From an uncultured Spartobacteria bacterium (GTDB lineage: Bacteria > Verrucomicrobiota > Verrucomicrobiia > Chthoniobacterales > Chthoniobacteraceae), in the NCBI GenBank assembly GCA_903901425.1, contig CAIURC010000016.1, positions 1 to 64,000 on the forward strand: a stretch of DNA of 64,000 nt. The letters are read 5' to 3'. Shown piece by piece: positions 1 through 64,000 of the stretch. Position 1 is the first letter of the stretch. The number at the start of each line of letters is the position of its first letter. The translations under genes and the position numbers were made by a program. The notes under the pieces are model-generated. The model made no database searches. It saw only the letters and a program-made list of their open reading frames with translations, and was not told where the DNA came from.

Positions 1-1
1 C

Positions 2-2197
2 ACGAGTGCCCAGGTGGTGGCACTTGGGAGTGGCCAGTTGGCAGCGTTGCTGACGTCCACGCTGGTGACGCTTTCGACGGGTCTGGTCCGTGCGCTGAGT
101 TCTGCGCAGGTCGCGGCACTCGGCACGGACAGCGTGTCAGCGCTGACTTCGACGCAGATTGGAGCGCTGACCACGGCTGCAGTGCAGGGGTTGACCACGA
201 GCGGGGTTTCGGTGCTGGATTCGACGGATGTGAAGGGCTTCACAACGGCACAGTTGGGCGCGCTGGGAACTGGTCAGCTGAATGCACTGACGACGGATGC
301 AGTGACTGGGTTGGCGAGCAGCCAGTTTGCCGCCCTGACGAGCGGGGTGGTGGCCGGACTGAATACCGACCAGCTTGCGGTTCTTTCCTCGAACCAAGTG
401 ACCGGACTTACGACGGGTGTTCTGCAGGCGCTGACCTCAGTGCAACTGCAGAACCTGGCAACGGGAGCAGTGGCCGGGTTGACCACGGGCCAAGTCCGCG
501 TGCTGAGTTCGACGCAGTTGGGTGCGCTGACCACCGATGCGGTGGATGTGCTCAGCTCGACCCAGATTGGGGCGCTGACCACGGCAGCGCTGGCCGGTCT
601 GACGACCGACGGAGCCAACGTGCTGACGAACACGGACGTGAAGGGCTTCACGACAGCACAGGTCTTGGTGCTGAACTCCGCGTTGGTGAAGGCGCTGCAG
701 ACTGGCGCGGTGACTGGGTTGACGACGACCCAAGTCCGGGCTCTGAGCTCGACGCAGTTGGGTGCGTTGACCACCGATCAGGTGGATGTGCTGAGCTCCA
801 CTCAGATCGGAGCGCTGTCCACGGCATCGGTGGCTGGCCTCGCTACAGACGGGTTGAACGTGCTCAGCAGCACGGACGTGCTGGGGCTGACCAGCGGACA
901 GGTTGCGGCGCTGGGCGGTGCGCAGGTTTCAGCGTTGTCCACGGACACGCTGGTCACACTCTCCACCGGCTTGGTCCGGGCCCTCAGCTCGGTTCAGGTT
1001 GCGGCATTGAGCACTAATACCGTGTCTGCACTGACTTCAACGCAGATTGGTGCGCTGACCACGGCGGCGGTGAAAGGACTGACGACGGACGGGGTTTCGG
1101 TGCTGGATTCTACGGATGTGAAGGGCTTGACGTCCGCGCAGTTCGGGGCTCTGGCAACCGGCCAGCTCAATGCGCTGACGACGGACGCGGTGACCGGGTT
1201 GACCAGCAGCCAGTTTGCAGCTCTGACGAGCGCGGTGGTGGCCGGGTTGAACACGGACCAACTCGCAGTGGTTTCTGCGGGCCAGGTGACCGGGTTGACT
1301 ACCGGCGTCCTGCAGGCTCTGACTTCGGTGCAGTTGCAGAACCTCGCGACGGGAGCGGTGACCGGTCTGACCACGGCTCAGGTGCGGGTGCTGAGCTCTA
1401 CGCAGTTGGGTGCACTTACCACGGACTCTGTGAATGTACTGAGTTCCGCGCAACTCGGGGCATTGCTCACGGGAACGCTTGCCGGGTTCACCACGACCCA
1501 GCTCGCAGTCCTGACCAGCACCGATCTCCAAGGATTCACGTCCGCTCAGGTGTCTGTTCTCACGACGGATCAAGCCGAGGCGCTGACCTCCGATGCGGTG
1601 ATTGGTCTGGGAACCGGTCAAGTCGCAGCTCTGAGTTCGAGCCAGTTGGTGACGTTCTCCACGGACGACATCTTCGCTCTGACTACCGGACAAATCCGTG
1701 CGCTGACCTCGACTTCGGTGATCGGGTTGAACTCCGACCAGATCCAAGCATTGACGGAGGTGGACTTCCTGACCACCAACGTGGTTCGGGCACTGTCCAC
1801 CGCTCAGGTTGCGGCGTTGACGACGGCCGAGGTGACGCTGTTGACCACGACCCAGATCCGCGCGCTGACCAGTACCCAGATTGTGGGGCTGGAGACGGAG
1901 GACGCCAACGTGCTGAGCTCGACCCAGATTGTGGCTCTGACCACCGGGACGCTGGCCGCTCTCACCACCTCCTCCATCGCCGCTCTGGCGACCGGGGCAA
2001 CGGTGGCGCTGACCACAGGCCAGTTGCTGAGCCTGACCACGAGCCAAGTGTTGGCGCTGACCAGCGACCAGTTCGTGGCGTTTGGAACGGCTTCGCTCGA
2101 GGCCTTCAACGGAACCCAGGTGGGTGTGATCACCTCCACTCAGTACGCGAACCTTACCGGTGCCCAGTTGAGCGCGCTCTACAGCGGAAACAACTAA
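2..2197 (+). CDS. Octapeptide-repeat protein, C-terminal part (start lies before the window)
   Basis: The reading frame is open from base 2, so the apparent GTG at 14 is inside the gene and the true start is upstream. The visible ~730 residues are almost wholly an 8-residue repeat, roughly [AGV]-L-[ST]-[ST]-x-[QDA]-[VIL]-x, as in ALTTDAVT, VLSSTQIG and GLTTGQVR. No Cys, His, Trp or Pro is visible. The register slips by two residues near ALTEVDFLTTNVV, and the end (TGAQLSALYSGNN) is slightly different. Longer duplications sit on top of the octads, at 888 bp and 240 bp spacing. The exporter and membrane-fusion genes follow at once, so it is probably a type I-secreted surface or adhesin-like protein; that is inference from context. 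Similar repeats are often labelled heme-utilisation/adhesin proteins, but nothing seen here shows heme binding. Confidence 0.8.
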   Translation, partial: TSAQVVALGSGQLAALLTSTLVTLSTGLVRALSSAQVAALGTDSVSALTSTQIGALTTAAVQGLTTSGVSVLDSTDVKGFTTAQLGALGTGQLNALTTDAVTGLASSQFAALTSGVVAGLNTDQLAVLSSNQVTGLTTGVLQALTSVQLQNLATGAVAGLTTGQVRVLSSTQLGALTTDAVDVLSSTQIGALTTAALAGLTTDGANVLTNTDVKGFTTAQVLVLNSALVKALQTGAVTGLTTTQVRALSSTQLGALTTDQVDVLSSTQIGALSTASVAGLATDGLNVLSSTDVLGLTSGQVAALGGAQVSALSTDTLVTLSTGLVRALSSVQVAALSTNTVSALTSTQIGALTTAAVKGLTTDGVSVLDSTDVKGLTSAQFGALATGQLNALTTDAVTGLTSSQFAALTSAVVAGLNTDQLAVVSAGQVTGLTTGVLQALTSVQLQNLATGAVTGLTTAQVRVLSSTQLGALTTDSVNVLSSAQLGALLTGTLAGFTTTQLAVLTSTDLQGFTSAQVSVLTTDQAEALTSDAVIGLGTGQVAALSSSQLVTFSTDDIFALTTGQIRALTSTSVIGLNSDQIQALTEVDFLTTNVVRALSTAQVAALTTAEVTLLTTTQIRALTSTQIVGLETEDANVLSSTQIVALTTGTLAALTTSSIAALATGATVALTTGQLLSLTTSQVLALTSDQFVAFGTASLEAFNGTQVGVITSTQYANLTGAQLSALYSGNN
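62..1430 (+). repeat. Higher-order tandem duplication of 24-bp (octad) units
   Basis: The codons for LVTLSTGLVRALSS at 62 recur at 950. The offset is 888 bp, exactly 37 octads of 24 bp, and the match continues for about 150 residues, to roughly LSSTQLGALTTD. Inside this block, a unit at 511 (QLGALTT) recurs at 751, an offset of 240 bp or ten octads. The protein copies are nearly identical, but many third positions differ (ctggtgacgctttcg against ctggtcacactctcc). Confidence 0.85.
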
Positions 2198-2245
2198 GCT
2201 CCATGAAACTCGCCGGGCAGACCGGAGGAGACATTTAAAAATAAG

Positions 2246-2281
2246 ACATCCCGGTGGGGTCAAACCCGCCGGGATGTTTTT
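2246..2281 (+). terminator. Rho-independent terminator after the repeat protein
   Basis: A 13-bp stem (2246-2258 pairing with 2265-2277, one G-T wobble) with a 6-base loop is followed by a T run at 2277-2281. It lies 49 bases after the repeat-protein stop codon and separates that gene from the exporter genes. Confidence 0.9.
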
Positions 2282-2320
2282 CATCGAAACCTGAAAGAAC
2301 GAGGTTTGAAATAGAGCGCC

Positions 2321-4510
2321 GTGCAGCCATACCACTCAGCACTCCGGGCCTTCATACTCGCAGCGGCGCATTACAAGCGTTCGTTTCCGGAGGACTTGTT
2401 GCATGAGGGGCGGACGGAGGATCCCGAGGCCACGCTGCTCAAGTTTTTCCACTCAATTGATCTGGATGCCCGGGTGGTTCAGGACTGCCCGCTGGAGAAC
2501 CTCTCCAAGCTGGGGGCATCGTTTCCGATTCTGGCCAAGCGGAAGAGCGGGCACTGGATGATCGTGGTGGACATCGGGATGCATGCCGAGGGTGTACCCG
2601 GCGCATATTTGGTGGACATCGAGAACGAGGCAGCCGGCGTCCAGAACCGCCCGTTCTCAGAGATGGAATCGGACTGGGCGGGGGTGGTGGTGCTTTTCGC
2701 CCCGCGAAAACGGGAGTTGCCCAAGGAACAGGCGTTCGGTTTCGGCTGGTTTCTTGGGGAGATCCTGAAGTACCGGCAGTATTTCCGGGACATCGCGGTC
2801 GCCTCGTTTGTGCTGAACTCGCTTGGGTTGGTGACTCCGCTCCTGTTCAACATCATTGTGGACAAGGTCATCCCCCACCGGACCTATCAGACTCTTTACG
2901 TGGTGATGGGGGTGGCGGTTCTGGCGGCCGTCTTTGAAGCCGCATTCGGGTACCTCATTCAGAACCTGACCCTCTGCACAACAAACAAGATCGACGCCAC
3001 GCTCTCCTCGAAAATGTTCCAGAAGCTCCTCGGCCTGCCGATGGAGTTTTTCGAACGGATGCCGTCCGGCGTGATTTTCAGGCATCTCCAACAGACGGAC
3101 CGGATCCGGCATTTCTTAACGGGCAGCCTTTTCCAGACCTTGCTGCAGTCGATCTCGCTGCCGGTGTTGCTCGTACTGCTGGTGAGCTACAGCGCGAAAC
3201 TCACTGCGGTGGTTCTGATCTTCACAGCCTCGATCGCGGCAATCATCGGGATCATGATTCCGATGTTCAAATCCCGGTTGAACGAATTGTTTGCGGCCGA
3301 GGGCTCCCGCCAGGCGCATTCGATTGAAACCATCCACGGGATCCGGACGGTGAAGTCTCTGTGTCTTGAACCGCAGAAAAAGGACATCTGGGAGTCCCGC
3401 GTGGTCTCCTCCGTGCGCAAGGCGGGCCAGGTGGGCCACTTCGGAATCGTGGCAGGCGCCATGACCAGTTTTTTGGAAAAGGGCATGCAACTGGCCATCC
3501 TTGGAGTGGGCGCATCCGAGGTGTTTGGAGGGGGAATGAGCCTCGGGGCATTGATTGCATTCAATATGCTCGCGGGCCGGGTCAGCGCGCCGCTCCTCCA
3601 AATGGTGCGCTTGATCAACGAGTACCAAGAGACCGCGATGTCGGTGCAGATGCTCGGCAGCGTCATGAACTATCCGCCGGAACGTGACCCGCAGTTCCGG
3701 GGAAGCAAGCCCCGTGTGACGGGGCGTTTGGATTTTGAGGGAGTGAGTTTCCGCTACCCTGGCGCGGCGCACCTTGCCCTGAACCGGGTCTCTTTCACGG
3801 TGATGCCGGGCCAGGTGATTGGTGTGGTCGGACGCTCGGGTTCAGGCAAAACGACTCTCACCCGGATGATGCAGGGGATCCAGACCCCTTCCGAGGGGAT
3901 CATCAAGCTCGACGGCGTTGACCTCCGGCAGATCGACCTGACGCATCTCCGCAAAAATGTCGGGATCGTTCTTCAGGAGAGCTTTCTGTTCCGGGGGTCG
4001 ATCCGGGAGAACATCGCCGCGTCCAACCCGGATGCTTCGGCGCAGGAGATTGTCGGCGCTGCGCGTCTGGCTGGGGCGGAGGAGTTCATTGACCAGCTGC
4101 CGATGGCCTACGACTCCATTCTGGAGGAAGGGGCCACCAACCTTTCCGGCGGGCAGCGTCAACGGATTGCAATCGCCCGCGCGCTGCTTCCGCAGCCCAA
4201 GTTCCTGATCTTCGACGAGGCCACCAGCGCGCTGGATCCGGAGAGCGAATCCATCATCCAGAACAACCTTGCCGAGATCGCCCGGGGCAGGAGCATGATC
4301 ATTGTTTCCCACCGACTCTCGTCGCTGGTGACTTCGGATGCGATACTTGTTCTGGACAAGGGCCGCGTGGTCGATTTCGGCCCGCATTCCGAGCTGGTGC
4401 AGCGGTGCGAAATTTATGCGCATCTCTGGGACCAGCAGACGCGGAACATTACGGCGCCTGCTCCCGCCAGCAAGTTGACGCAGTCTTCGCCCACGATCAG
4501 TTTCGGATAA
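2321..4510 (+). CDS. Type I secretion ABC exporter with C39-like domain
   Basis: This 729-residue protein is of the HlyB/LapB class. An N-terminal C39-peptidase-like domain (about 1-130) keeps the GHWMIVVDI strand but has no catalytic Cys where the QCG-type motif should be, so it is probably a substrate-docking domain. A six-helix export domain (about 150-430) and an ATPase follow: Walker A GRSGSGKTT near 504, signature LSGGQRQR near 608, Walker B FLIFDEATSALD near 627 and the SHR H-loop near 663. The start is GTG with only a weak ribosome site. The membrane-fusion protein begins 6 bases after the stop, so the two form an export pair. The repeat protein upstream is the likely cargo. No TolC-type outer-membrane channel is in the window. 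Confidence 0.93.
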   Translation: MQPYHSALRAFILAAAHYKRSFPEDLLHEGRTEDPEATLLKFFHSIDLDARVVQDCPLENLSKLGASFPILAKRKSGHWMIVVDIGMHAEGVPGAYLVDIENEAAGVQNRPFSEMESDWAGVVVLFAPRKRELPKEQAFGFGWFLGEILKYRQYFRDIAVASFVLNSLGLVTPLLFNIIVDKVIPHRTYQTLYVVMGVAVLAAVFEAAFGYLIQNLTLCTTNKIDATLSSKMFQKLLGLPMEFFERMPSGVIFRHLQQTDRIRHFLTGSLFQTLLQSISLPVLLVLLVSYSAKLTAVVLIFTASIAAIIGIMIPMFKSRLNELFAAEGSRQAHSIETIHGIRTVKSLCLEPQKKDIWESRVVSSVRKAGQVGHFGIVAGAMTSFLEKGMQLAILGVGASEVFGGGMSLGALIAFNMLAGRVSAPLLQMVRLINEYQETAMSVQMLGSVMNYPPERDPQFRGSKPRVTGRLDFEGVSFRYPGAAHLALNRVSFTVMPGQVIGVVGRSGSGKTTLTRMMQGIQTPSEGIIKLDGVDLRQIDLTHLRKNVGIVLQESFLFRGSIRENIAASNPDASAQEIVGAARLAGAEEFIDQLPMAYDSILEEGATNLSGGQRQRIAIARALLPQPKFLIFDEATSALDPESESIIQNNLAEIARGRSMIIVSHRLSSLVTSDAILVLDKGRVVDFGPHSELVQRCEIYAHLWDQQTRNITAPAPASKLTQSSPTISFG

Positions 4511-4516
4511 ACCGCC

Positions 4517-5887
4517 GTGTTTTTTTTCAAGACAAAGCCGAAGATCCTCGAGGTGGCACTGCCTTTCCAAGGCGAACTGGTCCATCTCTTGGAGGAACCA
4601 TTGCCAAAGGGAATCCGGAGCACGCTCTGGTACTGCATCACTCTGGTGGTTGTCGCGTTTTTGGTGTCGGTCCTTTTCAGGGTGGACGTGGTGGTGACCG
4701 GAAGCGGAAAGCTCACCTACGACAGTCCGCCGATCATTCTGCAGCCCTACGAACGCGCGATCCTGAAGACGCTTACGGTGCGTCCTGGCGATATTGTGAA
4801 AAAGGGGCAGTTGCTCGCCACTCTGGATCCCACCTTCATCCAAGCGGATCTGTCCGCGCTTTCAGAGCGCAGGCGGACCGTCCATGCGCAGGTCCGTCGG
4901 CTTGAGGCGGAAGTGTATGGGCGGCCCTATCAGCCAGACCCTTCCGATGGGCTCACGGGCGAATTGCAAAGGCAGATCCATGCCGAACGCGCTGTGGAAT
5001 ATGAGCAGCGTCTCCGGGCCCACACCGCGTCCGTCGAGGAGCACGAGGCCGGCTTGAACCGGCTCCAGAAACAGAAGGAGGTTCTCGAGCAGCAACTCGA
5101 AATTTCCACTTCCATCGAGGGGATTCAGGAAAACCTGCTGAGGTCCAAGACCAATTCGCAGCTCGAGTTCCTAGGGGCAAAGAGTGCCCGGCTCAGGGCC
5201 GAGAAAGAGCATCGCGAGGCGGTGGACGGCATTGTGGAGAAACGGCACCAGATCGAAACCGCCCGTGCGCAGAAGGAGGGATTTGTTCAGGAATGGCGGC
5301 GGAACCTTTTAGAGGAGCTCACGCGCCAGCGCGCCGAGGAGGCGCAGGCAGATGCCGCGCTTTCGAAGTCCTCGCGAATCGGCAGCTTCGAGAACATTGT
5401 GGCGCCGGAGGACGGCGTGGTGGTCGACATCGCCAACCGGTCTGCGGGTTCGGTGCTCAGGGACGCCGAACCGCTGGTGATCCTTGCGCCCTCTTCGGCG
5501 CCGTTGATGTGCCAGATTGAGTTGGGGTCCGGCGACGTTGGCCAGATAGCGATCAACGACCCGGTGATTGTGAAGGTGGACGCGTTCCCTTTTCAGCGCT
5601 ACGGGGGGTTGGAAGGCCGCGTGCGTTCGATCAGCCATGAGTCTCATGCGCCGGGTGCTGCTCCGGTGGATCTGGAGTCGGTCGCAAACAAACGCGCCGT
5701 CGGGGGCGGGTTGCACCGGGTCACCGTGGAACTGATCAGCACCCAGATTCCCGAGCTGAAAGGGAGCCGCAAAATCATCCCGGGCATGACCGTTTCGGGT
5801 GAGGTGCACGTCGGAAAACGGCTGCTCATCCAGTATCTTTTGGATCCGATCCTGCGCGGGTTGCGGGAGAGCTTCCGCGAGGCCTAA
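4517..5887 (+). CDS. HlyD-family type I secretion membrane-fusion protein
   Basis: The 456-residue protein has one transmembrane helix near 38-58, then a biotinyl-lipoyl-like half motif (VRPGDIVKKGQLLATLDPTF). A long periplasmic coiled coil follows at about 105-290, rich in Glu, Arg and Gln. The second lipoyl half (IVAPEDGVVVDI) and a beta-barrel complete the family layout. It would bridge the ABC exporter at 2321-4510 to an outer-membrane TolC-like channel. The GTG start lies 6 bases after the exporter stop, which suggests co-transcription. Family assignment is firm; the substrate is inferred from the neighbouring repeat gene. Confidence 0.92.
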   Translation: MFFFKTKPKILEVALPFQGELVHLLEEPLPKGIRSTLWYCITLVVVAFLVSVLFRVDVVVTGSGKLTYDSPPIILQPYERAILKTLTVRPGDIVKKGQLLATLDPTFIQADLSALSERRRTVHAQVRRLEAEVYGRPYQPDPSDGLTGELQRQIHAERAVEYEQRLRAHTASVEEHEAGLNRLQKQKEVLEQQLEISTSIEGIQENLLRSKTNSQLEFLGAKSARLRAEKEHREAVDGIVEKRHQIETARAQKEGFVQEWRRNLLEELTRQRAEEAQADAALSKSSRIGSFENIVAPEDGVVVDIANRSAGSVLRDAEPLVILAPSSAPLMCQIELGSGDVGQIAINDPVIVKVDAFPFQRYGGLEGRVRSISHESHAPGAAPVDLESVANKRAVGGGLHRVTVELISTQIPELKGSRKIIPGMTVSGEVHVGKRLLIQYLLDPILRGLRESFREA

Positions 5888-5890
5888 ACC

Positions 5891-6223
5891 ATGGGATTCA
5901 CTCCGGAACAGCCGCCCACCGATGAGAGTCGGGAACGGGAGTTGGCGTGGGTGGGGGACGCCGTGCTCGGTCTGTACGCGCGGGAAGACGTGCTCCGCCG
6001 GCTGGGCCGGATTGACATGGGGGCTTTCAAGGACCTCACCAGCAACGCTTTTCTTGCCGCTCTGGGGCGTCCGACCCGGGTCGAGGCCGAGATTGGTTTG
6101 GTGTACCAGCGGGACGGACTCGCTGCCGCTTTCGCGTACATCGAAGCCAGAATCGCCCCGCTCTGGAAGGCGCAGGAGACCCGGAGGATCCGGCAGCGGA
6201 CCACGCGCGGGGCAAAAAAGTAG
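5891..6223 (+). CDS. Mini-RNase III-like (MrnC-type) RNase III-domain protein
   Basis: This short protein of 110 residues carries ELAWVGDAVLGLYARE, the RNase III signature helix with the conserved Gly-Asp-Ala. A following stretch (LTSNAFLAALG) resembles the N-A-F/L segment of the fold. It has no double-stranded-RNA-binding domain, as in Mini-III/MrnC enzymes that mature 23S rRNA. It is somewhat shorter than usual Mini-III (about 130-140). It begins 3 bases after the membrane-fusion gene stop, but the function is unrelated. A dimeric endoribonuclease role is inferred from the family only. Confidence 0.7.
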   Translation: MGFTPEQPPTDESRERELAWVGDAVLGLYAREDVLRRLGRIDMGAFKDLTSNAFLAALGRPTRVEAEIGLVYQRDGLAAAFAYIEARIAPLWKAQETRRIRQRTTRGAKK

Positions 6224-6272
6224 CGGGAGGGAACGAATCCGGGGTCAGAAGGGAAAGAGGTTGCGGCCTCCG

Positions 6273-6301
6273 TTGACAACCGGTGGCGGTGTTTCGATAA
6301 T
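6273..6301 (+). promoter_or_regulatory. Strong sigma-70-type promoter (TTGACA-N17-GATAAT)
   Basis: A perfect -35 box TTGACA lies at 6273-6278 and GATAAT at 6296-6301, with a 17-base spacer. The -10 box ends only six bases before the ATG at 6308, so the expected start of transcription is at or next to the A of the start codon. Confidence 0.8.
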
Positions 6302-6307
6302 CCGGAC

Positions 6308-7057
6308 ATGAGCCTCGACCTGAACGACCTTCTGCAGGAATGGCCCCATGAACCCGGGATGATCAAGGTGCGCAAGGTGACCGGGAACGATGGGCGGGAA
6401 CGGGTGCAGTTGCGGATTGATCTCGGAGTGCTGCAAATGGAGCTGGACGGCCGCCCGGACGGCATGCAGCCCAATGGATGCGAGTCGCTCCTGGAGTACC
6501 ACCGGGAAAAAGCGCAGGAGGCGCAACAGCGCAGCGAATCCTACACGCTCAGCCCGGAGGAGATCGGTGCGCTCCAGCAGGAGGGGGTACAGTACTATCA
6601 CCGGTACATTTCGCTGTTCCAACTCGAGGACTTCAAACGGGTGATCCGCGACACCAAACGCAACCTAGAGATGTTCGAGTTTGTCAGCCAACACTCGCCG
6701 GACGACGAACTGGCGTGGTCGGTTGAACAGTTCACTCCCTATGTGCTCATGATGAACGCCCGGGCCAAGGCGTCCGTTGCCCTCGACATCGGTGACCGGC
6801 GCGGCGCGGCCCAACTGGTGGAGAAGGCGTTGGGTAAAATCCGCGCGTTTTATGGAGACTGCGGTGAGCCGGAACTTCTCGAGCACAGTCCCGAGGTGGA
6901 ATTCCTTGAGGAATGGCTCGAGGAGTTGAAACGGATGGAGCCTCTCACTGAGTTGCAGCAGATGCGTCAGGAAATGGAGCGTGCCATCGCCAGCGAAGCC
7001 TACGAGCGCGCGGCCGAACTCCGGGACGCGATTCGCGCCTTGGAGAACTCAAAGTGA
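6308..7057 (+). CDS. UVR (UvrB/UvrC-motif) domain protein, probably leaderless
   Basis: The 249-residue protein ends in a UVR motif (EMERAIASEAYERAAELRDA, about 222-241), the helical hairpin used by UvrB, UvrC and McsA for protein contacts. The N-terminal half begins DLNDLLQEWPHEPG and has no recognised catalytic domain. The middle is helical and rich in acidic residues. The promoter at 6273-6301 predicts transcription from the ATG itself, and there is no ribosome-binding site, so it is likely translated from a leaderless mRNA. The exact role is unknown; a repair or protein-quality adaptor role would be speculation. Confidence 0.8.
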   Translation: MSLDLNDLLQEWPHEPGMIKVRKVTGNDGRERVQLRIDLGVLQMELDGRPDGMQPNGCESLLEYHREKAQEAQQRSESYTLSPEEIGALQQEGVQYYHRYISLFQLEDFKRVIRDTKRNLEMFEFVSQHSPDDELAWSVEQFTPYVLMMNARAKASVALDIGDRRGAAQLVEKALGKIRAFYGDCGEPELLEHSPEVEFLEEWLEELKRMEPLTELQQMRQEMERAIASEAYERAAELRDAIRALENSK

Positions 7058-7140
7058 ACCCCGTTTCCGGCCCCTCTTGCGGAACAGGCCGGGATGGGTT
7101 AGGGGAGAAGGGCCCGGCGGTGTCCGGGAGTTTTCCCCCC

Positions 7141-9114
7141 ATGTTCGAAAGGTTCCGCTGGCTGATTCTTTGTCTGATGGTTGTTTCCGTGACCGGCTGC
7201 GGGAACAACCCGCAGCCTGCACCGCTGCGGGAGCGCCGTGCAGACGGTCAGCCGTGGACGGTCCGGTACGCGAGCATGTCGGACGACCCGCGTTCTCTGG
7301 ATCCCCAGCGGGCTTACGACCAGATGAGTCGCAGGATTCTTGAGCCCACGGTGGAAACCCTTCTCGAATACCACCCGTTCAAGACCGCGCCCTACGAGGT
7401 CGCCCCGGCCCTCTTGGCGGAAGTGCCGCATCCCGAACCCCAGCCCGACGGCACGGTGCTTTACGTTTGCCGGTTGCGGCCCGGGATCCGGTACGTGGAT
7501 GATCCGTGTTTTTCCGGCGGCAAGGGCCGGGAACTGGTTGCCGAGGACGTTCACTTCGCGTTCCAGCGGCTCTGTGACCCAGCCGTGGCCAGCCCGGTGT
7601 TCGGGAATCTGGCAGAGTATGTGGCGGGAATGAACGAGGTTTTCGAGGCGGCCCAGAAACGCGGTGAACGGATGGATTACAGCCAGCGGGTCAGCGGATT
7701 GGAGGTCGTGGATGCGCACACGTTCCGGCTCCGTCTCCTGAAGCCTTACCCCCAGATCTTGTACTGGCTGGCGATGCATTTCACTTCGCCCGTGCCCCGC
7801 GAAGCCGTCCATTACTACGATGGGAAGCCGCATCCGGACGGTCCGGCCGGTCGGTTGGCGCAACGGCCGAAGTTTGAATGGCATCCCGTGGGTACTGGGC
7901 CCTTCATCCTGCAGAGTTACACACCGGCGCAGTCCTATCGGCTCGTCCGGAACCCGGATTACCAGACCACGGTTTTTCCTTCGGAGGGCTGGTCTGCGGA
8001 GCGGGAACGGGAACTGCGTCCGCTGGCAGGAGCCCGGTTGCCATTGGTGGACGAGGTGGTTCTGACCGTTTTCCGGGAGCCGCTTCCGGGTTGGCTCATG
8101 TTCCGGCAGGGGTACCTGGACGGTGTTGGGGTCAGCAAAGACGCATTCAACTCTGTGGTGACGCCGTCCAAGGAGCTTTCCCCGGAGTACAAGGCCCGCG
8201 GAATGCGCCTGGAAAAAGACGTGGACCCTAGCACATTTTACCTCAGCCTGAACCTTCAGGATCCCGTGCTCGGGCCGAACCGGAAGCTCAGGCAGGCGCT
8301 CAGTTGCGCGCTGGACGTTCAGGGGTGGCTGGACATTTTCCAAAACGGAGTGCCGCTCGTGGCGCAGCAACTGGTGCCGCCCGGGCTGCCCGGACACGAC
8401 CCGGCGTTCACAAACCCGTACGGATACAATTTGGACAAGGCTCGACGGCTGATGGCTGAGGCAGGCTATCCCGAGGGGCGCGATCCGGGGACCGGCAGGC
8501 CGTTAAAGCTCACCATGGACGTGAACGCCACCGGCGCTCAGGAACGGCAGGCGGCGGAGTTTGTTCAGGCCGGCTTTCGGAAGCTGGGGATCGAGGTGGA
8601 GGTGATCGAAAACAACTTCGCCCGGATGCTTGAGAAGGAGGATCAGGGAAACTTCCAGATGGCCTCCGGAACCGGATGGGGCGCCGATTACCCGGATCCA
8701 GAAAACTTTCTGTTCCTGTTCTACAGCAAAAACGTTCCGCCAGCGGGGAAGAACGTGAGCCGGTACCAGAACGCAGAGTTTGACCGGTTGTTTGAGACGA
8801 TGGCGACGATGGAAAACACGCCGGAACGTGTCGCGATTGTGAGGAAGATGAACGAGATTCTGGCTGAGGACTGTCCGGTCATCTTAGAATTCCACAAGGC
8901 CTACTACTCGCTGGTACCGCCATTCGCTCCGCGGACCCAGTCCAACCCGATGTTGGAGGGAGGGCTCAAATACGCCCGGGTGGATCACGCGTTGCGGGAA
9001 GAAAAGAGACGGGAATGGAACCCAGTGCCTCTATGGCCGGTTTTGGCGGTCGGCGTTGCGTTGGCCGGAGCACTGGCCTACGGCGTGTCATTCAACAGGA
9101 GGAACCATGCTTAA
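7141..9114 (+). CDS. Peptide-type ABC substrate-binding lipoprotein (SBP_bac_5)
   Basis: The 657-residue protein belongs to the DppA/OppA family: the lobe motif SMSDDPRSLDPQRAYD follows the signal, and WGADYPDPENFL is typical of the second lobe. I chose ATG 7141 because it gives a lipoprotein signal (MFERFRWLILCLMVVSVTGC, Cys20). An upstream GTG at 7054 would put 29 unlikely residues before the signal. Unusually, the C-terminus has a hydrophobic segment (PVLAVGVALAGALAYGVSF) followed by basic residues, so it may be membrane-tethered at both ends. It overlaps the permease gene downstream by 8 bases. The ligand, an oligopeptide or similar solute, is inferred from the family. Confidence 0.88.
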   Translation: MFERFRWLILCLMVVSVTGCGNNPQPAPLRERRADGQPWTVRYASMSDDPRSLDPQRAYDQMSRRILEPTVETLLEYHPFKTAPYEVAPALLAEVPHPEPQPDGTVLYVCRLRPGIRYVDDPCFSGGKGRELVAEDVHFAFQRLCDPAVASPVFGNLAEYVAGMNEVFEAAQKRGERMDYSQRVSGLEVVDAHTFRLRLLKPYPQILYWLAMHFTSPVPREAVHYYDGKPHPDGPAGRLAQRPKFEWHPVGTGPFILQSYTPAQSYRLVRNPDYQTTVFPSEGWSAERERELRPLAGARLPLVDEVVLTVFREPLPGWLMFRQGYLDGVGVSKDAFNSVVTPSKELSPEYKARGMRLEKDVDPSTFYLSLNLQDPVLGPNRKLRQALSCALDVQGWLDIFQNGVPLVAQQLVPPGLPGHDPAFTNPYGYNLDKARRLMAEAGYPEGRDPGTGRPLKLTMDVNATGAQERQAAEFVQAGFRKLGIEVEVIENNFARMLEKEDQGNFQMASGTGWGADYPDPENFLFLFYSKNVPPAGKNVSRYQNAEFDRLFETMATMENTPERVAIVRKMNEILAEDCPVILEFHKAYYSLVPPFAPRTQSNPMLEGGLKYARVDHALREEKRREWNPVPLWPVLAVGVALAGALAYGVSFNRRNHA

Positions 9115-10081
9115 CTACCTGCTCAGACGGGTCCTCTATGCAGTGCCAGTTCTCTTCGGGGTGATCCTGTTCACGTTCCTCCTCTCCTTCGTGGTCCAGA
9201 GCCCCCAGGCCCGCGCCCTCAAGGTGCTCGGCCAGCGGGCCACACCGCAGTCCGTTGCCGCATGGCTTCACCGGCGCGGGTACGACAAGCCAAAGTTTGT
9301 GAATCTGGAGCCGGGCCGGCCCTGGCACGACTCCCAGTTCTGCGACCATGTCCGCAAACTTGCCACCTTTGAACTCGGCGTCTCCGACAAGGATGGCCGC
9401 GACCTGCGGCAGGTCTTCCTGAAGGGGGCGATCCCATCACTTCTCATCACGGTGCCTGCCCTGCTTTTTGGATTGGCGGTTTCGGTGAGCCTCGCGTTGT
9501 ACCTGGTTTATGTCCGGAACTCCGGGCTCGATGTCGCTGGGGTCGTTTTGGCCGTGGCGCTCATGAGCGTGCCGTCCATGGTCTACATCGTGTTCGGACA
9601 GGCCCTGCTGGGACTGTTCCTCCACTATTTCCCCGTGTACGGATTCGAACTCTCAGGCTTGGGGACCGCGCGTTTCCTGTTGCTGCCGGTGTTTCTGATG
9701 GTGCTCATGCACCTCGGAGGCGATGTCCGGTTGTACCGGGCAGTTTTCATCGAGGAAATCGGCCAGGACTATGTGCGCACTGCACGAGCCAAAGGGGTCG
9801 GCCAAGCGCGGCTTCTCTTTGTCCATGTGCTCAAAAACGGCATGATCTCCCTTGTCACTCTGGTGGTTGCCCATCTCCCGCTTCTGGTCATGGGGTCGCT
9901 ACTGCTCGAAAACTTTTTTGGTATCCCGGGACTCGGAAACACGCTGGTTTTGGCGATTCAGGAGTCGGATTTTGCGACGGTGTTTGCCTCGGTGTACTTG
10001 GGGTCAATCCTGTATCTGGCTGGGCTGATGCTCACCGATGTGTGTTACGCTCTCGCGGATCCGCGGATCCGGTTGGGCTAA
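9107..10081 (+). CDS. ABC transporter permease, DppB/OppB type
   Basis: The 324-residue inner-membrane permease starts at ATG 9107, preceded by a strong AGGAGGA (9097-9103) and overlapping the binding-protein stop. The N-terminus LLRRVLYAVPVLFGVILFTF is typical of the DppB family. A soluble insert near 50-110 precedes the transport core. The EAA loop that contacts the ATPase is DYVRTARAKGVGQARLLF. It would form the importer channel with the next permease. Confidence 0.93.
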   Translation: MLNYLLRRVLYAVPVLFGVILFTFLLSFVVQSPQARALKVLGQRATPQSVAAWLHRRGYDKPKFVNLEPGRPWHDSQFCDHVRKLATFELGVSDKDGRDLRQVFLKGAIPSLLITVPALLFGLAVSVSLALYLVYVRNSGLDVAGVVLAVALMSVPSMVYIVFGQALLGLFLHYFPVYGFELSGLGTARFLLLPVFLMVLMHLGGDVRLYRAVFIEEIGQDYVRTARAKGVGQARLLFVHVLKNGMISLVTLVVAHLPLLVMGSLLLENFFGIPGLGNTLVLAIQESDFATVFASVYLGSILYLAGLMLTDVCYALADPRIRLG

Positions 10082-10087
10082 AAAATC

Positions 10088-11101
10088 ATGGCGACACTTT
10101 TTGACAGCCTCTGGTTTCAGAACCTGATTGCCGGCCTCGGTTTTGGCGGGGTGCTTTTTTTCGTCCGGATGGGCCTTCGCAGCGAGCGCTGGTCGCGGGC
10201 ATGGGCCAGGCTTCGGCGGGACCGGATGGGGATGGCGGCAGGAGCCGTGATTCTCTGTTACTTGATTCTGGGTGGTCTGGAGATGGTGCAGTGGCGTTCA
10301 GCGGATGGGGTCCGAACAACGCTGCTGGCTGCGTTTTTGTCCGGTGTTCCCAAGGAAAAGAGTTTCAGCGCACCCATGGCCGCCCGGGCGCTTTCGACGG
10401 CTCAACCCGCGCCGTTGCGGGGTCGGCATCTTCTGGGGACCGATGCGCTTGGGAATGACACGCTTGTTCAGGCCATGCGCGCCTGCCGGACGGCGCTGGT
10501 GATCGGCGGTTTGACCAGCGTCATCTATCTACCCCTCGGGACATTTCTCGGGATTCTGGCCGGTTACTACCGGCGCTGGGTGGATGATCTGATCACGTAC
10601 ATTTACAGCACCCTGGCCTCTATCCCGGAGATTCTGCTGCTGGTTTCGATCCTGATGGTGCTAGGCAAGGGGTTGGGCACCATGGCCGTAGCGCTGGGAG
10701 TGACGGGTTGGGTCGGAATCTGCCGTCTCATCCGGGGAGAGACCCTCCGTCAGGCCGAGCGGCCTTATGTGGCCGCCGCGCGGGCCATGGGGTTGTCCCA
10801 CTGGCGGATCATCAACCGGCACATTCTTCCCAACGTGCTGCATCTGGTCCTCATCAACTTTGTGCTGGGGTTCTCCGGGTTGGTTCTCGCGGAGGCGGTT
10901 CTGAGCTATCTGGGAGTGGGTTCGCCAGTGGGCACACCCAGTTGGGGAACCATGATTGACGGGGCCAGGGGCGAGTTGAGCCGGGATCCCGTGGTCTGGT
11001 GGAACCTTGCAGCTGCCACAGGCGCACTCTTCGGGCTGGTTCTTTCCCTCAACATTTTTGGCGACGCCCTCCGCCGCGCATTCGACCCCAAACACGGCTG
11101 A
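10088..11101 (+). CDS. ABC transporter permease, DppC/OppC type
   Basis: The 337-residue permease has family hallmarks: HLLGTDALGNDTLVQ, near-identical to the usual LGTDxxGRDxxSR, and the EAA loop YVAAARAMGLSHWRIINRH. The C-terminal AEAVLSYLGVGSPVGTPSWG is also characteristic. It begins 6 bases after the partner permease and precedes the ATPase. The N-terminus has an extra hydrophobic segment before the usual first helix. Confidence 0.93.
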   Translation: MATLFDSLWFQNLIAGLGFGGVLFFVRMGLRSERWSRAWARLRRDRMGMAAGAVILCYLILGGLEMVQWRSADGVRTTLLAAFLSGVPKEKSFSAPMAARALSTAQPAPLRGRHLLGTDALGNDTLVQAMRACRTALVIGGLTSVIYLPLGTFLGILAGYYRRWVDDLITYIYSTLASIPEILLLVSILMVLGKGLGTMAVALGVTGWVGICRLIRGETLRQAERPYVAAARAMGLSHWRIINRHILPNVLHLVLINFVLGFSGLVLAEAVLSYLGVGSPVGTPSWGTMIDGARGELSRDPVVWWNLAAATGALFGLVLSLNIFGDALRRAFDPKHG

Positions 11102-11130
11102 AATCCGGCCCTGTCTCCACAGACCGTCCT

Positions 11131-12006
11131 ATGAAAACCGAACCGCCCCTGCTTGAGATCCGGAATCTTTCGGTGGATTTCCGCACTGAAACCGGCACGG
11201 TCCAGGCCGTGCGCGGCGTTTCGCTTTCTTTGCGTGCCGGAGAGACCATGGCCGTGGTGGGCGAAAGCGGGAGCGGAAAGAGTGTCACCGGCATGGCGCT
11301 CACCCGGCTGTTGCCGGAGCCGCCGGCCGTGTACCGCAGCGGCGAGGTGCTGCTTTCAGGGCGTGACGTTTTGAAGATGAGCGCGGCCGAGTTGCGGGCG
11401 GTCCGTGGGCGCAGGATCGCGTACGTGTTCCAGGAACCGTCAACCTCGTTGAACCCGGTTTTCACGATCCGGACCCAGATTGCCGAGGCGATCCGGCTGC
11501 ACCGGCCCTCCGTGGCGGACGTGGATGCCGAGGTGGTCAAGTATTTGGATATGGTGGGGATCGTGGATCCTGCCCAACGGATGCACGATTACCCGCACCA
11601 GCTCAGTGGCGGGATGCAGCAGCGGGCCATGATCGCCATGGCGCTGAGCAGTCAGCCGGACCTTCTTGTGGCCGATGAGCCCACCACGGCTTTGGATGTG
11701 ACCATCCAGGCGCAGATCCTCGACCAGATGCGGGACCTGAAAAAGCGGCTGAACATGGCGATCCTTCTGATCACCCACAACTTTGGGATCATCGGCGGGA
11801 TCGCCGAGCGCGTCGCCGTCATGTTCCGGGGCGAAGTGGTAGAAACCGGTCCGACTGAAGAGGTGCTGCGCCGTCCACAACATCCGTACACCCGGGCGCT
11901 CATTGACTGCATACCCCGTCTCGGAGCCCGGAAACGGCGGCTCAGCACAATCGACCACGCCGCCCTTGCTGCTGCCGCGGTGACGGAAAAAAAGCCCGCG
12001 CTCTGA
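11131..12006 (+). CDS. ABC transporter ATPase, DppD/OppD type
   Basis: The 291-residue ATPase has Walker A GESGSGKS, Q-loop AYVFQEPSTSLNP, signature LSGGMQQRAMIAMAL and Walker B LLVADEPTTALD. The ending HPYTRALIDCIPRL is the oligopeptide-transporter C-terminal motif. ATG 11131 fits the family start. The usual second ATPase (DppF) is missing, since the next gene is convergent, so this subunit may act as a homodimer or pair with an ATPase encoded elsewhere. Its C-terminus is shorter than in typical DppD and probably lacks the iron-sulfur segment seen in some. Confidence 0.92.
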   Translation: MKTEPPLLEIRNLSVDFRTETGTVQAVRGVSLSLRAGETMAVVGESGSGKSVTGMALTRLLPEPPAVYRSGEVLLSGRDVLKMSAAELRAVRGRRIAYVFQEPSTSLNPVFTIRTQIAEAIRLHRPSVADVDAEVVKYLDMVGIVDPAQRMHDYPHQLSGGMQQRAMIAMALSSQPDLLVADEPTTALDVTIQAQILDQMRDLKKRLNMAILLITHNFGIIGGIAERVAVMFRGEVVETGPTEEVLRRPQHPYTRALIDCIPRLGARKRRLSTIDHAALAAAAVTEKKPAL

Positions 12007-12030
12007 ACCGGTCGGCGGACGCGCGGCTTT
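11987..12030 (-). terminator. Rho-independent terminator for the leftward phosphatase-like gene
   Basis: Read on the minus strand, AAAGCCGCGC (12030-12021) pairs with GCGCGGGCTTT (12001-11991), with one bulged G, and runs into seven Ts (11993-11987). It lies just after the stop of the leftward gene and overlaps the end of the rightward ATPase gene. Confidence 0.7.
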
Positions 12031-12036
12031 CGGGCC

Positions 12037-13245
12037 TCAGAGCGCATCCTGGAGTACCTTGAAGATTTCCGTGCTGTCCATGAAGCCGCGGATCTTCTCA
12101 GCTCCCACGCCTTTCCCGGCGGCAACCATGTCCTCGGCTGTGTTTAGAGCCGCGGCGGACTGGAAAGCAGAGGGTTCGTTCTTGGCGGACGGTCCATGCG
12201 GGCCGGTGGTCCATGCGAGGTAGGGATACCCGGCCGGGGAGGTGCCCAGAAGCGCAACGCCGCGGTCTTTTCTGGGAGGGTACCCGTTGAGTGAGAGTCC
12301 GCCTGTGGCGTGTTTTCCAACCGCCACGATCAAGCTTTTCTGGCCGGCCTGATTGACGGCCGTGCCGATTGCCTGGTCCATGGACAGCGTTTCTTTCAAT
12401 GTCAGCTCGGCCTCGTTGCGCTCGGAGGCGTGCGTGCAGAGGGCCGCGTCGACCACCAGCACGTAACCTTTGCGGTTGGTCTGCAGGATTTCCACGGCGC
12501 GCCGGACCATGTCCGACAACGAGGGTTGCTGGTTGCCCGATTCGGGCTGGTTGCTGTAGGCGAGCAGGCCCTTCGAGAAAAACCCAACCAAAGGACGCGT
12601 CCGGAATGTGTCGGTGTTTTCAAGTGCGGCCCGCGAGGAAACGACTTCGGCCCCCTGTTTCTCCATCTCACCCAGAAGATCCCGCTGATCCTTGCGGGTG
12701 CCGCCAGATTTTTCCGGGGTGAAATCTGCCGAGCCGCCACCCAGCGCAACCTGCAGCCCGGCCGTGGGGAGTTGGGCGGCAATTTGATCCCGGTCGCGGG
12801 CGTCCTGAACGTGTGCGTAGAAACTGCCGGCAGTTGGTCCTGCGAGTTCCCCGGTGGTGACCAGACCGATGGAACGGCCTTCCGACCGGGCCAGTTCAAG
12901 AAGGGTGCTGAGCCGGGCGCCCTCCGGGGTGGAGGCAACGTTCCGGTGGTTGACCTTGGTGCCGGTGGCCAGTGCGGTCGCTGCGGACGCGGCATCGGGA
13001 ACGGAAAAGTCGCGGCTGCTGTTGGAAACCAGGGCCACATTGGGGAAGGATTCGACCGCCAGCGGTTGTTCGCCGCCCGTCTGGTAGAGCCGGGCCGCTG
13101 TCAGGTGGCGCGCCACCATGCCGTCCCCAACCACCAAGATGATGCCAAATGGTTTCTGAACCACCCAGAACCGGACGTAAAAAACGCTGAAAGCGATGAA
13201 TACCGCCAGGCAGAAAAGGGCGAGAAGTTGGTTTCTGAGCTTCAT
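12037..13245 (-). CDS. Alkaline-phosphatase-fold protein lacking the catalytic serine
   Basis: The 402-residue protein has an N-terminal membrane anchor (LLALFCLAVFIAFSVFYV) and then the alkaline phosphatase fold: ILVVGDGM, PDAASAATALATGTK, FYAHV, KHATGGLSLNGYP and WTTGPHGP. Compared with E. coli PhoA, nucleophile Ser102 is Ala (PDA instead of TDS). Of the metal ligands, Asp327 aligns with Thr, His331 with Glu, Asp369 with Lys and Glu322 with Asp. Asp51, His370 and His412 remain. It is therefore probably a non-catalytic paralogue held at the membrane and facing the periplasm. ATG 13245 was preferred to TTG 13284 because it directly precedes the anchor and has an upstream CGGAG. Its job is unknown. 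Confidence 0.85.
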   Translation of the reverse strand: MKLRNQLLALFCLAVFIAFSVFYVRFWVVQKPFGIILVVGDGMVARHLTAARLYQTGGEQPLAVESFPNVALVSNSSRDFSVPDAASAATALATGTKVNHRNVASTPEGARLSTLLELARSEGRSIGLVTTGELAGPTAGSFYAHVQDARDRDQIAAQLPTAGLQVALGGGSADFTPEKSGGTRKDQRDLLGEMEKQGAEVVSSRAALENTDTFRTRPLVGFFSKGLLAYSNQPESGNQQPSLSDMVRRAVEILQTNRKGYVLVVDAALCTHASERNEAELTLKETLSMDQAIGTAVNQAGQKSLIVAVGKHATGGLSLNGYPPRKDRGVALLGTSPAGYPYLAWTTGPHGPSAKNEPSAFQSAAALNTAEDMVAAGKGVGAEKIRGFMDSTEIFKVLQDAL

Positions 13246-13305
13246 CCGGCTCCGGATTGAACGGGGGAGGGACGGGGTTGGCAATCCGCAATTCCTCAGA
13301 TCCGC

Positions 13306-13878
13306 TCAGTGCAGGAGCGGGAGGTCGTGGGGGCAGCGGATCAGTTCCGCATCCAGATCCAGAAAGTAATCCAGCCGCGCCTCGGTTTCCGCAAGGTCGA
13401 TGTGCCGCGCCATGATCAGGTAGGTTGCGTAGTGGTTTCCTTCGCTCTGCACCAGACTCCCGTAGAAGTCAGCCAGACCCGGGTCCAGATCCCGGACGCC
13501 ACTGGCCAGGATCTGAAACTTTTCACAGCTGCGCCCTTCGATCAGGGAGCAGACTACCAGATGGTCGATCACCTGCTGGCGCCGGCCCCGGCGGACGTGG
13601 CTCATCATTCCAGAAATCCATGGGCTGCGCATGGGTGGCCCGAGCGGGATGTTGCGTTCCCGCAGCAGGGCGAGCACCTGTGAGAAGTGCTGCAGTTCCT
13701 CAATTGCGATCGCGTTCAGTTCGTCCAGACAATCGTAAAGTTCTACGTATTTCTCGAGGTTGAGCGCCGTGGTGGCAGCCTTGCGCTCCAGGTACGCGTG
13801 GTCGACTAAAACCGCAGCAAGGCGCGAACGGATCTTTGGTAGCCAGCTCTCCGGCAGTTTTTCCCTCCACAAAAGCAT
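13306..13878 (-). CDS. miaE: tRNA-(ms2io6A)-hydroxylase
   Basis: The 190-residue protein matches MiaE, the non-heme diiron monooxygenase that hydroxylates the isoprenyl group of ms2i6A37 in tRNA. Ferritin-like iron ligands are visible: DHAYLERKAA (Glu), EELQHFSQV (Glu and His), LIEGRSCEKF (Glu) and SEGNHYATYL (Glu and His). The length fits the family (about 190-200). ATG 13878 was chosen; a TTG two codons earlier is possible. The gene lies 27 bases after tmk on the same strand, so the two are probably co-transcribed. Confidence 0.88.
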   Translation of the reverse strand: MLLWREKLPESWLPKIRSRLAAVLVDHAYLERKAATTALNLEKYVELYDCLDELNAIAIEELQHFSQVLALLRERNIPLGPPMRSPWISGMMSHVRRGRRQQVIDHLVVCSLIEGRSCEKFQILASGVRDLDPGLADFYGSLVQSEGNHYATYLIMARHIDLAETEARLDYFLDLDAELIRCPHDLPLLH

Positions 13879-13905
13879 CCCCAAACGCCTAACGCGGCGC
13901 CCCTT

Positions 13906-14508
13906 TCAAAGCAACGTTTCCAGGGCCTTCTCCGCAAGCGCCGCAACGCGGCCGGCCGGCAGCGTGGCGTCCAGAACCAGAAACGTGGGGTCCCGGAGCG
14001 ACAGAAGAATCTGTCGGACACGGGCCAGATTCTGAAGGTCCTCAAACGCATCCGGAACGTCGCCCCGGCCAGTGATCCGTCCCCGTCCCGTTCCAGGGTC
14101 GAGGTCCAGCAGGAGGACCAGATCTGGGGCGGGGGCGAACTCCCGGTTTCCCGCCACCACGGCATTGGGATCGGCGCCCCGAGCACCTTGGTAGGCGGCA
14201 TTCGAAAAGTAATACCGGTCGAGCAGGACGAATTCGCCCCGTGCCAGAGCCGGCGCGATGGTCTGAGCCACGTGTTCGCGGCGGTCCTCGATGAAAAGCG
14301 CGAGTTCTTCCTCCAGAGGAAGCCGACCGGAGGTTGCTGTTGCCCGGATTTTGCGGCCCCAGGGTCCGGCAGTGGGTTCGCGGCTACAGACTGCCTTGCG
14401 TCCCCGGCGTTCGCAGAACCCGGCAAGGTGCCGGATCAGACTGCTCTTGCCGGCCCCGTCGATCCCTTCAACGACAACAAGGCGGCCACGGTGGGATGTT
14501 GCATGCAT
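13906..14508 (-). CDS. tmk: Thymidylate kinase (dTMP kinase)
   Basis: The 200-residue protein phosphorylates dTMP to dTDP in DNA precursor synthesis. The P-loop is VVVEGIDGAGKSS, the substrate motif LDRYYFSNAAYQG (DRY) is clear, and SREPTAGPWG is the usual REPGGT-like segment. ATG 14508 gives the normal start just before the P-loop; upstream codons in frame do not look like protein. It is the first gene of a leftward tmk-miaE pair and divergent from pyruvate carboxylase. Confidence 0.92.
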   Translation of the reverse strand: MHATSHRGRLVVVEGIDGAGKSSLIRHLAGFCERRGRKAVCSREPTAGPWGRKIRATATSGRLPLEEELALFIEDRREHVAQTIAPALARGEFVLLDRYYFSNAAYQGARGADPNAVVAGNREFAPAPDLVLLLDLDPGTGRGRITGRGDVPDAFEDLQNLARVRQILLSLRDPTFLVLDATLPAGRVAALAEKALETLL

Positions 14509-14630
14509 GGGATGTGCATCCAGACATGGTGAGCCCTCGAAATCGATGGTTTTCGGCGTCGAAATCACGGCGGGACAAGTCCGCACTGGCCATGTCCGAT
14601 ATGGTTCATCTAAAGGTGGCGGTCCCTGTT

Positions 14631-17600
14631 ATGAGCAAGCACCCTGGCACCCCTTCCCCCGGCAAACCCACCAAGATTCTTATCGCCAACCGTTCGGAGA
14701 TAGCGATCCGCGTGATGCGCGCGGCAACCGAACTGGGGCTCAGGACGGTGGCCATCTACGCGGAGGAAGACCGGTTCTCCATGCACCGGTTCAAGGCGGA
14801 CGAGGCCTATAGGGTCGGCGAGGGCAAGGGTCCCGTTGGGGCGTACCTCGACATCCCCGGAATCATTTCCGTGGCTAAGGAGCATGGCGTCCAGATGATC
14901 CATCCCGGGTACGGTTTTCTTTCCGAAAACGCCCAGTTCGCGCGGGCCTGTGCCGAAGCCGGCATTGTTTTTGTCGGGCCGCGTCCGGAACTTCTGGAGC
15001 TTATGGGGGACAAGGTGGCGGCACGGGGTCTCACGCAGAAGCTCAAGGTGCCGACCCTGCCTGGGACTGAGGATCCTGTGTCCGATCGCGGTGAAGCGCT
15101 CAAGGCCGCTGCGCGCATTGGTTTTCCCCTGATCATCAAGGCTGCTTTCGGCGGGGGCGGGCGCGGAATGCGCGTGGTGCACAAGGCCGGGGACCTGGAC
15201 GCGTTGCTGGACGAGGCTCAGGGCGAGGCGGAACGCGCGTTTGGGAATCCGGCGGTGTTCCTTGAGAAATACATCGCGCGGGCCAAGCACATTGAGGTGC
15301 AGATCCTTGGGGACAGGCATGGGGGTGTGCTGCATCTCCACGAGCGCGACTGCTCGGTCCAACGCCGGCACCAGAAGGTGGTGGAGATTGCACCTTCCGT
15401 GGGTCTGAACGAGCGCGTCCGGGGCGAGTTGTGCGATGCTGCTGTCCGGATCGCCAAGGAGATCGGCTACGACAATGCCGGTACCATCGAGTTCCTGTAC
15501 GACCTCGACACCGAAGACTGGTTCTTCATTGAGATGAACCCGCGGATCCAGGTGGAGCACACGGTCACCGAGGAGATCACCGGCATCGACCTTGTTCGCA
15601 GCCAGATTCTGGTGGCCCAAGGCGCCAAACTGCATGGCCCCGAGTTGGATCTCCCGGAACAGGACAGGGTGCCGCGCATGGGGTTTGCCGTTCAGTGCCG
15701 GGTCACGACCGAGGACCCGGAAAACAAGTTCACCCCGAACTACGGCAAGATCGTGACGTATCGCAGCGCAGGCGGGTACCGCCTTCGGCTCGATGCTGGA
15801 ATGGGGGATGCGGGGGCGGTGATCACCCCGTTCTACGACTCGCTCCTGGTGAAGATTACCGCCGGTGGTCAGACTTTTGAAACGGCGTTGCAGCGCATGG
15901 ACCGCGCGCTGAGGGAGTTCCGGATCCGGGGGGTAAAAACCAACATCCCCTTTCTGGAGAACGTCATCCACCATCCCGATTTCCGCGGAGGCGGCGCGAC
16001 AACGACGATGATCGACACCTCGCCGGCTCTCTTTGAGTTCAAGCCGCGCAGGGACCGCGCCACCAAATTGCTCAGTTTCCTCGGGAACGTGATTGTGAAC
16101 GGTAACCCGCATGCAAAGGGCTACCGGCCGTCCGGGCCTCTGGCGCCTGCCCCGGTGCCGGATTGGGACCGGAAGCAGGATCCGCCGCGGGGCACCCGCC
16201 AGCTCCTGCTGGAGCTCGGGCCCCGCAAGTTTGCCGACTGGGTGTTGAAGCAGAAACGGCTTTTGATCACGGACACCACCTTCCGGGACGCGCACCAGTC
16301 CCTGATGGCGACCCGGGTCCGGACGTATGACATGGCCGCTGTGGCCTCGGCCGTTGCCCGGCGCGCGCCTGAGCTTTTCAGTCTTGAAATGTGGGGGGGC
16401 GCAACCTTCGACACGGCCATGCGGTTCCTGAACGAGGACCCTTGGATGCGGCTCCGCCTGCTCCGGGAGAAGGTGCCCAACATCTGCTTCCAGATGCTTC
16501 TGCGTGGGGCCAATGCCGTCGGTTACACCAGCTACCCGCCAAACGTGGTGGCGGGATTTGTCCGGCACGCCGCGGAGTGCGGGATGGATATCTTCCGGGT
16601 GTTCGACTCGCTGAATGACCTCAGGAACATGCGTGCTGCGATGGAGGCCGTGCAGACCACGCACGCCATCTGCGAGAGCGCCATCTGTTACACCGGCGAC
16701 ATTCTGGATCCCGCCCGGTCCAAGTACTCGCTCAAGTATTACGTCAGCCTTGCCAAGGAGTTGGAGAAAATGGGGGCGCACATCTTGGCGATCAAGGACA
16801 TGGCAGGCCTTTGCCGGCCCTACGCAGCCAGCGCTCTGGTGAAAGCGTTGAAGGACGAAATCGGCATCCCGGTTCATTTCCACACGCACGACACCAGCGG
16901 AGTCAACGCGGCGTCCGTTCTGCGCGCCTCCGATGCGGGTTGCGACGTGGTGGACCTTGCGCTCGCTTCGATGAGTGGCTCCACCTCCCAGCCCAATCTG
17001 AACTCGATCGTTGCGGCTCTTGAACACACGCCGCGCCAGACCGGCCTCGACCTTCAGGCTTTGAACGAGTTCTCCGATTACTGGGAACAGGTGCGCGCAT
17101 TTTACGCTCCTTTCGATACGGCTCCCAAAAGTGGTAGCGCAGAGGTTTACCTCCACGAAATGCCGGGTGGCCAATACACCAACCTCAAGGAGCAGGCCGC
17201 TTCGATGGGAATCGCCCACCGCTGGCCCGAAATCGCCCGGACCTACGCCGAGGTCAACCAACTCTTTGGCGATATCGTCAAAGTCACGCCCTCCAGCAAG
17301 GTGGTGGGAGACATGGCGCTTTTCCTTTTCACGCGCGGCATCAAACCCGCAGACGTCGTGAATCTTCCGCCGGGCACGGCCTTCCCAGAGTCGGTCATCG
17401 ACATGCTGGGCGGCGGTCTGGGCGAGCCCATGGGCGGATGGCCCACGCCCGTCCTCAAGGCGGTGCTCGGCACGGCCAAGCCCAAGCGGGTCAAGCCCGC
17501 GCCCGTCAAGCTGAAGGAAACCAAGGCGGAAGTGGCTGCCAAAACCCGGCGCGAACCCAGCGAGGACGACCTGTACTCGCACCTCATGTACCCCAGCGTG

Positions 17601-18092
17601 TTTGCCGATTTTGCCAAGTTTTCCCGAGACTTCGGGGACGTGAGTTGTTTGCCGACGCCCGCATTCTTTTACGGACTGGCCCCGGGCGAGGAGATCACCG
17701 TCTCCATTGAGAAGGGGAAGGTGCTCTTCATTAAGCTGATCAACATCGGCGCGGCAGACAAGGAGGGCCGTCGGGTGATCAGCTTTGAACTCAACGGAAC
17801 CCCGCGCGAGGCAGTGGTTGCGGACAAGGTTGTCGCTCCCAAGGCCAAGGCCCGCACCAAGGCGGACCCGGCGGACGTTCTCCAGGTGGGCGCTCCCATC
17901 CCAGGGATGGTGACCGCGCTGAATGTCACCGTGGGGAGCCGGGTCGCAAAAGGCGACCGGGTGGCGACTCTGGAAGCCATGAAGATGCAGACCACGCTGT
18001 ATGCCCACGCCGATGGGGTTGTGGCCGAACTTCAGGCTGCGCTCGGAGACGCTGTGGAAGCTGGCGACCTTCTGGTCAAACTGCGGGCCTAG
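14631..18092 (+). CDS. pyc: Pyruvate carboxylase
   Basis: This single-chain anaplerotic enzyme of about 1153 residues makes oxaloacetate from pyruvate, bicarbonate and ATP. Domains run in the usual order. Biotin carboxylase (about 1-460) starts KILIANRSEIAIRVMRAA and has EMNPRIQVEHTVTE. The carboxyltransferase starts near 547 (DTTFRDAHQSLMATR) and includes EMPGGQYTNLKEQA. A C-terminal biotin carrier domain has EAMKMQT with biotinyl Lys about 1118. ATG 14631, with AAGGTGG upstream, gives the family-standard start; the frame is open further upstream, but that part overlaps the divergent tmk leader. Confidence 0.96.
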   Translation: MSKHPGTPSPGKPTKILIANRSEIAIRVMRAATELGLRTVAIYAEEDRFSMHRFKADEAYRVGEGKGPVGAYLDIPGIISVAKEHGVQMIHPGYGFLSENAQFARACAEAGIVFVGPRPELLELMGDKVAARGLTQKLKVPTLPGTEDPVSDRGEALKAAARIGFPLIIKAAFGGGGRGMRVVHKAGDLDALLDEAQGEAERAFGNPAVFLEKYIARAKHIEVQILGDRHGGVLHLHERDCSVQRRHQKVVEIAPSVGLNERVRGELCDAAVRIAKEIGYDNAGTIEFLYDLDTEDWFFIEMNPRIQVEHTVTEEITGIDLVRSQILVAQGAKLHGPELDLPEQDRVPRMGFAVQCRVTTEDPENKFTPNYGKIVTYRSAGGYRLRLDAGMGDAGAVITPFYDSLLVKITAGGQTFETALQRMDRALREFRIRGVKTNIPFLENVIHHPDFRGGGATTTMIDTSPALFEFKPRRDRATKLLSFLGNVIVNGNPHAKGYRPSGPLAPAPVPDWDRKQDPPRGTRQLLLELGPRKFADWVLKQKRLLITDTTFRDAHQSLMATRVRTYDMAAVASAVARRAPELFSLEMWGGATFDTAMRFLNEDPWMRLRLLREKVPNICFQMLLRGANAVGYTSYPPNVVAGFVRHAAECGMDIFRVFDSLNDLRNMRAAMEAVQTTHAICESAICYTGDILDPARSKYSLKYYVSLAKELEKMGAHILAIKDMAGLCRPYAASALVKALKDEIGIPVHFHTHDTSGVNAASVLRASDAGCDVVDLALASMSGSTSQPNLNSIVAALEHTPRQTGLDLQALNEFSDYWEQVRAFYAPFDTAPKSGSAEVYLHEMPGGQYTNLKEQAASMGIAHRWPEIARTYAEVNQLFGDIVKVTPSSKVVGDMALFLFTRGIKPADVVNLPPGTAFPESVIDMLGGGLGEPMGGWPTPVLKAVLGTAKPKRVKPAPVKLKETKAEVAAKTRREPSEDDLYSHLMYPSVFADFAKFSRDFGDVSCLPTPAFFYGLAPGEEITVSIEKGKVLFIKLINIGAADKEGRRVISFELNGTPREAVVADKVVAPKAKARTKADPADVLQVGAPIPGMVTALNVTVGSRVAKGDRVATLEAMKMQTTLYAHADGVVAELQAALGDAVEAGDLLVKLRA

Positions 18093-18125
18093 TCGGGTGG
18101 GCGGCCGGACTGGAAGGTTTTTCAA

Positions 18126-19826
18126 ATGACATCCCTTTCCAGAATCCAAGCATTTCTCATTCTGGCGGTTTTGTGGGCTGCAATCTACCTGCCCGGCCTC
18201 GGCTCCACAGAATTTAAAGGTGAGGAGGGCCGGCGGGTGCTTCCTGCGGTCACCATGCTGCAGGACGGCGACTGGCTGGTGCCGCATCTGGGAGGCAAAC
18301 CGTACCTGCGGAAGCCGCCCCTCATGAACTGGGTCATTGCCGCGTCGTTTTCTGCCACGGGGCGGAGGGACGAATGGGCTGCGCGCCTGCCTTCCGCCCT
18401 TCTGGTTCTGGCTTTGGGCGGAACGGTGATTGCGCTCAGTTCGGGGCGCGGTTGGATGCAGCCCGGAACGGGGTTGCTGGCCGCGATCATGGTCATCACG
18501 CCCCTCGGGTTGTTGGCCAAGGCCCGTTTTGCCGGGGCTGAAATCGAGGGGGTGTACATTCCGCTCTCGGGAATGGCGATTGCCTTCTGGATGGCCTGGC
18601 ACGCCCAGCGACGGTCTGTCTGGCTCCTCTGGAGCGTGCCCGGCGTTTTTCTGGGGCTTGCCGCCCTTGCAAAGGGTCCCTCGTTTCATCTGCTTGCTTA
18701 CTACTCGGTTGTGCTCGCAACTCTCGGAGCCACAGGGAGTTGGAGGCGCCTGCTGCATCCTGCGCACTTCCTCGGAATCGCGATTGCTGCCGGAATCTTC
18801 TGCGCGTGGGCGGTCCCGTTTTCCAAAAATCCGGAGGCGGTTTCCGCGGGCCAGGTCTGGAAAAAACAGGGGTTGGACCGGTTCCGTGAAGGCGAGTTTT
18901 CGGCTGGCAATTATCTCCTGAACATTCCGCGTGGACTTGCGGACCAATTGCCGTGGCTCCTTTTTGTGCCGGCTTTGGCTGGGGGATTCCAATTCCGACG
19001 GCGTGGGCAGCCCGCTGCCGTTTCCCCGGCGGGATCGGAGCACGAACCCGCAACGGACGGCGCGGTTGCAGCCGTGCTCGCCGCTCTATGGGTGCTTCTC
19101 TTGCTGATACCCGGGATGCTTCCCCGGTACGTGCTCCCTTTTGGAGCCCCGTTTGCCCTGTTGCTCGCCCGCCGGATCTTGGAAGAACGCCCGTCCGAGG
19201 GTCTTCTTCGGATCTGGCACGGTGCAAACAGGGCGGGCGCCGGTTTGATTCTTGTGCTGCTCCTGATGGGGCCGCTTCTCGCAGGCTGGCCCGTCGGGGA
19301 AAACGGACTTCCAGCAGGGGTCTCGAGTCTAAGCGGGTTCCGCTTTGAACGCGGTTTTCCAGCGGCACTGGCCTGTCTGATCCCAGTCGGCTTCGTAATT
19401 GCGGTTCTGGTCCGGCGAGGCGTGGGGTTGGAACCCGTCGGGCTGGGAATCCGCACAGGCGTTGTGCTGGGCGCGGCGTCGGTCTGGTACTCAGTTGCGG
19501 TGGTTCCGTGGATGGTGGGAGGGGAGCGGTCCCGTCCGCTGGCAAGGCAGATTGACGAGATCCTGCCCGCGGGAGAGACGCTGGTGGTATGTGATCCGGA
19601 TTACCTGCCGGCTCTTTTTTACCTGAAAACACCGCATGTGTGCCGTGGGAGTTGGCGAGAGTCGGTTCGGGACGGGGCCTGGGTTCTGGTGCGGGAATCG
19701 GAATGGGGGAAGCGAGTGGGGCGGGGGGAAGCGGCGGGCTGGGAAAAGGTCTGGGGGCGTGGAAACGTGCAGGGTGGGGGTCTTTGTTTAATCAGGCGCG
19801 CGGGACCGGCCGGCGGCGGCTTGTGA
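18126..19826 (+). CDS. ArnT/PMT-type membrane glycosyltransferase (GT-C fold)
   Basis: The 566-residue polytopic protein belongs to the dolichyl-phosphate-mannose/ArnT superfamily. The first periplasmic loop has TEFKGEEGRRVLPAVTML (the acidic catalytic-type motif), followed by LVPHLGGKPYLRKPPLMNW, the classic ArnT signature. About ten or more hydrophobic helices follow, with a small soluble C-terminus. It would move a sugar from a polyprenyl-phosphate carrier to a cell-envelope acceptor, but donor and acceptor are not known. It lies 33 bases after pyc and may be co-transcribed. The last 30 residues are Gly/Trp/Arg-rich and of low complexity. Confidence 0.88.
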   Translation: MTSLSRIQAFLILAVLWAAIYLPGLGSTEFKGEEGRRVLPAVTMLQDGDWLVPHLGGKPYLRKPPLMNWVIAASFSATGRRDEWAARLPSALLVLALGGTVIALSSGRGWMQPGTGLLAAIMVITPLGLLAKARFAGAEIEGVYIPLSGMAIAFWMAWHAQRRSVWLLWSVPGVFLGLAALAKGPSFHLLAYYSVVLATLGATGSWRRLLHPAHFLGIAIAAGIFCAWAVPFSKNPEAVSAGQVWKKQGLDRFREGEFSAGNYLLNIPRGLADQLPWLLFVPALAGGFQFRRRGQPAAVSPAGSEHEPATDGAVAAVLAALWVLLLLIPGMLPRYVLPFGAPFALLLARRILEERPSEGLLRIWHGANRAGAGLILVLLLMGPLLAGWPVGENGLPAGVSSLSGFRFERGFPAALACLIPVGFVIAVLVRRGVGLEPVGLGIRTGVVLGAASVWYSVAVVPWMVGGERSRPLARQIDEILPAGETLVVCDPDYLPALFYLKTPHVCRGSWRESVRDGAWVLVRESEWGKRVGRGEAAGWEKVWGRGNVQGGGLCLIRRAGPAGGGL

Positions 19827-19838
19827 AATTTTTCACAA
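19821..19838. promoter_or_regulatory. Perfect CRP/FNR-family palindrome upstream of the respiratory operon
   Basis: Bases 19821-19838 form a perfect inverted repeat, TTGTGAAA-TT-TTTCACAA. It contains TGTGA (19822-19826) and TCACA (19833-19837) six bases apart, which is the CRP consensus. It overlaps the glycosyltransferase stop codon and lies about 120 bases before actA. The 2-base loop and lack of a T run make a terminator unlikely. The regulator is not identified in the window. Confidence 0.6.
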
Positions 19839-19956
19839 ACCTTCCTTGCATTCGCTTTCTGCTCCCACCTAACCTGCTAAGGCTTAGACCCGGTCTCCCC
19901 AAGCCGGGACCGTTTACCACTTTCCAATGTCCAGAAGCACCGATCTCTACTGACGC

Positions 19957-20631
19957 ATGGCGAACATCTTTCCGCGCGGGAGTAACTTCCTGCCCCTCAA
20001 AATCGTTCTCTGTCTGCTTGTGATGGGTGGTTCCATCACAGCTGGTTTCGTCTACTTTTTCACCAACAAGTACACCCACGTTGGCTACCAGCCCACGCAG
20101 CCCGTACCTTTCCCGCATGACGTGCATGTCAAGCAGGTGGGGATGGACTGCCGCTATTGCCATAGCTTTGTGGAGGTCGCGGCCCATTCCAACGTCCCGA
20201 CCACGCAGGTGTGCATGAACTGCCACCTTCAGATTCAGAAGGACAACCCGAAACTCGAGGCGGTCCGCGACTCCTGGCGGACCGGCAAGCCGATCCAGTG
20301 GGTGCAGATCCACAAGACTCCCGACTACGCGTATTTCAACCATTCGGCCCATGTGAACCGCGGGGTTTCATGCGTGAGTTGCCATGGCAAAATCCACGAG
20401 ATGCCCGAGGTTTACCACGCTAAGCCTCTCACCATGGCTTGGTGCTTGGAGTGCCACCGCAATCCAGAGGAGGCGCTCCGGCCTGTCAAGGAAGTCACAA
20501 ACTTGGACTGGCAGCCGCCCGTCAAGGATGGTCAGTCGGTCGCCGAGGCGCAGCGCGAACTGGGCTCCAAGCTGAAGAAGGACTGGGGCATTAACCCTCC
20601 CGACAAGAACTGCGCTGGTTGTCACCGCTAA
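19957..20631 (+). CDS. actA: Alternative complex III subunit ActA, pentaheme cytochrome c
   Basis: The 224-residue protein has an N-terminal membrane anchor (PLKIVLCLLVMGGSITAGFVYF) and five CxxCH heme sites: CRYCH (65-69), CMNCH (86-90), CVSCH (139-143), CLECH (163-167) and CAGCH (219-223). Length and heme count match ActA of alternative complex III, the quinol:cytochrome c/oxidase oxidoreductase that replaces bc1. It is the first gene of a long operon, begins 118 bases after the CRP-like palindrome, and is 12 bases ahead of actB. No clear ribosome-binding site precedes the ATG. Confidence 0.95.
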   Translation: MANIFPRGSNFLPLKIVLCLLVMGGSITAGFVYFFTNKYTHVGYQPTQPVPFPHDVHVKQVGMDCRYCHSFVEVAAHSNVPTTQVCMNCHLQIQKDNPKLEAVRDSWRTGKPIQWVQIHKTPDYAYFNHSAHVNRGVSCVSCHGKIHEMPEVYHAKPLTMAWCLECHRNPEEALRPVKEVTNLDWQPPVKDGQSVAEAQRELGSKLKKDWGINPPDKNCAGCHR

Positions 20632-20643
20632 ACTTCATTTTCG

Positions 20644-23600
20644 ATGAGCAAACGCGTTTTTTTCCATCCACCGGAAACCGAGCACGGGAAGAAGTACTGG
20701 CGTAGTGTTGGCCAGTTGAGCGACTCGCCCGAGTTTCGTTCATGGCTCGAGCGGGAGTTCCCTCAGGGGGCTGCAGAACTCGAGGGCAGCGATGTCTCGA
20801 GAAGGAATTTCCTTCAGCTCATGGGGGCTTCCATGGCTCTTGCTGGTCTGAGTTTTTCTGGATGTCGCCGGCCTGAGAAGCATCTGGTTCCGTTCAGTCG
20901 TGGAGTGGAATGGGCCATCCCCGGTAAGGCCTTGTTCTTCGCTACTTCCATGCCTTCCAGCAAGGGCGGTCTCCCTCTGGTGGTTGCCACCCATGATGGT
21001 CGCCCCACCAAGGTCGATGGAAACGTGATGCATCCGCTCAGCAAGGGGTCATCCCCGGTGCTGGCGCAGTCCTCCATCCTGGATCTCTACGACCCGGATC
21101 GCGCCCGGTTTTTCCGAAATTCGGGCAAGCAGGTGGAGTCCTCGGAATTTGAGTCTGCTCTGGGGGAGCTGGCCAAGGGTTTTGGTGATGGGTCAGGTCT
21201 CGCATTCTTGGTTGAGCCCTACGAGTCGCCGACCCGCGAAAGGTTGGTGGCTGAAATCAAGGAAAAGTACCCCAAGGCCCGCTGGATCTCCTACGATCCA
21301 ATCGGACCGGTTTCCGCTCCGGTCTATGGGGAGGGCGTTTCCGCTCTTCCGAAGTTCGACAAGGCGAAGGTGATCCTTTCTCTGGATCACGATTTTCTGG
21401 GAACGGATTGCGCCGGTGACTTTGCAAGGCAGTTTGCTGCCCAGCGCAAACCGGACGCGAAGTCAGGGATGAACCGGTTGTACGTCGCTGAGAACCGCTT
21501 CACCTTGACGGGCGGGATGGCGGATCACCGGATCCGTGTCCAGGCGAGCCAGATCGGAGCGTTTGCCATTGCGATCGCCCGTGAAGTGCTTGCGGCCACG
21601 AAAGATGCGAATTTGGCTGTCGCGCTGGAAGGTGCGCCTGCTGCCTCGGGTGCGTTTCAGGCGGACTGGGTGCGCGAAGCGGCGGCAGATTTGGTGGCAA
21701 CGAAGGGCAAGAGCCTCGTGCTCGTGGGGCCGAGACAGCCTCAACAGGTTCAGGTGATTGGTGCTGCTCTGAATGCCGCGCTCGGCAACCTTGGCAAAAC
21801 CCTCGTGGGTCGCCGCTCGCCGGGTGCGTTTGGAACGGTTGGGATCGCTGCTCTGGCTGCGGAACTGGCTGCTGGGCAGGTCAAGGCGCTCTTCATCCTC
21901 GGCGGGAATCCGGTGTATAACGCTCCGGCTGACCTCGACTGGGCATCCGCCCAGAAAGCCTTTTGCTCAGACAAAGGCGGAGTCGTGGTTCGCCTGTCGC
22001 ATCACGAGGACGAAACCTCGGCCCTCTCCACATGGCAGGTTCCCATGGCTCATCCGCTGGAGACATGGGGCGACACACGTGCGATGGACGGAAGTTATCT
22101 TTCCGTTCAGCCGATGATCCTCCCGCTGTTCGGAGGATGGTCTGAGTTGGACCTGCTTGCCAAGATTGCCGGACACCAAAAGCCGGAAGGGCCTGAGTTG
22201 GTTCAAGACACCTTCAAGAAGGTGGTGAAACCCCAAGATTTCACCGTGGCATGGAGCAAGTTCCTTCATGACGGGTTTGCCCCCAAGTCAGCTGGATCAC
22301 AGGAGGCGCCTGTCGAATTGTCGCTCAATGCAGCGCTTCTGGCCGGAGCCGGCAAAGGCGTGCCCGCGCCGCTTGCACAGGATGCGTTCGAGGTTGTGCT
22401 GGTGGAGGACGCCAAGGTTCAGGACGGGCGTCATGCAAACAACGGATGGCTCCAGGAGCTTCCAGACCCCGTCACGAAGCTGGCATGGGACAACGCGGCC
22501 CTGATCAGCCCTTCAAGCGCCAAGCAACTCGGTCTTGAGAATGGCGATCTCATCGAGGTCTCATTCCAGAAACGGTCGATCCAGATCCCGGTATTCGTGG
22601 TTCCCGGGCATGCAGACCGTTCGCTCACGATTCCGCTCGGGTATGGCCGGAGTTTTGGCGGCCGGATCGGTGGGCGCGGCGTAGGTTTCAATGCCTACCC
22701 TCTGTTGACGCGCGAGACACCGTATCTGATCTCTGGGGCTTCTGTCCGGAGGCTGAACAGGAAGCATCCGCTGGTGGTTACCCAGGAGCATGGCGCGATT
22801 GAAGGCCGTGGCGCGGATCTGCTTCGGGAAGGGACGATCTCTCAGTACAAGGAGCAACCTGACTTTGCGAAAGCCATGGGCTTGGACGCCCATGCGGAAT
22901 GGGCTGAGAAGAACGGTAAAAAGACAGAGGTCATCAACCGTTCGCTCTACTCGCATCCTCCCCTTAACGACGTGCATCAGTGGGGGATGACCATCGACCT
23001 TTCCACCTGCACAGGGTGTTCGTCCTGCATGGTGGCGTGCCAGGCCGAGAACAACATTCCGATTGTTGGCAAAGAGCAGGTTGGGTTTGGCCGCGAAATG
23101 CACTGGATCCGCACGGACCGCTATTTTGCCAGCGAGAACGACGATGTGCTGGAGCCGGAGATGATTTACCAGCCGATGCTCTGCCAGCACTGCGAAAGCG
23201 CCCCGTGCGAGACCGTCTGCCCAGTCAATGCCACCGTGCACAGCGAGGACGGCCTCAATGTGATGGCGTATAACCGCTGCATCGGTACCCGCTACTGCGC
23301 GAACAACTGTCCGTTCAAAGTGCGCAGGTTCAACTTCTTTGATTACAACCAGCGCAAGATCCAGGACGGCGGGCTGTATGAGTGGAATCTTCTTTCTTCG
23401 AAGGGTACCGAGGAAACCGTGAAGATGCAGAAGAACCCTAATGTCACTGTCCGCATGCGCGGGGTGATGGAGAAGTGCACGTTCTGCGTTCAGCGCATTC
23501 AGGAAGCCAAGGTTTCCGCAAAGGTTCTGGCCAAGGATTCGAACCATTTCCGGATCCCGGCAGACAAGTTCACCACGGCGTGCGCCCAAGCCTGCCCGAC

Positions 23601-23847
23601 CGAGGCCATCACCTTCGGCGACATCAGCAATCCTGAGAGCTCTGTGTCCAAGGTGCGCGCATCCGAGCGCGGGTACCGCCTCCTTGAGTATCTGAACGTC
23701 GGAAGCCGGGTCTGGTACTTGGCCCGTATTCGCAACCCCAATCCGAAGATGCCTGATGCCGCCAAGGTGGGCGCGCATTCCAAGCCCTCCCATCACGGAG
23801 GCGGGCATCACGAAGCCAAATCTCATCACACCGGAGGTGAAGCATAA
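20644..23847 (+). CDS. actB: Alternative complex III subunit ActB (molybdopterin-like plus Fe-S)
   Basis: In this 1067-residue fusion, a Tat motif ([17 protein letters not shown]) ending in a possible lipobox (SFSGC) comes after about 50 residues, as is usual in ActB. A molybdopterin-oxidoreductase-like domain follows to about 740, then a four-cluster ferredoxin domain. Its cysteine sets are [11 protein letters not shown] near 788, [24 protein letters not shown] and CTFC with CAQAC. It would pass quinol electrons through the Fe-S wire to the hemes. The C-terminus is His-rich ([18 protein letters not shown]). The stop overlaps the actC start (TAATG), so translation is probably coupled. Confidence 0.95.
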
Positions 23848-25295
23848 TGTCTGAGAATTCCCAAGCCGCGCCGGCGGTACAATTGAAGACGCCGCCCGAA
23901 CTTGCGCGGGTTCCGCTGGTCACGAACAACCGTTCTCTGGGCTGGATCACCGACAAGGTGTCCACCATCGTGGAGGAGCGTACGGGGCGCTGGTGGTGGA
24001 TCGCATTCCTGATCTGCTCGCCGATCGCACTGATGGGGCTTTGCTGCGTCATCTACCAGATCTCCAACGGGGTCGGTGTCTGGGGCGAAAACAAGACGGT
24101 CGGTTGGGCGTGGGACATCACCAACTTCGTGTTCTGGATCGGGATCGGCCATGCGGGCACGTTGATCTCTGCCATTCTCTTCCTGACTCGCCAGAAATGG
24201 CGGACCTCCATCAACCGGGCGGCCGAGGCCATGACGCTGTTCGCGGTGGTCTGCGCCGGGATCTTCCCCGCGATTCACGTGGGCAGGTTCTGGATGGCGT
24301 GGTTTCTTGCGCCGATCCCGAACAGCTACGGGATCTGGCCCAATTTCCGGTCACCGCTCCTCTGGGACGTGTTCGCTGTGTCCACCTACTTCACGGTCTC
24401 GGTACTGTTCTGGTACACGGGTTTGGTGCCGGACCTTGCAACCCTTCGGGACCGTGCGCGGGGTCCAATCGCCCGGTTCATCTACGGGGTGTTCGCCTTG
24501 GGGTGGAGGGGCTCCAACCGCCAGTGGCGTCACTATGAAATGGCCTACCTGCTCCTGGCTGGTCTTTCCACGCCTCTGGTGCTTTCGGTGCATTCGGTGG
24601 TGTCCTTCGACTTCGCAACTTCCATTCTGCCAGGATGGCACACCACGATCTTCCCGCCTTACTTCGTGGCGGGCGCGATCTTCGGCGGATTTGCAATGGT
24701 GCTGACCATCATGCTTCCGGCCCGATTGCTGTACACGCAGATCGATGATCTGATCACCCGTCAGCACGTCGACAAGATGGCAAAGATCATCCTGCTGACT
24801 GGCACGATCGTGGGCTACGCCTACCTGATGGAATTGTTCATCGCATGGTACGGGGCAAATCCCTATGAAAAGTTTACGTTCTTCAACGCCCGATTGGGTT
24901 TGGAAGGGAAGGGGTGGTACGCTTGGTCGTACTATGTGATGATGTTCTGCAACGTGATTTCGCCGCAGCTCTTCTGGATCAAATCCATGCGGACAAATTA
25001 CGTGGCCGTTTTCATCGTCTGCATGTTTGTCAACGTGGGAATGTGGTTTGAGCGGTTTGTGATTATTGTCACATCCCTGGCTCAGGACTTCCTGCCTTCC
25101 TCCTGGCGGCATTATTCACCCTCCACCACCGAGATACTCACATTCGTGGGCACCTTCGGAATCTTCCTCACCCTGTTCCTCCTCTTCATGCGGTTCCTAC
25201 CGATGATCGCGATGTCCGAGGTGAAGATTGTGACGCCGCAGGCCGACCCCCATCATCACCCGGAGACCTCCCCTGAGGCTGCCGCCAACCACTGA
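23847..25295 (+). CDS. actC: Alternative complex III subunit ActC (NrfD-like quinol site)
   Basis: This integral membrane protein of 482 residues has about ten helices of the NrfD/PsrC family. It is the main quinol-binding membrane subunit of ACIII and is proposed in the family to couple to proton movement. Typical segments are [18 protein letters not shown] and [17 protein letters not shown]. The C-terminal tail carries a His run (DPHHHPE). It starts with a TAATG overlap with actB and is followed 9 bases later by actD. Confidence 0.95.
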
Positions 25296-25304
25296 GACCT
25301 GATC

Positions 25305-25850
25305 ATGGCTGAATACAAGAAAGTCTATGGTATAGGCGCTGAGTTCAACAGCGCTGCCGATCTCCTGCACGCCGCAGAAAAGGTGCGGGACGAAAAGTTC
25401 ACAAAGTGGGATGTTCACACCCCATTCCCGATCCACGGGATGGACGCGGCGATGGGGCTGGGCAAGTCCTGGCTTTCCACGCCGGTCCTGATCGGTGGCG
25501 CGATAGGAACCCTGACCGCTGCGCTCCTGACGTTCGTTCCTTCGTGGTTTATCTACCCGATGATTGTTCACGGGAAGCCTTTCAACTGGGCGACCCTCCC
25601 GGCCTTCTTCCCGATTTTCTTCGAACTGACGGTTTTGTTCTCAGCGTTCAGCACCGTGTTCGCGCTCCTGATCATGAACCAACTCCCGAAGTGGTACCAC
25701 CCCGTGTTCAACTGGGACCGGATCAAAAAGGCCACGGATGACGGGTTTTTCATCGTGATCGAATGCCGGGATCCGAAGTTTTCGGAAACCAAGACCCGTG
25801 AGTTTCTCGAGGGTCTGGGCGGCACCAACGTGACTCTGATTCAGGATTAA
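25305..25850 (+). CDS. actD: Alternative complex III subunit ActD (DUF3341)
   Basis: The 181-residue protein has an N-terminal soluble part (VYGIGAEFNSAADLLHAAEKV), two transmembrane helices (about 65-88 and 100-125), and a C-terminal soluble part (DGFFIVIECRDPKF). This is the normal DUF3341/ActD architecture; ActD is a structural membrane subunit without cofactor. It lies between actC and actE, as in other ACIII operons. Confidence 0.93.
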   Translation: MAEYKKVYGIGAEFNSAADLLHAAEKVRDEKFTKWDVHTPFPIHGMDAAMGLGKSWLSTPVLIGGAIGTLTAALLTFVPSWFIYPMIVHGKPFNWATLPAFFPIFFELTVLFSAFSTVFALLIMNQLPKWYHPVFNWDRIKKATDDGFFIVIECRDPKFSETKTREFLEGLGGTNVTLIQD

Positions 25851-25862
25851 AACCGCTTTCCC

Positions 25863-26549
25863 ATGTTGCGCTACTTTTTTGCGATTTTCATTCTGGTGGC
25901 GGGCGGCGTACTCGCCCTCGCCGGGTTCCGCGGCCAGAAGGCGGGCCTTCCTCCCATTGAGATATTTCCCGACATGAAGCACCAGCCCAAGGTGCAACCG
26001 CAGCATGCCAGCAAGTTCTTTGCGGACGGCAGCGGCGCACGGAAGCCTGTTGCGGGCACCATTCCCCAGGGGTACAACCTTCTGGGCCGGTACTTCCAGG
26101 TGAGTGCGCGAAATGTCGGCTCTGAAAAGGGCGGCTTCACCAATGAGCCCAATTACTACAACACCGGCAGGATGGGTGAGGTTTACGGGGACGGTTTTCC
26201 CCTTCCAGTGAACGCCGGATTCCTTGCCCGCGGCGAGGAACGTTTCAATATCAACTGCGCGATCTGTCACGGAAAGACCGGGGCCGGGAATGGCGTGGTA
26301 CAGCAGATTGGCAGTTGGGCCACCGTGGCGAATCTTCTCGATGACCGGATTCGCTCGATGCCAGACGGCCAGATCTTCCACACCGTGACCAACGGAAAGA
26401 ACACCATGGGTGCATACGGACCCCAGATTGCGGTAGAGGACAGGTGGGCGATTGTGGCGCACATCCGTGCGCTCCAGCGCAGCCAGAACGGTAAAGTCGA
26501 GGACCTGACCGCCGAACAGAAAAACGCTTTGGAGAACGAAAAGAAGTAA
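25863..26549 (+). CDS. actE: Alternative complex III subunit ActE, monoheme cytochrome c
   Basis: The 228-residue protein has an N-terminal anchor (FFAIFILVAGGVLALAGF) and one heme site, CAICH, at about residues 132-136, in a class I cytochrome c fold. A distal methionine is probably in SMPDGQIFH or NTMGAYG. In ACIII, ActE is the likely exit point for electrons to the partner oxidase. Its stop overlaps the actF start (TAATG). Confidence 0.93.
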   Translation: MLRYFFAIFILVAGGVLALAGFRGQKAGLPPIEIFPDMKHQPKVQPQHASKFFADGSGARKPVAGTIPQGYNLLGRYFQVSARNVGSEKGGFTNEPNYYNTGRMGEVYGDGFPLPVNAGFLARGEERFNINCAICHGKTGAGNGVVQQIGSWATVANLLDDRIRSMPDGQIFHTVTNGKNTMGAYGPQIAVEDRWAIVAHIRALQRSQNGKVEDLTAEQKNALENEKK

Positions 26550-27751
26550 TGAGCCACTCACACGACCTCCATCCGCCGGTAGCGGAAAAGTTCGAAGCCA
26601 AGGACGCTGGCGTACTGCCCAAGGCCCTCTTGGGGATCGGTGCCGCAGGAATCCTGGTCAGCACACTTGGCCTGTTTGTTGAACAGTGGCGCACCCAGTT
26701 TGCGCACTCCTGGCTCTTCGCGTTCACCTATTTCCTGACCATCTGTCTGGGGTGCCTCTTCTGGAACTGCCTCCACCACGCCACCGACTCGGAGTGGTCG
26801 GTCGTGATCCGCAGGCAGGTCGAGAATCTGGCAAGCCTGTTCCCATACTTCGCCCTGTTTTTTGTGCCGATCCTCGTTTCACTCGGGATCTTGTACAAAT
26901 GGTGGAACATGGACCCTTCGTCCGAGCCGCTCCTTCTGGCCAAGCAACCGTACCTGTCGAAGCCGTTCTTCCTCATCCGAGCTGCAGCTTACTTCATTGT
27001 GCCCAGTTTGGTGGCACTTGCCTTGCGTCGGCGCTCCATACGGCAGGATGGGGACGGCGATTCCGCGCACTCCTTCATGATGCGTAAATTGGGCGTTGGA
27101 GGCATCCCCGCAGTTGCACTTTCCATCACGTTCACCGGTGTCGATTGGCTGATGGGGCTGGATTACAAGTGGTTCTCCACGATGTGGGGGGTTTACTTGT
27201 TTGCGGGAGCCGCTGGCAGCTCGATGTCCTTGATTGTTTTGGTGATTACAGCGCTCAAGTCCAAGGGGTACCTCAAGGTGGTCAACCTTGAGCACTACCA
27301 TACCATGGGCAAATTCATGTTGGCCTTCACGATCTTCTGGGCCTACATCGGCTTTAGCCAATACATGCTCATCTGGTATGCGAACATTCCGGAGGAGACG
27401 ATCTATTTCCAGATCCGGAACACCGGCTCCTGGTGGTACTTGAACACGCTTCTGGTGGTCGGCCGGTTCTTTCTGCCATTCCCCGTTCTTCTGCTGCAGT
27501 GGACAAAGAAGAAACCGAAGTTTCTTTGCATGGTCGCGGTTTGGATTCTCCTCATGCAGATGGTGGACGTTTACGTCATTGTCTTGCCCGCATTGCATCC
27601 GGGTGGTCTTTCGGTGAGCCCGTTTGACATCTCTGCGTTGATCGGGATCGGCGGCATTCTGGGCTGGCTGTTCTTCAGGAACTTGGGCAGCGCTCCGCTC
27701 TTCCCGCTTCGTGACCCGCGTCTGGAAGGTTCACTCAAACTCACGAACTGA
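26549..27751 (+). CDS. actF: Alternative complex III subunit ActF
   Basis: This polytopic membrane protein of 400 residues has about ten helices and is homologous to ActC in the NrfD superfamily. It has the family-typical AFTIFWAYIGFSQYMLIWYA and GRFFLPFPVLLLQW segments. The N-terminus is short and His-containing (MSHSHDLHPP). It would form the second membrane half of ACIII. The next small gene follows after one base. Confidence 0.94.
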   Translation: MSHSHDLHPPVAEKFEAKDAGVLPKALLGIGAAGILVSTLGLFVEQWRTQFAHSWLFAFTYFLTICLGCLFWNCLHHATDSEWSVVIRRQVENLASLFPYFALFFVPILVSLGILYKWWNMDPSSEPLLLAKQPYLSKPFFLIRAAAYFIVPSLVALALRRRSIRQDGDGDSAHSFMMRKLGVGGIPAVALSITFTGVDWLMGLDYKWFSTMWGVYLFAGAAGSSMSLIVLVITALKSKGYLKVVNLEHYHTMGKFMLAFTIFWAYIGFSQYMLIWYANIPEETIYFQIRNTGSWWYLNTLLVVGRFFLPFPVLLLQWTKKKPKFLCMVAVWILLMQMVDVYVIVLPALHPGGLSVSPFDISALIGIGGILGWLFFRNLGSAPLFPLRDPRLEGSLKLTN

Positions 27752-27752
27752 A

Positions 27753-28271
27753 ATGTCCAACGAAACAAATTCCATGGAACGGCCCAACGGCTTTTTGAGC
27801 TTCCTCTGGGGGCTCCTGATGATCGGCGTCGTTGTTGCTTTTGTTGCCTATCGCTTGAGTCGCGCGGATGGCGGATCCAGCGTGGACGGTGAGCGCGCCG
27901 CAAAGCGGGTTTCCGTTCGGGAACAGACCGAGAAAGCGGACCAGGAAAAGCTTCACTCCCTTGCATGGGTGGACAAAGCCAAGGGGGTGGTCCATCTGCC
28001 GCTTTCTAGGGCTCAGGAACTTGTGGCTGCCGAACTGGCCACGAAGAAGAAGGGCCCCAGCACGGTTGCCGTTGACGCGCCCCTGCCACCTGCGGCTCCA
28101 TATGATCCCAATGCGGCGGAACCGGCTCCCCCCGCGCTGCCATCCGCTCCCCAAGGGGCGGACCTCATCCAGTTCCCGGCTCCGGCACCCTCCGCGCAGC
28201 CTCCGGCCAATGCGAAACCTGCGGATGCCGCAGCGGCCACCGAAGCAAAACCCCAACCGACTGTTCAATGA
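27753..28271 (+). CDS. Small single-helix membrane protein of the ACIII/oxidase operon
   Basis: The 172-residue protein has one helix (FLSFLWGLLMIGVVVAFVAY), a short conserved-looking segment (LAWVDKAKGVVHLPLSRAQE), and then a long Ala/Pro-rich tail (about 100-172) likely to be disordered. The W-D-x-x-x-G-x-x-x-x-P-x-x-R-A pattern resembles small proteins coded next to terminal oxidases in other bacteria; I recognise the pattern but not a named family. ATG 27753 was chosen because it lies one base after the actF stop. The stop overlaps the next start. It may be an accessory subunit in the position of ActG, which is unproven. Confidence 0.72.
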   Translation: MSNETNSMERPNGFLSFLWGLLMIGVVVAFVAYRLSRADGGSSVDGERAAKRVSVREQTEKADQEKLHSLAWVDKAKGVVHLPLSRAQELVAAELATKKKGPSTVAVDAPLPPAAPYDPNAAEPAPPALPSAPQGADLIQFPAPAPSAQPPANAKPADAAAATEAKPQPTVQ

Positions 28272-29752
28272 CTGCAGTAGCTTCCACTGAAACTTCAGGT
28301 CCCACCCAGCCATCCGCGATGTCGGACAACGGGGCGGATGAGAAAAAGTTGGCTCTTGAGAGGTCCAACTTGGACGCGTCGTGTTCCGGGGCCGTCCTCT
28401 GGTTCTTCACGAGCGCAATTGGTTGGCTGCTCCTCAGCACGCTTCTGGGGTTGGTTAGCTCGCTGAAGCTTCACATTCCCGATTTCCTCGGCGACTGCCA
28501 GTACATGAGCTACGGCAGGGTCGCTCCGGCCTACAAGTTGGCGCTGACCTACGGCTGGGCGAGCGTGTCCGCAATGGGGGTCGGCATCTGGCTGATGTCG
28601 CGCCTGTGCCGGGTGCCCGTTCGCTTTCCCGGGATGCTGAAGTTCGGCAACCTCCTTTGGAACTCTGGGTTGACCTTGGCGATTGTTCTTCAGATTGCAG
28701 GACACGGCCAGGCTTTGGAGGGGATGGACATCCGCACGGGCCCTGCGGTGCTGATGCTCGCGGGTTACCTCTTGATTGGTTCATGGGGAGCGATCCTTTA
28801 CCGGGCACGCCGGAGCGGCCCCGCCTACATTTCCGTCTGGTATTTGCTGGGTGCGTTCTTTTGGTTCCCGTGGTTCTTCGGGGTTGCCCACTGCCTGACG
28901 GCCCGCGGGGCTCTGCAAGGGGTGATGAACAATGTGGTGGCAGCGTGGTACCAGCAGGGCCTCTCACTCTTCTGGCTGACCGCAGTCGGTCTGGCGGCTG
29001 CGTATTACCTGATTCCCAAGGTAGTGAACCGGCCTGTGTACAGTTACAACCTGGCCTCGGTCGGTTTCTGGTCGTTTGCCATCGTCGGCGGTCTGACTTC
29101 CCTCGTTCGGCTGAGCGGTGGACCCGTCCCGGCGTGGATGGTAACTCTTTCCATCGCTGCAAACATCGTGATGCTGGTTCCGGTCCTGACTGCAGTGGTC
29201 AACTTCCTCGCAACGGTGCGTGGTCACTCTGATCTGGTTTACTGCTCGCCGACTCTGCGCTTCTCCCTGTTCGGAGCCGTGGCGTTCGCCGTGACCAATG
29301 TCGTGGCTCTGGCTGCCTCCCTGCGTGGCGTGGACAGGGTGGTCCATTTCACCCAGTTTGCCGCCGGCCAGTATCACTTGCTGACCTACTCGTTTTTCTC
29401 GATGGTCATGTTTGGTGCAATCTATTACATCACGCCCCGTTTGGTTGGGTGTGAGTGGCTGTCTGCCACGCTGATCAAGTTCCATTTCTGGGGCGCGGCC
29501 TACGGCGGTTCGCTCTTGGCGGGTCTTCTCCTGATTTCTGGGATCTTCACAGGGATGGCTCTGGCCGATCCCGATGCCGCATTCCGGCAGGCGCTCCAGA
29601 TGGCGCAGTCTTATTATTTTGGGCAGAGCCTGGCATATGGGATCCTTGGTCTTGGCCACTGGATTTTCAGCCTGCACTTTCTTCTGATGCTGCTCCGGAT
29701 CGGACAGCCTGGAACCCAACCCACCCGTTTCTCCAAGCCCGGCGCGCACTGA
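28268..29752 (+). CDS. CcoN-like (cbb3 oxidase subunit I) homologue missing most metal ligands
   Basis: This 12-helix protein of 494 residues aligns with CcoN over its length, for example YYLIPKVVNRPVYSYNLAS against YYFVPKxxERPVYSYxLS. The catalytic residues do not match. The low-spin heme ligand in helix II is Tyr89 (PAYKLAL for PLHTNAV), the CuB His of helix VI is Gln230 (WYQQG for WYGHN), and the helix VII His pair is absent (TSLVRLSGG for GPHHLHY). In helix X the GHVH pair reads GQYH (Gln368, His370). Only one of six ligands survives. It is therefore probably not an oxidase and may be a structural or quinol/electron-relay subunit. It overlaps the preceding gene (ATGA) and sits before a CcoO-like cytochrome. 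Confidence 0.85.
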   Translation: MTAVASTETSGPTQPSAMSDNGADEKKLALERSNLDASCSGAVLWFFTSAIGWLLLSTLLGLVSSLKLHIPDFLGDCQYMSYGRVAPAYKLALTYGWASVSAMGVGIWLMSRLCRVPVRFPGMLKFGNLLWNSGLTLAIVLQIAGHGQALEGMDIRTGPAVLMLAGYLLIGSWGAILYRARRSGPAYISVWYLLGAFFWFPWFFGVAHCLTARGALQGVMNNVVAAWYQQGLSLFWLTAVGLAAAYYLIPKVVNRPVYSYNLASVGFWSFAIVGGLTSLVRLSGGPVPAWMVTLSIAANIVMLVPVLTAVVNFLATVRGHSDLVYCSPTLRFSLFGAVAFAVTNVVALAASLRGVDRVVHFTQFAAGQYHLLTYSFFSMVMFGAIYYITPRLVGCEWLSATLIKFHFWGAAYGGSLLAGLLLISGIFTGMALADPDAAFRQALQMAQSYYFGQSLAYGILGLGHWIFSLHFLLMLLRIGQPGTQPTRFSKPGAH

Positions 29753-29756
29753 TACC

Positions 29757-30413
29757 ATGAGCCGTTCACCTAAACTCTTCACAGGCATTCTCGCTTCGTT
29801 TGCACTCTCGTGCTTCGCGATGGTGCTCGTTCCGAACTCCCAAATTGGCCGGCTCCAACCGGAGTGGGATCAGGACACCAACACCGTGTATCCCGTCAAG
29901 AACGACCAAGGACGGGAGGCTTATGTCGCTCATGGCTGTGTGACCTGCCACTCCCAGCAGATCCGCGATCCCCAGAACGGAGAGGACATTGGACGCGGAT
30001 GGGGCGTGCGCCGCACCGTGGCTCGGGACTATATCTTGGACGATGCTCCGCTTTTGGGTTCCTCGCGAATGGGGCCCGACCTGACAAATGCAGGCTCAAA
30101 GGACTGGAGAAACGAGGCCAAAGATGACCCGCGCCGCCCGAAACGTAGGGACGCGATGTGGCATTACATGCACCTGTACAATCCTTCGGCATTTGTCCGG
30201 GAGACGAATATGCCGCCCTACAGGTTCCTGTTTGAGAAGCAGAAGATCACCGGCCAGCGTTCGGTGGATGCGCTGCCGGTTGACCCGGGTCAGGGGTATC
30301 AGGTCGTGCCGAAGCCCGAGACGGTCAAACTTGTGAAGTACCTCCTCTCCTTGGACCGCAGTTACCCGTTGAAGGAAGTCAAAGGCGCGCCATCCGCCGC
30401 CGGGACCAAATAA
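29757..30413 (+). CDS. CcoO-like monoheme cytochrome c (cbb3 subunit II type)
   Basis: The 218-residue protein has an N-terminal anchor (ILASFALSCFAMVLVP), a heme site CVTCH in the CcoO context HGCVTCHSQQIRD, then LGSSRMGPDLTNAG and NMPPYRFLF (distal Met region). These are the CcoO landmarks, so the heme c should be functional. It is paired with the ligand-poor CcoN-like gene 4 bases upstream, giving a CcoNO-like unit inside an ACIII/aa3 operon. Confidence 0.9.
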   Translation: MSRSPKLFTGILASFALSCFAMVLVPNSQIGRLQPEWDQDTNTVYPVKNDQGREAYVAHGCVTCHSQQIRDPQNGEDIGRGWGVRRTVARDYILDDAPLLGSSRMGPDLTNAGSKDWRNEAKDDPRRPKRRDAMWHYMHLYNPSAFVRETNMPPYRFLFEKQKITGQRSVDALPVDPGQGYQVVPKPETVKLVKYLLSLDRSYPLKEVKGAPSAAGTK

Positions 30414-30431
30414 GTCTAAATTTCTCAGAGA

Positions 30432-31595
30432 ATGAACGAAGGCACAGACCGTATTGATTACCGCGAAACCCCCGATCTGACGGAGGTTCATTCAGCGATT
30501 CGTCGTGAATCTGGCGACCCGACTGCGGAGAGCAGGCAGGTTCCACTCTGGCTGACCATGGCTTGCGCGGTTGCAGTGTGCTGGGCCGGCGCCTATGTCG
30601 GCGTGTTCCATGGAGGATTTTCCGGGTCGGTCTATAACGAGTACGAGAGTTCTCCCGCAGTCTTGTTCCCGCTTCCGAAGAAGCCTGGCGCCGAAGGGGA
30701 GTCCGTAGGTGCAGTTCAGAGTCTCGCCCAGATTGGTAAGGGTGTTTATTCGCAGTGCCAGCCCTGCCACCAAGCAAATGGCGCTGGTGTTGCCGGACAG
30801 TTTCCGCCCCTCGTAAAATCCGATTATGTGGTGGGTGGAGAGAAGCGTTTGGTCGCGCTCCTATTGAAGGGGATTCAGGGGCCGCTGGTGGTTGAGGGTA
30901 AGACTTATAACGGCGCGATGCCTGCATGGGAAAAGGCCCTGTCCGACAAGAAGATTGCCGCGGTGGCAAGTTACATCCGCTCGGAGTGGGGGAATGCCGC
31001 ACCTGAGATTTCCGAGGCAAAAGTGGCGGCGGCTAGGAAGGAATTCGAGGCCCGGACCGCCCCTTACACGGAGGCGGAACTGAAGCAGATCCCGGCCGAT
31101 GCAACTTTGGGTGAGTCTGGGGCACCTGCGGGTGCCGCCCCGGTGGCTGGATCCGCTCCTGCGGCTCCTGCAGCGGTGCCTGCTGGCCCAAGCGCGGATG
31201 AATTGATGGCGAAAGGCAAACAGCAATACATGGCGATCTGCGTGGCCTGCCACCAACCCACAGGGCTGGGCTTGCCGATGGTGTTCCCTCCGCTTGCCAA
31301 GACGGAGTACGTCAACGGCGATCCGAAGCGGTTTGCGGCAATGATTTTGAAGGGAGTGGCTGGCCCTATCACCGTGGATGGCAAGACGTACAATAACATG
31401 ATGCCCGGTCAGGAAGCCGTTCTGACCGACGACAAGATTGCCGCGGTGCTGACCTATGTCCGAGGATCCTTCGGAAACCAGTCGCCGGCTGTCACCCCTG
31501 ACATCGTGGCTGCAGCTCGCAAGGAGTTCGCAGAAAAAAAGACCCCGTGGAGCGAGGCGGAATTGAAAGCCTTTGGAGGCGCCGCTGCTCAGTAA
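30432..31595 (+). CDS. Membrane-anchored diheme cytochrome c
   Basis: The 387-residue protein has one helix (LTMACAVAVCWAGAYVGVF) and two class I cytochrome c domains with CQPCH and CVACH, linked by an Ala/Pro-rich stretch. The first domain contains YNGAMPAW and the second NNMMPGQEA, the likely distal Met regions. The layout is CcoP-like. The second domain is very close to the free cytochrome encoded next (about 80 percent identical by eye over the last 70 residues), so tandem duplication is likely. It is expected to carry electrons between ACIII and the aa3 oxidase. Confidence 0.88.
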   Translation: MNEGTDRIDYRETPDLTEVHSAIRRESGDPTAESRQVPLWLTMACAVAVCWAGAYVGVFHGGFSGSVYNEYESSPAVLFPLPKKPGAEGESVGAVQSLAQIGKGVYSQCQPCHQANGAGVAGQFPPLVKSDYVVGGEKRLVALLLKGIQGPLVVEGKTYNGAMPAWEKALSDKKIAAVASYIRSEWGNAAPEISEAKVAAARKEFEARTAPYTEAELKQIPADATLGESGAPAGAAPVAGSAPAAPAAVPAGPSADELMAKGKQQYMAICVACHQPTGLGLPMVFPPLAKTEYVNGDPKRFAAMILKGVAGPITVDGKTYNNMMPGQEAVLTDDKIAAVLTYVRGSFGNQSPAVTPDIVAAARKEFAEKKTPWSEAELKAFGGAAAQ

Positions 31596-31642
31596 GCTGA
31601 ATTTTAGGTACCTGAAACAGAACACCCAACCCAATAACGATC

Positions 31643-32098
31643 ATGAAAAACATCTTCGCAGCAGCAGTTGCAGCATTTCTCGGAGCGGGCTTGGTCCAAG
31701 CTCAGGACGCCGCGGACCAGGCAACTCAGGGCAAAGGGATTTACATGACAATCTGCGTGGCCTGCCACCAACCCACCGGCGCAGGTTTGTTCCCTGTGTT
31801 TCCCCCGATCACCAACTCCGAGTACGTGGCGGGTTCCGCGGAACGTCTCGCAGCCATGATTCTCAAGGGCAATGCCGGTCCGATGACCGTGGACGGAAAG
31901 CTCTACAACAATATGATGCCTGGGCAGGAGGCGGTTCTCACGGACGAAAAGATCGCGGCGGTCATGACCTACGTGCGCTCCAACTTTGGAAACAGCGCCC
32001 CGGCGGTTTCAGCGGACGTGGTGGCTGCTGCGCGGAAGAAGTTTGCGGACCGGAAAACCCCTTGGACTGAGGCGGAATTGAAGGCTTGGAAGGACTAA
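31643..32098 (+). CDS. Periplasmic monoheme cytochrome c
   Basis: The 151-residue protein has a Sec signal (MKNIFAAAVAAFLGAGLVQA) and one heme site CVACH, with distal Met region YNNMMPGQEAV. It closely matches the second domain of the diheme cytochrome just upstream, including the ending TPWTEAELKAW. It is a candidate soluble shuttle between ACIII and CuA. It sits 47 bases after that gene and just before oxidase subunit I. Confidence 0.9.
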   Translation: MKNIFAAAVAAFLGAGLVQAQDAADQATQGKGIYMTICVACHQPTGAGLFPVFPPITNSEYVAGSAERLAAMILKGNAGPMTVDGKLYNNMMPGQEAVLTDEKIAAVMTYVRSNFGNSAPAVSADVVAAARKKFADRKTPWTEAELKAWKD

Positions 32099-32144
32099 TT
32101 TGCGTTCCTGGAAAAAGGGCGCCCTAAAAAAGGAGACACAACCT

Positions 32145-34019
32145 ATGGCTACACACGCAGCGCACGACGCAGGACATGCCGCTCATGACCACGGCCATGA
32201 CGACCACCACGAACTCGGGTTCTGGAAGCAGTACGTGTTTTCCACGGACCATAAGGTCATCGGCATTCAGTATGCCGTGACAGGCCTGCTTTTCCTTCTT
32301 CTGGGTTTCGGCCTGATGCTGGCGATGCGCTGGCAGTTGGCCCATCCTGGGGCGCCAATTCCGTATTTCGGCAAGATCCTTGCGAGCCTGCCGGTGATCG
32401 GCCAGCACTTCCCCAACGGGGCAATGTCCGCCGATGGCTACAACGAGTTTGGGGCAATGCACGGAACGATCATGGTGTTCTTCGGGATCGTGCCGGTTGC
32501 GTTCGCTGCACTCGGGAACTTTGCTGTGCCGCTGCAAATCGGGGCGCCTGACATGACGTTTCCCCGGATCAACATGGCGAGCTACTGGACGTTCTTTATT
32601 AGCTGCGTGATCATGTTGGGCAGCTTCTTCGTTCCCGGTGGTGCTGCCAAGTCCGGTTGGACTTCTTATCCGCCGCTGGCAGGGATCGCAGACCTTGGCC
32701 CGGGCAACCATCCGTTTTTCAATGGCCAGACCCTCTGGCTCACGGGGATGGTGTTCAATATCACCGCCTCGCTTTTGGGTTCAGTGAACTTCATCGCCAC
32801 GATCATCCAGCTGCGCGCTCCAGGGATGACGTGGATGAAGATGCCGTTTTTCGTTTGGACGCAGTTCATCACGGCAATCCTTTTGCTCCTCGCGTTTCCC
32901 CCGCTCGAAGCAGCAGGCATTTTCCAGTTCATGGACCGCGTGTTCGGGTCGAGCTTTTTCATGCCAACGGGTTTGGTGGTCAACCAGCAGTTGACCCAGT
33001 GGAGCGGTGGCGGCAGTCCGTTGCTGTGGCAGCACCTGTTCTGGTTCCTTGCGCATCCCGAGGTGTATGTTTTGATCCTGCCCGGCATCGGGGTGATTGC
33101 AGAGGTGGTTGCTAATAACACCCGTAAACCAATCTACGGGTACAAGGTGATGGTGGGGGCAATCTTTGCTTTGGCGTTCCTTTCCTTCATTGTGTGGGCG
33201 CACCACATGTACATGACTGGGATGGGGGCCAAGGTCGCGGCGTTCTTCCAGACGACGACGATCATGATTTCAGTGCCTTCAGTGATTCTGATTACCGCGC
33301 TGATGTTGTCTCTCTGGGGCGGTTCGATCCGGTTCACAGTTCCGATGCTGTTCGCCACGGCGTTTATGCCCATGTTCGGGATTGGCGGCCTCACCGGCAT
33401 TCCGCTCGCGTTCAACGCAGTGGACCTTTATCTGCACGATACCTATTACATCATCGGGCACTTCCACTACATCGTGGCGCCCGGCACGATCTTCGCAATC
33501 TTTGCGGGGGTGTATTATTGGTATCCGAAGGCCACCGGCCGCCAGATGAACGAGTTCTTGGGCAGGGTCCATTTTTGGGCCTCGTTGATCACCATTAACG
33601 GGATCTTTTTCCCAATGTTCCTCCAGGGCATGGCCGGTGTTCACCGGCGTTGGTACGATGGCGGCGGCGCCTCACTCGACCAGTTGACCTACAAACTGGC
33701 AGGACCGGTTCTGCACTGGAACCAGTTCATGAGCACTTCCGCCTTCCTCCTCGGTCTGGCACAGATCCCGTTCATCATCAATTTCTTCTGGAGCATTCGC
33801 AATGGCCAGAAGGTGGGCAGGAATCCCTGGGACGCCACCACGCTTGAGTGGGACGCTCCGTCACCGCCTCCTCATGGTAACTTTGACAAGCACATTGAGG
33901 TGTTCCACGGGCCCTACGAGTACTCCGTTCCGGGGGCAGCCAAGGACTTCACACCCCAGAGCGAGCCGGTGGAAACTTCGGCGGCAACCCGCCCCGTGAG
34001 TCCCGCCCCCGCCCACTAG
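32145..34019 (+). CDS. ctaD: aa3-type cytochrome c oxidase subunit I
   Basis: The 624-residue heme-copper catalytic subunit has helix II heme a ligand HGTIMVFF, the CuB/Tyr motif HPEVYVLILPG, the CuB His pair AHHMYMTG, and HDTYYIIGHFHYI with both heme ligands. The D-pathway entry APDMTFPR and the Glu of HPEVY are present. The K-pathway lysine is replaced by Leu382: VPSVIL aligns with VPTGIK without gaps. The N-terminus is His-rich (THAAHDAGHAAHDHGHDDHH). ATG 32145 has an AAGGAGA 9 bases upstream; the frame is open further upstream but lacks that support. Subunits III, IV and II follow. Confidence 0.96.
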   Translation: MATHAAHDAGHAAHDHGHDDHHELGFWKQYVFSTDHKVIGIQYAVTGLLFLLLGFGLMLAMRWQLAHPGAPIPYFGKILASLPVIGQHFPNGAMSADGYNEFGAMHGTIMVFFGIVPVAFAALGNFAVPLQIGAPDMTFPRINMASYWTFFISCVIMLGSFFVPGGAAKSGWTSYPPLAGIADLGPGNHPFFNGQTLWLTGMVFNITASLLGSVNFIATIIQLRAPGMTWMKMPFFVWTQFITAILLLLAFPPLEAAGIFQFMDRVFGSSFFMPTGLVVNQQLTQWSGGGSPLLWQHLFWFLAHPEVYVLILPGIGVIAEVVANNTRKPIYGYKVMVGAIFALAFLSFIVWAHHMYMTGMGAKVAAFFQTTTIMISVPSVILITALMLSLWGGSIRFTVPMLFATAFMPMFGIGGLTGIPLAFNAVDLYLHDTYYIIGHFHYIVAPGTIFAIFAGVYYWYPKATGRQMNEFLGRVHFWASLITINGIFFPMFLQGMAGVHRRWYDGGGASLDQLTYKLAGPVLHWNQFMSTSAFLLGLAQIPFIINFFWSIRNGQKVGRNPWDATTLEWDAPSPPPHGNFDKHIEVFHGPYEYSVPGAAKDFTPQSEPVETSAATRPVSPAPAH

Positions 34020-34046
34020 ACCTGACAAGAGACCTGTTTGTTTCCC

Positions 34047-35030
34047 ATGCAAATTCCGCACGAAGTCACCGCGCGCCCGGATACCGGGCTTTACAACTCA
34101 AAGCTTGGCATCTGGCTGTTTCTAGCCTCCGAGGTGATGTTGTTTGGAGGTCTGTTCTCCGGCTACATCTTTCTCAGGATGGGAGCGGAGCCAGGGTACT
34201 GGCCGCATGGGCTGTTGAACGTGCCCGTGGGCACGATGAACACGGCTGTGCTCATTGTGTCATCGGTGACGGTGGTGATGGCGTGGGCTGCCCTGAAGAT
34301 GCGTCAGTTTCTGCAGTACAAGATGTACATGCTGATCACCATCATCTGCGGCATCATCTTCCTCGGCGTAAAGCTGAGCTACGAGTACCCGCAGAAGTTT
34401 GATCACTTCGGCGCGTTCATCCGCAAGGATTCGCTTTCCAAATATGAGGCGTACTTGGGCAACGAGTTTCTCAAGTCGAAGAACCTCGATCCCAGGGTGG
34501 AAATTTCCGGGCATCTTCTCGATGCACCGAAAGGTTCACCCTACGAGGCGGTGGCCAAGAAGAATGCTGAACACTTTAAGCACATGCTGCATGAGGAGGG
34601 GATCGGCGGGGGGCACGGAGACGGGCATGGCGCGCAGGTGCAGGTTCAGACAGAGGCCACGGACGATTACGTGATCCAATTGGATCCTGCGAACGCGCGG
34701 CCAACGGACCCTGCCAACGAAGCGCCGAGTTTCCTCCCCAAAAAGCAGACCATGATGACTGCGGTGGTCAAGGCGGCCGACGTGGAGAATGCGAGCATGT
34801 TTGTGCCCCGGCACAGCCCTTACTTCGCGATTTATTTCACGATTACTGGCCTTCACGGTCTCCACGTTTTGGGCGGCGTCTTGGTCTTCATTTATTTCTG
34901 GGGACCGGGCTCGAAGCTGTACCAGCGCAACCCGGAACATCTGGCCAACCGCGTGGAGGTTGCCGGACTCTTCTGGCATTTCGTGGATCTCGTGTGGATC
35001 TTCGTTTTCCCACTTTTCTACCTCCTCTAA
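34047..35030 (+). CDS. ctaE: Cytochrome c oxidase subunit III with a large internal insertion
   Basis: The 327-residue protein has SKLGIWLFLASEVMLFGGLF, the standard subunit III first helix, and ending helices with HGLHVLGG and FWHFVDLVWIFVFPLFYLL. Five helices are expected in about 200 residues. Here some 130 extra residues lie between helices 3 and 4, mostly charged and including GGGHGDGHGAQVQVQ. The start was taken at ATG 34047. The subunit stabilises proton uptake in subunit I; the role of the insert is unknown. Confidence 0.93.
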   Translation: MQIPHEVTARPDTGLYNSKLGIWLFLASEVMLFGGLFSGYIFLRMGAEPGYWPHGLLNVPVGTMNTAVLIVSSVTVVMAWAALKMRQFLQYKMYMLITIICGIIFLGVKLSYEYPQKFDHFGAFIRKDSLSKYEAYLGNEFLKSKNLDPRVEISGHLLDAPKGSPYEAVAKKNAEHFKHMLHEEGIGGGHGDGHGAQVQVQTEATDDYVIQLDPANARPTDPANEAPSFLPKKQTMMTAVVKAADVENASMFVPRHSPYFAIYFTITGLHGLHVLGGVLVFIYFWGPGSKLYQRNPEHLANRVEVAGLFWHFVDLVWIFVFPLFYLL

Positions 35031-35048
35031 CCGAAAATTTTTGAACGC

Positions 35049-35435
35049 ATGAGCGACTACAGCGTGAAGACGACCGACAAGGATCATGCACACGGGCACG
35101 GAGATTCCGGTCACGGTGATTCCGGGCATGGCGGCCATGAGATGCATTTGAAACTTTACTGGGGGATCGGTGCAGCGCTGATCGCCTTGACGGGTTTCAC
35201 CGTTGCCCTGAGTTACATCGATTTCGGAACCAAGGAACGGAACATCGTGATTGCGATGCTCGTGGCCGCGTTCAAGGTGTGTCTGGTGGGTGCGATTTTC
35301 ATGCATCTCAAGGGTGAAAAGCCGTTGATCTGGAAATTCCTCTATTTCTCGGCTATCTTTGTGGCTGGCTTGTTTTTCCTGACTCTTCTGGCGGCGTCGG
35401 ATCCGATTTTCGGCACAAACTTCAACCAACACTAG
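35049..35435 (+). CDS. Cytochrome c oxidase subunit IV, prokaryotic type
   Basis: The 128-residue protein begins with a His/Gly-rich segment (HAHGHGDSGHGDSGHGGHEM), followed by three hydrophobic helices. The second and third contain NIVIAMLVAAFKVCLVGAIF and MHLKGEKPLIWKF, typical of the COX4_pro family. It follows subunit III by 18 bases and is a small structural subunit of the aa3 oxidase. Confidence 0.9.
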   Translation: MSDYSVKTTDKDHAHGHGDSGHGDSGHGGHEMHLKLYWGIGAALIALTGFTVALSYIDFGTKERNIVIAMLVAAFKVCLVGAIFMHLKGEKPLIWKFLYFSAIFVAGLFFLTLLAASDPIFGTNFNQH

Positions 35436-35443
35436 GAGGCACC

Positions 35444-35629
35444 ATGTCACTGAGAGCGTTCCATATCCTGTTCATTGCACTGTCTGTTTTGATGGCGGCG
35501 GCGTGTTCGGCTTGGGCGTTTTTGAACCAAGCGGGAGTGATTTTTGGGGGTTGTTCTGCTCTGGTATCGGTGGGGTTGGTCGTCTACGGGGTGCGTTTCC
35601 TTTCCAAGACCCGCAACATCATCGTATGA
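35444..35629 (+). CDS. Small two-helix membrane protein in the oxidase operon
   Basis: The 61-residue protein consists of two hydrophobic helices (FHILFIALSVLMAAACSAW and VIFGGCSALVSVGLVVYGV) and a short basic tail. A strong AGGAGG lies just before the ATG, and the stop overlaps the next start (ATGA), so it is very probably expressed. No family is recognised. It may be an oxidase assembly factor or a minor subunit. Confidence 0.75.
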   Translation: MSLRAFHILFIALSVLMAAACSAWAFLNQAGVIFGGCSALVSVGLVVYGVRFLSKTRNIIV

Positions 35630-35916
35630 AGACAAAGCTTGGATTCAGCGGCAGGTTTGCACCGTGGTTTGTTTTCCTGATTCTCGGTGCTGCAGGAGGT
35701 GCGAACGCCTGCACGGTTTGCATGGGGGACCCTGGTTCCCGCGAGGCGGGAGCCATGAATGCTGCGATTTTCCTAATGCTAGCGTTCATCGGCGGGGTTC
35801 TCGGGCTGGCCGTCGCGTTTGGCGTTTATTTGCACCGGAAGTCGGTGGCACCCCTCGAACCGCATGTGGCTTTCGTGAGTGGAGGCAGCTTCAACCAAAA
35901 CATTCAAGAAGACTAA
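35626..35916 (+). CDS. Small exported membrane protein with a CxxC motif
   Basis: The 96-residue protein has a signal-like helix (WFVFLILGAAGGANA), then ACTVCMGDPGSREAGAMN and a second helix (AIFLMLAFIGGVLGLAVAFGV). The C-T-V-C-x-G-D-P pattern recurs in small proteins next to oxidase genes, and the CxxC pair could bind copper or take part in thiol chemistry; both are inference. ATG 35626 overlaps the previous stop, and subunit II begins 6 bases after this gene. Confidence 0.75.
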   Translation: MKTKLGFSGRFAPWFVFLILGAAGGANACTVCMGDPGSREAGAMNAAIFLMLAFIGGVLGLAVAFGVYLHRKSVAPLEPHVAFVSGGSFNQNIQED

Positions 35917-35922
35917 AAAGGT

Positions 35923-36690
35923 ATGTTGAATAAACTTCTCGGCATTGTTCCGGACGCTTCTGAGCATGGGTACCAAATCGACCATATGCTGGAGTTTTGC
36001 CATTGGTTCATGCTCATCCTGTTTGTGGGCTGGCTGATCTTTTTCGTGTCGACGCTGGTCCGGTTCCATCGGTCCAGAAACCCCAAAGCCAACTACCACG
36101 GGATTCAGGGGCACATGTCCACTCACGTCGAGATGAGCGTCGTGCTCATTGAGGCGGTTCTGTTGATTGGGTTCGGGCTTCCGCTCTGGGGAAAACGAGT
36201 GACCGAAGATTCGTTCCCCGACAAAAACGAGGCCCTGCGGGTGCACGCGGTGGGTGAACAGTTCGCATGGAACTTCCATTATCCTGGTCCGGATGGCGTT
36301 TTCGGACGTCAGAGCGCTTTCCTGGTGAGTTCGACGAATCCTTTGGGAATCGACAACACGGACCCTGCTGCTGCAGACGACGTGGTTTCCAAAAACGAAC
36401 TGCATCTCACCAATTACCGCCCGACGGTGATTGAGATCACCTCCAAGGATGTGATTCACAGCCTTTCACTCCACAACATGCGGATCACTCAGGACGCAAC
36501 GCCTGGGACGAGGGTTCCCGTGTGGTTCAGGCCGAAAAAGACCGGCACCTATGAGATTGTTTGCGCCCAGTTGTGCGGGGCTGGCCATTTCGCAATGCGT
36601 GCGGACATGATGGTGGAAGAGAAGAAGGATTTTGATGCTTGGTACAAGGAGACTGCGGCTCTCCAGCACCCGGCGACTGCCGCAAAGTAA
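35923..36690 (+). CDS. ctaC: Cytochrome c oxidase subunit II (CuA)
   Basis: The 255-residue protein has two N-terminal helices and a periplasmic cupredoxin domain. The CuA ligands are visible: VIHSLSL (His) and CAQLCGAGHFAM (Cys, Cys, His, Met). The usual Glu of CxExC is Gln; its backbone oxygen binds CuA, but its side chain normally binds Mg. No fused cytochrome c domain is present, so this is aa3 rather than caa3, and the separate cytochromes upstream may replace that domain. Placing subunit II after I, III and IV is an unusual order. Confidence 0.95.
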   Translation: MLNKLLGIVPDASEHGYQIDHMLEFCHWFMLILFVGWLIFFVSTLVRFHRSRNPKANYHGIQGHMSTHVEMSVVLIEAVLLIGFGLPLWGKRVTEDSFPDKNEALRVHAVGEQFAWNFHYPGPDGVFGRQSAFLVSSTNPLGIDNTDPAAADDVVSKNELHLTNYRPTVIEITSKDVIHSLSLHNMRITQDATPGTRVPVWFRPKKTGTYEIVCAQLCGAGHFAMRADMMVEEKKDFDAWYKETAALQHPATAAK

Positions 36691-36743
36691 ATTTGGAGGA
36701 ACAGGGCGCGGCGTGCCCCCTTCGCCGTCTGCCAGACCTGCTC

Positions 36744-37877
36744 TTGAAAGAAGCGCCCACAAACGCCTTTCCGGACCGTCGGCTTTCGGTTTATGCGAAG
36801 CTGGTGGTTTCGGCCACGTTGTTCCTGATTTTTGTCGGGGGCCATACCACGACGTCCGGGGCCGGCATGGCCTTTGCCGATTGGCCTCTGAGCGATGGGT
36901 CGCTGAATCCGGTCGGCTGGTGGGGGGATATCATGCAGCGACTCGAGCACGGGCACCGTTTGACGGCAGAAACGGTCGGTCTGATGGTGGGTGTGCTCTG
37001 CGCATGGGTGTGGCGCGCTCCGTGGGCTTTGCCTGCGGCTGCCGTGGGCTCCATCGGAGCTGCCGGACTCGGGATATGGATGGGCGTATCCCGGCCCGTT
37101 CTGGCGCATCTTGGTCTTTGGAGCGCCGCCGGTGTTTTCTTGACCGTGTTATTTGTGTCCGGCCGGGGCCGATGCGGGGCCGGTTCCGGCCTCGTCCGTA
37201 AACTGGCCGTAGCCGCATTTGTGGGGGTGTGCGCGCAGGCGGTGATGGGTGGTTTCCGCGTGACTTTGGAGACCGGAGGCGATGTGACTGCAGCAACGGT
37301 CCTCCGGGTGGTGCACGGGTGTTTCGCGCAGTTTGAGCTCTGCCTGCTGGTGGCGATTGCGAGCCTGCTCTCGCCGAGTTGGGGATGTCGGAATTGGCAG
37401 CCTGCTTGGAAGTCCGCTGGAAAATGGGCGTGGATCGCCGCAGGCGTGGTGTACCTCCAATTGGCTGTTGGCGCGAGCATGAGGCACATGGGCGCCGGGC
37501 TCGCGATCCCCACGTTCCCCATGGCTTCGCCGGATGGCGGCTGGTTGCCTGCAACGGCCAGCCCGTTGGTGCACCTGAACTTCACCCATACCCGGGTGGG
37601 AGCTGTGATTGTCACCCTGTGCATGGTTTTTCTTGTGACTCGTGTCCTGCGCTCAGGAGCGGGTGCTGTCCTGCGTAGGCCATTGGGCTGGGTGCTGCTG
37701 TTCCTCGGGATCCAGTGGGGGCTTGGCATTTTGGTGATTCTCTGGCATCGGCCGCTGGTGCCCACCACCGCGCATGTGGTGAACGGGGCGCTTCTTCTCT
37801 CGGCGACGGTGTGGCTGGGATTGAGGGCGTCCTTGCGCGGATCAGGTGCTGGCGCTGCAGGGGGAGGTGCCGCATGA
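36744..37877 (+). CDS. ctaA: Heme A synthase (CtaA/COX15)
   Basis: This eight-helix protein of about 377 residues oxidises heme O to heme A for the oxidase. The conserved heme-ligand histidines appear in LEHGHRLTAETVG, VVHGCFAQFE, NFTHTRVGAV and TTAHVVNGA. The frame is open back into ctaC without an ATG near the expected start. I propose TTG 36744, which gives a short leader before the first helix; no convincing ribosome site was found, so the start is uncertain. The stop overlaps ctaB (ATGA). Confidence 0.85.
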   Translation: MKEAPTNAFPDRRLSVYAKLVVSATLFLIFVGGHTTTSGAGMAFADWPLSDGSLNPVGWWGDIMQRLEHGHRLTAETVGLMVGVLCAWVWRAPWALPAAAVGSIGAAGLGIWMGVSRPVLAHLGLWSAAGVFLTVLFVSGRGRCGAGSGLVRKLAVAAFVGVCAQAVMGGFRVTLETGGDVTAATVLRVVHGCFAQFELCLLVAIASLLSPSWGCRNWQPAWKSAGKWAWIAAGVVYLQLAVGASMRHMGAGLAIPTFPMASPDGGWLPATASPLVHLNFTHTRVGAVIVTLCMVFLVTRVLRSGAGAVLRRPLGWVLLFLGIQWGLGILVILWHRPLVPTTAHVVNGALLLSATVWLGLRASLRGSGAGAAGGGAA

Positions 37878-38788
37878 GCAGGGTCAGTGAGGAATTGCTG
37901 GTGCAGCTCCCCGAAGTGGAGGAGTGTGGATGGGTGAGCGACCTTTTGACGCTGACCAAGGCGCGCCTGAGTTTCTTGGTGATCGTGACAACCTTTGTGG
38001 GTTACTGCATGGGGAGCGCGGGGCGTTTGGACTGGCTCGAACTGCTCCATGCGACGCTCGGTACGGCTCTGGCTGCCGCTTCTGCTGCAGTGCTCAACCA
38101 GTGGATGGAGACCCACGTGGACCGGTTGATGGAGCGAACCCGGACCCGGCCACTCCCTGCGGGGCGGATGGCGCCGCGTGCGGCGTTGATGCTCGGGCTG
38201 GGGCTGGGGGCCGGGGGGGTGCTTTGGCTTTTGGCGAGCACGAACTGGCTGAGTGCGTCCCTTGCAGCGGCGACGATTGGGATTTATCTGCTGCTCTACA
38301 CCCCTCTCAAGAGGCGGACATCGGCCTGCACGCTGGTCGGAGCCGTTTCAGGGGCGCTGCCACCCGTGATCGGCTGGACAGCCGCTCAGGGGCCTGCGGC
38401 AGGAATTGGGGTGGGTGGCTGGATTCTGTTTGGAATCCTGTTCACGTGGCAAATGCCGCATTTTCTCGCAATCGCCTGGATGTACCGGGACGAGTACGCG
38501 CAGGCCGGTTTTGTGATGCTCAAACGGGATGACGCGAGTGGCTGCGTGACGGGTTTCATCAGCTTGATCTTTGCGCTCGGTTTGGTGGGCGTGTCCGTCG
38601 CGGCCCATTTCGTGGGTATGACCGGTGGTGCCTATCTTTTGGGTGCGTTGCTCCTCAACGCCGCGATGCTCGGCTTGGCAGTGCGATTTTTCTTAGACCG
38701 CAGCCGCGGCACGGCTCGAGCCCTGTTTTTTGGATCGATTCTCTTCCTGCCTCTGCTTCTCGGGTTGATGGTTTTCTGCAAGGCATGA
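37874..38788 (+). CDS. ctaB: Protoheme IX farnesyltransferase (heme O synthase)
   Basis: This UbiA-family membrane enzyme of 304 residues converts heme B to heme O. The prenyl-binding motif is NQWMETHVDRLMERTRTRP and the second is YTPLKRRTSACTLVGAVSGA. The segment TWQMPHFLAIAWMYRDEYAQAG is typical of CtaB. ATG 37874 overlaps the ctaA stop, and the end overlaps the SCO gene by four bases, so translation is probably coupled. Confidence 0.95.
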   Translation: MSRVSEELLVQLPEVEECGWVSDLLTLTKARLSFLVIVTTFVGYCMGSAGRLDWLELLHATLGTALAAASAAVLNQWMETHVDRLMERTRTRPLPAGRMAPRAALMLGLGLGAGGVLWLLASTNWLSASLAAATIGIYLLLYTPLKRRTSACTLVGAVSGALPPVIGWTAAQGPAAGIGVGGWILFGILFTWQMPHFLAIAWMYRDEYAQAGFVMLKRDDASGCVTGFISLIFALGLVGVSVAAHFVGMTGGAYLLGALLLNAAMLGLAVRFFLDRSRGTARALFFGSILFLPLLLGLMVFCKA

Positions 38789-39450
38789 GAACCGCTGCCT
38801 GGAGAACCAGCGGTGTTTCGCGGGCCAGAGTGCGGAGCTGGTACGTGATTTTTGGTTGGGCTCTCGTGCTGGGGATGTCCGGATGCGGCAGAAAAGAGGA
38901 GGAGGCTTTCGAGGTGCTGCGTCCCAAGGAGCCGGTGAGCCGGATTGCTAGGCATTGGGTCCTGCCGGATTTCGCGCTGACGGAGCGGAGCGGCCGGCCG
39001 GTGATGTTGAAGGATTTTTTGGGCAAGGTGTGGGTGGCAGACTTTTTTTACACGAGTTGTCCTGGACCGTGTCCGATGCTGACAAGCCGTCTGAGCGAGT
39101 TGCACAGTGCAACGGCAGGGATGGACGGGGTGCTTCTGGCGTCGATCACGGCGCAGCCGGAGAAAGACACGCCTGAGGTGCTTTCGAAGTACGCCTCCCG
39201 GTTTGGGGCGGATGAGCGCTGGTTGTTTTTGACGGGGCCGAAGCCCGGGATCTACGAACTGGCGAACACCGGGTTTAAGCTGGGGTTAAGCGAGCAGGGG
39301 GCGACAGCGGAGGAACCCGTGACGCACAGTTCGAAGCTGTGTTTGGTGGACAAGAACGGGATGGTCCGCGGGTTTTACGAGGGGCTGCCTCCGGAATCGA
39401 CGCGGCAGATTCTGGAGGATATCCGGGTGTTGTTGAAAGAGAGCCGTTGA
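38785..39450 (+). CDS. SCO1/SenC-family copper chaperone lipoprotein
   Basis: The 221-residue thioredoxin-fold protein delivers copper to CuA. It has a lipobox (LVLGMSGC), the copper motif CPGPCP and the downstream His of VTHSSKL. FFYTSCPGPCPMLTSRL is the family signature. It follows ctaB with an ATGA overlap. Basic residues at the start suggest an inner-membrane lipoprotein facing the periplasm. Confidence 0.93.
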   Translation: MRTAAWRTSGVSRARVRSWYVIFGWALVLGMSGCGRKEEEAFEVLRPKEPVSRIARHWVLPDFALTERSGRPVMLKDFLGKVWVADFFYTSCPGPCPMLTSRLSELHSATAGMDGVLLASITAQPEKDTPEVLSKYASRFGADERWLFLTGPKPGIYELANTGFKLGLSEQGATAEEPVTHSSKLCLVDKNGMVRGFYEGLPPESTRQILEDIRVLLKESR

Positions 39451-39460
39451 AGGAGAACCC

Positions 39461-39895
39461 ATGAACGCAAGCCAACTGCCCCTGTTAAACGCGAGCCTCA
39501 ATGGCCTGAGTGCCTTCCTGATTGTGCTGGGTCTGTGGTTCATCCACCGGGGCCGGCAGAAGGCCCACGTGGCGTGCATGGTGTCGGCGCTGGCGACCTC
39601 CTCCATCTTTCTCGCGAGCTACCTCACCTATCATTACCTGACCAAGGGCCTTGTGACCCGGTTCACGGAGCCTGGCTGGCCCAAGGCGGTTTATTATTTC
39701 ATCCTCTTCACCCATATCCCACTGGCGGCTCTCACGCTCCCGCTGGTGGCAATGACAGTAGTGCCCGCTCTCCAGCACCGGTACGATCGGCATCGCAAGG
39801 CGGCCAAATGGACCGTGCCCGTGTGGTTGTATGTGTCTGTGACGGGCGTGCTCGTTTACCTCATGCTCTACGTTTGGTTTCCGCCGGCGCGCTGA
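39461..39895 (+). CDS. DUF420 membrane protein (CtaM-like oxidase assembly factor)
   Basis: The 144-residue protein has four helices and the DUF420 signatures HVACMVSALATSSIFLASYL and YFILFTHIPLAAL, with conserved His residues. CtaM of this family is needed for maturation of heme A-containing oxidases. AAGGAG lies just before the ATG. It closes the respiratory operon. Confidence 0.87.
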   Translation: MNASQLPLLNASLNGLSAFLIVLGLWFIHRGRQKAHVACMVSALATSSIFLASYLTYHYLTKGLVTRFTEPGWPKAVYYFILFTHIPLAALTLPLVAMTVVPALQHRYDRHRKAAKWTVPVWLYVSVTGVLVYLMLYVWFPPAR

Positions 39896-39942
39896 GTCGG
39901 GAGGCTGGACGTCCGGGTGAACTGTAGTAGGGTCTCGGTCCC

Positions 39943-41277
39943 ATGTTTTCGCTGCTTTCAGAAAAAATACAGGGTGTCTTCAAGGACCTGAGCGGTCAGG
40001 GCAAAATCTCGGAGGCCAACGTTTCCGAGGCGATGCGCGAGGTTCGGATGGCCCTTTTGGAGGCGGACGTGGAGTTCAGCGTCGCCAAGGGCTTCATTGC
40101 CCGGGTGAAGGAAAAGGCGCTCGGCGAGGAGGTCTTGAGGAGCGTGACTCCGGGACAGCAGATCGTCAAAATTTTCCACGACGAACTCAAGGCGCTGCTG
40201 GGCGGGGACCAGGCGCCTCTGAATCTGGGCGGGAACGGCAGGATCCTGATGGTGGGCCTGAACGGCGCCGGCAAGACGACCTCCTCGGCGAAGCTGGCCG
40301 CGTATTTGAAGAAGCAGGGAAAACGGCCGCGCCTTGTAGCGTGTGACCTTCATCGGCCTGCAGCCGTTGAACAGCTCGCATCGCTGGGCCGCCAGATTGG
40401 GGTCCCGGTTTTCACGCCGGCCCCGGGAAGCGCCGATGTGATGGAGGTCGGGCGCCTTGCCCTGGAGTGGGCGGCGACTGAGCCCGGGGATGTGCTCATT
40501 TTTGACACGGCTGGGCGTCAGGAGATCGATGCGGCGCTGATCGATGAGATCCGCAGGCTCAAAGAGTTTCTCCAGCCCGAAGAGGTTTTGCTCGTGGCGG
40601 ACTCTGCGACAGGCCAGCAGGCGGTGAGCGTGGCAACCCATTTTCACGAGGCTCTGGAAATCACGGGGCTGGTGCTCACGAAGCTGGACGGGGACGCCCG
40701 GGGCGGTGCGGCGCTGTCGATGCGGGAGGTGACCCGGCGGCCGATCAAGTTTGCGGGGGTCGGGGAGAAAATTGAGAACTTCGAGCCGTTTTATCCGGAC
40801 CGGTTGGCGGGGCGGATCCTGGGGATGGGCGATATCGTCGGTTTGGTGGAGAAGGCGGCGGCCGCCATTGACGAGGCGGATGCGCGCCGGATGGAGGAGA
40901 AGTTCCGGACCGCTTCGTTCGACCTGAACGATTTCCTCGAGCAGTTCAAGATGCTGCGCAAACTTGGGCCTCTTGAAAATCTGCTTGGCATGCTGCCCGG
41001 GATGAGTAACATGAAGGGCTTTTCGGTAGACGAGAAACAGATGAAGCGGGTCGAAGCCATCGTGCTTTCGATGACGTTGGAGGAGCGGGGTAACCCGGAC
41101 ATTTTGAATGCCCGCCGCCGCCAGCGTATCGCCCGTGGAAGCGGTGTCTCGGTGACCGAGGTCAATGATCTCGTCCAGCGCTTCAACCAGATGCGCAAGT
41201 TGATGAAGGACTTTGGCCGGATGAAAAAAACCATGATGTCGCGGCCCGGAATGCGCAAGCGTTTCGGGATGCCGTGA
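39943..41277 (+). CDS. ffh: Signal recognition particle GTPase Ffh
   Basis: The 444-residue protein has the N domain, then a G domain with GLNGAGKTTSSAKLA, DTAGRQEID and TKLDGDARGGAALS, and a methionine-rich M domain (MLRKLGPLENLLGMLPGM, QMRKLMKDFGRMKKTMM) that binds 4.5S RNA and signal peptides. It targets nascent membrane proteins to the Sec translocon. DTAGRQEID differs slightly from the usual DTAGRL. It precedes rpsP, a common arrangement. Confidence 0.97.
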   Translation: MFSLLSEKIQGVFKDLSGQGKISEANVSEAMREVRMALLEADVEFSVAKGFIARVKEKALGEEVLRSVTPGQQIVKIFHDELKALLGGDQAPLNLGGNGRILMVGLNGAGKTTSSAKLAAYLKKQGKRPRLVACDLHRPAAVEQLASLGRQIGVPVFTPAPGSADVMEVGRLALEWAATEPGDVLIFDTAGRQEIDAALIDEIRRLKEFLQPEEVLLVADSATGQQAVSVATHFHEALEITGLVLTKLDGDARGGAALSMREVTRRPIKFAGVGEKIENFEPFYPDRLAGRILGMGDIVGLVEKAAAAIDEADARRMEEKFRTASFDLNDFLEQFKMLRKLGPLENLLGMLPGMSNMKGFSVDEKQMKRVEAIVLSMTLEERGNPDILNARRRQRIARGSGVSVTEVNDLVQRFNQMRKLMKDFGRMKKTMMSRPGMRKRFGMP

Positions 41278-41361
41278 GGCTTCCGGATCGGGAGCGAGAT
41301 TTTTATTTGAGCAGGCAACGAAACCCTTACAGCGAACCCCAAACTAGAAAGAAACAAGTCC

Positions 41362-41616
41362 ATGTCCGTCAGCATCCGACTCCGCCGTGAAGGCACCACC
41401 AAGCGTCCGTACTACAAAGTTGTTGTGGCCGACAAGCGCAGCCCCCGGGACGGCAAGTTCATCGAGATCATCGGCAACTACGACCCCCGCAAGGAAGGCC
41501 AGAACGCCAGCATCGACATCTCCCGCGCGGATTACTGGATCAGCAAGGGCGCACAGCCCAGCGACACCGTCCGGAACCTGATCCGGACCGTGCGCCGCAC
41601 CACCGCTGCTGCCTAA
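41362..41616 (+). CDS. rpsP: 30S ribosomal protein S16
   Basis: The 84-residue protein starts SVSIRLRREGTTKRPYYKVV and contains SPRDGKFIEIIGNYDP, the S16 signature. Length is normal. In many bacteria rimM, trmD and rplS follow; here a terminator ends the unit directly. Confidence 0.98.
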   Translation: MSVSIRLRREGTTKRPYYKVVVADKRSPRDGKFIEIIGNYDPRKEGQNASIDISRADYWISKGAQPSDTVRNLIRTVRRTTAAA

Positions 41617-41640
41617 TCGCAGCCCCACTTTTTGTCTCAA

Positions 41641-41687
41641 GGGGAGAGCCCTCCGGAACCGCCGGAGAGGCTCTCCCCATTTTTTTT
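41641..41687 (+). terminator. Strong rho-independent terminator after rpsP
   Basis: A long GC-rich stem (GGGGAGAGCC with GGCTCTCCCC, extended by CTCCGG with CCGGAG) spans 41641-41678, followed by eight Ts at 41680-41687. It lies 24 bases after the rpsP stop. Confidence 0.95.
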
Positions 41688-41767
41688 GGTTGGATTCCCC
41701 CGGAAACTCTGGCGGCAGATTTGTCCACATCCCGTTCTGGCCTCCACGCGCGCCCAGTCGCTAGTCT

Positions 41768-42556
41768 ATGAGTCGCATGACCCAAATGCGTCTGACTTTC
41801 CTCGGTACCGGCACTTCCCAGGGAGTTCCTATGGTCGGGTGCGACTGTCCTGTCTGCGGATCGACGGATCCCAGAGACCGTCGGACCAGGTCCTCCGTGT
41901 ATATTGAAACCCCTGAATCGGCCTGGGTGGTCGATACGGGACCTGATTTCCGTGCCCAGTGTCTCCGGGAGCGGGTCCGCCGCGTGGATGCCGTCGTGTT
42001 CACGCACTCGCACACGGACCACATCATGGGGTTTGACGATCTCCGGCCCTTTTCCGTCCCCGGGCGACCCATTCCATTGTACGGCTCTGCCGGGACTCTG
42101 GGGGACGTGGAACGGGCGTTCCGGTTTGCGTTCAACGGCGAAAACCGGTTCCCGAGCTACATCCACCCCGAACCGAGGCCGGTTGCCGGCCCGTTTCAAA
42201 TCGGTGAAACGGAACTGGTGCCGTTGCCGCTTCCCCACGGTCGGACGGTGGTGAACGGGTACCTGTTCCGGCGCGGAGGCCGGTCTATGGCTGCGTATCT
42301 GACCGACTGCAAGGAAGTGCCTGCGGAGCACCTGCCGCTTCTGGAGGGCGTGCCCCATTTGATTCTGGATGCCCTCCGGCACCGGCCGCATCCCACCCAC
42401 ATGAGCGTCGGAGAGGCTCTGGCGGTGGCAGAACGGGTCCGCCCCGGCCGCACTTGGTTCACCCACATCTGCCACGAACTGGCCCACGCGGAAACCCAGG
42501 CTGCACTGCCTGAATCCGTCCGTCTGGCGTACGACGGACTCCAGGTCGACCTGTGA
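41768..42556 (+). CDS. PhnP-type metallo-beta-lactamase-fold hydrolase
   Basis: The 262-residue protein begins FLGTGTSQGVPMVGCDCPVC, the PhnP-like start with two Cys that bind a structural zinc, then has THSHTDHIMGFDDL (the HxHxDH metal motif), PHGRT and LTDCKE, and a late His (FTHICHELAH). Such enzymes hydrolyse cyclic phosphodiesters or related substrates; the substrate here is unknown. ATG 41768 was kept, though ATG 41786 is possible. The next gene starts inside its stop codon. Confidence 0.87.
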   Translation: MSRMTQMRLTFLGTGTSQGVPMVGCDCPVCGSTDPRDRRTRSSVYIETPESAWVVDTGPDFRAQCLRERVRRVDAVVFTHSHTDHIMGFDDLRPFSVPGRPIPLYGSAGTLGDVERAFRFAFNGENRFPSYIHPEPRPVAGPFQIGETELVPLPLPHGRTVVNGYLFRRGGRSMAAYLTDCKEVPAEHLPLLEGVPHLILDALRHRPHPTHMSVGEALAVAERVRPGRTWFTHICHELAHAETQAALPESVRLAYDGLQVDL

Positions 42557-44094
42557 ACGCGTTCCAGCGTTTCATGGCAGGATGCGCGGCACTCCTCCCC
42601 GCGCTTTTTCTCGGGTCTGTCGAGGCCTCCGCGGTGGAACGCGATGCGCGGGAAACGGTGGTCGTGTACAACGCCAGGGCGCCCGGGGCGAGTGAACTGG
42701 CCCGGTTTTATGCCCGCCAACGTGGGGTTCCCGAGGGGCAGGTGCTGGGGCTGGACTGCACGCCGGAAGAGGAAATCAGCCGGGCCGGATTCGACCAGGA
42801 AATTGCCGGGCCGCTCCGTTCAGCGTTTCTCTCCAAAGGGTGGTGGGTGCCTCAATCCACAGAAAACCCCGGCGGCGGCCTGCGCAGTTCCCGGATCCGG
42901 TTTCTGGCTGTCCTCAAGGGCATCCCGCTCCGAGTGGGCGCAGTGGAGGGGTATCCCGGGGATGAACCCGCCGGGCCAGAGGCGGTGAGAAACCGGACCG
43001 AGGCCTCGGTGGACTCGGAGCTGGCTGTTCTGGGAGCTTGGACCCGGTCGGTTTCCGGGGCCTTGGTGAACCCCTGCTACCAGACTCTGGAGGAAACGCC
43101 CCCGACCGGTTTTCTGTGGGTGGGCCGGCTCGACGGACCTTCCGATGAAGTGGTTCGACGGATGATCCGGGACAGTATCGAGGCGGAGCGGGAGGGGTTG
43201 GGCGGTTTCGTGTGCGTGGACGGCCGGGGGATTCGCGAGGGTGCGTATGGGGAAGGTGACCGCTGGTTGGAACAGGTCGCGCGACAGGCCCGGCTCGACG
43301 GGTTCCCGGTGGTTTGGGACCGAAAAGAGCCAATTTTTCCTGAGGGCCTCCCATTCAGACGCGTGGCTGTTTACATGGGATGGTACGCGGAACACGCGGC
43401 GGGTGCTGCCGCGACAATCAATTGGGCGCAGGGCGCGGTGGCGGTTCACATCCATTCGTTCTCGGCCCGGACCGTGCGGGATCCGCGCAGCCACTGGTGC
43501 GGGCCGCTGCTGGCAGGCGGCGCGGCAGCCACGCTTGGCAACGTTGCCGAACCCTATCTGGCACTGACGGCAAATCTGGACGTGTTCTGGCAGAGGCTCA
43601 GCAGCGGGTACACGCTGGCCCAGAGCGCGTGGATGGCGCAGCCCGTGGTTTCCTGGATGAGCACTGTACTCGGGGATCCTCTGTACCGTCCCTTCGCAAC
43701 AAGTCCGGAGCTGTCGAAACCCGCGCAGCGGCCCGGGGACTGTTCCGTTTGCCGGGAGGCGGGCAAACTCTGGGGACGCGATCCTGAAGGAGCGAGGGCG
43801 CAGTTCCGCCGCGAGGCGGAGCGGTTGCGGAGCGGGTTTTTGTGGGAAAGCCTCGGGTTACTGGAAAAGCAGTCCGGCAATCTGGACAGGGCGGCAGAGG
43901 CATGGGGCCGTGCGCGGGACACTTACTCGGCTGCGGCGGATCGGTTGCGGGTGCTCGGCTGGGAATGGGAGTGCCGCGGTGAGATGGGCGTGGAGTGGAA
44001 GGGCCGAGAGGCGGCGGCGCGGGAAGGCTGGGGCTGGGTAGAGGGAGAAAAGCAGCGGGTATGGTGGGAGTCCATCGCCGGGCCCCGGCCGTAG
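42553..44094 (+). CDS. TIGR03790-family exported protein
   Basis: The 513-residue protein has a signal peptide (FMAGCAALLPALFLGSVEASA) and the family start VVVYNARAPGASELARFYA-RQRGVP, plus RIRFLAVLKGIPLRV. TIGR03790 proteins occur in Verrucomicrobiota, Planctomycetota and some proteobacteria, with no known role. The C-terminal ~120 residues are rich in Arg, Glu and Trp, probably helical and TPR-like. The GTG start overlaps the previous stop (GTGA), so translation is probably coupled. Confidence 0.85.
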   Translation: MNAFQRFMAGCAALLPALFLGSVEASAVERDARETVVVYNARAPGASELARFYARQRGVPEGQVLGLDCTPEEEISRAGFDQEIAGPLRSAFLSKGWWVPQSTENPGGGLRSSRIRFLAVLKGIPLRVGAVEGYPGDEPAGPEAVRNRTEASVDSELAVLGAWTRSVSGALVNPCYQTLEETPPTGFLWVGRLDGPSDEVVRRMIRDSIEAEREGLGGFVCVDGRGIREGAYGEGDRWLEQVARQARLDGFPVVWDRKEPIFPEGLPFRRVAVYMGWYAEHAAGAAATINWAQGAVAVHIHSFSARTVRDPRSHWCGPLLAGGAAATLGNVAEPYLALTANLDVFWQRLSSGYTLAQSAWMAQPVVSWMSTVLGDPLYRPFATSPELSKPAQRPGDCSVCREAGKLWGRDPEGARAQFRREAERLRSGFLWESLGLLEKQSGNLDRAAEAWGRARDTYSAAADRLRVLGWEWECRGEMGVEWKGREAAAREGWGWVEGEKQRVWWESIAGPRP

Positions 44095-44148
44095 CAGTTT
44101 TTGTGGTATTTGGGCGGTCTGTTTTTTTCGCTCGGTTTGTCTGCCCGC

Positions 44149-44865
44149 TTAGGGTCTCGGGATTCGCTTTTGTCGCCAGGCGCGGCGTTCTGTTTCTGGA
44201 AAGCGTTCGATGGCTGCGCGGAGTGCTGTGGCGGGCATCCGGGCGGCGTGTTGATGAAGGAACTCTCGCAGATGTGCAGGCGAAACGTGTTTGCCCACCT
44301 CCCGCAGGGTCCAGCCCAGGGCCTTGTGCAAGAGATCTTCAGGATCGCCCAAGAGCGCTTCTGCCAGCCGAAGCGCTTCCCCGGCGTCGCCCTGCCGGAC
44401 CCAGGCGTGGGTGGCGACGATCGCCACGCGGCGTTCCCAAAGCACGGGCGAAACCACCAGCGACTCCGGAACGGAAAGATGTTTGTCCCGGAGGTATTGT
44501 CCGAGCAGGGGAGAAGCGCTGACGTCGACCAGATCCCAGTTGTTGATCCAGCGCAGGTTTGCGCGGTAGGTGTGGGCGATTGCAGCCCGCTGCTCCATTG
44601 AGCCTTTCCGGGCCTGGGCTGTCCACAGAAGCAACGCTGTCATCCGGTGTTCATGGATGGGAGAATGGAGGAGGCGGGTGACCTCTTCCTGCGCCATGTC
44701 CCGAAAACGGAGCGCAATCTGTCTCTGCGCTGGAACCGGGACGCCCAGAAAAACGTCTCCATGCGCGTATTCGCCGGGGCCGGTTTTGAAAAACCTGGAA
44801 AAACGCGCGGTATTTTCAGGGCTGGCAAGGGGTGCAAGAGCTTGGATGACGTCGCTGGAGCGCAT
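44149..44865 (-). CDS. AlkD-like DNA alkylation repair protein
   Basis: The 238-residue HEAT-like helical protein matches the AlkD family, glycosylases that remove alkylated purines. It has YAHGDVFLGVPVPAQRQIA, IHEHRMTALLLW, NNWDLVDVSASPLLG and HKALGWTLREVGK. The W-D of NNWDLVD and the R of LREVGK correspond to AlkD active-site positions. ATG 44865 fits the family start; the frame is open further upstream to GTG 44934 without homology. It stands alone on the minus strand. Confidence 0.88.
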   Translation of the reverse strand: MRSSDVIQALAPLASPENTARFSRFFKTGPGEYAHGDVFLGVPVPAQRQIALRFRDMAQEEVTRLLHSPIHEHRMTALLLWTAQARKGSMEQRAAIAHTYRANLRWINNWDLVDVSASPLLGQYLRDKHLSVPESLVVSPVLWERRVAIVATHAWVRQGDAGEALRLAEALLGDPEDLLHKALGWTLREVGKHVSPAHLREFLHQHAARMPATALRAAIERFPETERRAWRQKRIPRP

Positions 44866-45114
44866 GCGGGGGAAGGTTGCCCGTGTTTTTAGGGAGGTTC
44901 TCCTCAATTTTCTGCATCCAAAGCGATCTGCCACAAAGCAGAACCCGTTGGGCGGTCTCCTGCAAGGCGTGCAGGATGCGTGTGAGGAGGCTCCGGCGCT
45001 TTGTGGGCCAAGATGGGAACGGCAAGGTTGCGGTGCACGGCAGCGGAGATCGGGGGCGGGAGTTTCGAGAGTGGTGCAAGCACGCGGCTCGGAGCCGTTT
45101 GCCGCAGCAAAGGG

Positions 45115-45564
45115 TCATACGCTTTGGCTCGGATGCGATTCCTGAGAGCGACGCATGAATAGAAGGTCGCCAAGTTCGGACGTGAAGCCGAGGCGCTGAT
45201 AGAACATGGCGCGCTCAGGCAGGCAATAGAGCTCAAAATGGCGAACTTTGGAAAGGGCGGGATGCCCCATCATGTTGGCCATGAGAGCGGATCCCAGGCC
45301 GGCGGAACGGTGCATGGGGTGAACGATGACGTCGAGTACAAGCGCCTTGAATACGCGGTCTGAGAGCACGCGAGCGAAAGCGGTCAACTGGTGAGTGTCC
45401 GGGTCCGAGATGGCGAAAACCAAGGTGGAGTGTTGGAGCATGGTCCGGACGTCTTCCAGTGAGCGGCCAACGCTCCACCACTCCTGTTGGAAAAGGGAGT
45501 GGAGTTCAAGAATCTGAGCTTCAGTGAGCGCATTCGCTACGGGGTAATGGGAAGCTGGTTTCAC
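45115..45564 (-). CDS. GNAT-family N-acetyltransferase
   Basis: The ~149-residue acetyltransferase has ALVLDVIVHPMHRSAGLGSALM, the acetyl-CoA binding motif with a modified R-x-x-x-G-x-G, and ELYCLPERAMFYQRLGF, the usual GNAT ending. The frame extends upstream, but that part (CSSLYREKSASNSTG) does not look like protein. I propose GTG 45564 with AAGGGCG upstream; the start is uncertain. The substrate is unknown. Confidence 0.75.
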   Translation of the reverse strand: MKPASHYPVANALTEAQILELHSLFQQEWWSVGRSLEDVRTMLQHSTLVFAISDPDTHQLTAFARVLSDRVFKALVLDVIVHPMHRSAGLGSALMANMMGHPALSKVRHFELYCLPERAMFYQRLGFTSELGDLLFMRRSQESHPSQSV

Positions 45565-46028
45565 GATTGAAAGATAGTCGCCCTTATATGTTAGGTAGCA
45601 GCTGTGGATTTCTGCCGGTCCCGTGCTGTTCGATGCACTCTTTTCTCGGTAGAGGCTTGAACACCCCGGGGGCAAGGCGAAACCGGCCTGCCCCGGGCCG
45701 GTTCAGATCAAGGCGAGAGTGAAAGAGTTTTCGCAAGGGCACAGGGCCTCGGAAAAAGACCCATGCACAAGGCGGGAGTTCGAATGACCGAATTGGCGGC
45801 GATGCCTCCCGGCCAGCGGCCATGAAAGAGAACGCGCAGCCCACCCTCGGAGGTTTCATGTTTGGCTCCGCGCCGACATCTGGTGACTCCGTGGTTTTGC
45901 GGCCCGAAAGGCAGAGATTCAGGGTGATTGTCAGTACGGCAAAACCACCGTGTTCTCGCCGAGGCCCTCCTTTTGAAAAGAGGTCAGAAGCATTCCGACG
46001 GCGGCAGTGCCGGAATCCCCGGGGGATA
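45565..46028. other. 464 bases without a convincing gene
   Basis: Open frames here, for example 45584-45859 on the minus strand, are rich in Arg, Pro and Gly and resemble no known protein. No tRNA-like fold, terminator or repeat was recognised. It may be decayed sequence between the GNAT gene and the aldolase operon end. Confidence 0.5.
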
Positions 46029-46718
46029 TCACCGCAAGGCGGGGTCTCCAGGCCGCGCAGCGTTCACCCATTCGCACAGTTCACGGACCCGGGCAGTGAT
46101 TCCCTGGTAGTTGCCCTCCAGAACGTCCTGGGAGGAGATTATCTCCCGTCCGAAACCCACCGCACAGGCTCCTGCCTCGAACCATTCCGTGAGGGTGGTG
46201 CGGGAAATCTCGGCGAGGCCCGTCGGCAGAGCCCGGGTCCTCGGGGACGGGCCGAGGATTTGACGGATGAAATTGGGACCGCCTACCGCCTCGCAGGGAA
46301 AAAGCTTGATGATTTCGACCCCTAGTTCTTCTGCGGTCGCGATTTCGGTAGGGGTCTGGCACCCGGGGATGTATGGAATCTTTCTGCGGTTACAGAAGAG
46401 GGCGACCCGGGGATTAAAGGACGGGCCGACAATAAAGTTTGCGCCATGCTCTGCAAAGAGGGCGGCTGTGGGTTCGTCGGCAATCGATCCGGTCCCGAGA
46501 AGGACGTCTGGAAGATTCCGTTCACAGTGCTGGACGAGGTGTTTGAAAACGTCGACTGCGTGATCGCGCCGGTTGGTGAATTCGAAAAGAGAAATCCCCC
46601 CTGCGGCCACAGCCTCTACAACCCGGCACACGATTTCCGGGTCGCTGTGCGAGTAAATCGGCATCACGCCTTCCTTGAGGATGCGGTTTAGGACATGGAG
46701 ACGGCTGAATCGGGCCAT
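46029..46718 (-). CDS. KDPG/KHG-type aldolase
   Basis: The 229-residue TIM-barrel class I aldolase has the Glu motif GGISLFEFTNR (G-x4-E-x-T-x-R) and the Schiff-base lysine in GVEIIKLFP. PGCQTPTEI and LPTGLAEIS are the phosphate-binding parts. It should split a 2-keto-3-deoxy sugar phosphate into pyruvate and an aldehyde. It lies 13 bases after an FGGY kinase, so kinase and aldolase probably act in sequence. ATG 46718 fits the family start. The exact sugar is unknown. Confidence 0.88.
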   Translation of the reverse strand: MARFSRLHVLNRILKEGVMPIYSHSDPEIVCRVVEAVAAGGISLFEFTNRRDHAVDVFKHLVQHCERNLPDVLLGTGSIADEPTAALFAEHGANFIVGPSFNPRVALFCNRRKIPYIPGCQTPTEIATAEELGVEIIKLFPCEAVGGPNFIRQILGPSPRTRALPTGLAEISRTTLTEWFEAGACAVGFGREIISSQDVLEGNYQGITARVRELCEWVNAARPGDPALR

Positions 46719-46731
46719 AGGGATTAGATTT

Positions 46732-48102
46732 TCAGAGGATGCTGCGCAGGGACACGATGGCCTCTGCGACGGACCGGGTGCGACCTGTGAATGCCAGTCC
46801 GAGTGCGAGCAGGCCAAATAGTGTGTCTTCTTTCACAGGGGAAAGCCGGTGCGTGGCCCCGAGTCTCGCGGAGATGAGCTGGCGCAGCACCCGGTTTTTC
46901 ATGGCAACGCCTCCGGAGAAAACCACCCTGCTCCAGCTCCGTCTGGGATTGATCCGGGAACTGCAGGCATCGTAGTTTGCAGCCATCCCTTCAAACAGCG
47001 CGTGGAAGAGGTGGCCTATTGTCATGTTGTCTTCGCACAGGTTCAGGATGGAACCGGAGTTGCCCGTGTTGCATGCGTAGAACGCAGGGTCGATCACCAG
47101 TCCCCCACCCGTGGAATGGGCGGCCTCCCGGTGAATGTACTCCCAAGGATCGCCCAGTGGCAGGGATTGTCGCGTGGCAAGTTCCGAAAGAAGTTTTACG
47201 AGCGCATGAAGAGCCCGACCTCCGGGAATGTGGGTGATTGTTTTCAGATGCCGGCTGTCAAACCAGGGACGTCTTTGAAAGAGACCTGTTCCGGGATCCT
47301 CAGCGATCTGGATCACTGCCGAGCCAGTGGAAATGTTGACAGCCAGCTCGCCGGGCTCAAGCAGCGACCCCACTTGGGAACAGTGGTAATCCCCAACGGG
47401 CGCATAAAAATCCAGAGCTCTGCCGGCGTGCCGCCACTGGCCGAGCACCGTTCCCTGGGGTACGATGGAAGGCCAGCTGAGTTCGCTCAGGCCCATTTTT
47501 TGAATGACCCCGTGATGCCAGTCGCCGGTGTTGACATTGAGTGCGCCATGGCCGGTCGCATGGGTGATGTCGGAGACCGCTTTGGTACCGCAGAGCCGTG
47601 CAGCCAAATAGTACGGGAGTGCCACGGGAGTGCCACTCAGCCCTGCCGGGGCGCAATTCCGGGAGAGCCAGTAGAGGCAATTGAGCGGGAGGCCGGGCAC
47701 CCGCTCGTTGCCGAGCTCCTGCCGTTCGGCCTCGGTCAGGAGCCGTTCCATCTGATCAAACCAGGTCCCGTGGGTTCCGGGCATCGGAGAGAGTGCGCGC
47801 CGGTCCTGCCAAGTGATACAGCGGGTTGTTGGACGGCCTTTTGCGTCCACCAAAATCAGGGAGTGGAGCTGGCTGCACACTAACACGCCCGCCGCGTCCG
47901 GTGCGTGCGCATGAAGGCGCTCCAGAATTTCCTCCATGCGGCGTAGAGATTCCTCCGGATCTATTTCCCGGAAGAGTGGGTCCAGTCCGCCGACAGGCTG
48001 CGGGGCCTGTGTCCTTTCGACATGCGAAAGGCCGGGCTCCTCGGTGTCCAAGACTGCGCCCTTCACATAACTTGAGCCTATGTCAATTCCAAGGTAGCGC
48101 AT
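46732..48102 (-). CDS. FGGY-family carbohydrate kinase
   Basis: The ~456-residue two-domain sugar kinase has the N-terminal phosphate motif YLGIDIGSSYVKGAVLDTE, ITWQDRRA, and the C-terminal ATP motif NISTGSAV plus VVFSGGVAMKN. It is nearest in style to xylulokinase or sedoheptulokinase relatives, but the substrate cannot be read from sequence. With the aldolase directly downstream, it may phosphorylate a 2-keto-3-deoxy acid; that would be unusual, since KDG kinase is normally a PfkB protein. ATG 48102 was preferred to TTG 48111. Confidence 0.87.
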   Translation of the reverse strand: MRYLGIDIGSSYVKGAVLDTEEPGLSHVERTQAPQPVGGLDPLFREIDPEESLRRMEEILERLHAHAPDAAGVLVCSQLHSLILVDAKGRPTTRCITWQDRRALSPMPGTHGTWFDQMERLLTEAERQELGNERVPGLPLNCLYWLSRNCAPAGLSGTPVALPYYLAARLCGTKAVSDITHATGHGALNVNTGDWHHGVIQKMGLSELSWPSIVPQGTVLGQWRHAGRALDFYAPVGDYHCSQVGSLLEPGELAVNISTGSAVIQIAEDPGTGLFQRRPWFDSRHLKTITHIPGGRALHALVKLLSELATRQSLPLGDPWEYIHREAAHSTGGGLVIDPAFYACNTGNSGSILNLCEDNMTIGHLFHALFEGMAANYDACSSRINPRRSWSRVVFSGGVAMKNRVLRQLISARLGATHRLSPVKEDTLFGLLALGLAFTGRTRSVAEAIVSLRSIL

Positions 48103-48202
48103 GGGTCTCAATGACCGGCCTGTTTTGCGGACAAATTCGCCTCAGGTTGGTGGATGTGCATTGCGAACGGCTTGGGGGGCTTCAGGCCACGGAATGTCGT
48201 GC

Positions 48203-49108
48203 TCACTCCCCGACAGCGCGCACGGTGGTCAGCGACTTGAGCAAGGAGTGGTCGGCCCATTTCCAGACGACTTGTTTGTCCCGGTTCACTTCGAAGGCAT
48301 GGGCTCCCTTGCCCTCCTGCCCGCGCAAAAAATTTCCAACCAAAAAATTGCCGTTCTTGAGGACCTGCACGCTGGAAACCCAAGTCAGATTTAATTCCGG
48401 CGCATCCTCGGCTTTAAACTCCCAGGCAACCGTCTTTTCGGGAGTGACCTCGAGGAGCCGCTTCTGGGTGCCGCAACAGATCAACGTGTTGCCGCTGGGC
48501 AGACGCACCGCCTCGCCGGTGTTGGTGACGCCTGTGTATTCCCAAACCACCTTCCCTGTGGGATCCACCTCCCGAACCGCCCCCTCCCCTTCATGGGCCG
48601 CAAGGATGTTGCCATTCGCCAGTTTGTGCACGTTCCGCACTTGGAGATGGAAACCCTTGACGCTGGTGGTCAGCGGGGTGGCGTGCACAGTTTCGCCTTT
48701 CGCGTTGACCTCTAGAGCCTGACACGGGTCCTGCTCGGCCACCAAGGTGTTGCCATTTGCAAGGCGTTCGCAGCCAAACACTTGGTGGGAGCTGCTGACG
48801 TAATCAAACACCGTTTCCCCGCGTGACGTGATTTCGCGCACACCAGTGGGTTTCCCACCGTACCCAAACAGGATGTTCCCGCTGGGTAATACCTGAAAAA
48901 TTACGGTCGTGCTCGGGGGGCGAAATTCCCAGACCAGTTTGCCGTCGCCATCCAGTTCCACAAACCGGTTGGGCCCCTTTCCGTATTCGGTGAAAAGCAG
49001 GCGGCGTTTGGCGGGGGCTTGGGCAAACAATTCCGGCGTGAAACAAGTCCACGCAAGTGCAAGCAAGAGGAGGGCAGAGAGAGGGGACCAAATTTTTCGG
49101 AGGCGCAT
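48203..49108 (-). CDS. Exported beta-propeller protein (PQQ/arylsulfotransferase-like repeats)
   Basis: The 301-residue protein has a signal peptide (LSALLLLALAWTCFTPELFA) and about six repeats of the form L-x-N-G-N-x-L-x-x with following E-x-x-x-x-G-K-x-V-W-E (LPSGNILFGYG, LANGNTLVAEQ, LANGNILAAHE, LPSGNTLICCG, LKNGNFLVGNF). No catalytic motif was recognised. It is the first gene of the leftward operon leading to the FGGY kinase and aldolase, and a TTTGGTATACTGTT site lies about 30 bases upstream. It may bind or sense the substrate in the periplasm, which is inference. Confidence 0.8.
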   Translation of the reverse strand: MRLRKIWSPLSALLLLALAWTCFTPELFAQAPAKRRLLFTEYGKGPNRFVELDGDGKLVWEFRPPSTTVIFQVLPSGNILFGYGGKPTGVREITSRGETVFDYVSSSHQVFGCERLANGNTLVAEQDPCQALEVNAKGETVHATPLTTSVKGFHLQVRNVHKLANGNILAAHEGEGAVREVDPTGKVVWEYTGVTNTGEAVRLPSGNTLICCGTQKRLLEVTPEKTVAWEFKAEDAPELNLTWVSSVQVLKNGNFLVGNFLRGQEGKGAHAFEVNRDKQVVWKWADHSLLKSLTTVRAVGE

Positions 49109-49137
49109 GGGAATGGAGGAGAAGACAAGTCAACCTC

Positions 49138-49153
49138 AAAACAGTATACCAAA
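49138..49153 (-). promoter_or_regulatory. Putative GntR operator 1 (TTTGGTATACTGTTTT)
   Basis: On the minus strand the site reads TTTGGTATACTGTTTT, about 30 bases before the propeller gene ATG (49108). TGGTATACT could also serve as an extended -10 box. The same core occurs at three more places in the window. Confidence 0.6.
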
Positions 49154-49257
49154 TTTGAATTTTGTCGAGCGTGATCGTGGATTTTTGGCAGGCCCGTTTG
49201 GACAGGATCAGACTTCCTCGAGCATGGAGGTGGCAGCACCAAATTTCCCGGGGTGGA

Positions 49258-49658
49258 CATCCATTCCGAGCGATTGGGATGTGGGTCACGTCGGCGCACC
49301 GTACCTCATCAGGTTTGGTAATCACCTGATCCCTTAGGAGGGTACTTCGGCCTTCACGGCGCACCAAGGCTGGTTCTTGGCTTCCGGTGGATAGCCTCGA
49401 TTCCCATCAACTCCATCATCCAGCCTAAACCAGACCAGCCCAAAATGGATCCCGAAGCGCTCCAGCGCCTTGCTCATACGCCGAGCGCCAAACTCCGGAA
49501 AGCGCAGATTCATTTTGTCGATATGTGCTGTGCGATGGCTAAATACTGAGAACCTTGCCCTTGGCTTGCCCGCCTCCGAGCGGTTCCGAATGACCCACGC
49601 AGATCGTATTCCCGTCTGACGCTGATCTGGTAACCGTTCTTTTCCGAAATCCCCTTCC
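49258..49658 (-). pseudogene. IS3 OrfB transposase fragments (frameshifted)
   Basis: Three stretches recall OrfB in different frames. HIDKMNLRFPEFGARRMSKA (ending around 49450) matches the usual xIDExxxxxPfxGsRRM. MMELMGIEAIHRKPRTS follows in another frame. LLRDQVITKPDEVRCADVTH (about 49340-49270) matches the LLRxxxIxxPNQVWxADIT segment before the catalytic core. At least two frameshifts separate them, and the DDE core is gone. Confidence 0.78.
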
Positions 49659-49961
49659 CTAGGGGGTGATCCCCAAATCCTTGCACCTTTTTAGCCAGTC
49701 CACCTCCACAGCAACCTGGCTGACCTTGCTCTCAAGCCGCTTCTTCGCCCGCTCACTGAAAGCCTCCTCCTTTTCCCGGTCCCGGACACGCACAAAAACG
49801 CCAAACGCCGGCTCGATCATCTGCGTTTTTGACTGGGTTAGAAGCACTGGATGCAGGTGGTTGTCGGCGGCGATCTGCTTGACGCTCTTCATCCCGTTGA
49901 TCGACTCAAGAGTGGTCCGGTCCTTGAACTCTGCACTGTGGTTTCTTTTTTTTTGCTCCAA
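49659..49961 (-). pseudogene. IS3 OrfA transposase remnant
   Basis: The 100-residue frame KKRNHSAEFKDRTTLESING with KQIAADNHLHPVLLTQSKTQM matches the OrfA helix-turn-helix of IS3 elements (NHSAEFKAxVALEAlxGxKTxxelAxxxxvHPxqixQWKxql). Conserved Trp and other residues are replaced, and the end, VEVDWLKRCKDLGITP, resembles the leucine-zipper end of OrfA. It is probably non-functional because OrfB is broken. Confidence 0.8.
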
Positions 49962-50034
49962 GGTCCTGACGGTGTTCTTCGACCACAGAGGTCCTCCCTG
50001 AAGTTATCGATCGGCCTTGATCCGTTTTACCCTG

Positions 50035-50682
50035 CTAGTCCACCGGCTCACCGGGTTGGTTTGCGATCCAAAGTTTCCAACCGAGAATGTGTTTGCGCAG
50101 GAGGGCTTCCGCCTTCGCCGGGGACCCGTTTTTCATGCACTCCAGCAATTCGGTGTGGGCACGGACGGTTTCCCGATTCACATCCTGAAGCTCAAAATCC
50201 CTCTGCCGATGCAGGCTGCCCAGCCAGAGCTGCATTTCAGGTCGCAACCCACGCCAACACCGAAGGAGCCTCGAGTTGCCGGCAGCCATCATGAGCAGTT
50301 CATGGAAATCCAGATCCAGCGAGGTTACTTCCGAAACGGTACTGACTGAAGCAGTTTCCCGGATGTTTTTTTCCAAGGCGGCAAGGTGGGGCCCAAGGTT
50401 CGCGCCGACTAAACGGGCACCCGCCGGTTCCAAGAGAAGGCGCATAGCGTAGAGTTCCTCAAAATCGGCATGGGAAAGGTGTTTGACGAAACTGCGCCCG
50501 GTTTCCTTGAACTGGACAAGCCCTTCATTAGCCAGAATCACGAGGGCTTCCCGGACGGGCACGCGGCTCACTCCCAGACGTTTGGCAACGGGAGCTTCTG
50601 CGAGTTTGGTGCCTGCGGAGAGAGTGCCCGAAAGGATTTCCCTGCGCAGGGTGGCAACGGTGGTGTCGGTAAGCGGGGTCAT
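50035..50682 (-). CDS. GntR-family transcriptional regulator (FadR/UxuR type, FCD domain)
   Basis: The 215-residue regulator has an N-terminal winged helix with the GntR signature (LAEAPVAKRLGVSRVPVREA) and a C-terminal FCD ligand domain, with a metal-site-like pattern DLDFHELLMMAAGN and later His. Such regulators usually respond to sugar acids, hydroxy acids or fatty acyl-CoA. ATG 50682 was chosen; the frame continues upstream over a putative operator. That operator (GTATAC at 50713-50718) suggests autoregulation, and similar sites precede the two catabolic operons nearby. Confidence 0.9.
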   Translation of the reverse strand: MTPLTDTTVATLRREILSGTLSAGTKLAEAPVAKRLGVSRVPVREALVILANEGLVQFKETGRSFVKHLSHADFEELYAMRLLLEPAGARLVGANLGPHLAALEKNIRETASVSTVSEVTSLDLDFHELLMMAAGNSRLLRCWRGLRPEMQLWLGSLHRQRDFELQDVNRETVRAHTELLECMKNGSPAKAEALLRKHILGWKLWIANQPGEPVD

Positions 50683-50708
50683 GAAAGTAAGACGTGGGTC
50701 AACTCCCC

Positions 50709-50723
50709 GAACGTATACCAAAA
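50709..50723 (-). promoter_or_regulatory. Putative GntR operator 2 (upstream of gntR)
   Basis: On the minus strand, TTTGGTATACGTTC lies about 28 bases before the gntR ATG. It shares the TTTGGTATAC core with three other sites, but has one base fewer before the GTT. Confidence 0.55.
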
Positions 50724-51567
50724 AAAGCAGTCCGCGTCTTAGAAAAAAGAGGAGCGCAGTGAAAAGTGATCCGTTTTCTTAGATTCAGGCCTCCTAGCAT
50801 CCATCCCGACTGCTTTGAGTGCCAGGTTCAAGGTCAAGATCGGGCCCATCAAAAACAACTGGCCGAACACGACATCCGGGGGGCGGATATATCCCGAAAG
50901 CTTATCCCAAGTATAAGAGTGGGTAATCTTGGAACTACAGCATGTCCTATGCGCCGGAACAAGTCTGGGAGCGGAACGGGTGCTGAAGGATTTCCGGTGT
51001 CAATGGCGTAAAATGCTGTAGCGCCCGAAATTGACCGGTAATGCGAGGTTTGCGAACCCCGTGAGCCATCCCTTGGCCGCGCGGGCGCCCCGGCATTTTT
51101 CGATGAGGCCAAAAATCTGTATTGACCCACTCCATAATTGGTATACCGTTCAGGAAAGCTCATGTGCGTTGCCTGCTCCCTTTCCGTGTCGGCTTGCTTA
51201 AGGTTTTGTGCACCCATACCGGCTGCTGCTTCCAAAGCGAACTCTGCCATACACACGGCGGAACGAATTGGGATTTTTTTGTCCACCTACAGGCCTTTCG
51301 CAGGTCTCCCCAACCGACTCAAATCTTGCAGGCGCCTAGCGGCCACCTGCGTTGTATTGGGGGGGGCGACTTCGGACATCTGCCCGCAGCCAAAAGTATT
51401 CACAGTCGGGGCCTCATCGGTTGGGCTTTGCACAACCTCAGCGAAAGGTACGACGTGTGCTGAAGGTGCTCCTCACCTGAGATGGCGCCAAAAACCGCAT
51501 TCCCCATCCCTTTTAAACTGGAAGGGTGCTCGCCCGTTGGTCTGGGGATAATTCCACGCAACCTCCC
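50724..51567. other. About 840 bases with no convincing gene
   Basis: Frames of up to 145 residues exist (50849-51286 minus, 51138-51551 plus), but neither resembles a known protein and they overlap antiparallel. The only clear signal is the TTGGTATACCGTT site at 51138. The stretch may be decayed coding sequence or a long leader for the DUF1592 gene. Confidence 0.5.
51136..51150 (+). promoter_or_regulatory. Putative GntR operator 3 (AATTGGTATACCGTT)
   Basis: The core TTGGTATACC is the most symmetrical of the four sites. It lies about 420 bases before the DUF1592 gene, with no gene in between. Its target is uncertain. Confidence 0.5.
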
Positions 51568-54500
51568 ATGACACCCATCTCATTTCGAAAAAGGGCAGGC
51601 ATTCTCGCCTTCGCCCTGACATTGCAGGTAGGCGCCCACTCGCACTCTGAGACCGTGCCCATCGTGGATCTGGCACCCGGGACAGCGAAGACGTACGCGG
51701 ACCAAATCCATCCCTTGCTGGTGAAGGCCTGCGGCGAATGTCACGGGGAGAATCCAAAGAAGAATGACCTGACCCTCACCAGCCTGGCGACGGCGCGGGA
51801 CATTCTTTCAAAGCATTCGTTGTTGGAAGACATTGCGGAACGAGTCAGCGAAGGCGACATGCCGCCGAAAAAGGCAAAGCAGCCAAGTCCTTCGGAGCGG
51901 GAGCAGTTACTCGCTTGGATCTCGGGAGTGTTGGAAACTGCAGCTTCCGCCAAGTCCGGAGATCCCGGACCCGTCACCCTGAGACGCCTCAGCAATGTGG
52001 CCTACGACAACGCGGTCCGCGATCTCACCGGCGTGGACATCCTTCCGACACAGGCGGGGGAGTTTCCGCCAGACAGCGTTGGGGGGGGAGGGTTTTGCCA
52101 ATGTCGGCGATGCGATGCCGACCAATCCTGGCCTGATCCAGCGTTACCACCAAGCCGCTCGCCACGTCGCCAACCGAGCAGTGCTGTTGGCCGATGGGTT
52201 CCGGTTTTCGTCCTCCTCGGAGCGGCCTGAGTGGATCAAGGAGTCCGAGAAGGCGCTGCGCAGTTTTCACTCTCGCTACGCAGACGAGTGGGGGCGGCCG
52301 CCGCTCCGAGCGCATGTGATGGCGACCCTGAAGCATCGTGAAAGGCTCGCCAGTGGGGGGGATTCCGCCATCGCAGCGGTGGCCGCCGAGGAGAAGTTGA
52401 ATCCGATCTATCTTAAGTCTCTCTGGGCGGGACTCACTGGGCCTTCGACGCCTGCGGCACCGTCCCCTGAGCTCGAAAGTCAGACCCAGCAGTGGCTGAA
52501 AACCGTGGCAGAAGTGGGTTCCGAACTGCAAAAGGTGCAGGCGGCAGTCCCCGGGGCGAAGAAGAGGATCGACGAAGGCTGGGTAACGGCAAAGCGCATG
52601 TTGTCGGAGGCGAAGGTTGCGGAGGGACAATCCGTTTCCTTCGAGCACAAGATTTCGGTTCAACGCGGCGAGGTGCTTCTTCTGACCCTGATTGCCAATG
52701 CGAATCCCATCAGTGACAGCACGCGGGTGGAATGGACGATCCGCGAAACAGCCGGAGAACAGAGGGTGTGGTCCGTCTCCGATGTCGCTTTGAATCTCCT
52801 CAAGGGGAACCCTTGGGCAGACAAGCACGGCGCCCAGTGGAGCTTCCTGAAGATGGCGAAACACCTCCCCGTGTTTCTCACGGGACAAAGGCAAAGCGTC
52901 AGAGGGAACCCCGCCTTGAAATCGTTCAGTTACGTCGACGCACCCGCTTTCGAGCCTGCCATCTTTGCAAATGCCTCAGCGGAACCGATTCAGCACCACG
53001 GGAAATTGCCCGCGCATTCGTTCCTCGTGCACCCCGGCCAAAGAGAGCAGGAGCGTCCGGGGGTGGCGTGGACGAGTCCGATTGAGGGTGAGTTGCTGGT
53101 CTCGGGTCGTGTGACCGACGTCCACCATGCCCCCAACGGCGATGGAGTCTCCTTCGAGATGTGCCATGTCGCCTCTTCGGATTTGGGTCCGGCCCTCGCG
53201 GATCTTGGGAGGGCGTCCAATCTGCCTGACGCCGGGCTGCCCCCAGACGCGATGGCGGCCGTGCGACAGGCCTGGCGTACGGCCACCCAAGATCCCACTC
53301 CGGTGATTTCGGCGATTCAGGCCCTCCAGCCAAAGCTGTTCTGGAGCAGCTACAACAAACACAAGGTCCTCGCGGTTGGGAACGGTTTCCCCGCGTTTGA
53401 GGATACGTATCGGATTGTGAGCCACACCCGAGTGGAAGGAGCGGCCCGCGAAGCGGTCTTTCGGTTGGTGGCGCGCCAGGTAGCGCCGGCTGAGACTGGA
53501 ACATTTGTGGTCTGGGACCGGCTTCGCCTGGAGGGAGGGGATGGGCCCGCACTCGTGCTCTCAGAGCACCCGGAGCTCAAAGCAGCGGTGGAAAAGGCCT
53601 GCGGCCTACGCTTCGGGGAGCATCCGGAGGGGCATTCGGTGCCTGCCTCCGCCTTGGTCACTGCGGCCGGCACGGAGGTGCGGATGGATCTGAGCAAACT
53701 CCCGGAGCCGCTTCTGCAGGCCCTCCGCCTGCCGCGGTTCCTGCGAGCCGATGTCACTTTGGATGAACGCAGTCCCGAGACCGCAACGGTTCAGGCGCTT
53801 CTCTTGGCGCAGCCTGATGATTTGAAGTGGCCCGGCGGATGGCGGGCGTGGCCGAGCTCCTGGCGCTCGGGAGATCCTTTGGTCACTGCCGAACCCGAAC
53901 CCCGGGTCGCGCAACTTGCCCATCCGCGAATGGCAGGGGAGCGCGCGCGGTCCTCTGCGGAATTCCGAGCGCTGTTCCCGGGAGCCATGGTATTTGCCCA
54001 AATCATCCCTCGGGACGCTCAGGGTAGTCTGTTCATGTTTCACCGCGAAGACGAACCGTTGCGCCGGTTGATGCTGGACGAGCCTGGTCGTAAGGAACTG
54101 GAGCGGCTCTGGAGCGAACTTCACTTTGTGAGCGAAGACGCGGTCGCCCATGGGCTCATGTACTCGGAGCTCATGAAGTTTTACGGCAACCCGAATGGCG
54201 GTCCCCGAATGGACATCTACATCCAATCGGAAGTGGGGCAACGGGTGGAGCGTGAGCAGAGGGCCTTCCTGGCGGCGCAGATCGCCGCCGAGCCGAAACA
54301 TCTCGATGCGCTGCTCTCGTTTGCCGAGCGGGCATGGAGGCGGCCTCTTGAATCCACCGAAAGGGAGGCGATTCTCGCGGCGTACCGGGCCGACCGGGCG
54401 GAGGGAATCAAACACGATCCGGCATTCCGCGGTGCGATGGCGCGGGTGCTTTCCTCACCTTGGTTTCTCTACCGGGTCGAGCAGCCAGTGCCAGGCCCGC

Positions 54501-55540
54501 GCTGGCAGCCTGTGTCGGGTGTGGAACTGGCCACGCGCCTGAGCTTTTTCCTGTGGGACTCCCTTCCCGATGAAGAACTTCGAAAGACGGCGTCACAACT
54601 CCATGACCCTGTGGTGCTGGAGGCCCAGCTGCGTCGGATGCTCAAGGACACGAGGACCCGCGGTCTCGCTGAGGAGTTCGGGGCTCGTTGGCTGGGGATC
54701 CGCGACTTCGTTGCCAATCACGGGAGGAGCCTGAAAGATTTCCCCGAGTTTACACCTGCCCTGCGGGATGCATTGGCGGAGGAGCCTATTCGCTTCTTCC
54801 AGGACCTTCTCCGCAACGACCGGCCCGTTGCCGACGTGATCTCCGCCGATGCTGTTGTTGTCAACGAATTGCTGGCCACGCATTACGGCATCCCGAATGT
54901 GAAAGGTGCGGAGTGGCGCCGCGTTGAGAAGGTAGCGGCATTTCGTCGGGGCGGTCTGCTTGGGTTCGGGGCGATCCTGGCGAAGCAGGCGGCGGCGGCC
55001 CGAACCAGCCCGACGAAAAGGGGAGCGTGGGTGGCGCAGTTGCTGGGGGAACGTTTGCCCAAGCCCCCGGCGGATGTACCGCAGCTGCCCGATTCCGCGC
55101 CCGAGGGGCTGAGCGTCCGTGAAATGACCGAGCGTCACCGTCAGGATCCTGCGTGTGCCGCGTGCCATGTGCGGATTGATCCCTACGGCATGGCCTTGGA
55201 GCGCTTCGACGCCCTCGGTCGCCTCCGGCCCGATGCCCAAATGAAACCCGGCGAAAGCCACTCCATCCTGCGGGATGGCGCCGAGATCGAAGATTTCTCG
55301 GGGCTCCGCAACTACCTTGTCGGCCCGCGCCGTGAGGATCTGATGCGCTCCATCGCCCGCAAACTGGTCGGATACGCCCTGGGTCGGGCGGTACTGCCCT
55401 CCGATCGCGCGCTCGTGGACCAAGTGGCGAAAAACATGGCTGCGGGCGGCCGCTGGTCCGATGCGCTGCTCCTTGTGGTCGGGAGCGAACAATTTCGCTG
55501 TGTCCGGTCTGGAGAGTCCACGGCAAGTGTCTCTCCCTAA
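51568..55540 (+). pseudogene. DUF1592-family cytochrome-like protein, frameshifted in a G8 run
   Basis: The first part (ATG 51568) has a signal peptide, a heme-type site CGECHGE and DMPPKKAKQPS, then VTLRRLSNVAYDNAVRDLTG (DUF1587). At bases 52081-52088 a run of eight G shifts the frame. Removing one G joins GEFPPDSVGG to GEGFANVGDAMPTNPG, as in intact relatives. The rest (52089-55540) is open and contains the DUF1592, DUF1588 and DUF1585 regions, for example RLSFFLWDSLPDEELR, DPACAACHVRIDPYGMALE and KLVGYALGRAVLPSD. Full length would be about 1320 residues, a long form of the family. It pairs with the DUF1552 gene downstream. The shift could be real, a sequencing error or slippage-prone; the function of the pair is unknown. 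Confidence 0.85.
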
Positions 55541-55603
55541 CCTGTTTCATCACTCCAAGCCCTGATTCGAAACCCAAACCAGCCCACCCCGAACCGCTCC
55601 ACT

Positions 55604-56917
55604 ATGAACATCCAACGCAACCAATGGCTCCTCAGCCGCCGGCACGTACTCCGTGGAATCGGAGCCACTCTCGCACTCCCCTTCCTCGACTGCATGCGCC
55701 CCCTTCGTGCCGCCGTCACCGAAGGCACAAGTCAGGCGCCGACGCGCACCCTCGTCACCTTCACCGGAATGGGTTTTCATGGAAAGCACTGGTGGGCCAA
55801 GGGAGAGGGATCCACCATGGAACTGGGTCCGTGTTTGGAACCCCTGAAGCCCTGGCGCGAACGGATGGTCTTCATCCGTGGCCTTTGGAACGAACAGGCT
55901 CAGGGCGGTAATAAAGGCATCCACGCGCTCCAAACCGGAAACATCCTCAGCGGATCGCCCCTGTCAAAACAAGAGGTACAGACCGGCGTCAGTTTCGACC
56001 AAGTCATGGCTCAGAAAATCGGGGGCCGTACCCGGGTGCCCTCCTTGGTTCTCGGATGTGAAGATCCAGTGCCGGGCCTTCAGGATGGAGCCCCCCTTCT
56101 TTACGGATCTCATATCTCGTGGAGTTCCTCGGTATCCCCTACCTGGACCGAGACCCGCCCTGCCCTCGCGTTCGATCAACTCTTCCGCACGGAGCGCGGC
56201 CGGGAAGACCGCCGCGTTGTGGACGCCGTTCTCGAGGACGCTCGCGCGCTGCGCAGCAAGCTGTCCAGCGCCGATCGGCAACGGTTCGAGGAGTACTTGG
56301 GCTCAGTCCACGAGGTCGAGAGTCGTATCAAGCGCGCAAGCCAGGAACGGTCTGCGACCGGTTGGCAGCCCAGCATCGCCAAGCCCGACCTGCCGCGCCC
56401 TGCCGATGGCGTTCCCACCGACCTCCCCGAGTACTGGAAACTGATGAACGACATCCTGCTGCTGGCGTTCCGCACAGACACCACTCGGATTGCGACCCTT
56501 AAGTACTGCAACGATGCTTCCACCATCATCCACAGCCACTTGGGAATCCGGGATCACCACCACTACATTTCCCATTCTGAGCCGGCCGAACTTGTCACCC
56601 TCAACCAGTTCTTCATGTCTCAACTGGCGTACCTGTGCGAGAAGATGTCGCAGGTTCAGGAGGGCGACAGTACCCTGCTCGATAACACCGCGATTATGCA
56701 CTGCTCCAGCATGGTCAACGGAGCCACGCACAACTCCCAGCACCTGCCCGTGGTTCTGTTAGGGGGCGCGGGGGGCAAACTCCAAGGCGGCCGCGTGTTG
56801 GATTACATGGAAAAAGCCAACCGACGCATGACCAGTCTCTACCTGAACCTCATGGACTGGGGAGGCGTTTCGATCGACCGATTCGGCGACTCCACCGAAC
56901 GCCTCGCGGGCGTCTGA
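55604..56917 (+). CDS. DUF1552 Tat-exported protein
   Basis: The 437-residue protein starts with a Tat signal (SRRHVLRGIGATLALPFLD) and has the DUF1552 segments VFIRGLWN, HALQTGNILSG and LPVVLLGGAGGKLQGGR. The family almost always pairs with DUF1592 proteins in Planctomycetota and Verrucomicrobiota, and this gene lies 63 bases after one. Its fold recalls sulfatase/alkaline-phosphatase-like proteins of the PVC group (DUF1501), but no active site is recognised. Confidence 0.9.
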   Translation: MNIQRNQWLLSRRHVLRGIGATLALPFLDCMRPLRAAVTEGTSQAPTRTLVTFTGMGFHGKHWWAKGEGSTMELGPCLEPLKPWRERMVFIRGLWNEQAQGGNKGIHALQTGNILSGSPLSKQEVQTGVSFDQVMAQKIGGRTRVPSLVLGCEDPVPGLQDGAPLLYGSHISWSSSVSPTWTETRPALAFDQLFRTERGREDRRVVDAVLEDARALRSKLSSADRQRFEEYLGSVHEVESRIKRASQERSATGWQPSIAKPDLPRPADGVPTDLPEYWKLMNDILLLAFRTDTTRIATLKYCNDASTIIHSHLGIRDHHHYISHSEPAELVTLNQFFMSQLAYLCEKMSQVQEGDSTLLDNTAIMHCSSMVNGATHNSQHLPVVLLGGAGGKLQGGRVLDYMEKANRRMTSLYLNLMDWGGVSIDRFGDSTERLAGV

Positions 56918-57434
56918 TTGGCAGGAAGAATCCTTAACAAACGCAGGGCGGGCAAATATCCGGGCGGCCCCTCGGCCGGGGGATACTCCGCCTGAAACCA
57001 TGGGTGGAACGGCGATTGCTTTGCCTTCCAGAATCAACCTCGCCAGATGGGTCTAGCTGTTTTGCCAGCCGGCTACGGCGGCTGTTGCGGTTAGCAGATC
57101 GAGGCTGAGTGGGGGAGGATTTAAACTCCGGAAGTCACAGGAGGAACTCCGAGTTCCTTCGCCGGACGGAGTCTGCAACGGCTATTGGCTGCCGGATCCC
57201 TAGGGGAGGACAGATTTTTAAGTTTTTCTGCTACCGCAAACCGGATTTTTGGTATACTGTTTGTTCGTTGCACGATTCCCCCGCGGTCGCACTTCGCATC
57301 TGTAAGCCCCTGCCAGTCCCAGAACCGTACTCCTCTATCCCGTTGCTCCATGCAGATCCTCCCTCCGGTGCTACCCACCGGACCAGTTTCTCGGCTGCGG
57401 CTTGAAAAACTCACTTTCTCGCAGAAACACCACT
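56918..57434. other. 517-base intergenic region with a regulatory leader
   Basis: No credible gene was seen. It holds GntR site 4 (57246-57263) and a short perfect inverted repeat (GGAACTC-C-GAGTTCC, 57143-57157). The distance from site 4 to the dehydrogenase ATG is about 170 bases, leaving room for a long 5' leader. Confidence 0.6.
57246..57263 (+). promoter_or_regulatory. Putative GntR operator 4 overlapping an extended -10 box
   Basis: TTTTTGGTATACTGTTTG shares the core of the other sites. TG-G-TATACT (57250-57258) also fits an extended -10 element, so repressor binding here could block the promoter of the catabolic operon. Confidence 0.6.
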
Positions 57435-58409
57435 ATGAAAACCGTTGCCATCACCGACTACACATTCCCTGACCTCAGTTTTGAAGAGGCCGTTCTCCGG
57501 CCCGAAGGCGTCCAGATCATCTCACTCAGGGAGAAACGGCCCCCCGGAGAGATTGCTGAACTCGTCCGTGAAGCAGACGCGGTCATCACGCAGTTTGCCC
57601 AGGTGAATGCTGAGGTGGTCCGCGCCATGCAAAAATCCAAGGCGATCGTGCGGTACGGGATTGGGTATGACAATGTGGACTGCGCCGCGGCGAAGGACCG
57701 GGGAATTCCGGTGTGCAACATCCCTGATTACTGCATTGACGAGGTTGCGGATCACACCCTGGCATTCATTCTTGCGATGACCCGCCAGGTGGTGCCCAAC
57801 GCGCTGGATCTCCGGGCAGGAAAATGGGGTCTGGCCACACCGGTGAGTGCAATGGCCGCCCTCAAGTATCTCACGGTGGGTATCGTAGGTTTTGGCCGCA
57901 TCGGCCGCGAAGTGGTCCAACGCCTGCTTCCCTTCAAGGCGCGGGTCCTTGTGTACGATCCCGTGGTTTCGGCGGAGGAAATCACCCGCACCGGCGCAGT
58001 TGCGGCCCGTTCGTTTGAGGAGCTTCTTGGACAGAGCGACATCGTTTCCCCTCACTGCCCCTCGAACACAAAAACGAAACAACTTTTCAACTCCGCAGCA
58101 TTTTCCAAAATCAAGCCAGGCGCAGTTTTCATCAACGTTGGACGCGGCGACCTAGCCGACAGCGCCGCAGTTACAGCGGCCCTTGAATCCGGCCAGTTGG
58201 GCGGAGCTGCGCTGGACGTTTTTGATCCCGAACCGATTCCCGTGGATCACCCAATCCGCACAATGCCGAATGTGATTCTGGCGGCGCACATCGCCTCAGT
58301 CAGTCCGTCTGCGGTGAGGACGCTGCGTGAAACTGCCGCGCGGACGGCGCTGCAGGCGGTGCGGGGCGTGCCGTTGCAGAACATCGTCAACGGGGTTTCG
58401 GCGGCCTGA
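57435..58409 (+). CDS. D-isomer 2-hydroxyacid dehydrogenase (SerA/CtBP-like)
   Basis: The 324-residue NAD-dependent enzyme has a Rossmann motif (VGIVGFGRIGREVVQRL), the catalytic Arg (NVGRGDL), Glu (DVFDPEP) and His (AAHIASVS). It would interconvert a 2-keto acid and its D-hydroxy acid. It is the first gene of an operon for a sugar acid or hydroxy acid, behind a GntR-type operator. ATG 57435 gives the normal family start. The natural substrate is unknown. Confidence 0.9.
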   Translation: MKTVAITDYTFPDLSFEEAVLRPEGVQIISLREKRPPGEIAELVREADAVITQFAQVNAEVVRAMQKSKAIVRYGIGYDNVDCAAAKDRGIPVCNIPDYCIDEVADHTLAFILAMTRQVVPNALDLRAGKWGLATPVSAMAALKYLTVGIVGFGRIGREVVQRLLPFKARVLVYDPVVSAEEITRTGAVAARSFEELLGQSDIVSPHCPSNTKTKQLFNSAAFSKIKPGAVFINVGRGDLADSAAVTAALESGQLGGAALDVFDPEPIPVDHPIRTMPNVILAAHIASVSPSAVRTLRETAARTALQAVRGVPLQNIVNGVSAA

Positions 58410-58448
58410 GCCTTGCGAGCCTTCTTGCTAGGGCCCCCTTCGCACACC

Positions 58449-59537
58449 ATGGAAAGCCAAACCATTCACGGACCCGGCTCCGAGCGAGCCATCTTGCGAT
58501 CCCGGCGGTCCTTTCTTGTTTCACTGTCTTCCCTCGCGGCAGCCCCGTTGTTTGCCCGGGAGTACGGGCCTGGTGCGCCGCCACAGAGGTACCCGGAGCC
58601 GGATGTGATTGCGCTGGAGCCGGAATTTGAAAAGCACAAGGTGGGTACCTCGCCGATTGAGCGTCTGCACACTGGGATGTACTGGGCAGAGGGGCCTGCA
58701 TGGAGCGGATGGGGGCAGTACCTTGTTTGGAGCGACATTCCCAACAATCTGCAACACCGCTGGCTTCAGGACAACGGATCGGTCACAACCCTCCACAAGC
58801 CAGCCGGATTCAGCAATGGCAACACCTTTGACCGCGAAGGCCGGCAGGTTTCCTTTGAGCATGGCAACCGCCGCGTGGTCCGCTACGAACCCGACGGCAC
58901 GCTCACGGTGCTCGCTGAAAAATTCGAGGGTAAACCCTTCAACGCACCCAACGATGGCGCGGTGCATCCCGATGGCAGCGTGTGGTTCACGGATCCCGGC
59001 TATGGCAGCCTCGGGAACTACGAAGGGAACCGGGGCGAACTCCAGTTGAAAGAAGCGGTCTATCGCATCGATCCCTCGGGAACGGTCGAAAAGGTCACTG
59101 ACGATATTTTCAAGCCGAACGGCCTCTGTTTCTCGGCGGACTACAAAAAGCTGTATGTGGCCGATACCGGCGCCACCCATTTCCGGGAAGCGCCCAAAAA
59201 CATCCGGGTCTGGGACATTGCCGGTGGGAAACTCAAGAACGGCCGGGAGTTTGCCTCGATGAAAATGAACCTCAACGGCAAAGAGGTGGCCGGGCTCGCG
59301 GACGGTATTCGGTGCGACAAAGATGGCAACATCTGGGCCGGCGCGGGCTGGGTGGGTGAGGGGTACGACGGGGTGCACATCTTTTCTCCGGTGGGCAACC
59401 GCATTGGTCAGATTGTGCTTCCTGAGGTGTGCAGCAATGTTTGCTTTGGGGGGCCCCGCAGGAACCGTCTTTTCATGACAGCCAGCCGCAGCCTCTACGC
59501 CGTGCATGTGGAGGCGCAGGGTGCCCACTGGTGCTGA
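58449..59537 (+). CDS. Tat-exported SMP-30/gluconolactonase-family protein
   Basis: The 362-residue six-bladed propeller has a Tat signal (RSRRSFLVSLSSLAAAPLFA) and the SMP-30 landmarks EGPAW, FNAPNDGAVHPDGSVWFTDP and KPNGLCFSADYKKLYVADT. The metal-binding Glu, Asn and Asp of lactonases appear in EGPAW, APNDG and ADG. It should open a sugar lactone in the periplasm, giving an aldonate for the MFS transporter of the same operon. ATG 58449 was chosen; the frame begins 12 codons earlier. Confidence 0.88.
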   Translation: MESQTIHGPGSERAILRSRRSFLVSLSSLAAAPLFAREYGPGAPPQRYPEPDVIALEPEFEKHKVGTSPIERLHTGMYWAEGPAWSGWGQYLVWSDIPNNLQHRWLQDNGSVTTLHKPAGFSNGNTFDREGRQVSFEHGNRRVVRYEPDGTLTVLAEKFEGKPFNAPNDGAVHPDGSVWFTDPGYGSLGNYEGNRGELQLKEAVYRIDPSGTVEKVTDDIFKPNGLCFSADYKKLYVADTGATHFREAPKNIRVWDIAGGKLKNGREFASMKMNLNGKEVAGLADGIRCDKDGNIWAGAGWVGEGYDGVHIFSPVGNRIGQIVLPEVCSNVCFGGPRRNRLFMTASRSLYAVHVEAQGAHWC

Positions 59538-59570
59538 GGACCCGAAGGAACCCAAGATTCAGTTCGCACC

Positions 59571-61112
59571 ATGATTACCGTTGATAATAAACCCACTATT
59601 CTCGAGTCCGTTGATGTGGCGTTGGTGGGCACCGGGATTATGTCCTCGACGCTGGCCGCCATGCTCAAGCGGCTCGATCCCTGGCTTCGAATTCAGATGT
59701 TTGAGGTCACACCGGAACTGGCCCGGGAAGCTTCCGATGGTTGGAACAATGCCGGCACGGGACATGCCGGCATCTGCGAGCTGAGTTACACGCCCGCCAG
59801 AGATTCCGAGGGCAGGGTCCCGCTGGGCCGGGCACTTGTGATCTTTGAGCAGTTCGAACACTCCAGACAGTTCTGGGGTTCCCTCGCCGCAGACGGATCC
59901 CTTGGAAATCCCTCCGATTTCATTCACGCGGTGCCCCACGTGTGTTTTGTGGAAGGCACAGAAAACACCGATTTCCTCAGGGACAGGCACAGCGCCATGG
60001 CAGCGCACCATTTCTTCCGCGGGATGACCTTCACCGACGACCCCTCGGAGATCCACCGCTGGGCGCCGCTGGTGATGGAGGGCCGCACCCCGGGACCGGT
60101 GGCCGCCACCACGGGCTATGGTACCGATGTGAATTACGGGTTGTTGGCTCGGCGTTTCTGCGGATGGGTTGCACGTCAGGAAAACTGTTCCGTGGCGACC
60201 GGTTGTAAGGTGACGGAACTCCGGCGCGGATCCGGGGAATGGCACTTGGGTGTACGCTGCATTGCGTCGGGGGAGGTGCGTAGACAGAAGGCTAAATTCG
60301 TGTTTGTGGGCGCCGGCGGCGGCAGCCTCGCGCTGCTCCAGTCCACCGGCCTCCCCGAGGTTTCAGGCCTTGGTGGATTCCCCATTGGAGGCCAATGGCT
60401 CGTATGCGATGAGCCCTCGATTTGCCAAAAACACGCGGCGAAGGTCTACGGCGCCACGCCGCCCTCCTCTCCCAGCCTGGGGGCCCCGCATCTAGACGTG
60501 CGCCGGCTCAGTGGGCGAAGCCAGCTCCTTTTTGGTCCGTTTGCAAGCTGGACAACACGCTTTCTTAGACATTCCGGGCGCCTCACAGATCTTCCTTTTT
60601 CGGTGCGCCCTGGAAACATCGGGGCCCTGCTCCGCACCGCCATCCGCAGCCGTTCGCTCGTCCAGTACCTCATCCAACAAGCCATCCAGAGCATGGACGA
60701 CCGCATTCAGGTGATGCGGGGTTTTTATCCAAACGCCCGCGCCGAACACTGGAGGCTGGTGGAAGCCGGCATCCGCGTGCAGGCCATCAAACGATCAGAC
60801 CGGGGTGCCGTGTATTTTGGCACGGAGGTGTTTTCGGCTGCCAACCGATCCGTCGCGGCACTTTTGGGCGCTTCACCCGGAGCCTCGGTTTCCGTAAACA
60901 TCGCACTTGAGGTCGTCCGGACCTGCCTGCCTCATCTTCTTGAAACCGCCCAGGGACAGGACCGGATGCGGCGGATGATCCCGACCTTCGATCAGGATCT
61001 CAAACAGCCGCACAACTCCGCGCTGTTCGAGAAAACCACGCGCGAGGCCGCCGAACAACTTCAGCTTTCCTCCAGCCCGGCATTTTCCGAGCCGCAACCC
61101 GTCTATTCCTAG
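59571..61112 (+). CDS. Malate:quinone oxidoreductase family protein
   Basis: The 513-residue FAD enzyme of the Mqo family has the dinucleotide motif VALVGTGIMSSTLAAMLKRL, the hallmark NNAGTGHAGICELSYTP, and later TTGYGTDVNYG and GASPGASVS. Mqo oxidises L-malate with quinone at the membrane; some relatives use lactate or other 2-hydroxy acids. Its place in a sugar-acid operon, not with TCA genes, suggests a different 2-hydroxy acid. I leave the gene symbol open for that reason. Confidence 0.9.
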   Translation: MITVDNKPTILESVDVALVGTGIMSSTLAAMLKRLDPWLRIQMFEVTPELAREASDGWNNAGTGHAGICELSYTPARDSEGRVPLGRALVIFEQFEHSRQFWGSLAADGSLGNPSDFIHAVPHVCFVEGTENTDFLRDRHSAMAAHHFFRGMTFTDDPSEIHRWAPLVMEGRTPGPVAATTGYGTDVNYGLLARRFCGWVARQENCSVATGCKVTELRRGSGEWHLGVRCIASGEVRRQKAKFVFVGAGGGSLALLQSTGLPEVSGLGGFPIGGQWLVCDEPSICQKHAAKVYGATPPSSPSLGAPHLDVRRLSGRSQLLFGPFASWTTRFLRHSGRLTDLPFSVRPGNIGALLRTAIRSRSLVQYLIQQAIQSMDDRIQVMRGFYPNARAEHWRLVEAGIRVQAIKRSDRGAVYFGTEVFSAANRSVAALLGASPGASVSVNIALEVVRTCLPHLLETAQGQDRMRRMIPTFDQDLKQPHNSALFEKTTREAAEQLQLSSSPAFSEPQPVYS

Positions 61113-61123
61113 AACCCCAAAGC

Positions 61124-62077
61124 ATGAGCCCGACGAACACTGTACCCCAACGAAAACCCCTTTTCCGAGGAGTCTGCGCCTCCTCTGTCACCCCGATTCA
61201 CGCCGACGGCACACTGGCCCTCGACCGTATCAAGCCGCATATCGACTGGCTGATTTCGGAGGGTGTCAGCGCCATTTCCCCGCTCGGAAGTTCCGGCGAA
61301 TTTGCCGGGATGGAATCCGACGACCGCAAGCGCGTCTTGGACGCCTCCATCATAGCGTGCGCTGGTAGGGTCCCGATTGTGGCCGGTACCGCCCATGTCT
61401 CGACCCGTCTGACCATTGAACTCTCCCAACACGCCGAGCGGGCGGGTGCGGACGCACTTCTGATCGTGCCGCCCTATTACATGGCACCTACCCCGGCCCA
61501 GACCATGGATCATTACCGGCGCATTGCCGAGGCCGTTTCCATCCCGGTGGTGCTCTATCACAACATCCCGCTGACCGGGGTCAATTTCCGCACCGCGCAT
61601 CTGGCACAACTTTTCCGCGAGGGCGCCGTGCAGGCGGTGAAAATGTCCAATCCGGAGCCCGACCGGATCGCCTCCCTGCTGCAGGAAACTGAGGGGAAGA
61701 TGTCGGTCTACGCAGGGATCGACTCGGTGGCATTTGAGGGGCTTTGCCACGGCGCGCATGGCTGGATTTCCGGGATTCCAAGTTTGGTTCCGGCTCCTGC
61801 GGTGCGACTTTACAACGCGATCTCGGTCAAGGGCGACCTGGCCGCTGCACGGATGATCTGGGCAAAACTGGCGCCTTTGATGCGGCTGCAGTTTAGCGCC
61901 TACCATTCCGGGGGCGACGGCGCGCACTGGTTTAGCGTGATGAAGGCCGGGCTGAACATGATCGGGCCCGAGGTGGGCGACCCTGCCCCCCCGGTGCTGC
62001 CGCTGCCCAAGGAGTTCCATGAGACTCTAGCCTCGCTCCTTCGCGACCTTGGCTACGAAGTACGCGCTCACAATTAA
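61124..62077 (+). CDS. DHDPS/NAL-family aldolase or dehydratase
   Basis: The 317-residue class I TIM-barrel lyase has the pyruvate-binding GSSGEFAGM, proton-relay Tyr in VVLYHNIP, and the Schiff-base Lys in QAVKMSNPEP. The family includes dihydrodipicolinate synthase, N-acetylneuraminate lyase, KDG aldolase and 2-keto-3-deoxy acid dehydratases. Given its operon, a catabolic 2-keto-3-deoxy acid role is more likely than lysine synthesis. It lies 11 bases after the Mqo-family gene. Confidence 0.88.
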   Translation: MSPTNTVPQRKPLFRGVCASSVTPIHADGTLALDRIKPHIDWLISEGVSAISPLGSSGEFAGMESDDRKRVLDASIIACAGRVPIVAGTAHVSTRLTIELSQHAERAGADALLIVPPYYMAPTPAQTMDHYRRIAEAVSIPVVLYHNIPLTGVNFRTAHLAQLFREGAVQAVKMSNPEPDRIASLLQETEGKMSVYAGIDSVAFEGLCHGAHGWISGIPSLVPAPAVRLYNAISVKGDLAAARMIWAKLAPLMRLQFSAYHSGGDGAHWFSVMKAGLNMIGPEVGDPAPPVLPLPKEFHETLASLLRDLGYEVRAHN

Positions 62078-62092
62078 AACCATTCATCCTTC

Positions 62093-62896
62093 ATGAAAAT
62101 CATCCGCCACCAGGCAGCCGACGGCACCATCCAACACGCAGCACTTCAACCAGACGGAACTGCCCTTGCCATCGAAGGCGATCTCTTCGGAAACTTTCAC
62201 GTCACCGGAAAGACCGTCACGCCCGGCAAACTGCTCGCACCGCTCCAGCCCACCGCAATTTTTTGCATCGGGCTGAACTACCGAAAACATGCCGAGGAAA
62301 GCAACGCCCCCATCCCGGAGTATCCTGTGGTTTTCATGAAATCCATCGGCACCCTGCAAAACCCCGGGGACGCCGTGGAGCTGCCGCGCCACCTGCAAAG
62401 TGACGAGGTCGACTACGAGTGCGAGCTGGCGGTGGTGATTGGAAAAGCATGCAAAAATGTCTCCCGTGCCAACGCGCTTGAGTATGTCCTCGGTTATACA
62501 TGCGCAAACGACGTCAGCGCCCGGGACTGGCAGATCAAACGGGGCGGCGGCCAGTGGTGCCGTGGCAAGACCTTTGACACCTTCGCACCACTTGGACCCT
62601 GCCTGGTTCTGAAGGATGAAATTTCCGACCCCAACACCCTCCGGATCCAAACCGTGCTCAACGGAAGGACCATGCAGGACTCCAACACCGGCGACATGAT
62701 TTTCGACGTGCCCACGCTCATCGAGTTTTTGAGCGGAAGCACCACGCTGCTTCCGGGCACCGTGATCCTCACGGGGACTCCGCAAGGGGTCGGCGCGGCC
62801 ATGAAACCGCCCGTTTTTCTGCAGCCCGGCGACACCGTGACCATTGAGATCGAAAAAATCGGGGCCCTCACCAATCCCGTGGTGGCAGAGGCTTAA
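62093..62896 (+). CDS. Fumarylacetoacetate hydrolase-family protein
   Basis: The 267-residue protein has the FAH fold: [14 protein letters not shown], the metal ligands in [11 protein letters not shown] (E-x-E), the Asp in [10 protein letters not shown], and [17 protein letters not shown]. The family cleaves C-C bonds in diketo acids or dehydrates 2-keto-3-deoxy acids (as in 2-keto-3-deoxy-D-arabinonate dehydratase and 2,4-diketo-3-deoxyrhamnonate hydrolase). Its neighbours favour a sugar-acid step. Confidence 0.9.
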
Positions 62897-62913
62897 TCCC
62901 TGAACCCGGCGCC

Positions 62914-64000
62914 ATGAACAGCACCCCCGCCAGCACCGTCTGTGTCCCCACACTGCGCCGCAAGGTCGCATGGCGGATCCTGCCCCTCGTAGTGGTCCTC
63001 TACGTGGTGTCGTATCTGGACCGCGCCAACGTGGCTTTTGCAAAGCTCAGGATGGGCCAGGCCCTCGGATTTTCCGAGGAAGTGTTCGGTTTCGGAATCG
63101 GTGTCTTCTTCGTGGGCTATCTCTTCCTTGAAATCCCCGGTGCCCTTCTGGTGGAACGCTGGAGCGCACGCAAGTGGTTTGCACGGATTTTGATTACCTG
63201 GGGTGTCATCTCCGCGGCCATGGCCTTTGTAAGAACGCCCGCCCAGTTTTACTGGGCACGGTTCCTCCTTGGTATGGCGGAGGCGGGTTTTTTCCCGGGG
63301 ATCATCGTCTACTTCTCGCATTGGTTTGTGCAGAGCGACCGGTCCCGGGCTCTCTCCTGGCTACTGGTGTCGGTGCCCTTCAGCCTTGCCTTGGGAGCCC
63401 CGGTATCCTCCCTCCTCCTCGACGTGCAAAGCCTCGGCCTGGCAGGCTGGCAGTGGCTTTTCATCGTTGAAGGGCTGCCCGCAGTGCTCCTTGGATTCCT
63501 TGTGCTGGCGTGCTTCACCGACCGGCCCAGAAACGCGCACTGGCTGTCCCAAGCCGAACGCGATCATCTGGAGAACGAACTTGCCGCGGAGGCTGCCGCG
63601 AAAGAAACCGTATTAAAACTCAGCGTGTGGCAGGCACTCCGCCTGCCCGCAGTCTGGCTTCTCGCACTCGGCGTCATGATCGGCAACAGCGGCGGCTATG
63701 CCATGAACTTCTGGCTCCCCACCACGGTGAAAAACCTCTCCAAAGGTTCTGACAAAATGACGCTGCTTTACAGCGGCATTTACTACGCCTTTGGCATCCT
63801 CAGTGTCTTGGTTTCAGGATACTCGGCAGACCGGACCGGGGACCGGAAATGGCATGCCGCGGGCGGCATGATGACGACCGGATTCTTTCTGCTGTGCAGC
63901 ACCATTCCGGGTCAGCCGTTCGGCACTCAGATGATCTGGCTCTGTCTCACTGCGCTTGCGGCTTTTTTCTGGATCGCACCCTTCTGGACGCTGCCCTCCC
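62914..64000 (+). CDS. MFS transporter, anion:cation symporter type (runs off the window)
   Basis: The frame from ATG 62914 stays open to the window end, with at least 362 residues visible. It has the family start RILPLVVVLYVVSYLDRANV and the motif FLEIPGALLVERWSARKWFAR. This class (ACS family, as GudP or ExuT) imports hexuronates, aldonates and similar acids. It lies 17 bases after the FAH-family gene. Probably about 70 residues are missing. Confidence 0.88.
   Translation, partial: MNSTPASTVCVPTLRRKVAWRILPLVVVLYVVSYLDRANVAFAKLRMGQALGFSEEVFGFGIGVFFVGYLFLEIPGALLVERWSARKWFARILITWGVISAAMAFVRTPAQFYWARFLLGMAEAGFFPGIIVYFSHWFVQSDRSRALSWLLVSVPFSLALGAPVSSLLLDVQSLGLAGWQWLFIVEGLPAVLLGFLVLACFTDRPRNAHWLSQAERDHLENELAAEAAAKETVLKLSVWQALRLPAVWLLALGVMIGNSGGYAMNFWLPTTVKNLSKGSDKMTLLYSGIYYAFGILSVLVSGYSADRTGDRKWHAAGGMMTTGFFLLCSTIPGQPFGTQMIWLCLTALAAFFWIAPFWTLPS

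Follow-up and report, generated by a model that had tools for sequence, protein, structure and literature searches.

A CcoN homologue without heme and copper ligands in ACIII operons of Verrucomicrobiota: a probable structural subunit of a respiratory supercomplex

Results

Gene organization of the ACIII-aa3 cluster

The window analyzed here is a stretch of 64,000 nucleotides from an uncultured Spartobacteria bacterium (contig CAIURC010000016.1, positions 1 to 64,000), a Chthoniobacter-like organism whose closest relatives with a name belong to the Chthoniobacteraceae. A single dense cluster on the + strand (19957–36690) encodes ActA-F, a small transmembrane (TM) protein, a CcoN homologue (pCcoN), a CcoO homologue (pCcoO), two cytochromes c and the aa3 oxidase (Table 1), with the coordinates and gene order that an initial annotation of this DNA had given. 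The act and oxidase genes share one cluster in relatives as well. The ligand motifs of the window CtaD are complete (GAMHGT, FLAHPEVY, AHHMY and GHFHY). The small protein between ActF and pCcoN, orf277, carries the motif WVDKAKGVVHLPLSRA and matched no Pfam family; it occupies the ActF-CcoN interval in most, not all, relatives, be their CcoN intact or not, and is perhaps an accessory subunit.

Table 1. Genes of the cluster and codons of pCcoN at the ligand and active-site positions of CcoN (Pseudomonas numbering).
Feature	Position	Strand	Evidence or remark
ActA, ACIII pentaheme cytochrome c	19957..20631	+	five CXXCH; order conserved among relatives
ActB, ACIII iron-sulfur/molybdoenzyme-like subunit	20644..23847	+	translation; syntenic in 14 loci of same bacterial family
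ActC, ACIII quinol-site membrane subunit	23847..25295	+	70-90% identity among relatives
ActD	25305..25850	+	translation; family synteny
ActE, monoheme cytochrome c, presumed ACIII exit heme	25863..26549	+	one CXXCH, residue 132
ActF	26549..27751	+	translation; family synteny
orf277, small single-TM protein	27753..28271	+	between ActF and CcoN
pCcoN, ligand-less cbb3 subunit I homologue, 494 aa	28268..29752	+	Pfam, TIGRFAM, PDB alignment, fold
Tyr89 codon	28532..28534	+	low-spin heme b ligand position H60, helix II
Gln230 codon	28955..28957	+	CuB ligand position H207, helix VI
Gly274 codon	29087..29089	+	catalytic cross-linked Tyr251 position, helix VII
Val280-Arg281 codons	29105..29110	+	CuB ligand positions H257-H258
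Gln368 codon	29369..29371	+	high-spin heme b3 ligand position H345, helix X
His370 codon	29375..29377	+	low-spin heme b position H347; sole ligand kept
pCcoO, CcoO-like membrane-anchored monoheme cytochrome c	29757..30413	+	PF02433; CXXCH and axial Met retained
CcoP-like membrane-anchored diheme cytochrome c	30432..31595	+	PF00034/PF13442; TIGR00782 4e-18; CXXCH at 109, 270
Monoheme cytochrome c	31643..32098	+	Pfam; CXXCH
CtaD, A-type oxidase subunit I	32100..34019	+	all ligands present
CtaE, oxidase subunit III	34038..35030	+	Pfam and TIGRFAM
Oxidase subunit IV	35049..35435	+	Pfam and TIGRFAM
CtaC, oxidase subunit II	35923..36690	+	CuA motif; no fused cytochrome c domain

Fold and ligand sites of pCcoN

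The pCcoN protein matches the Pfam COX1 family (1.3e-42) and the ccoN model TIGR00780 (8e-32), the latter with 110.7 bits, far under the 583-bit equivalog cut-off, and its closest PDB sequences are CcoN without exception. An AlphaFold2 model (mean pLDDT 86.9, pTM 0.88) retrieved only CcoN structures as top Foldseek matches, with 3mk7 first by E-value and 8smr at TM 0.85/0.90 and rmsd 2.0. The COX1 match, the PDB alignment and the model bear out the CcoN fold and landmarks that the initial annotation had attributed to pCcoN.

The ligand sites were read from the alignment to 3mk7, anchored by conserved flanks. One of the six His ligands of CcoN is kept in the window protein. This agrees at every position with the earlier reading that five of the six had been replaced and that His370 alone was left, and the structural alignment places no further His at the heme or CuB sites. 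The earlier reading did not include the exchange of the catalytic Tyr251 for Gly274, which is added here; the equivalent Tyr is conserved in 0-4% of ligand-less copies and in 100% of intact ones. Most ligand-less relatives keep 0-2 of the six His, and His370 is not a family-wide feature, being present in 61% of the Chthoniobacter-type clade and missing from genus g2. Because no heme b3 or CuB ligand set remains, the catalytic function is gone. Judged by these defining ligands, pCcoN falls outside the O2-reducing cbb3 oxidases and is best classed as a CcoN-family pseudo-enzyme encoded in ACIII operons. The protein is probably heme-free, certainly where relatives have neither low-spin His the more likely case.

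Two other roles for such a protein have to be weighed against a purely structural one. The protein could still be redox active, with a residual low-spin heme b moving electrons or a metal held by new ligands, as might be suggested by His370 with Tyr89 opposite in the window, by the presence of both low-spin His in two other loci (L089 and L090) and by H60 and some partners in other lineages. Such activity is nonetheless unlikely: the helix II His is 0% conserved in the Chthoniobacter-type clade, both low-spin His are absent from genus g2, and across the ligand-less copies no new conserved His/Met/Cys cluster emerges at the old site, so that a new metal site was rejected. A role beyond scaffolding, as a proton- or ion-conducting path or a gas or quinone channel that regulates the partner oxidase or ACIII, is similarly improbable. 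The conserved polar residues K251, R112 and H406 of the sequence would favor it, but the catalytic Tyr and the active-site polar residues that end the proton path are lost.

Conservation and selection

Among 40 genomes belonging to the bacterial family of the window, 32 encode a pCcoN homologue, and none of these copies has the six His. The order ActB-C-D-E-F, pCcoN, pCcoO recurs in all 14 family loci examined, and the aa3 genes follow in all those whose retrieved stretch extends far enough. Most class-level homologues also lie in this slot next to actF. A profile search of 388 genomes of the phylum gave matches in 123, some of which are genuine CcoNO; a scan of named genomes yielded 350 relatives.

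The reading frame is open in 31 of the 32 matching family genomes; contig ends cut some copies short. Between closely related ligand-less pairs dN/dS is 0.06-0.24, the same range as between intact pairs. In one genome (G016; L036:6214-7711) the frame is split into two overlapping ORFs at residue 279-280, within a GC-rich run, which is either a sequencing error or a real break. By synteny and dN/dS, the non-catalytic core that the earlier proposal had described as kept in frame between the ACIII and aa3 genes is under selection and not decaying.

Intact and ligand-less copies in the ACIII slot

The gene that follows ActF encodes a CcoN with six His and the Tyr in Opitutales, in some other Verrucomicrobiota and in some contigs labelled Planctomycetota. 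In a set of 112 non-redundant CcoN, 29 intact and 52 ligand-less copies lie behind ACIII, and 15 intact copies and 1 ligand-less copy lie away from it; 52 of the 53 ligand-less copies with readable context are thus located behind ACIII. Because other lineages hold a ligand-intact cbb3-like subunit in the same slot, an arrangement of the ACIII-cbb3 type is the origin of the module.

The columns lost in ligand-less relative to intact copies are the ligands, the Tyr, R57 and W203. Retained are W53, P71, G83, G96, W108, R112, W131, P250-K251, P286, P288, P390-R391, E396-W397, H406-F407, G413, G425 and G429. In L089 and L090, H60 and H347 are kept and the b3/CuB center is lost, the pattern expected of an intermediate in which only the low-spin heme His pair is left.

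It is very unlikely that pCcoN is a functionless remnant decaying within a highly expressed operon. The ligand-less copies do evolve faster than intact ones, as seen from their long branches in the CcoN tree, and the G016 frame is broken in two. Against this stand the 31 open frames, the low dN/dS, the retained columns from W53 to G429, and the sparing of the remainder of the protein in each of the repeated losses described below. The ligand loss is family-wide, and decay, which would have undone the initial annotation, was ruled out by conservation, synteny and dN/dS. Misalignment of the ligand sites with histidines nearby, conceivable at ~20% identity to characterized CcoN, has a negligible probability and was discarded, since helices II, VI and X align gapless and are anchored by invariant Trp/Pro/Gly, the bridging intact relatives (35-40% identity to the window) all have the His, and Foldseek recovers the CcoN fold with an rmsd of about 2 Å.

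Three further observations concern individual loci. An Opitutaceae copy (L143:4572-6146) has only the CuB His pair replaced (AR), with the four other His in place, and may be a very recent loss. In the intact ACIII-slot CcoN that were checked (e.g. L093, L126 and L155), Gln takes the place of the active-site Glu of cbb3 oxidases (Glu323), in contrast to 3mk7 and to the window genome's own CcoNO. An intact CcoN-CcoO-cytochrome trio that ACIII does not precede, or that ACIII follows instead, occurs in L152-L153, L156, L160, L164-L168, L176 and L180, on contigs labelled Ignavibacteria, Dadabacteria, Myxococcales and Deltaproteobacteria.

Repeated loss of the ligands

Intact CcoN is the ancestral state because the outgroups are intact. 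A CcoN tree built with the ligand columns removed needs 3 changes and does not reject a single lost clade (p 0.25, L143 set aside); rapidly evolving, relaxed sequences are drawn together in such a tree. Trees of ActC and ActF from the same operons, which are free of the long-branch pull of CcoN and presuppose joint inheritance of the Act genes and CcoN, need 8 and 9 changes and reject a single lost clade (p ~5e-40). A single-loss history, allowed by the CcoN tree alone, was therefore ruled out by the ACIII tree. On these trees, ligand loss happened repeatedly, at least 3 times by the CcoN tree and 8-9 times by the ACIII tree.

Among the ACIII operons with enough downstream sequence, CtaD lies downstream in 29 of 43 ligand-less vs 2 of 22 intact ones (Fisher p 6e-6, a raw value that is phylogenetically confounded); once the trees are taken into account, only 2-5 independent pairs bear on a link between ligand loss and downstream aa3 genes, and most of them are uninformative. 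Two loci (L123 and L126), placed in a group next to the main lost clade of the CcoN tree, already encode CtaC-CtaD downstream of a CcoN that is still intact, which suggests that aa3 genes can join the operon ahead of ligand loss. The coupling to aa3 is not universal, because 14 of the 43 ligand-less operons have no CtaD within reach. The joining of aa3 genes as the sole driver of loss was rejected on these 14 operons and on the kinship-confounded association, and is kept as a partial explanation.

Cytochrome subunits and other oxidases

pCcoO matches PF02433 (1.1e-19, 71 bits vs a cut-off of 29.6) and has the three hallmarks of CcoO: a TM anchor, read from sequence only, a CXXCH at residue 61 and an axial Met in TNMPPYRFLF. 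The intact heme site earlier noted for this neighbor is thereby upheld. In the CcoO of ligand-less loci, CXXCH is found in 55 of 56 and the axial Met in 43 of 56. One Spartobacteria-type subclade (L114-L116, L119-L122 and L105) has Cys in place of the axial Met (DS[NK]CPP) with CXXCH kept, so that its heme c is possibly ligated by Cys or shifted in potential. In some lineages the relay through the c hemes may thus be changed, because their CcoO Met is Cys or unrecognizable.

Each ligand-less genome that was checked encodes one or more further heme-copper oxidases with a strong, A-type-like score, and in those without aa3 genes downstream of pCcoN an A-type oxidase, again judged by score, is encoded elsewhere. 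In operons without aa3 genes, the module may therefore serve a separately encoded oxidase.

Verrucomicrobial methanotrophs

Five genomes (group f10) were assigned to verrucomicrobial methanotrophs from their pmoA copies, 2-4 in each. Their oxidase set comprises strong A-type-like matches, one or two B-type-like ones, a NorB-like protein (this fifth protein has NorB-like motifs in the sequences read) and the ACIII-slot CcoN. A second CcoN was sought in these pmoA-bearing genomes, and none was found besides the ligand-less ACIII-slot copy. The four methanotroph copies that were read (L069-L071 and L081) have Ser/Glu/Ser/His/Phe/Val at the six ligand positions. In one pmoA-bearing genome (G111, L081) the 6 kb upstream of the pCcoN-aa3 cluster contain no act genes, a case to be compared with strain IT6, for which a nos operon inside the ACIII cluster is reported (PMC11102522).

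Discussion

pCcoN shares with CcoN of cbb3 oxidase (3mk7, 8smr) the fold, the helix order, the structural residues and the CcoO-like and CcoP-like partner genes. It differs in lacking all CuB ligands, the ligand of the high-spin heme, one of the low-spin heme ligands and the catalytic Tyr, in its place within an ACIII operon, and in its score far under the ccoN cut-off. The genuine CcoNO of the window genome (G000:C12:71155) is a paralogous C-type subunit I that has six His and the Tyr, is fused as CcoN-CcoO and lies elsewhere in the genome.

Electrons pass directly between the complexes in the ACIII-aa3 supercomplex of F. johnsoniae and the ACIII-caa3 supercomplex of R. marinus, through an extra ActA cytochrome domain in the former and a cytochrome domain of oxidase subunit II in the latter (PMC5928083). 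As in these systems, ActA-F and A-type oxidase genes stand together in the window. Unlike them, the window lacks both bridging domains, with five standard hemes only in ActA and a CtaC without a cytochrome domain, and has a dead CcoN and CcoO/CcoP-like cytochromes encoded between the two complexes.

The explanation that we favor, and consider probable, is that a cbb3 subunit I which no longer catalyzes has been kept, as pCcoN, for a structural role in a respiratory supercomplex built on ACIII. Its non-catalytic nature and structural role are well supported; its physical association with ACIII, its heme-free state and the electron route are inferred. The ancestral operon would have combined ACIII with a working C-type oxidase (CcoN, CcoO and a CcoP-like cytochrome). 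O2 reduction would then have passed to another oxidase in many Verrucomicrobiota, and in the window lineage the aa3 genes of that oxidase would have entered the ACIII operon. CcoN would subsequently have lost the binuclear center and the catalytic Tyr, and the low-spin heme site last, while its fold would have continued to hold CcoO and the CcoP-like cytochrome next to ACIII. The electron path would lead from quinol through the ACIII Fe-S centers and hemes to the ActE heme, then through CcoO and the diheme cytochrome c to CuA and aa3. Because pCcoN is probably heme-free, bridging would fall to the CcoO/CcoP hemes and not to pCcoN, and these cytochromes, held by the old CcoN body, would form the ACIII-oxidase bridge.

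The initial annotation had proposed a new structural or electron-bridging module of a respiratory supercomplex, a reading that is supported in part. Its non-catalytic, retained core and intact c-heme subunits stand, as do the aa3 genes of the window operon. The module is not peculiar to this operon, being a class-wide family, and a link to aa3 does not extend to several ligand-less lineages without aa3 genes in the operon.

The slot is not new to the literature. In verrucomicrobial methanotrophs and Opitutaceae it has been described as an ACIII-adjacent cbb3 oxidase (PMC8498564, PMC6688271), of the same slot and family as pCcoN and assumed in these papers to be a functional high-affinity enzyme; the methanotroph copies are ligand-less, and the Opitutaceae-type copies are mostly intact. 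The methanotroph genes have been treated as a cbb3 oxidase next to ACIII (PMC6688271, PMC8498564, PMC11102522, PMC10205796); one paper explains a high affinity for O2 by them (PMC6688271), and two list them as one of three terminal oxidases (PMC8498564, PMC10205796). The adjacency of CcoN and ACIII is thus already published. In the open-access papers searched, no earlier report of the ligand loss was found.

Because the ligand-less copy is the only CcoN of these methanotrophs, their 'cbb3 oxidase' cannot reduce O2 in the known way, and the high O2 affinity deduced from it should be revisited. Assignments of 'cbb3-type, high O2 affinity' from ccoN/ccoO annotations mislead papers and pipelines in this group. 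The chances seem evenly poised for a broader proposal: that across Verrucomicrobiota an ACIII-bound cbb3 core has repeatedly, up to 8-9 times, become a heme-free membrane scaffold whose c-cytochromes form a new solid-state bridge from ACIII to a second, A-type oxidase, so that the cbb3 enzyme of Methylacidiphilum would not exist.

Cultured strains of Chthoniobacter and Methylacidiphilum allow a direct test of the idea. If it is true, an oxidase core turned supercomplex subunit would be an unusual documented path for gaining a structural subunit, with the ancestors, the intermediates and the repeated losses all preserved in extant genomes.
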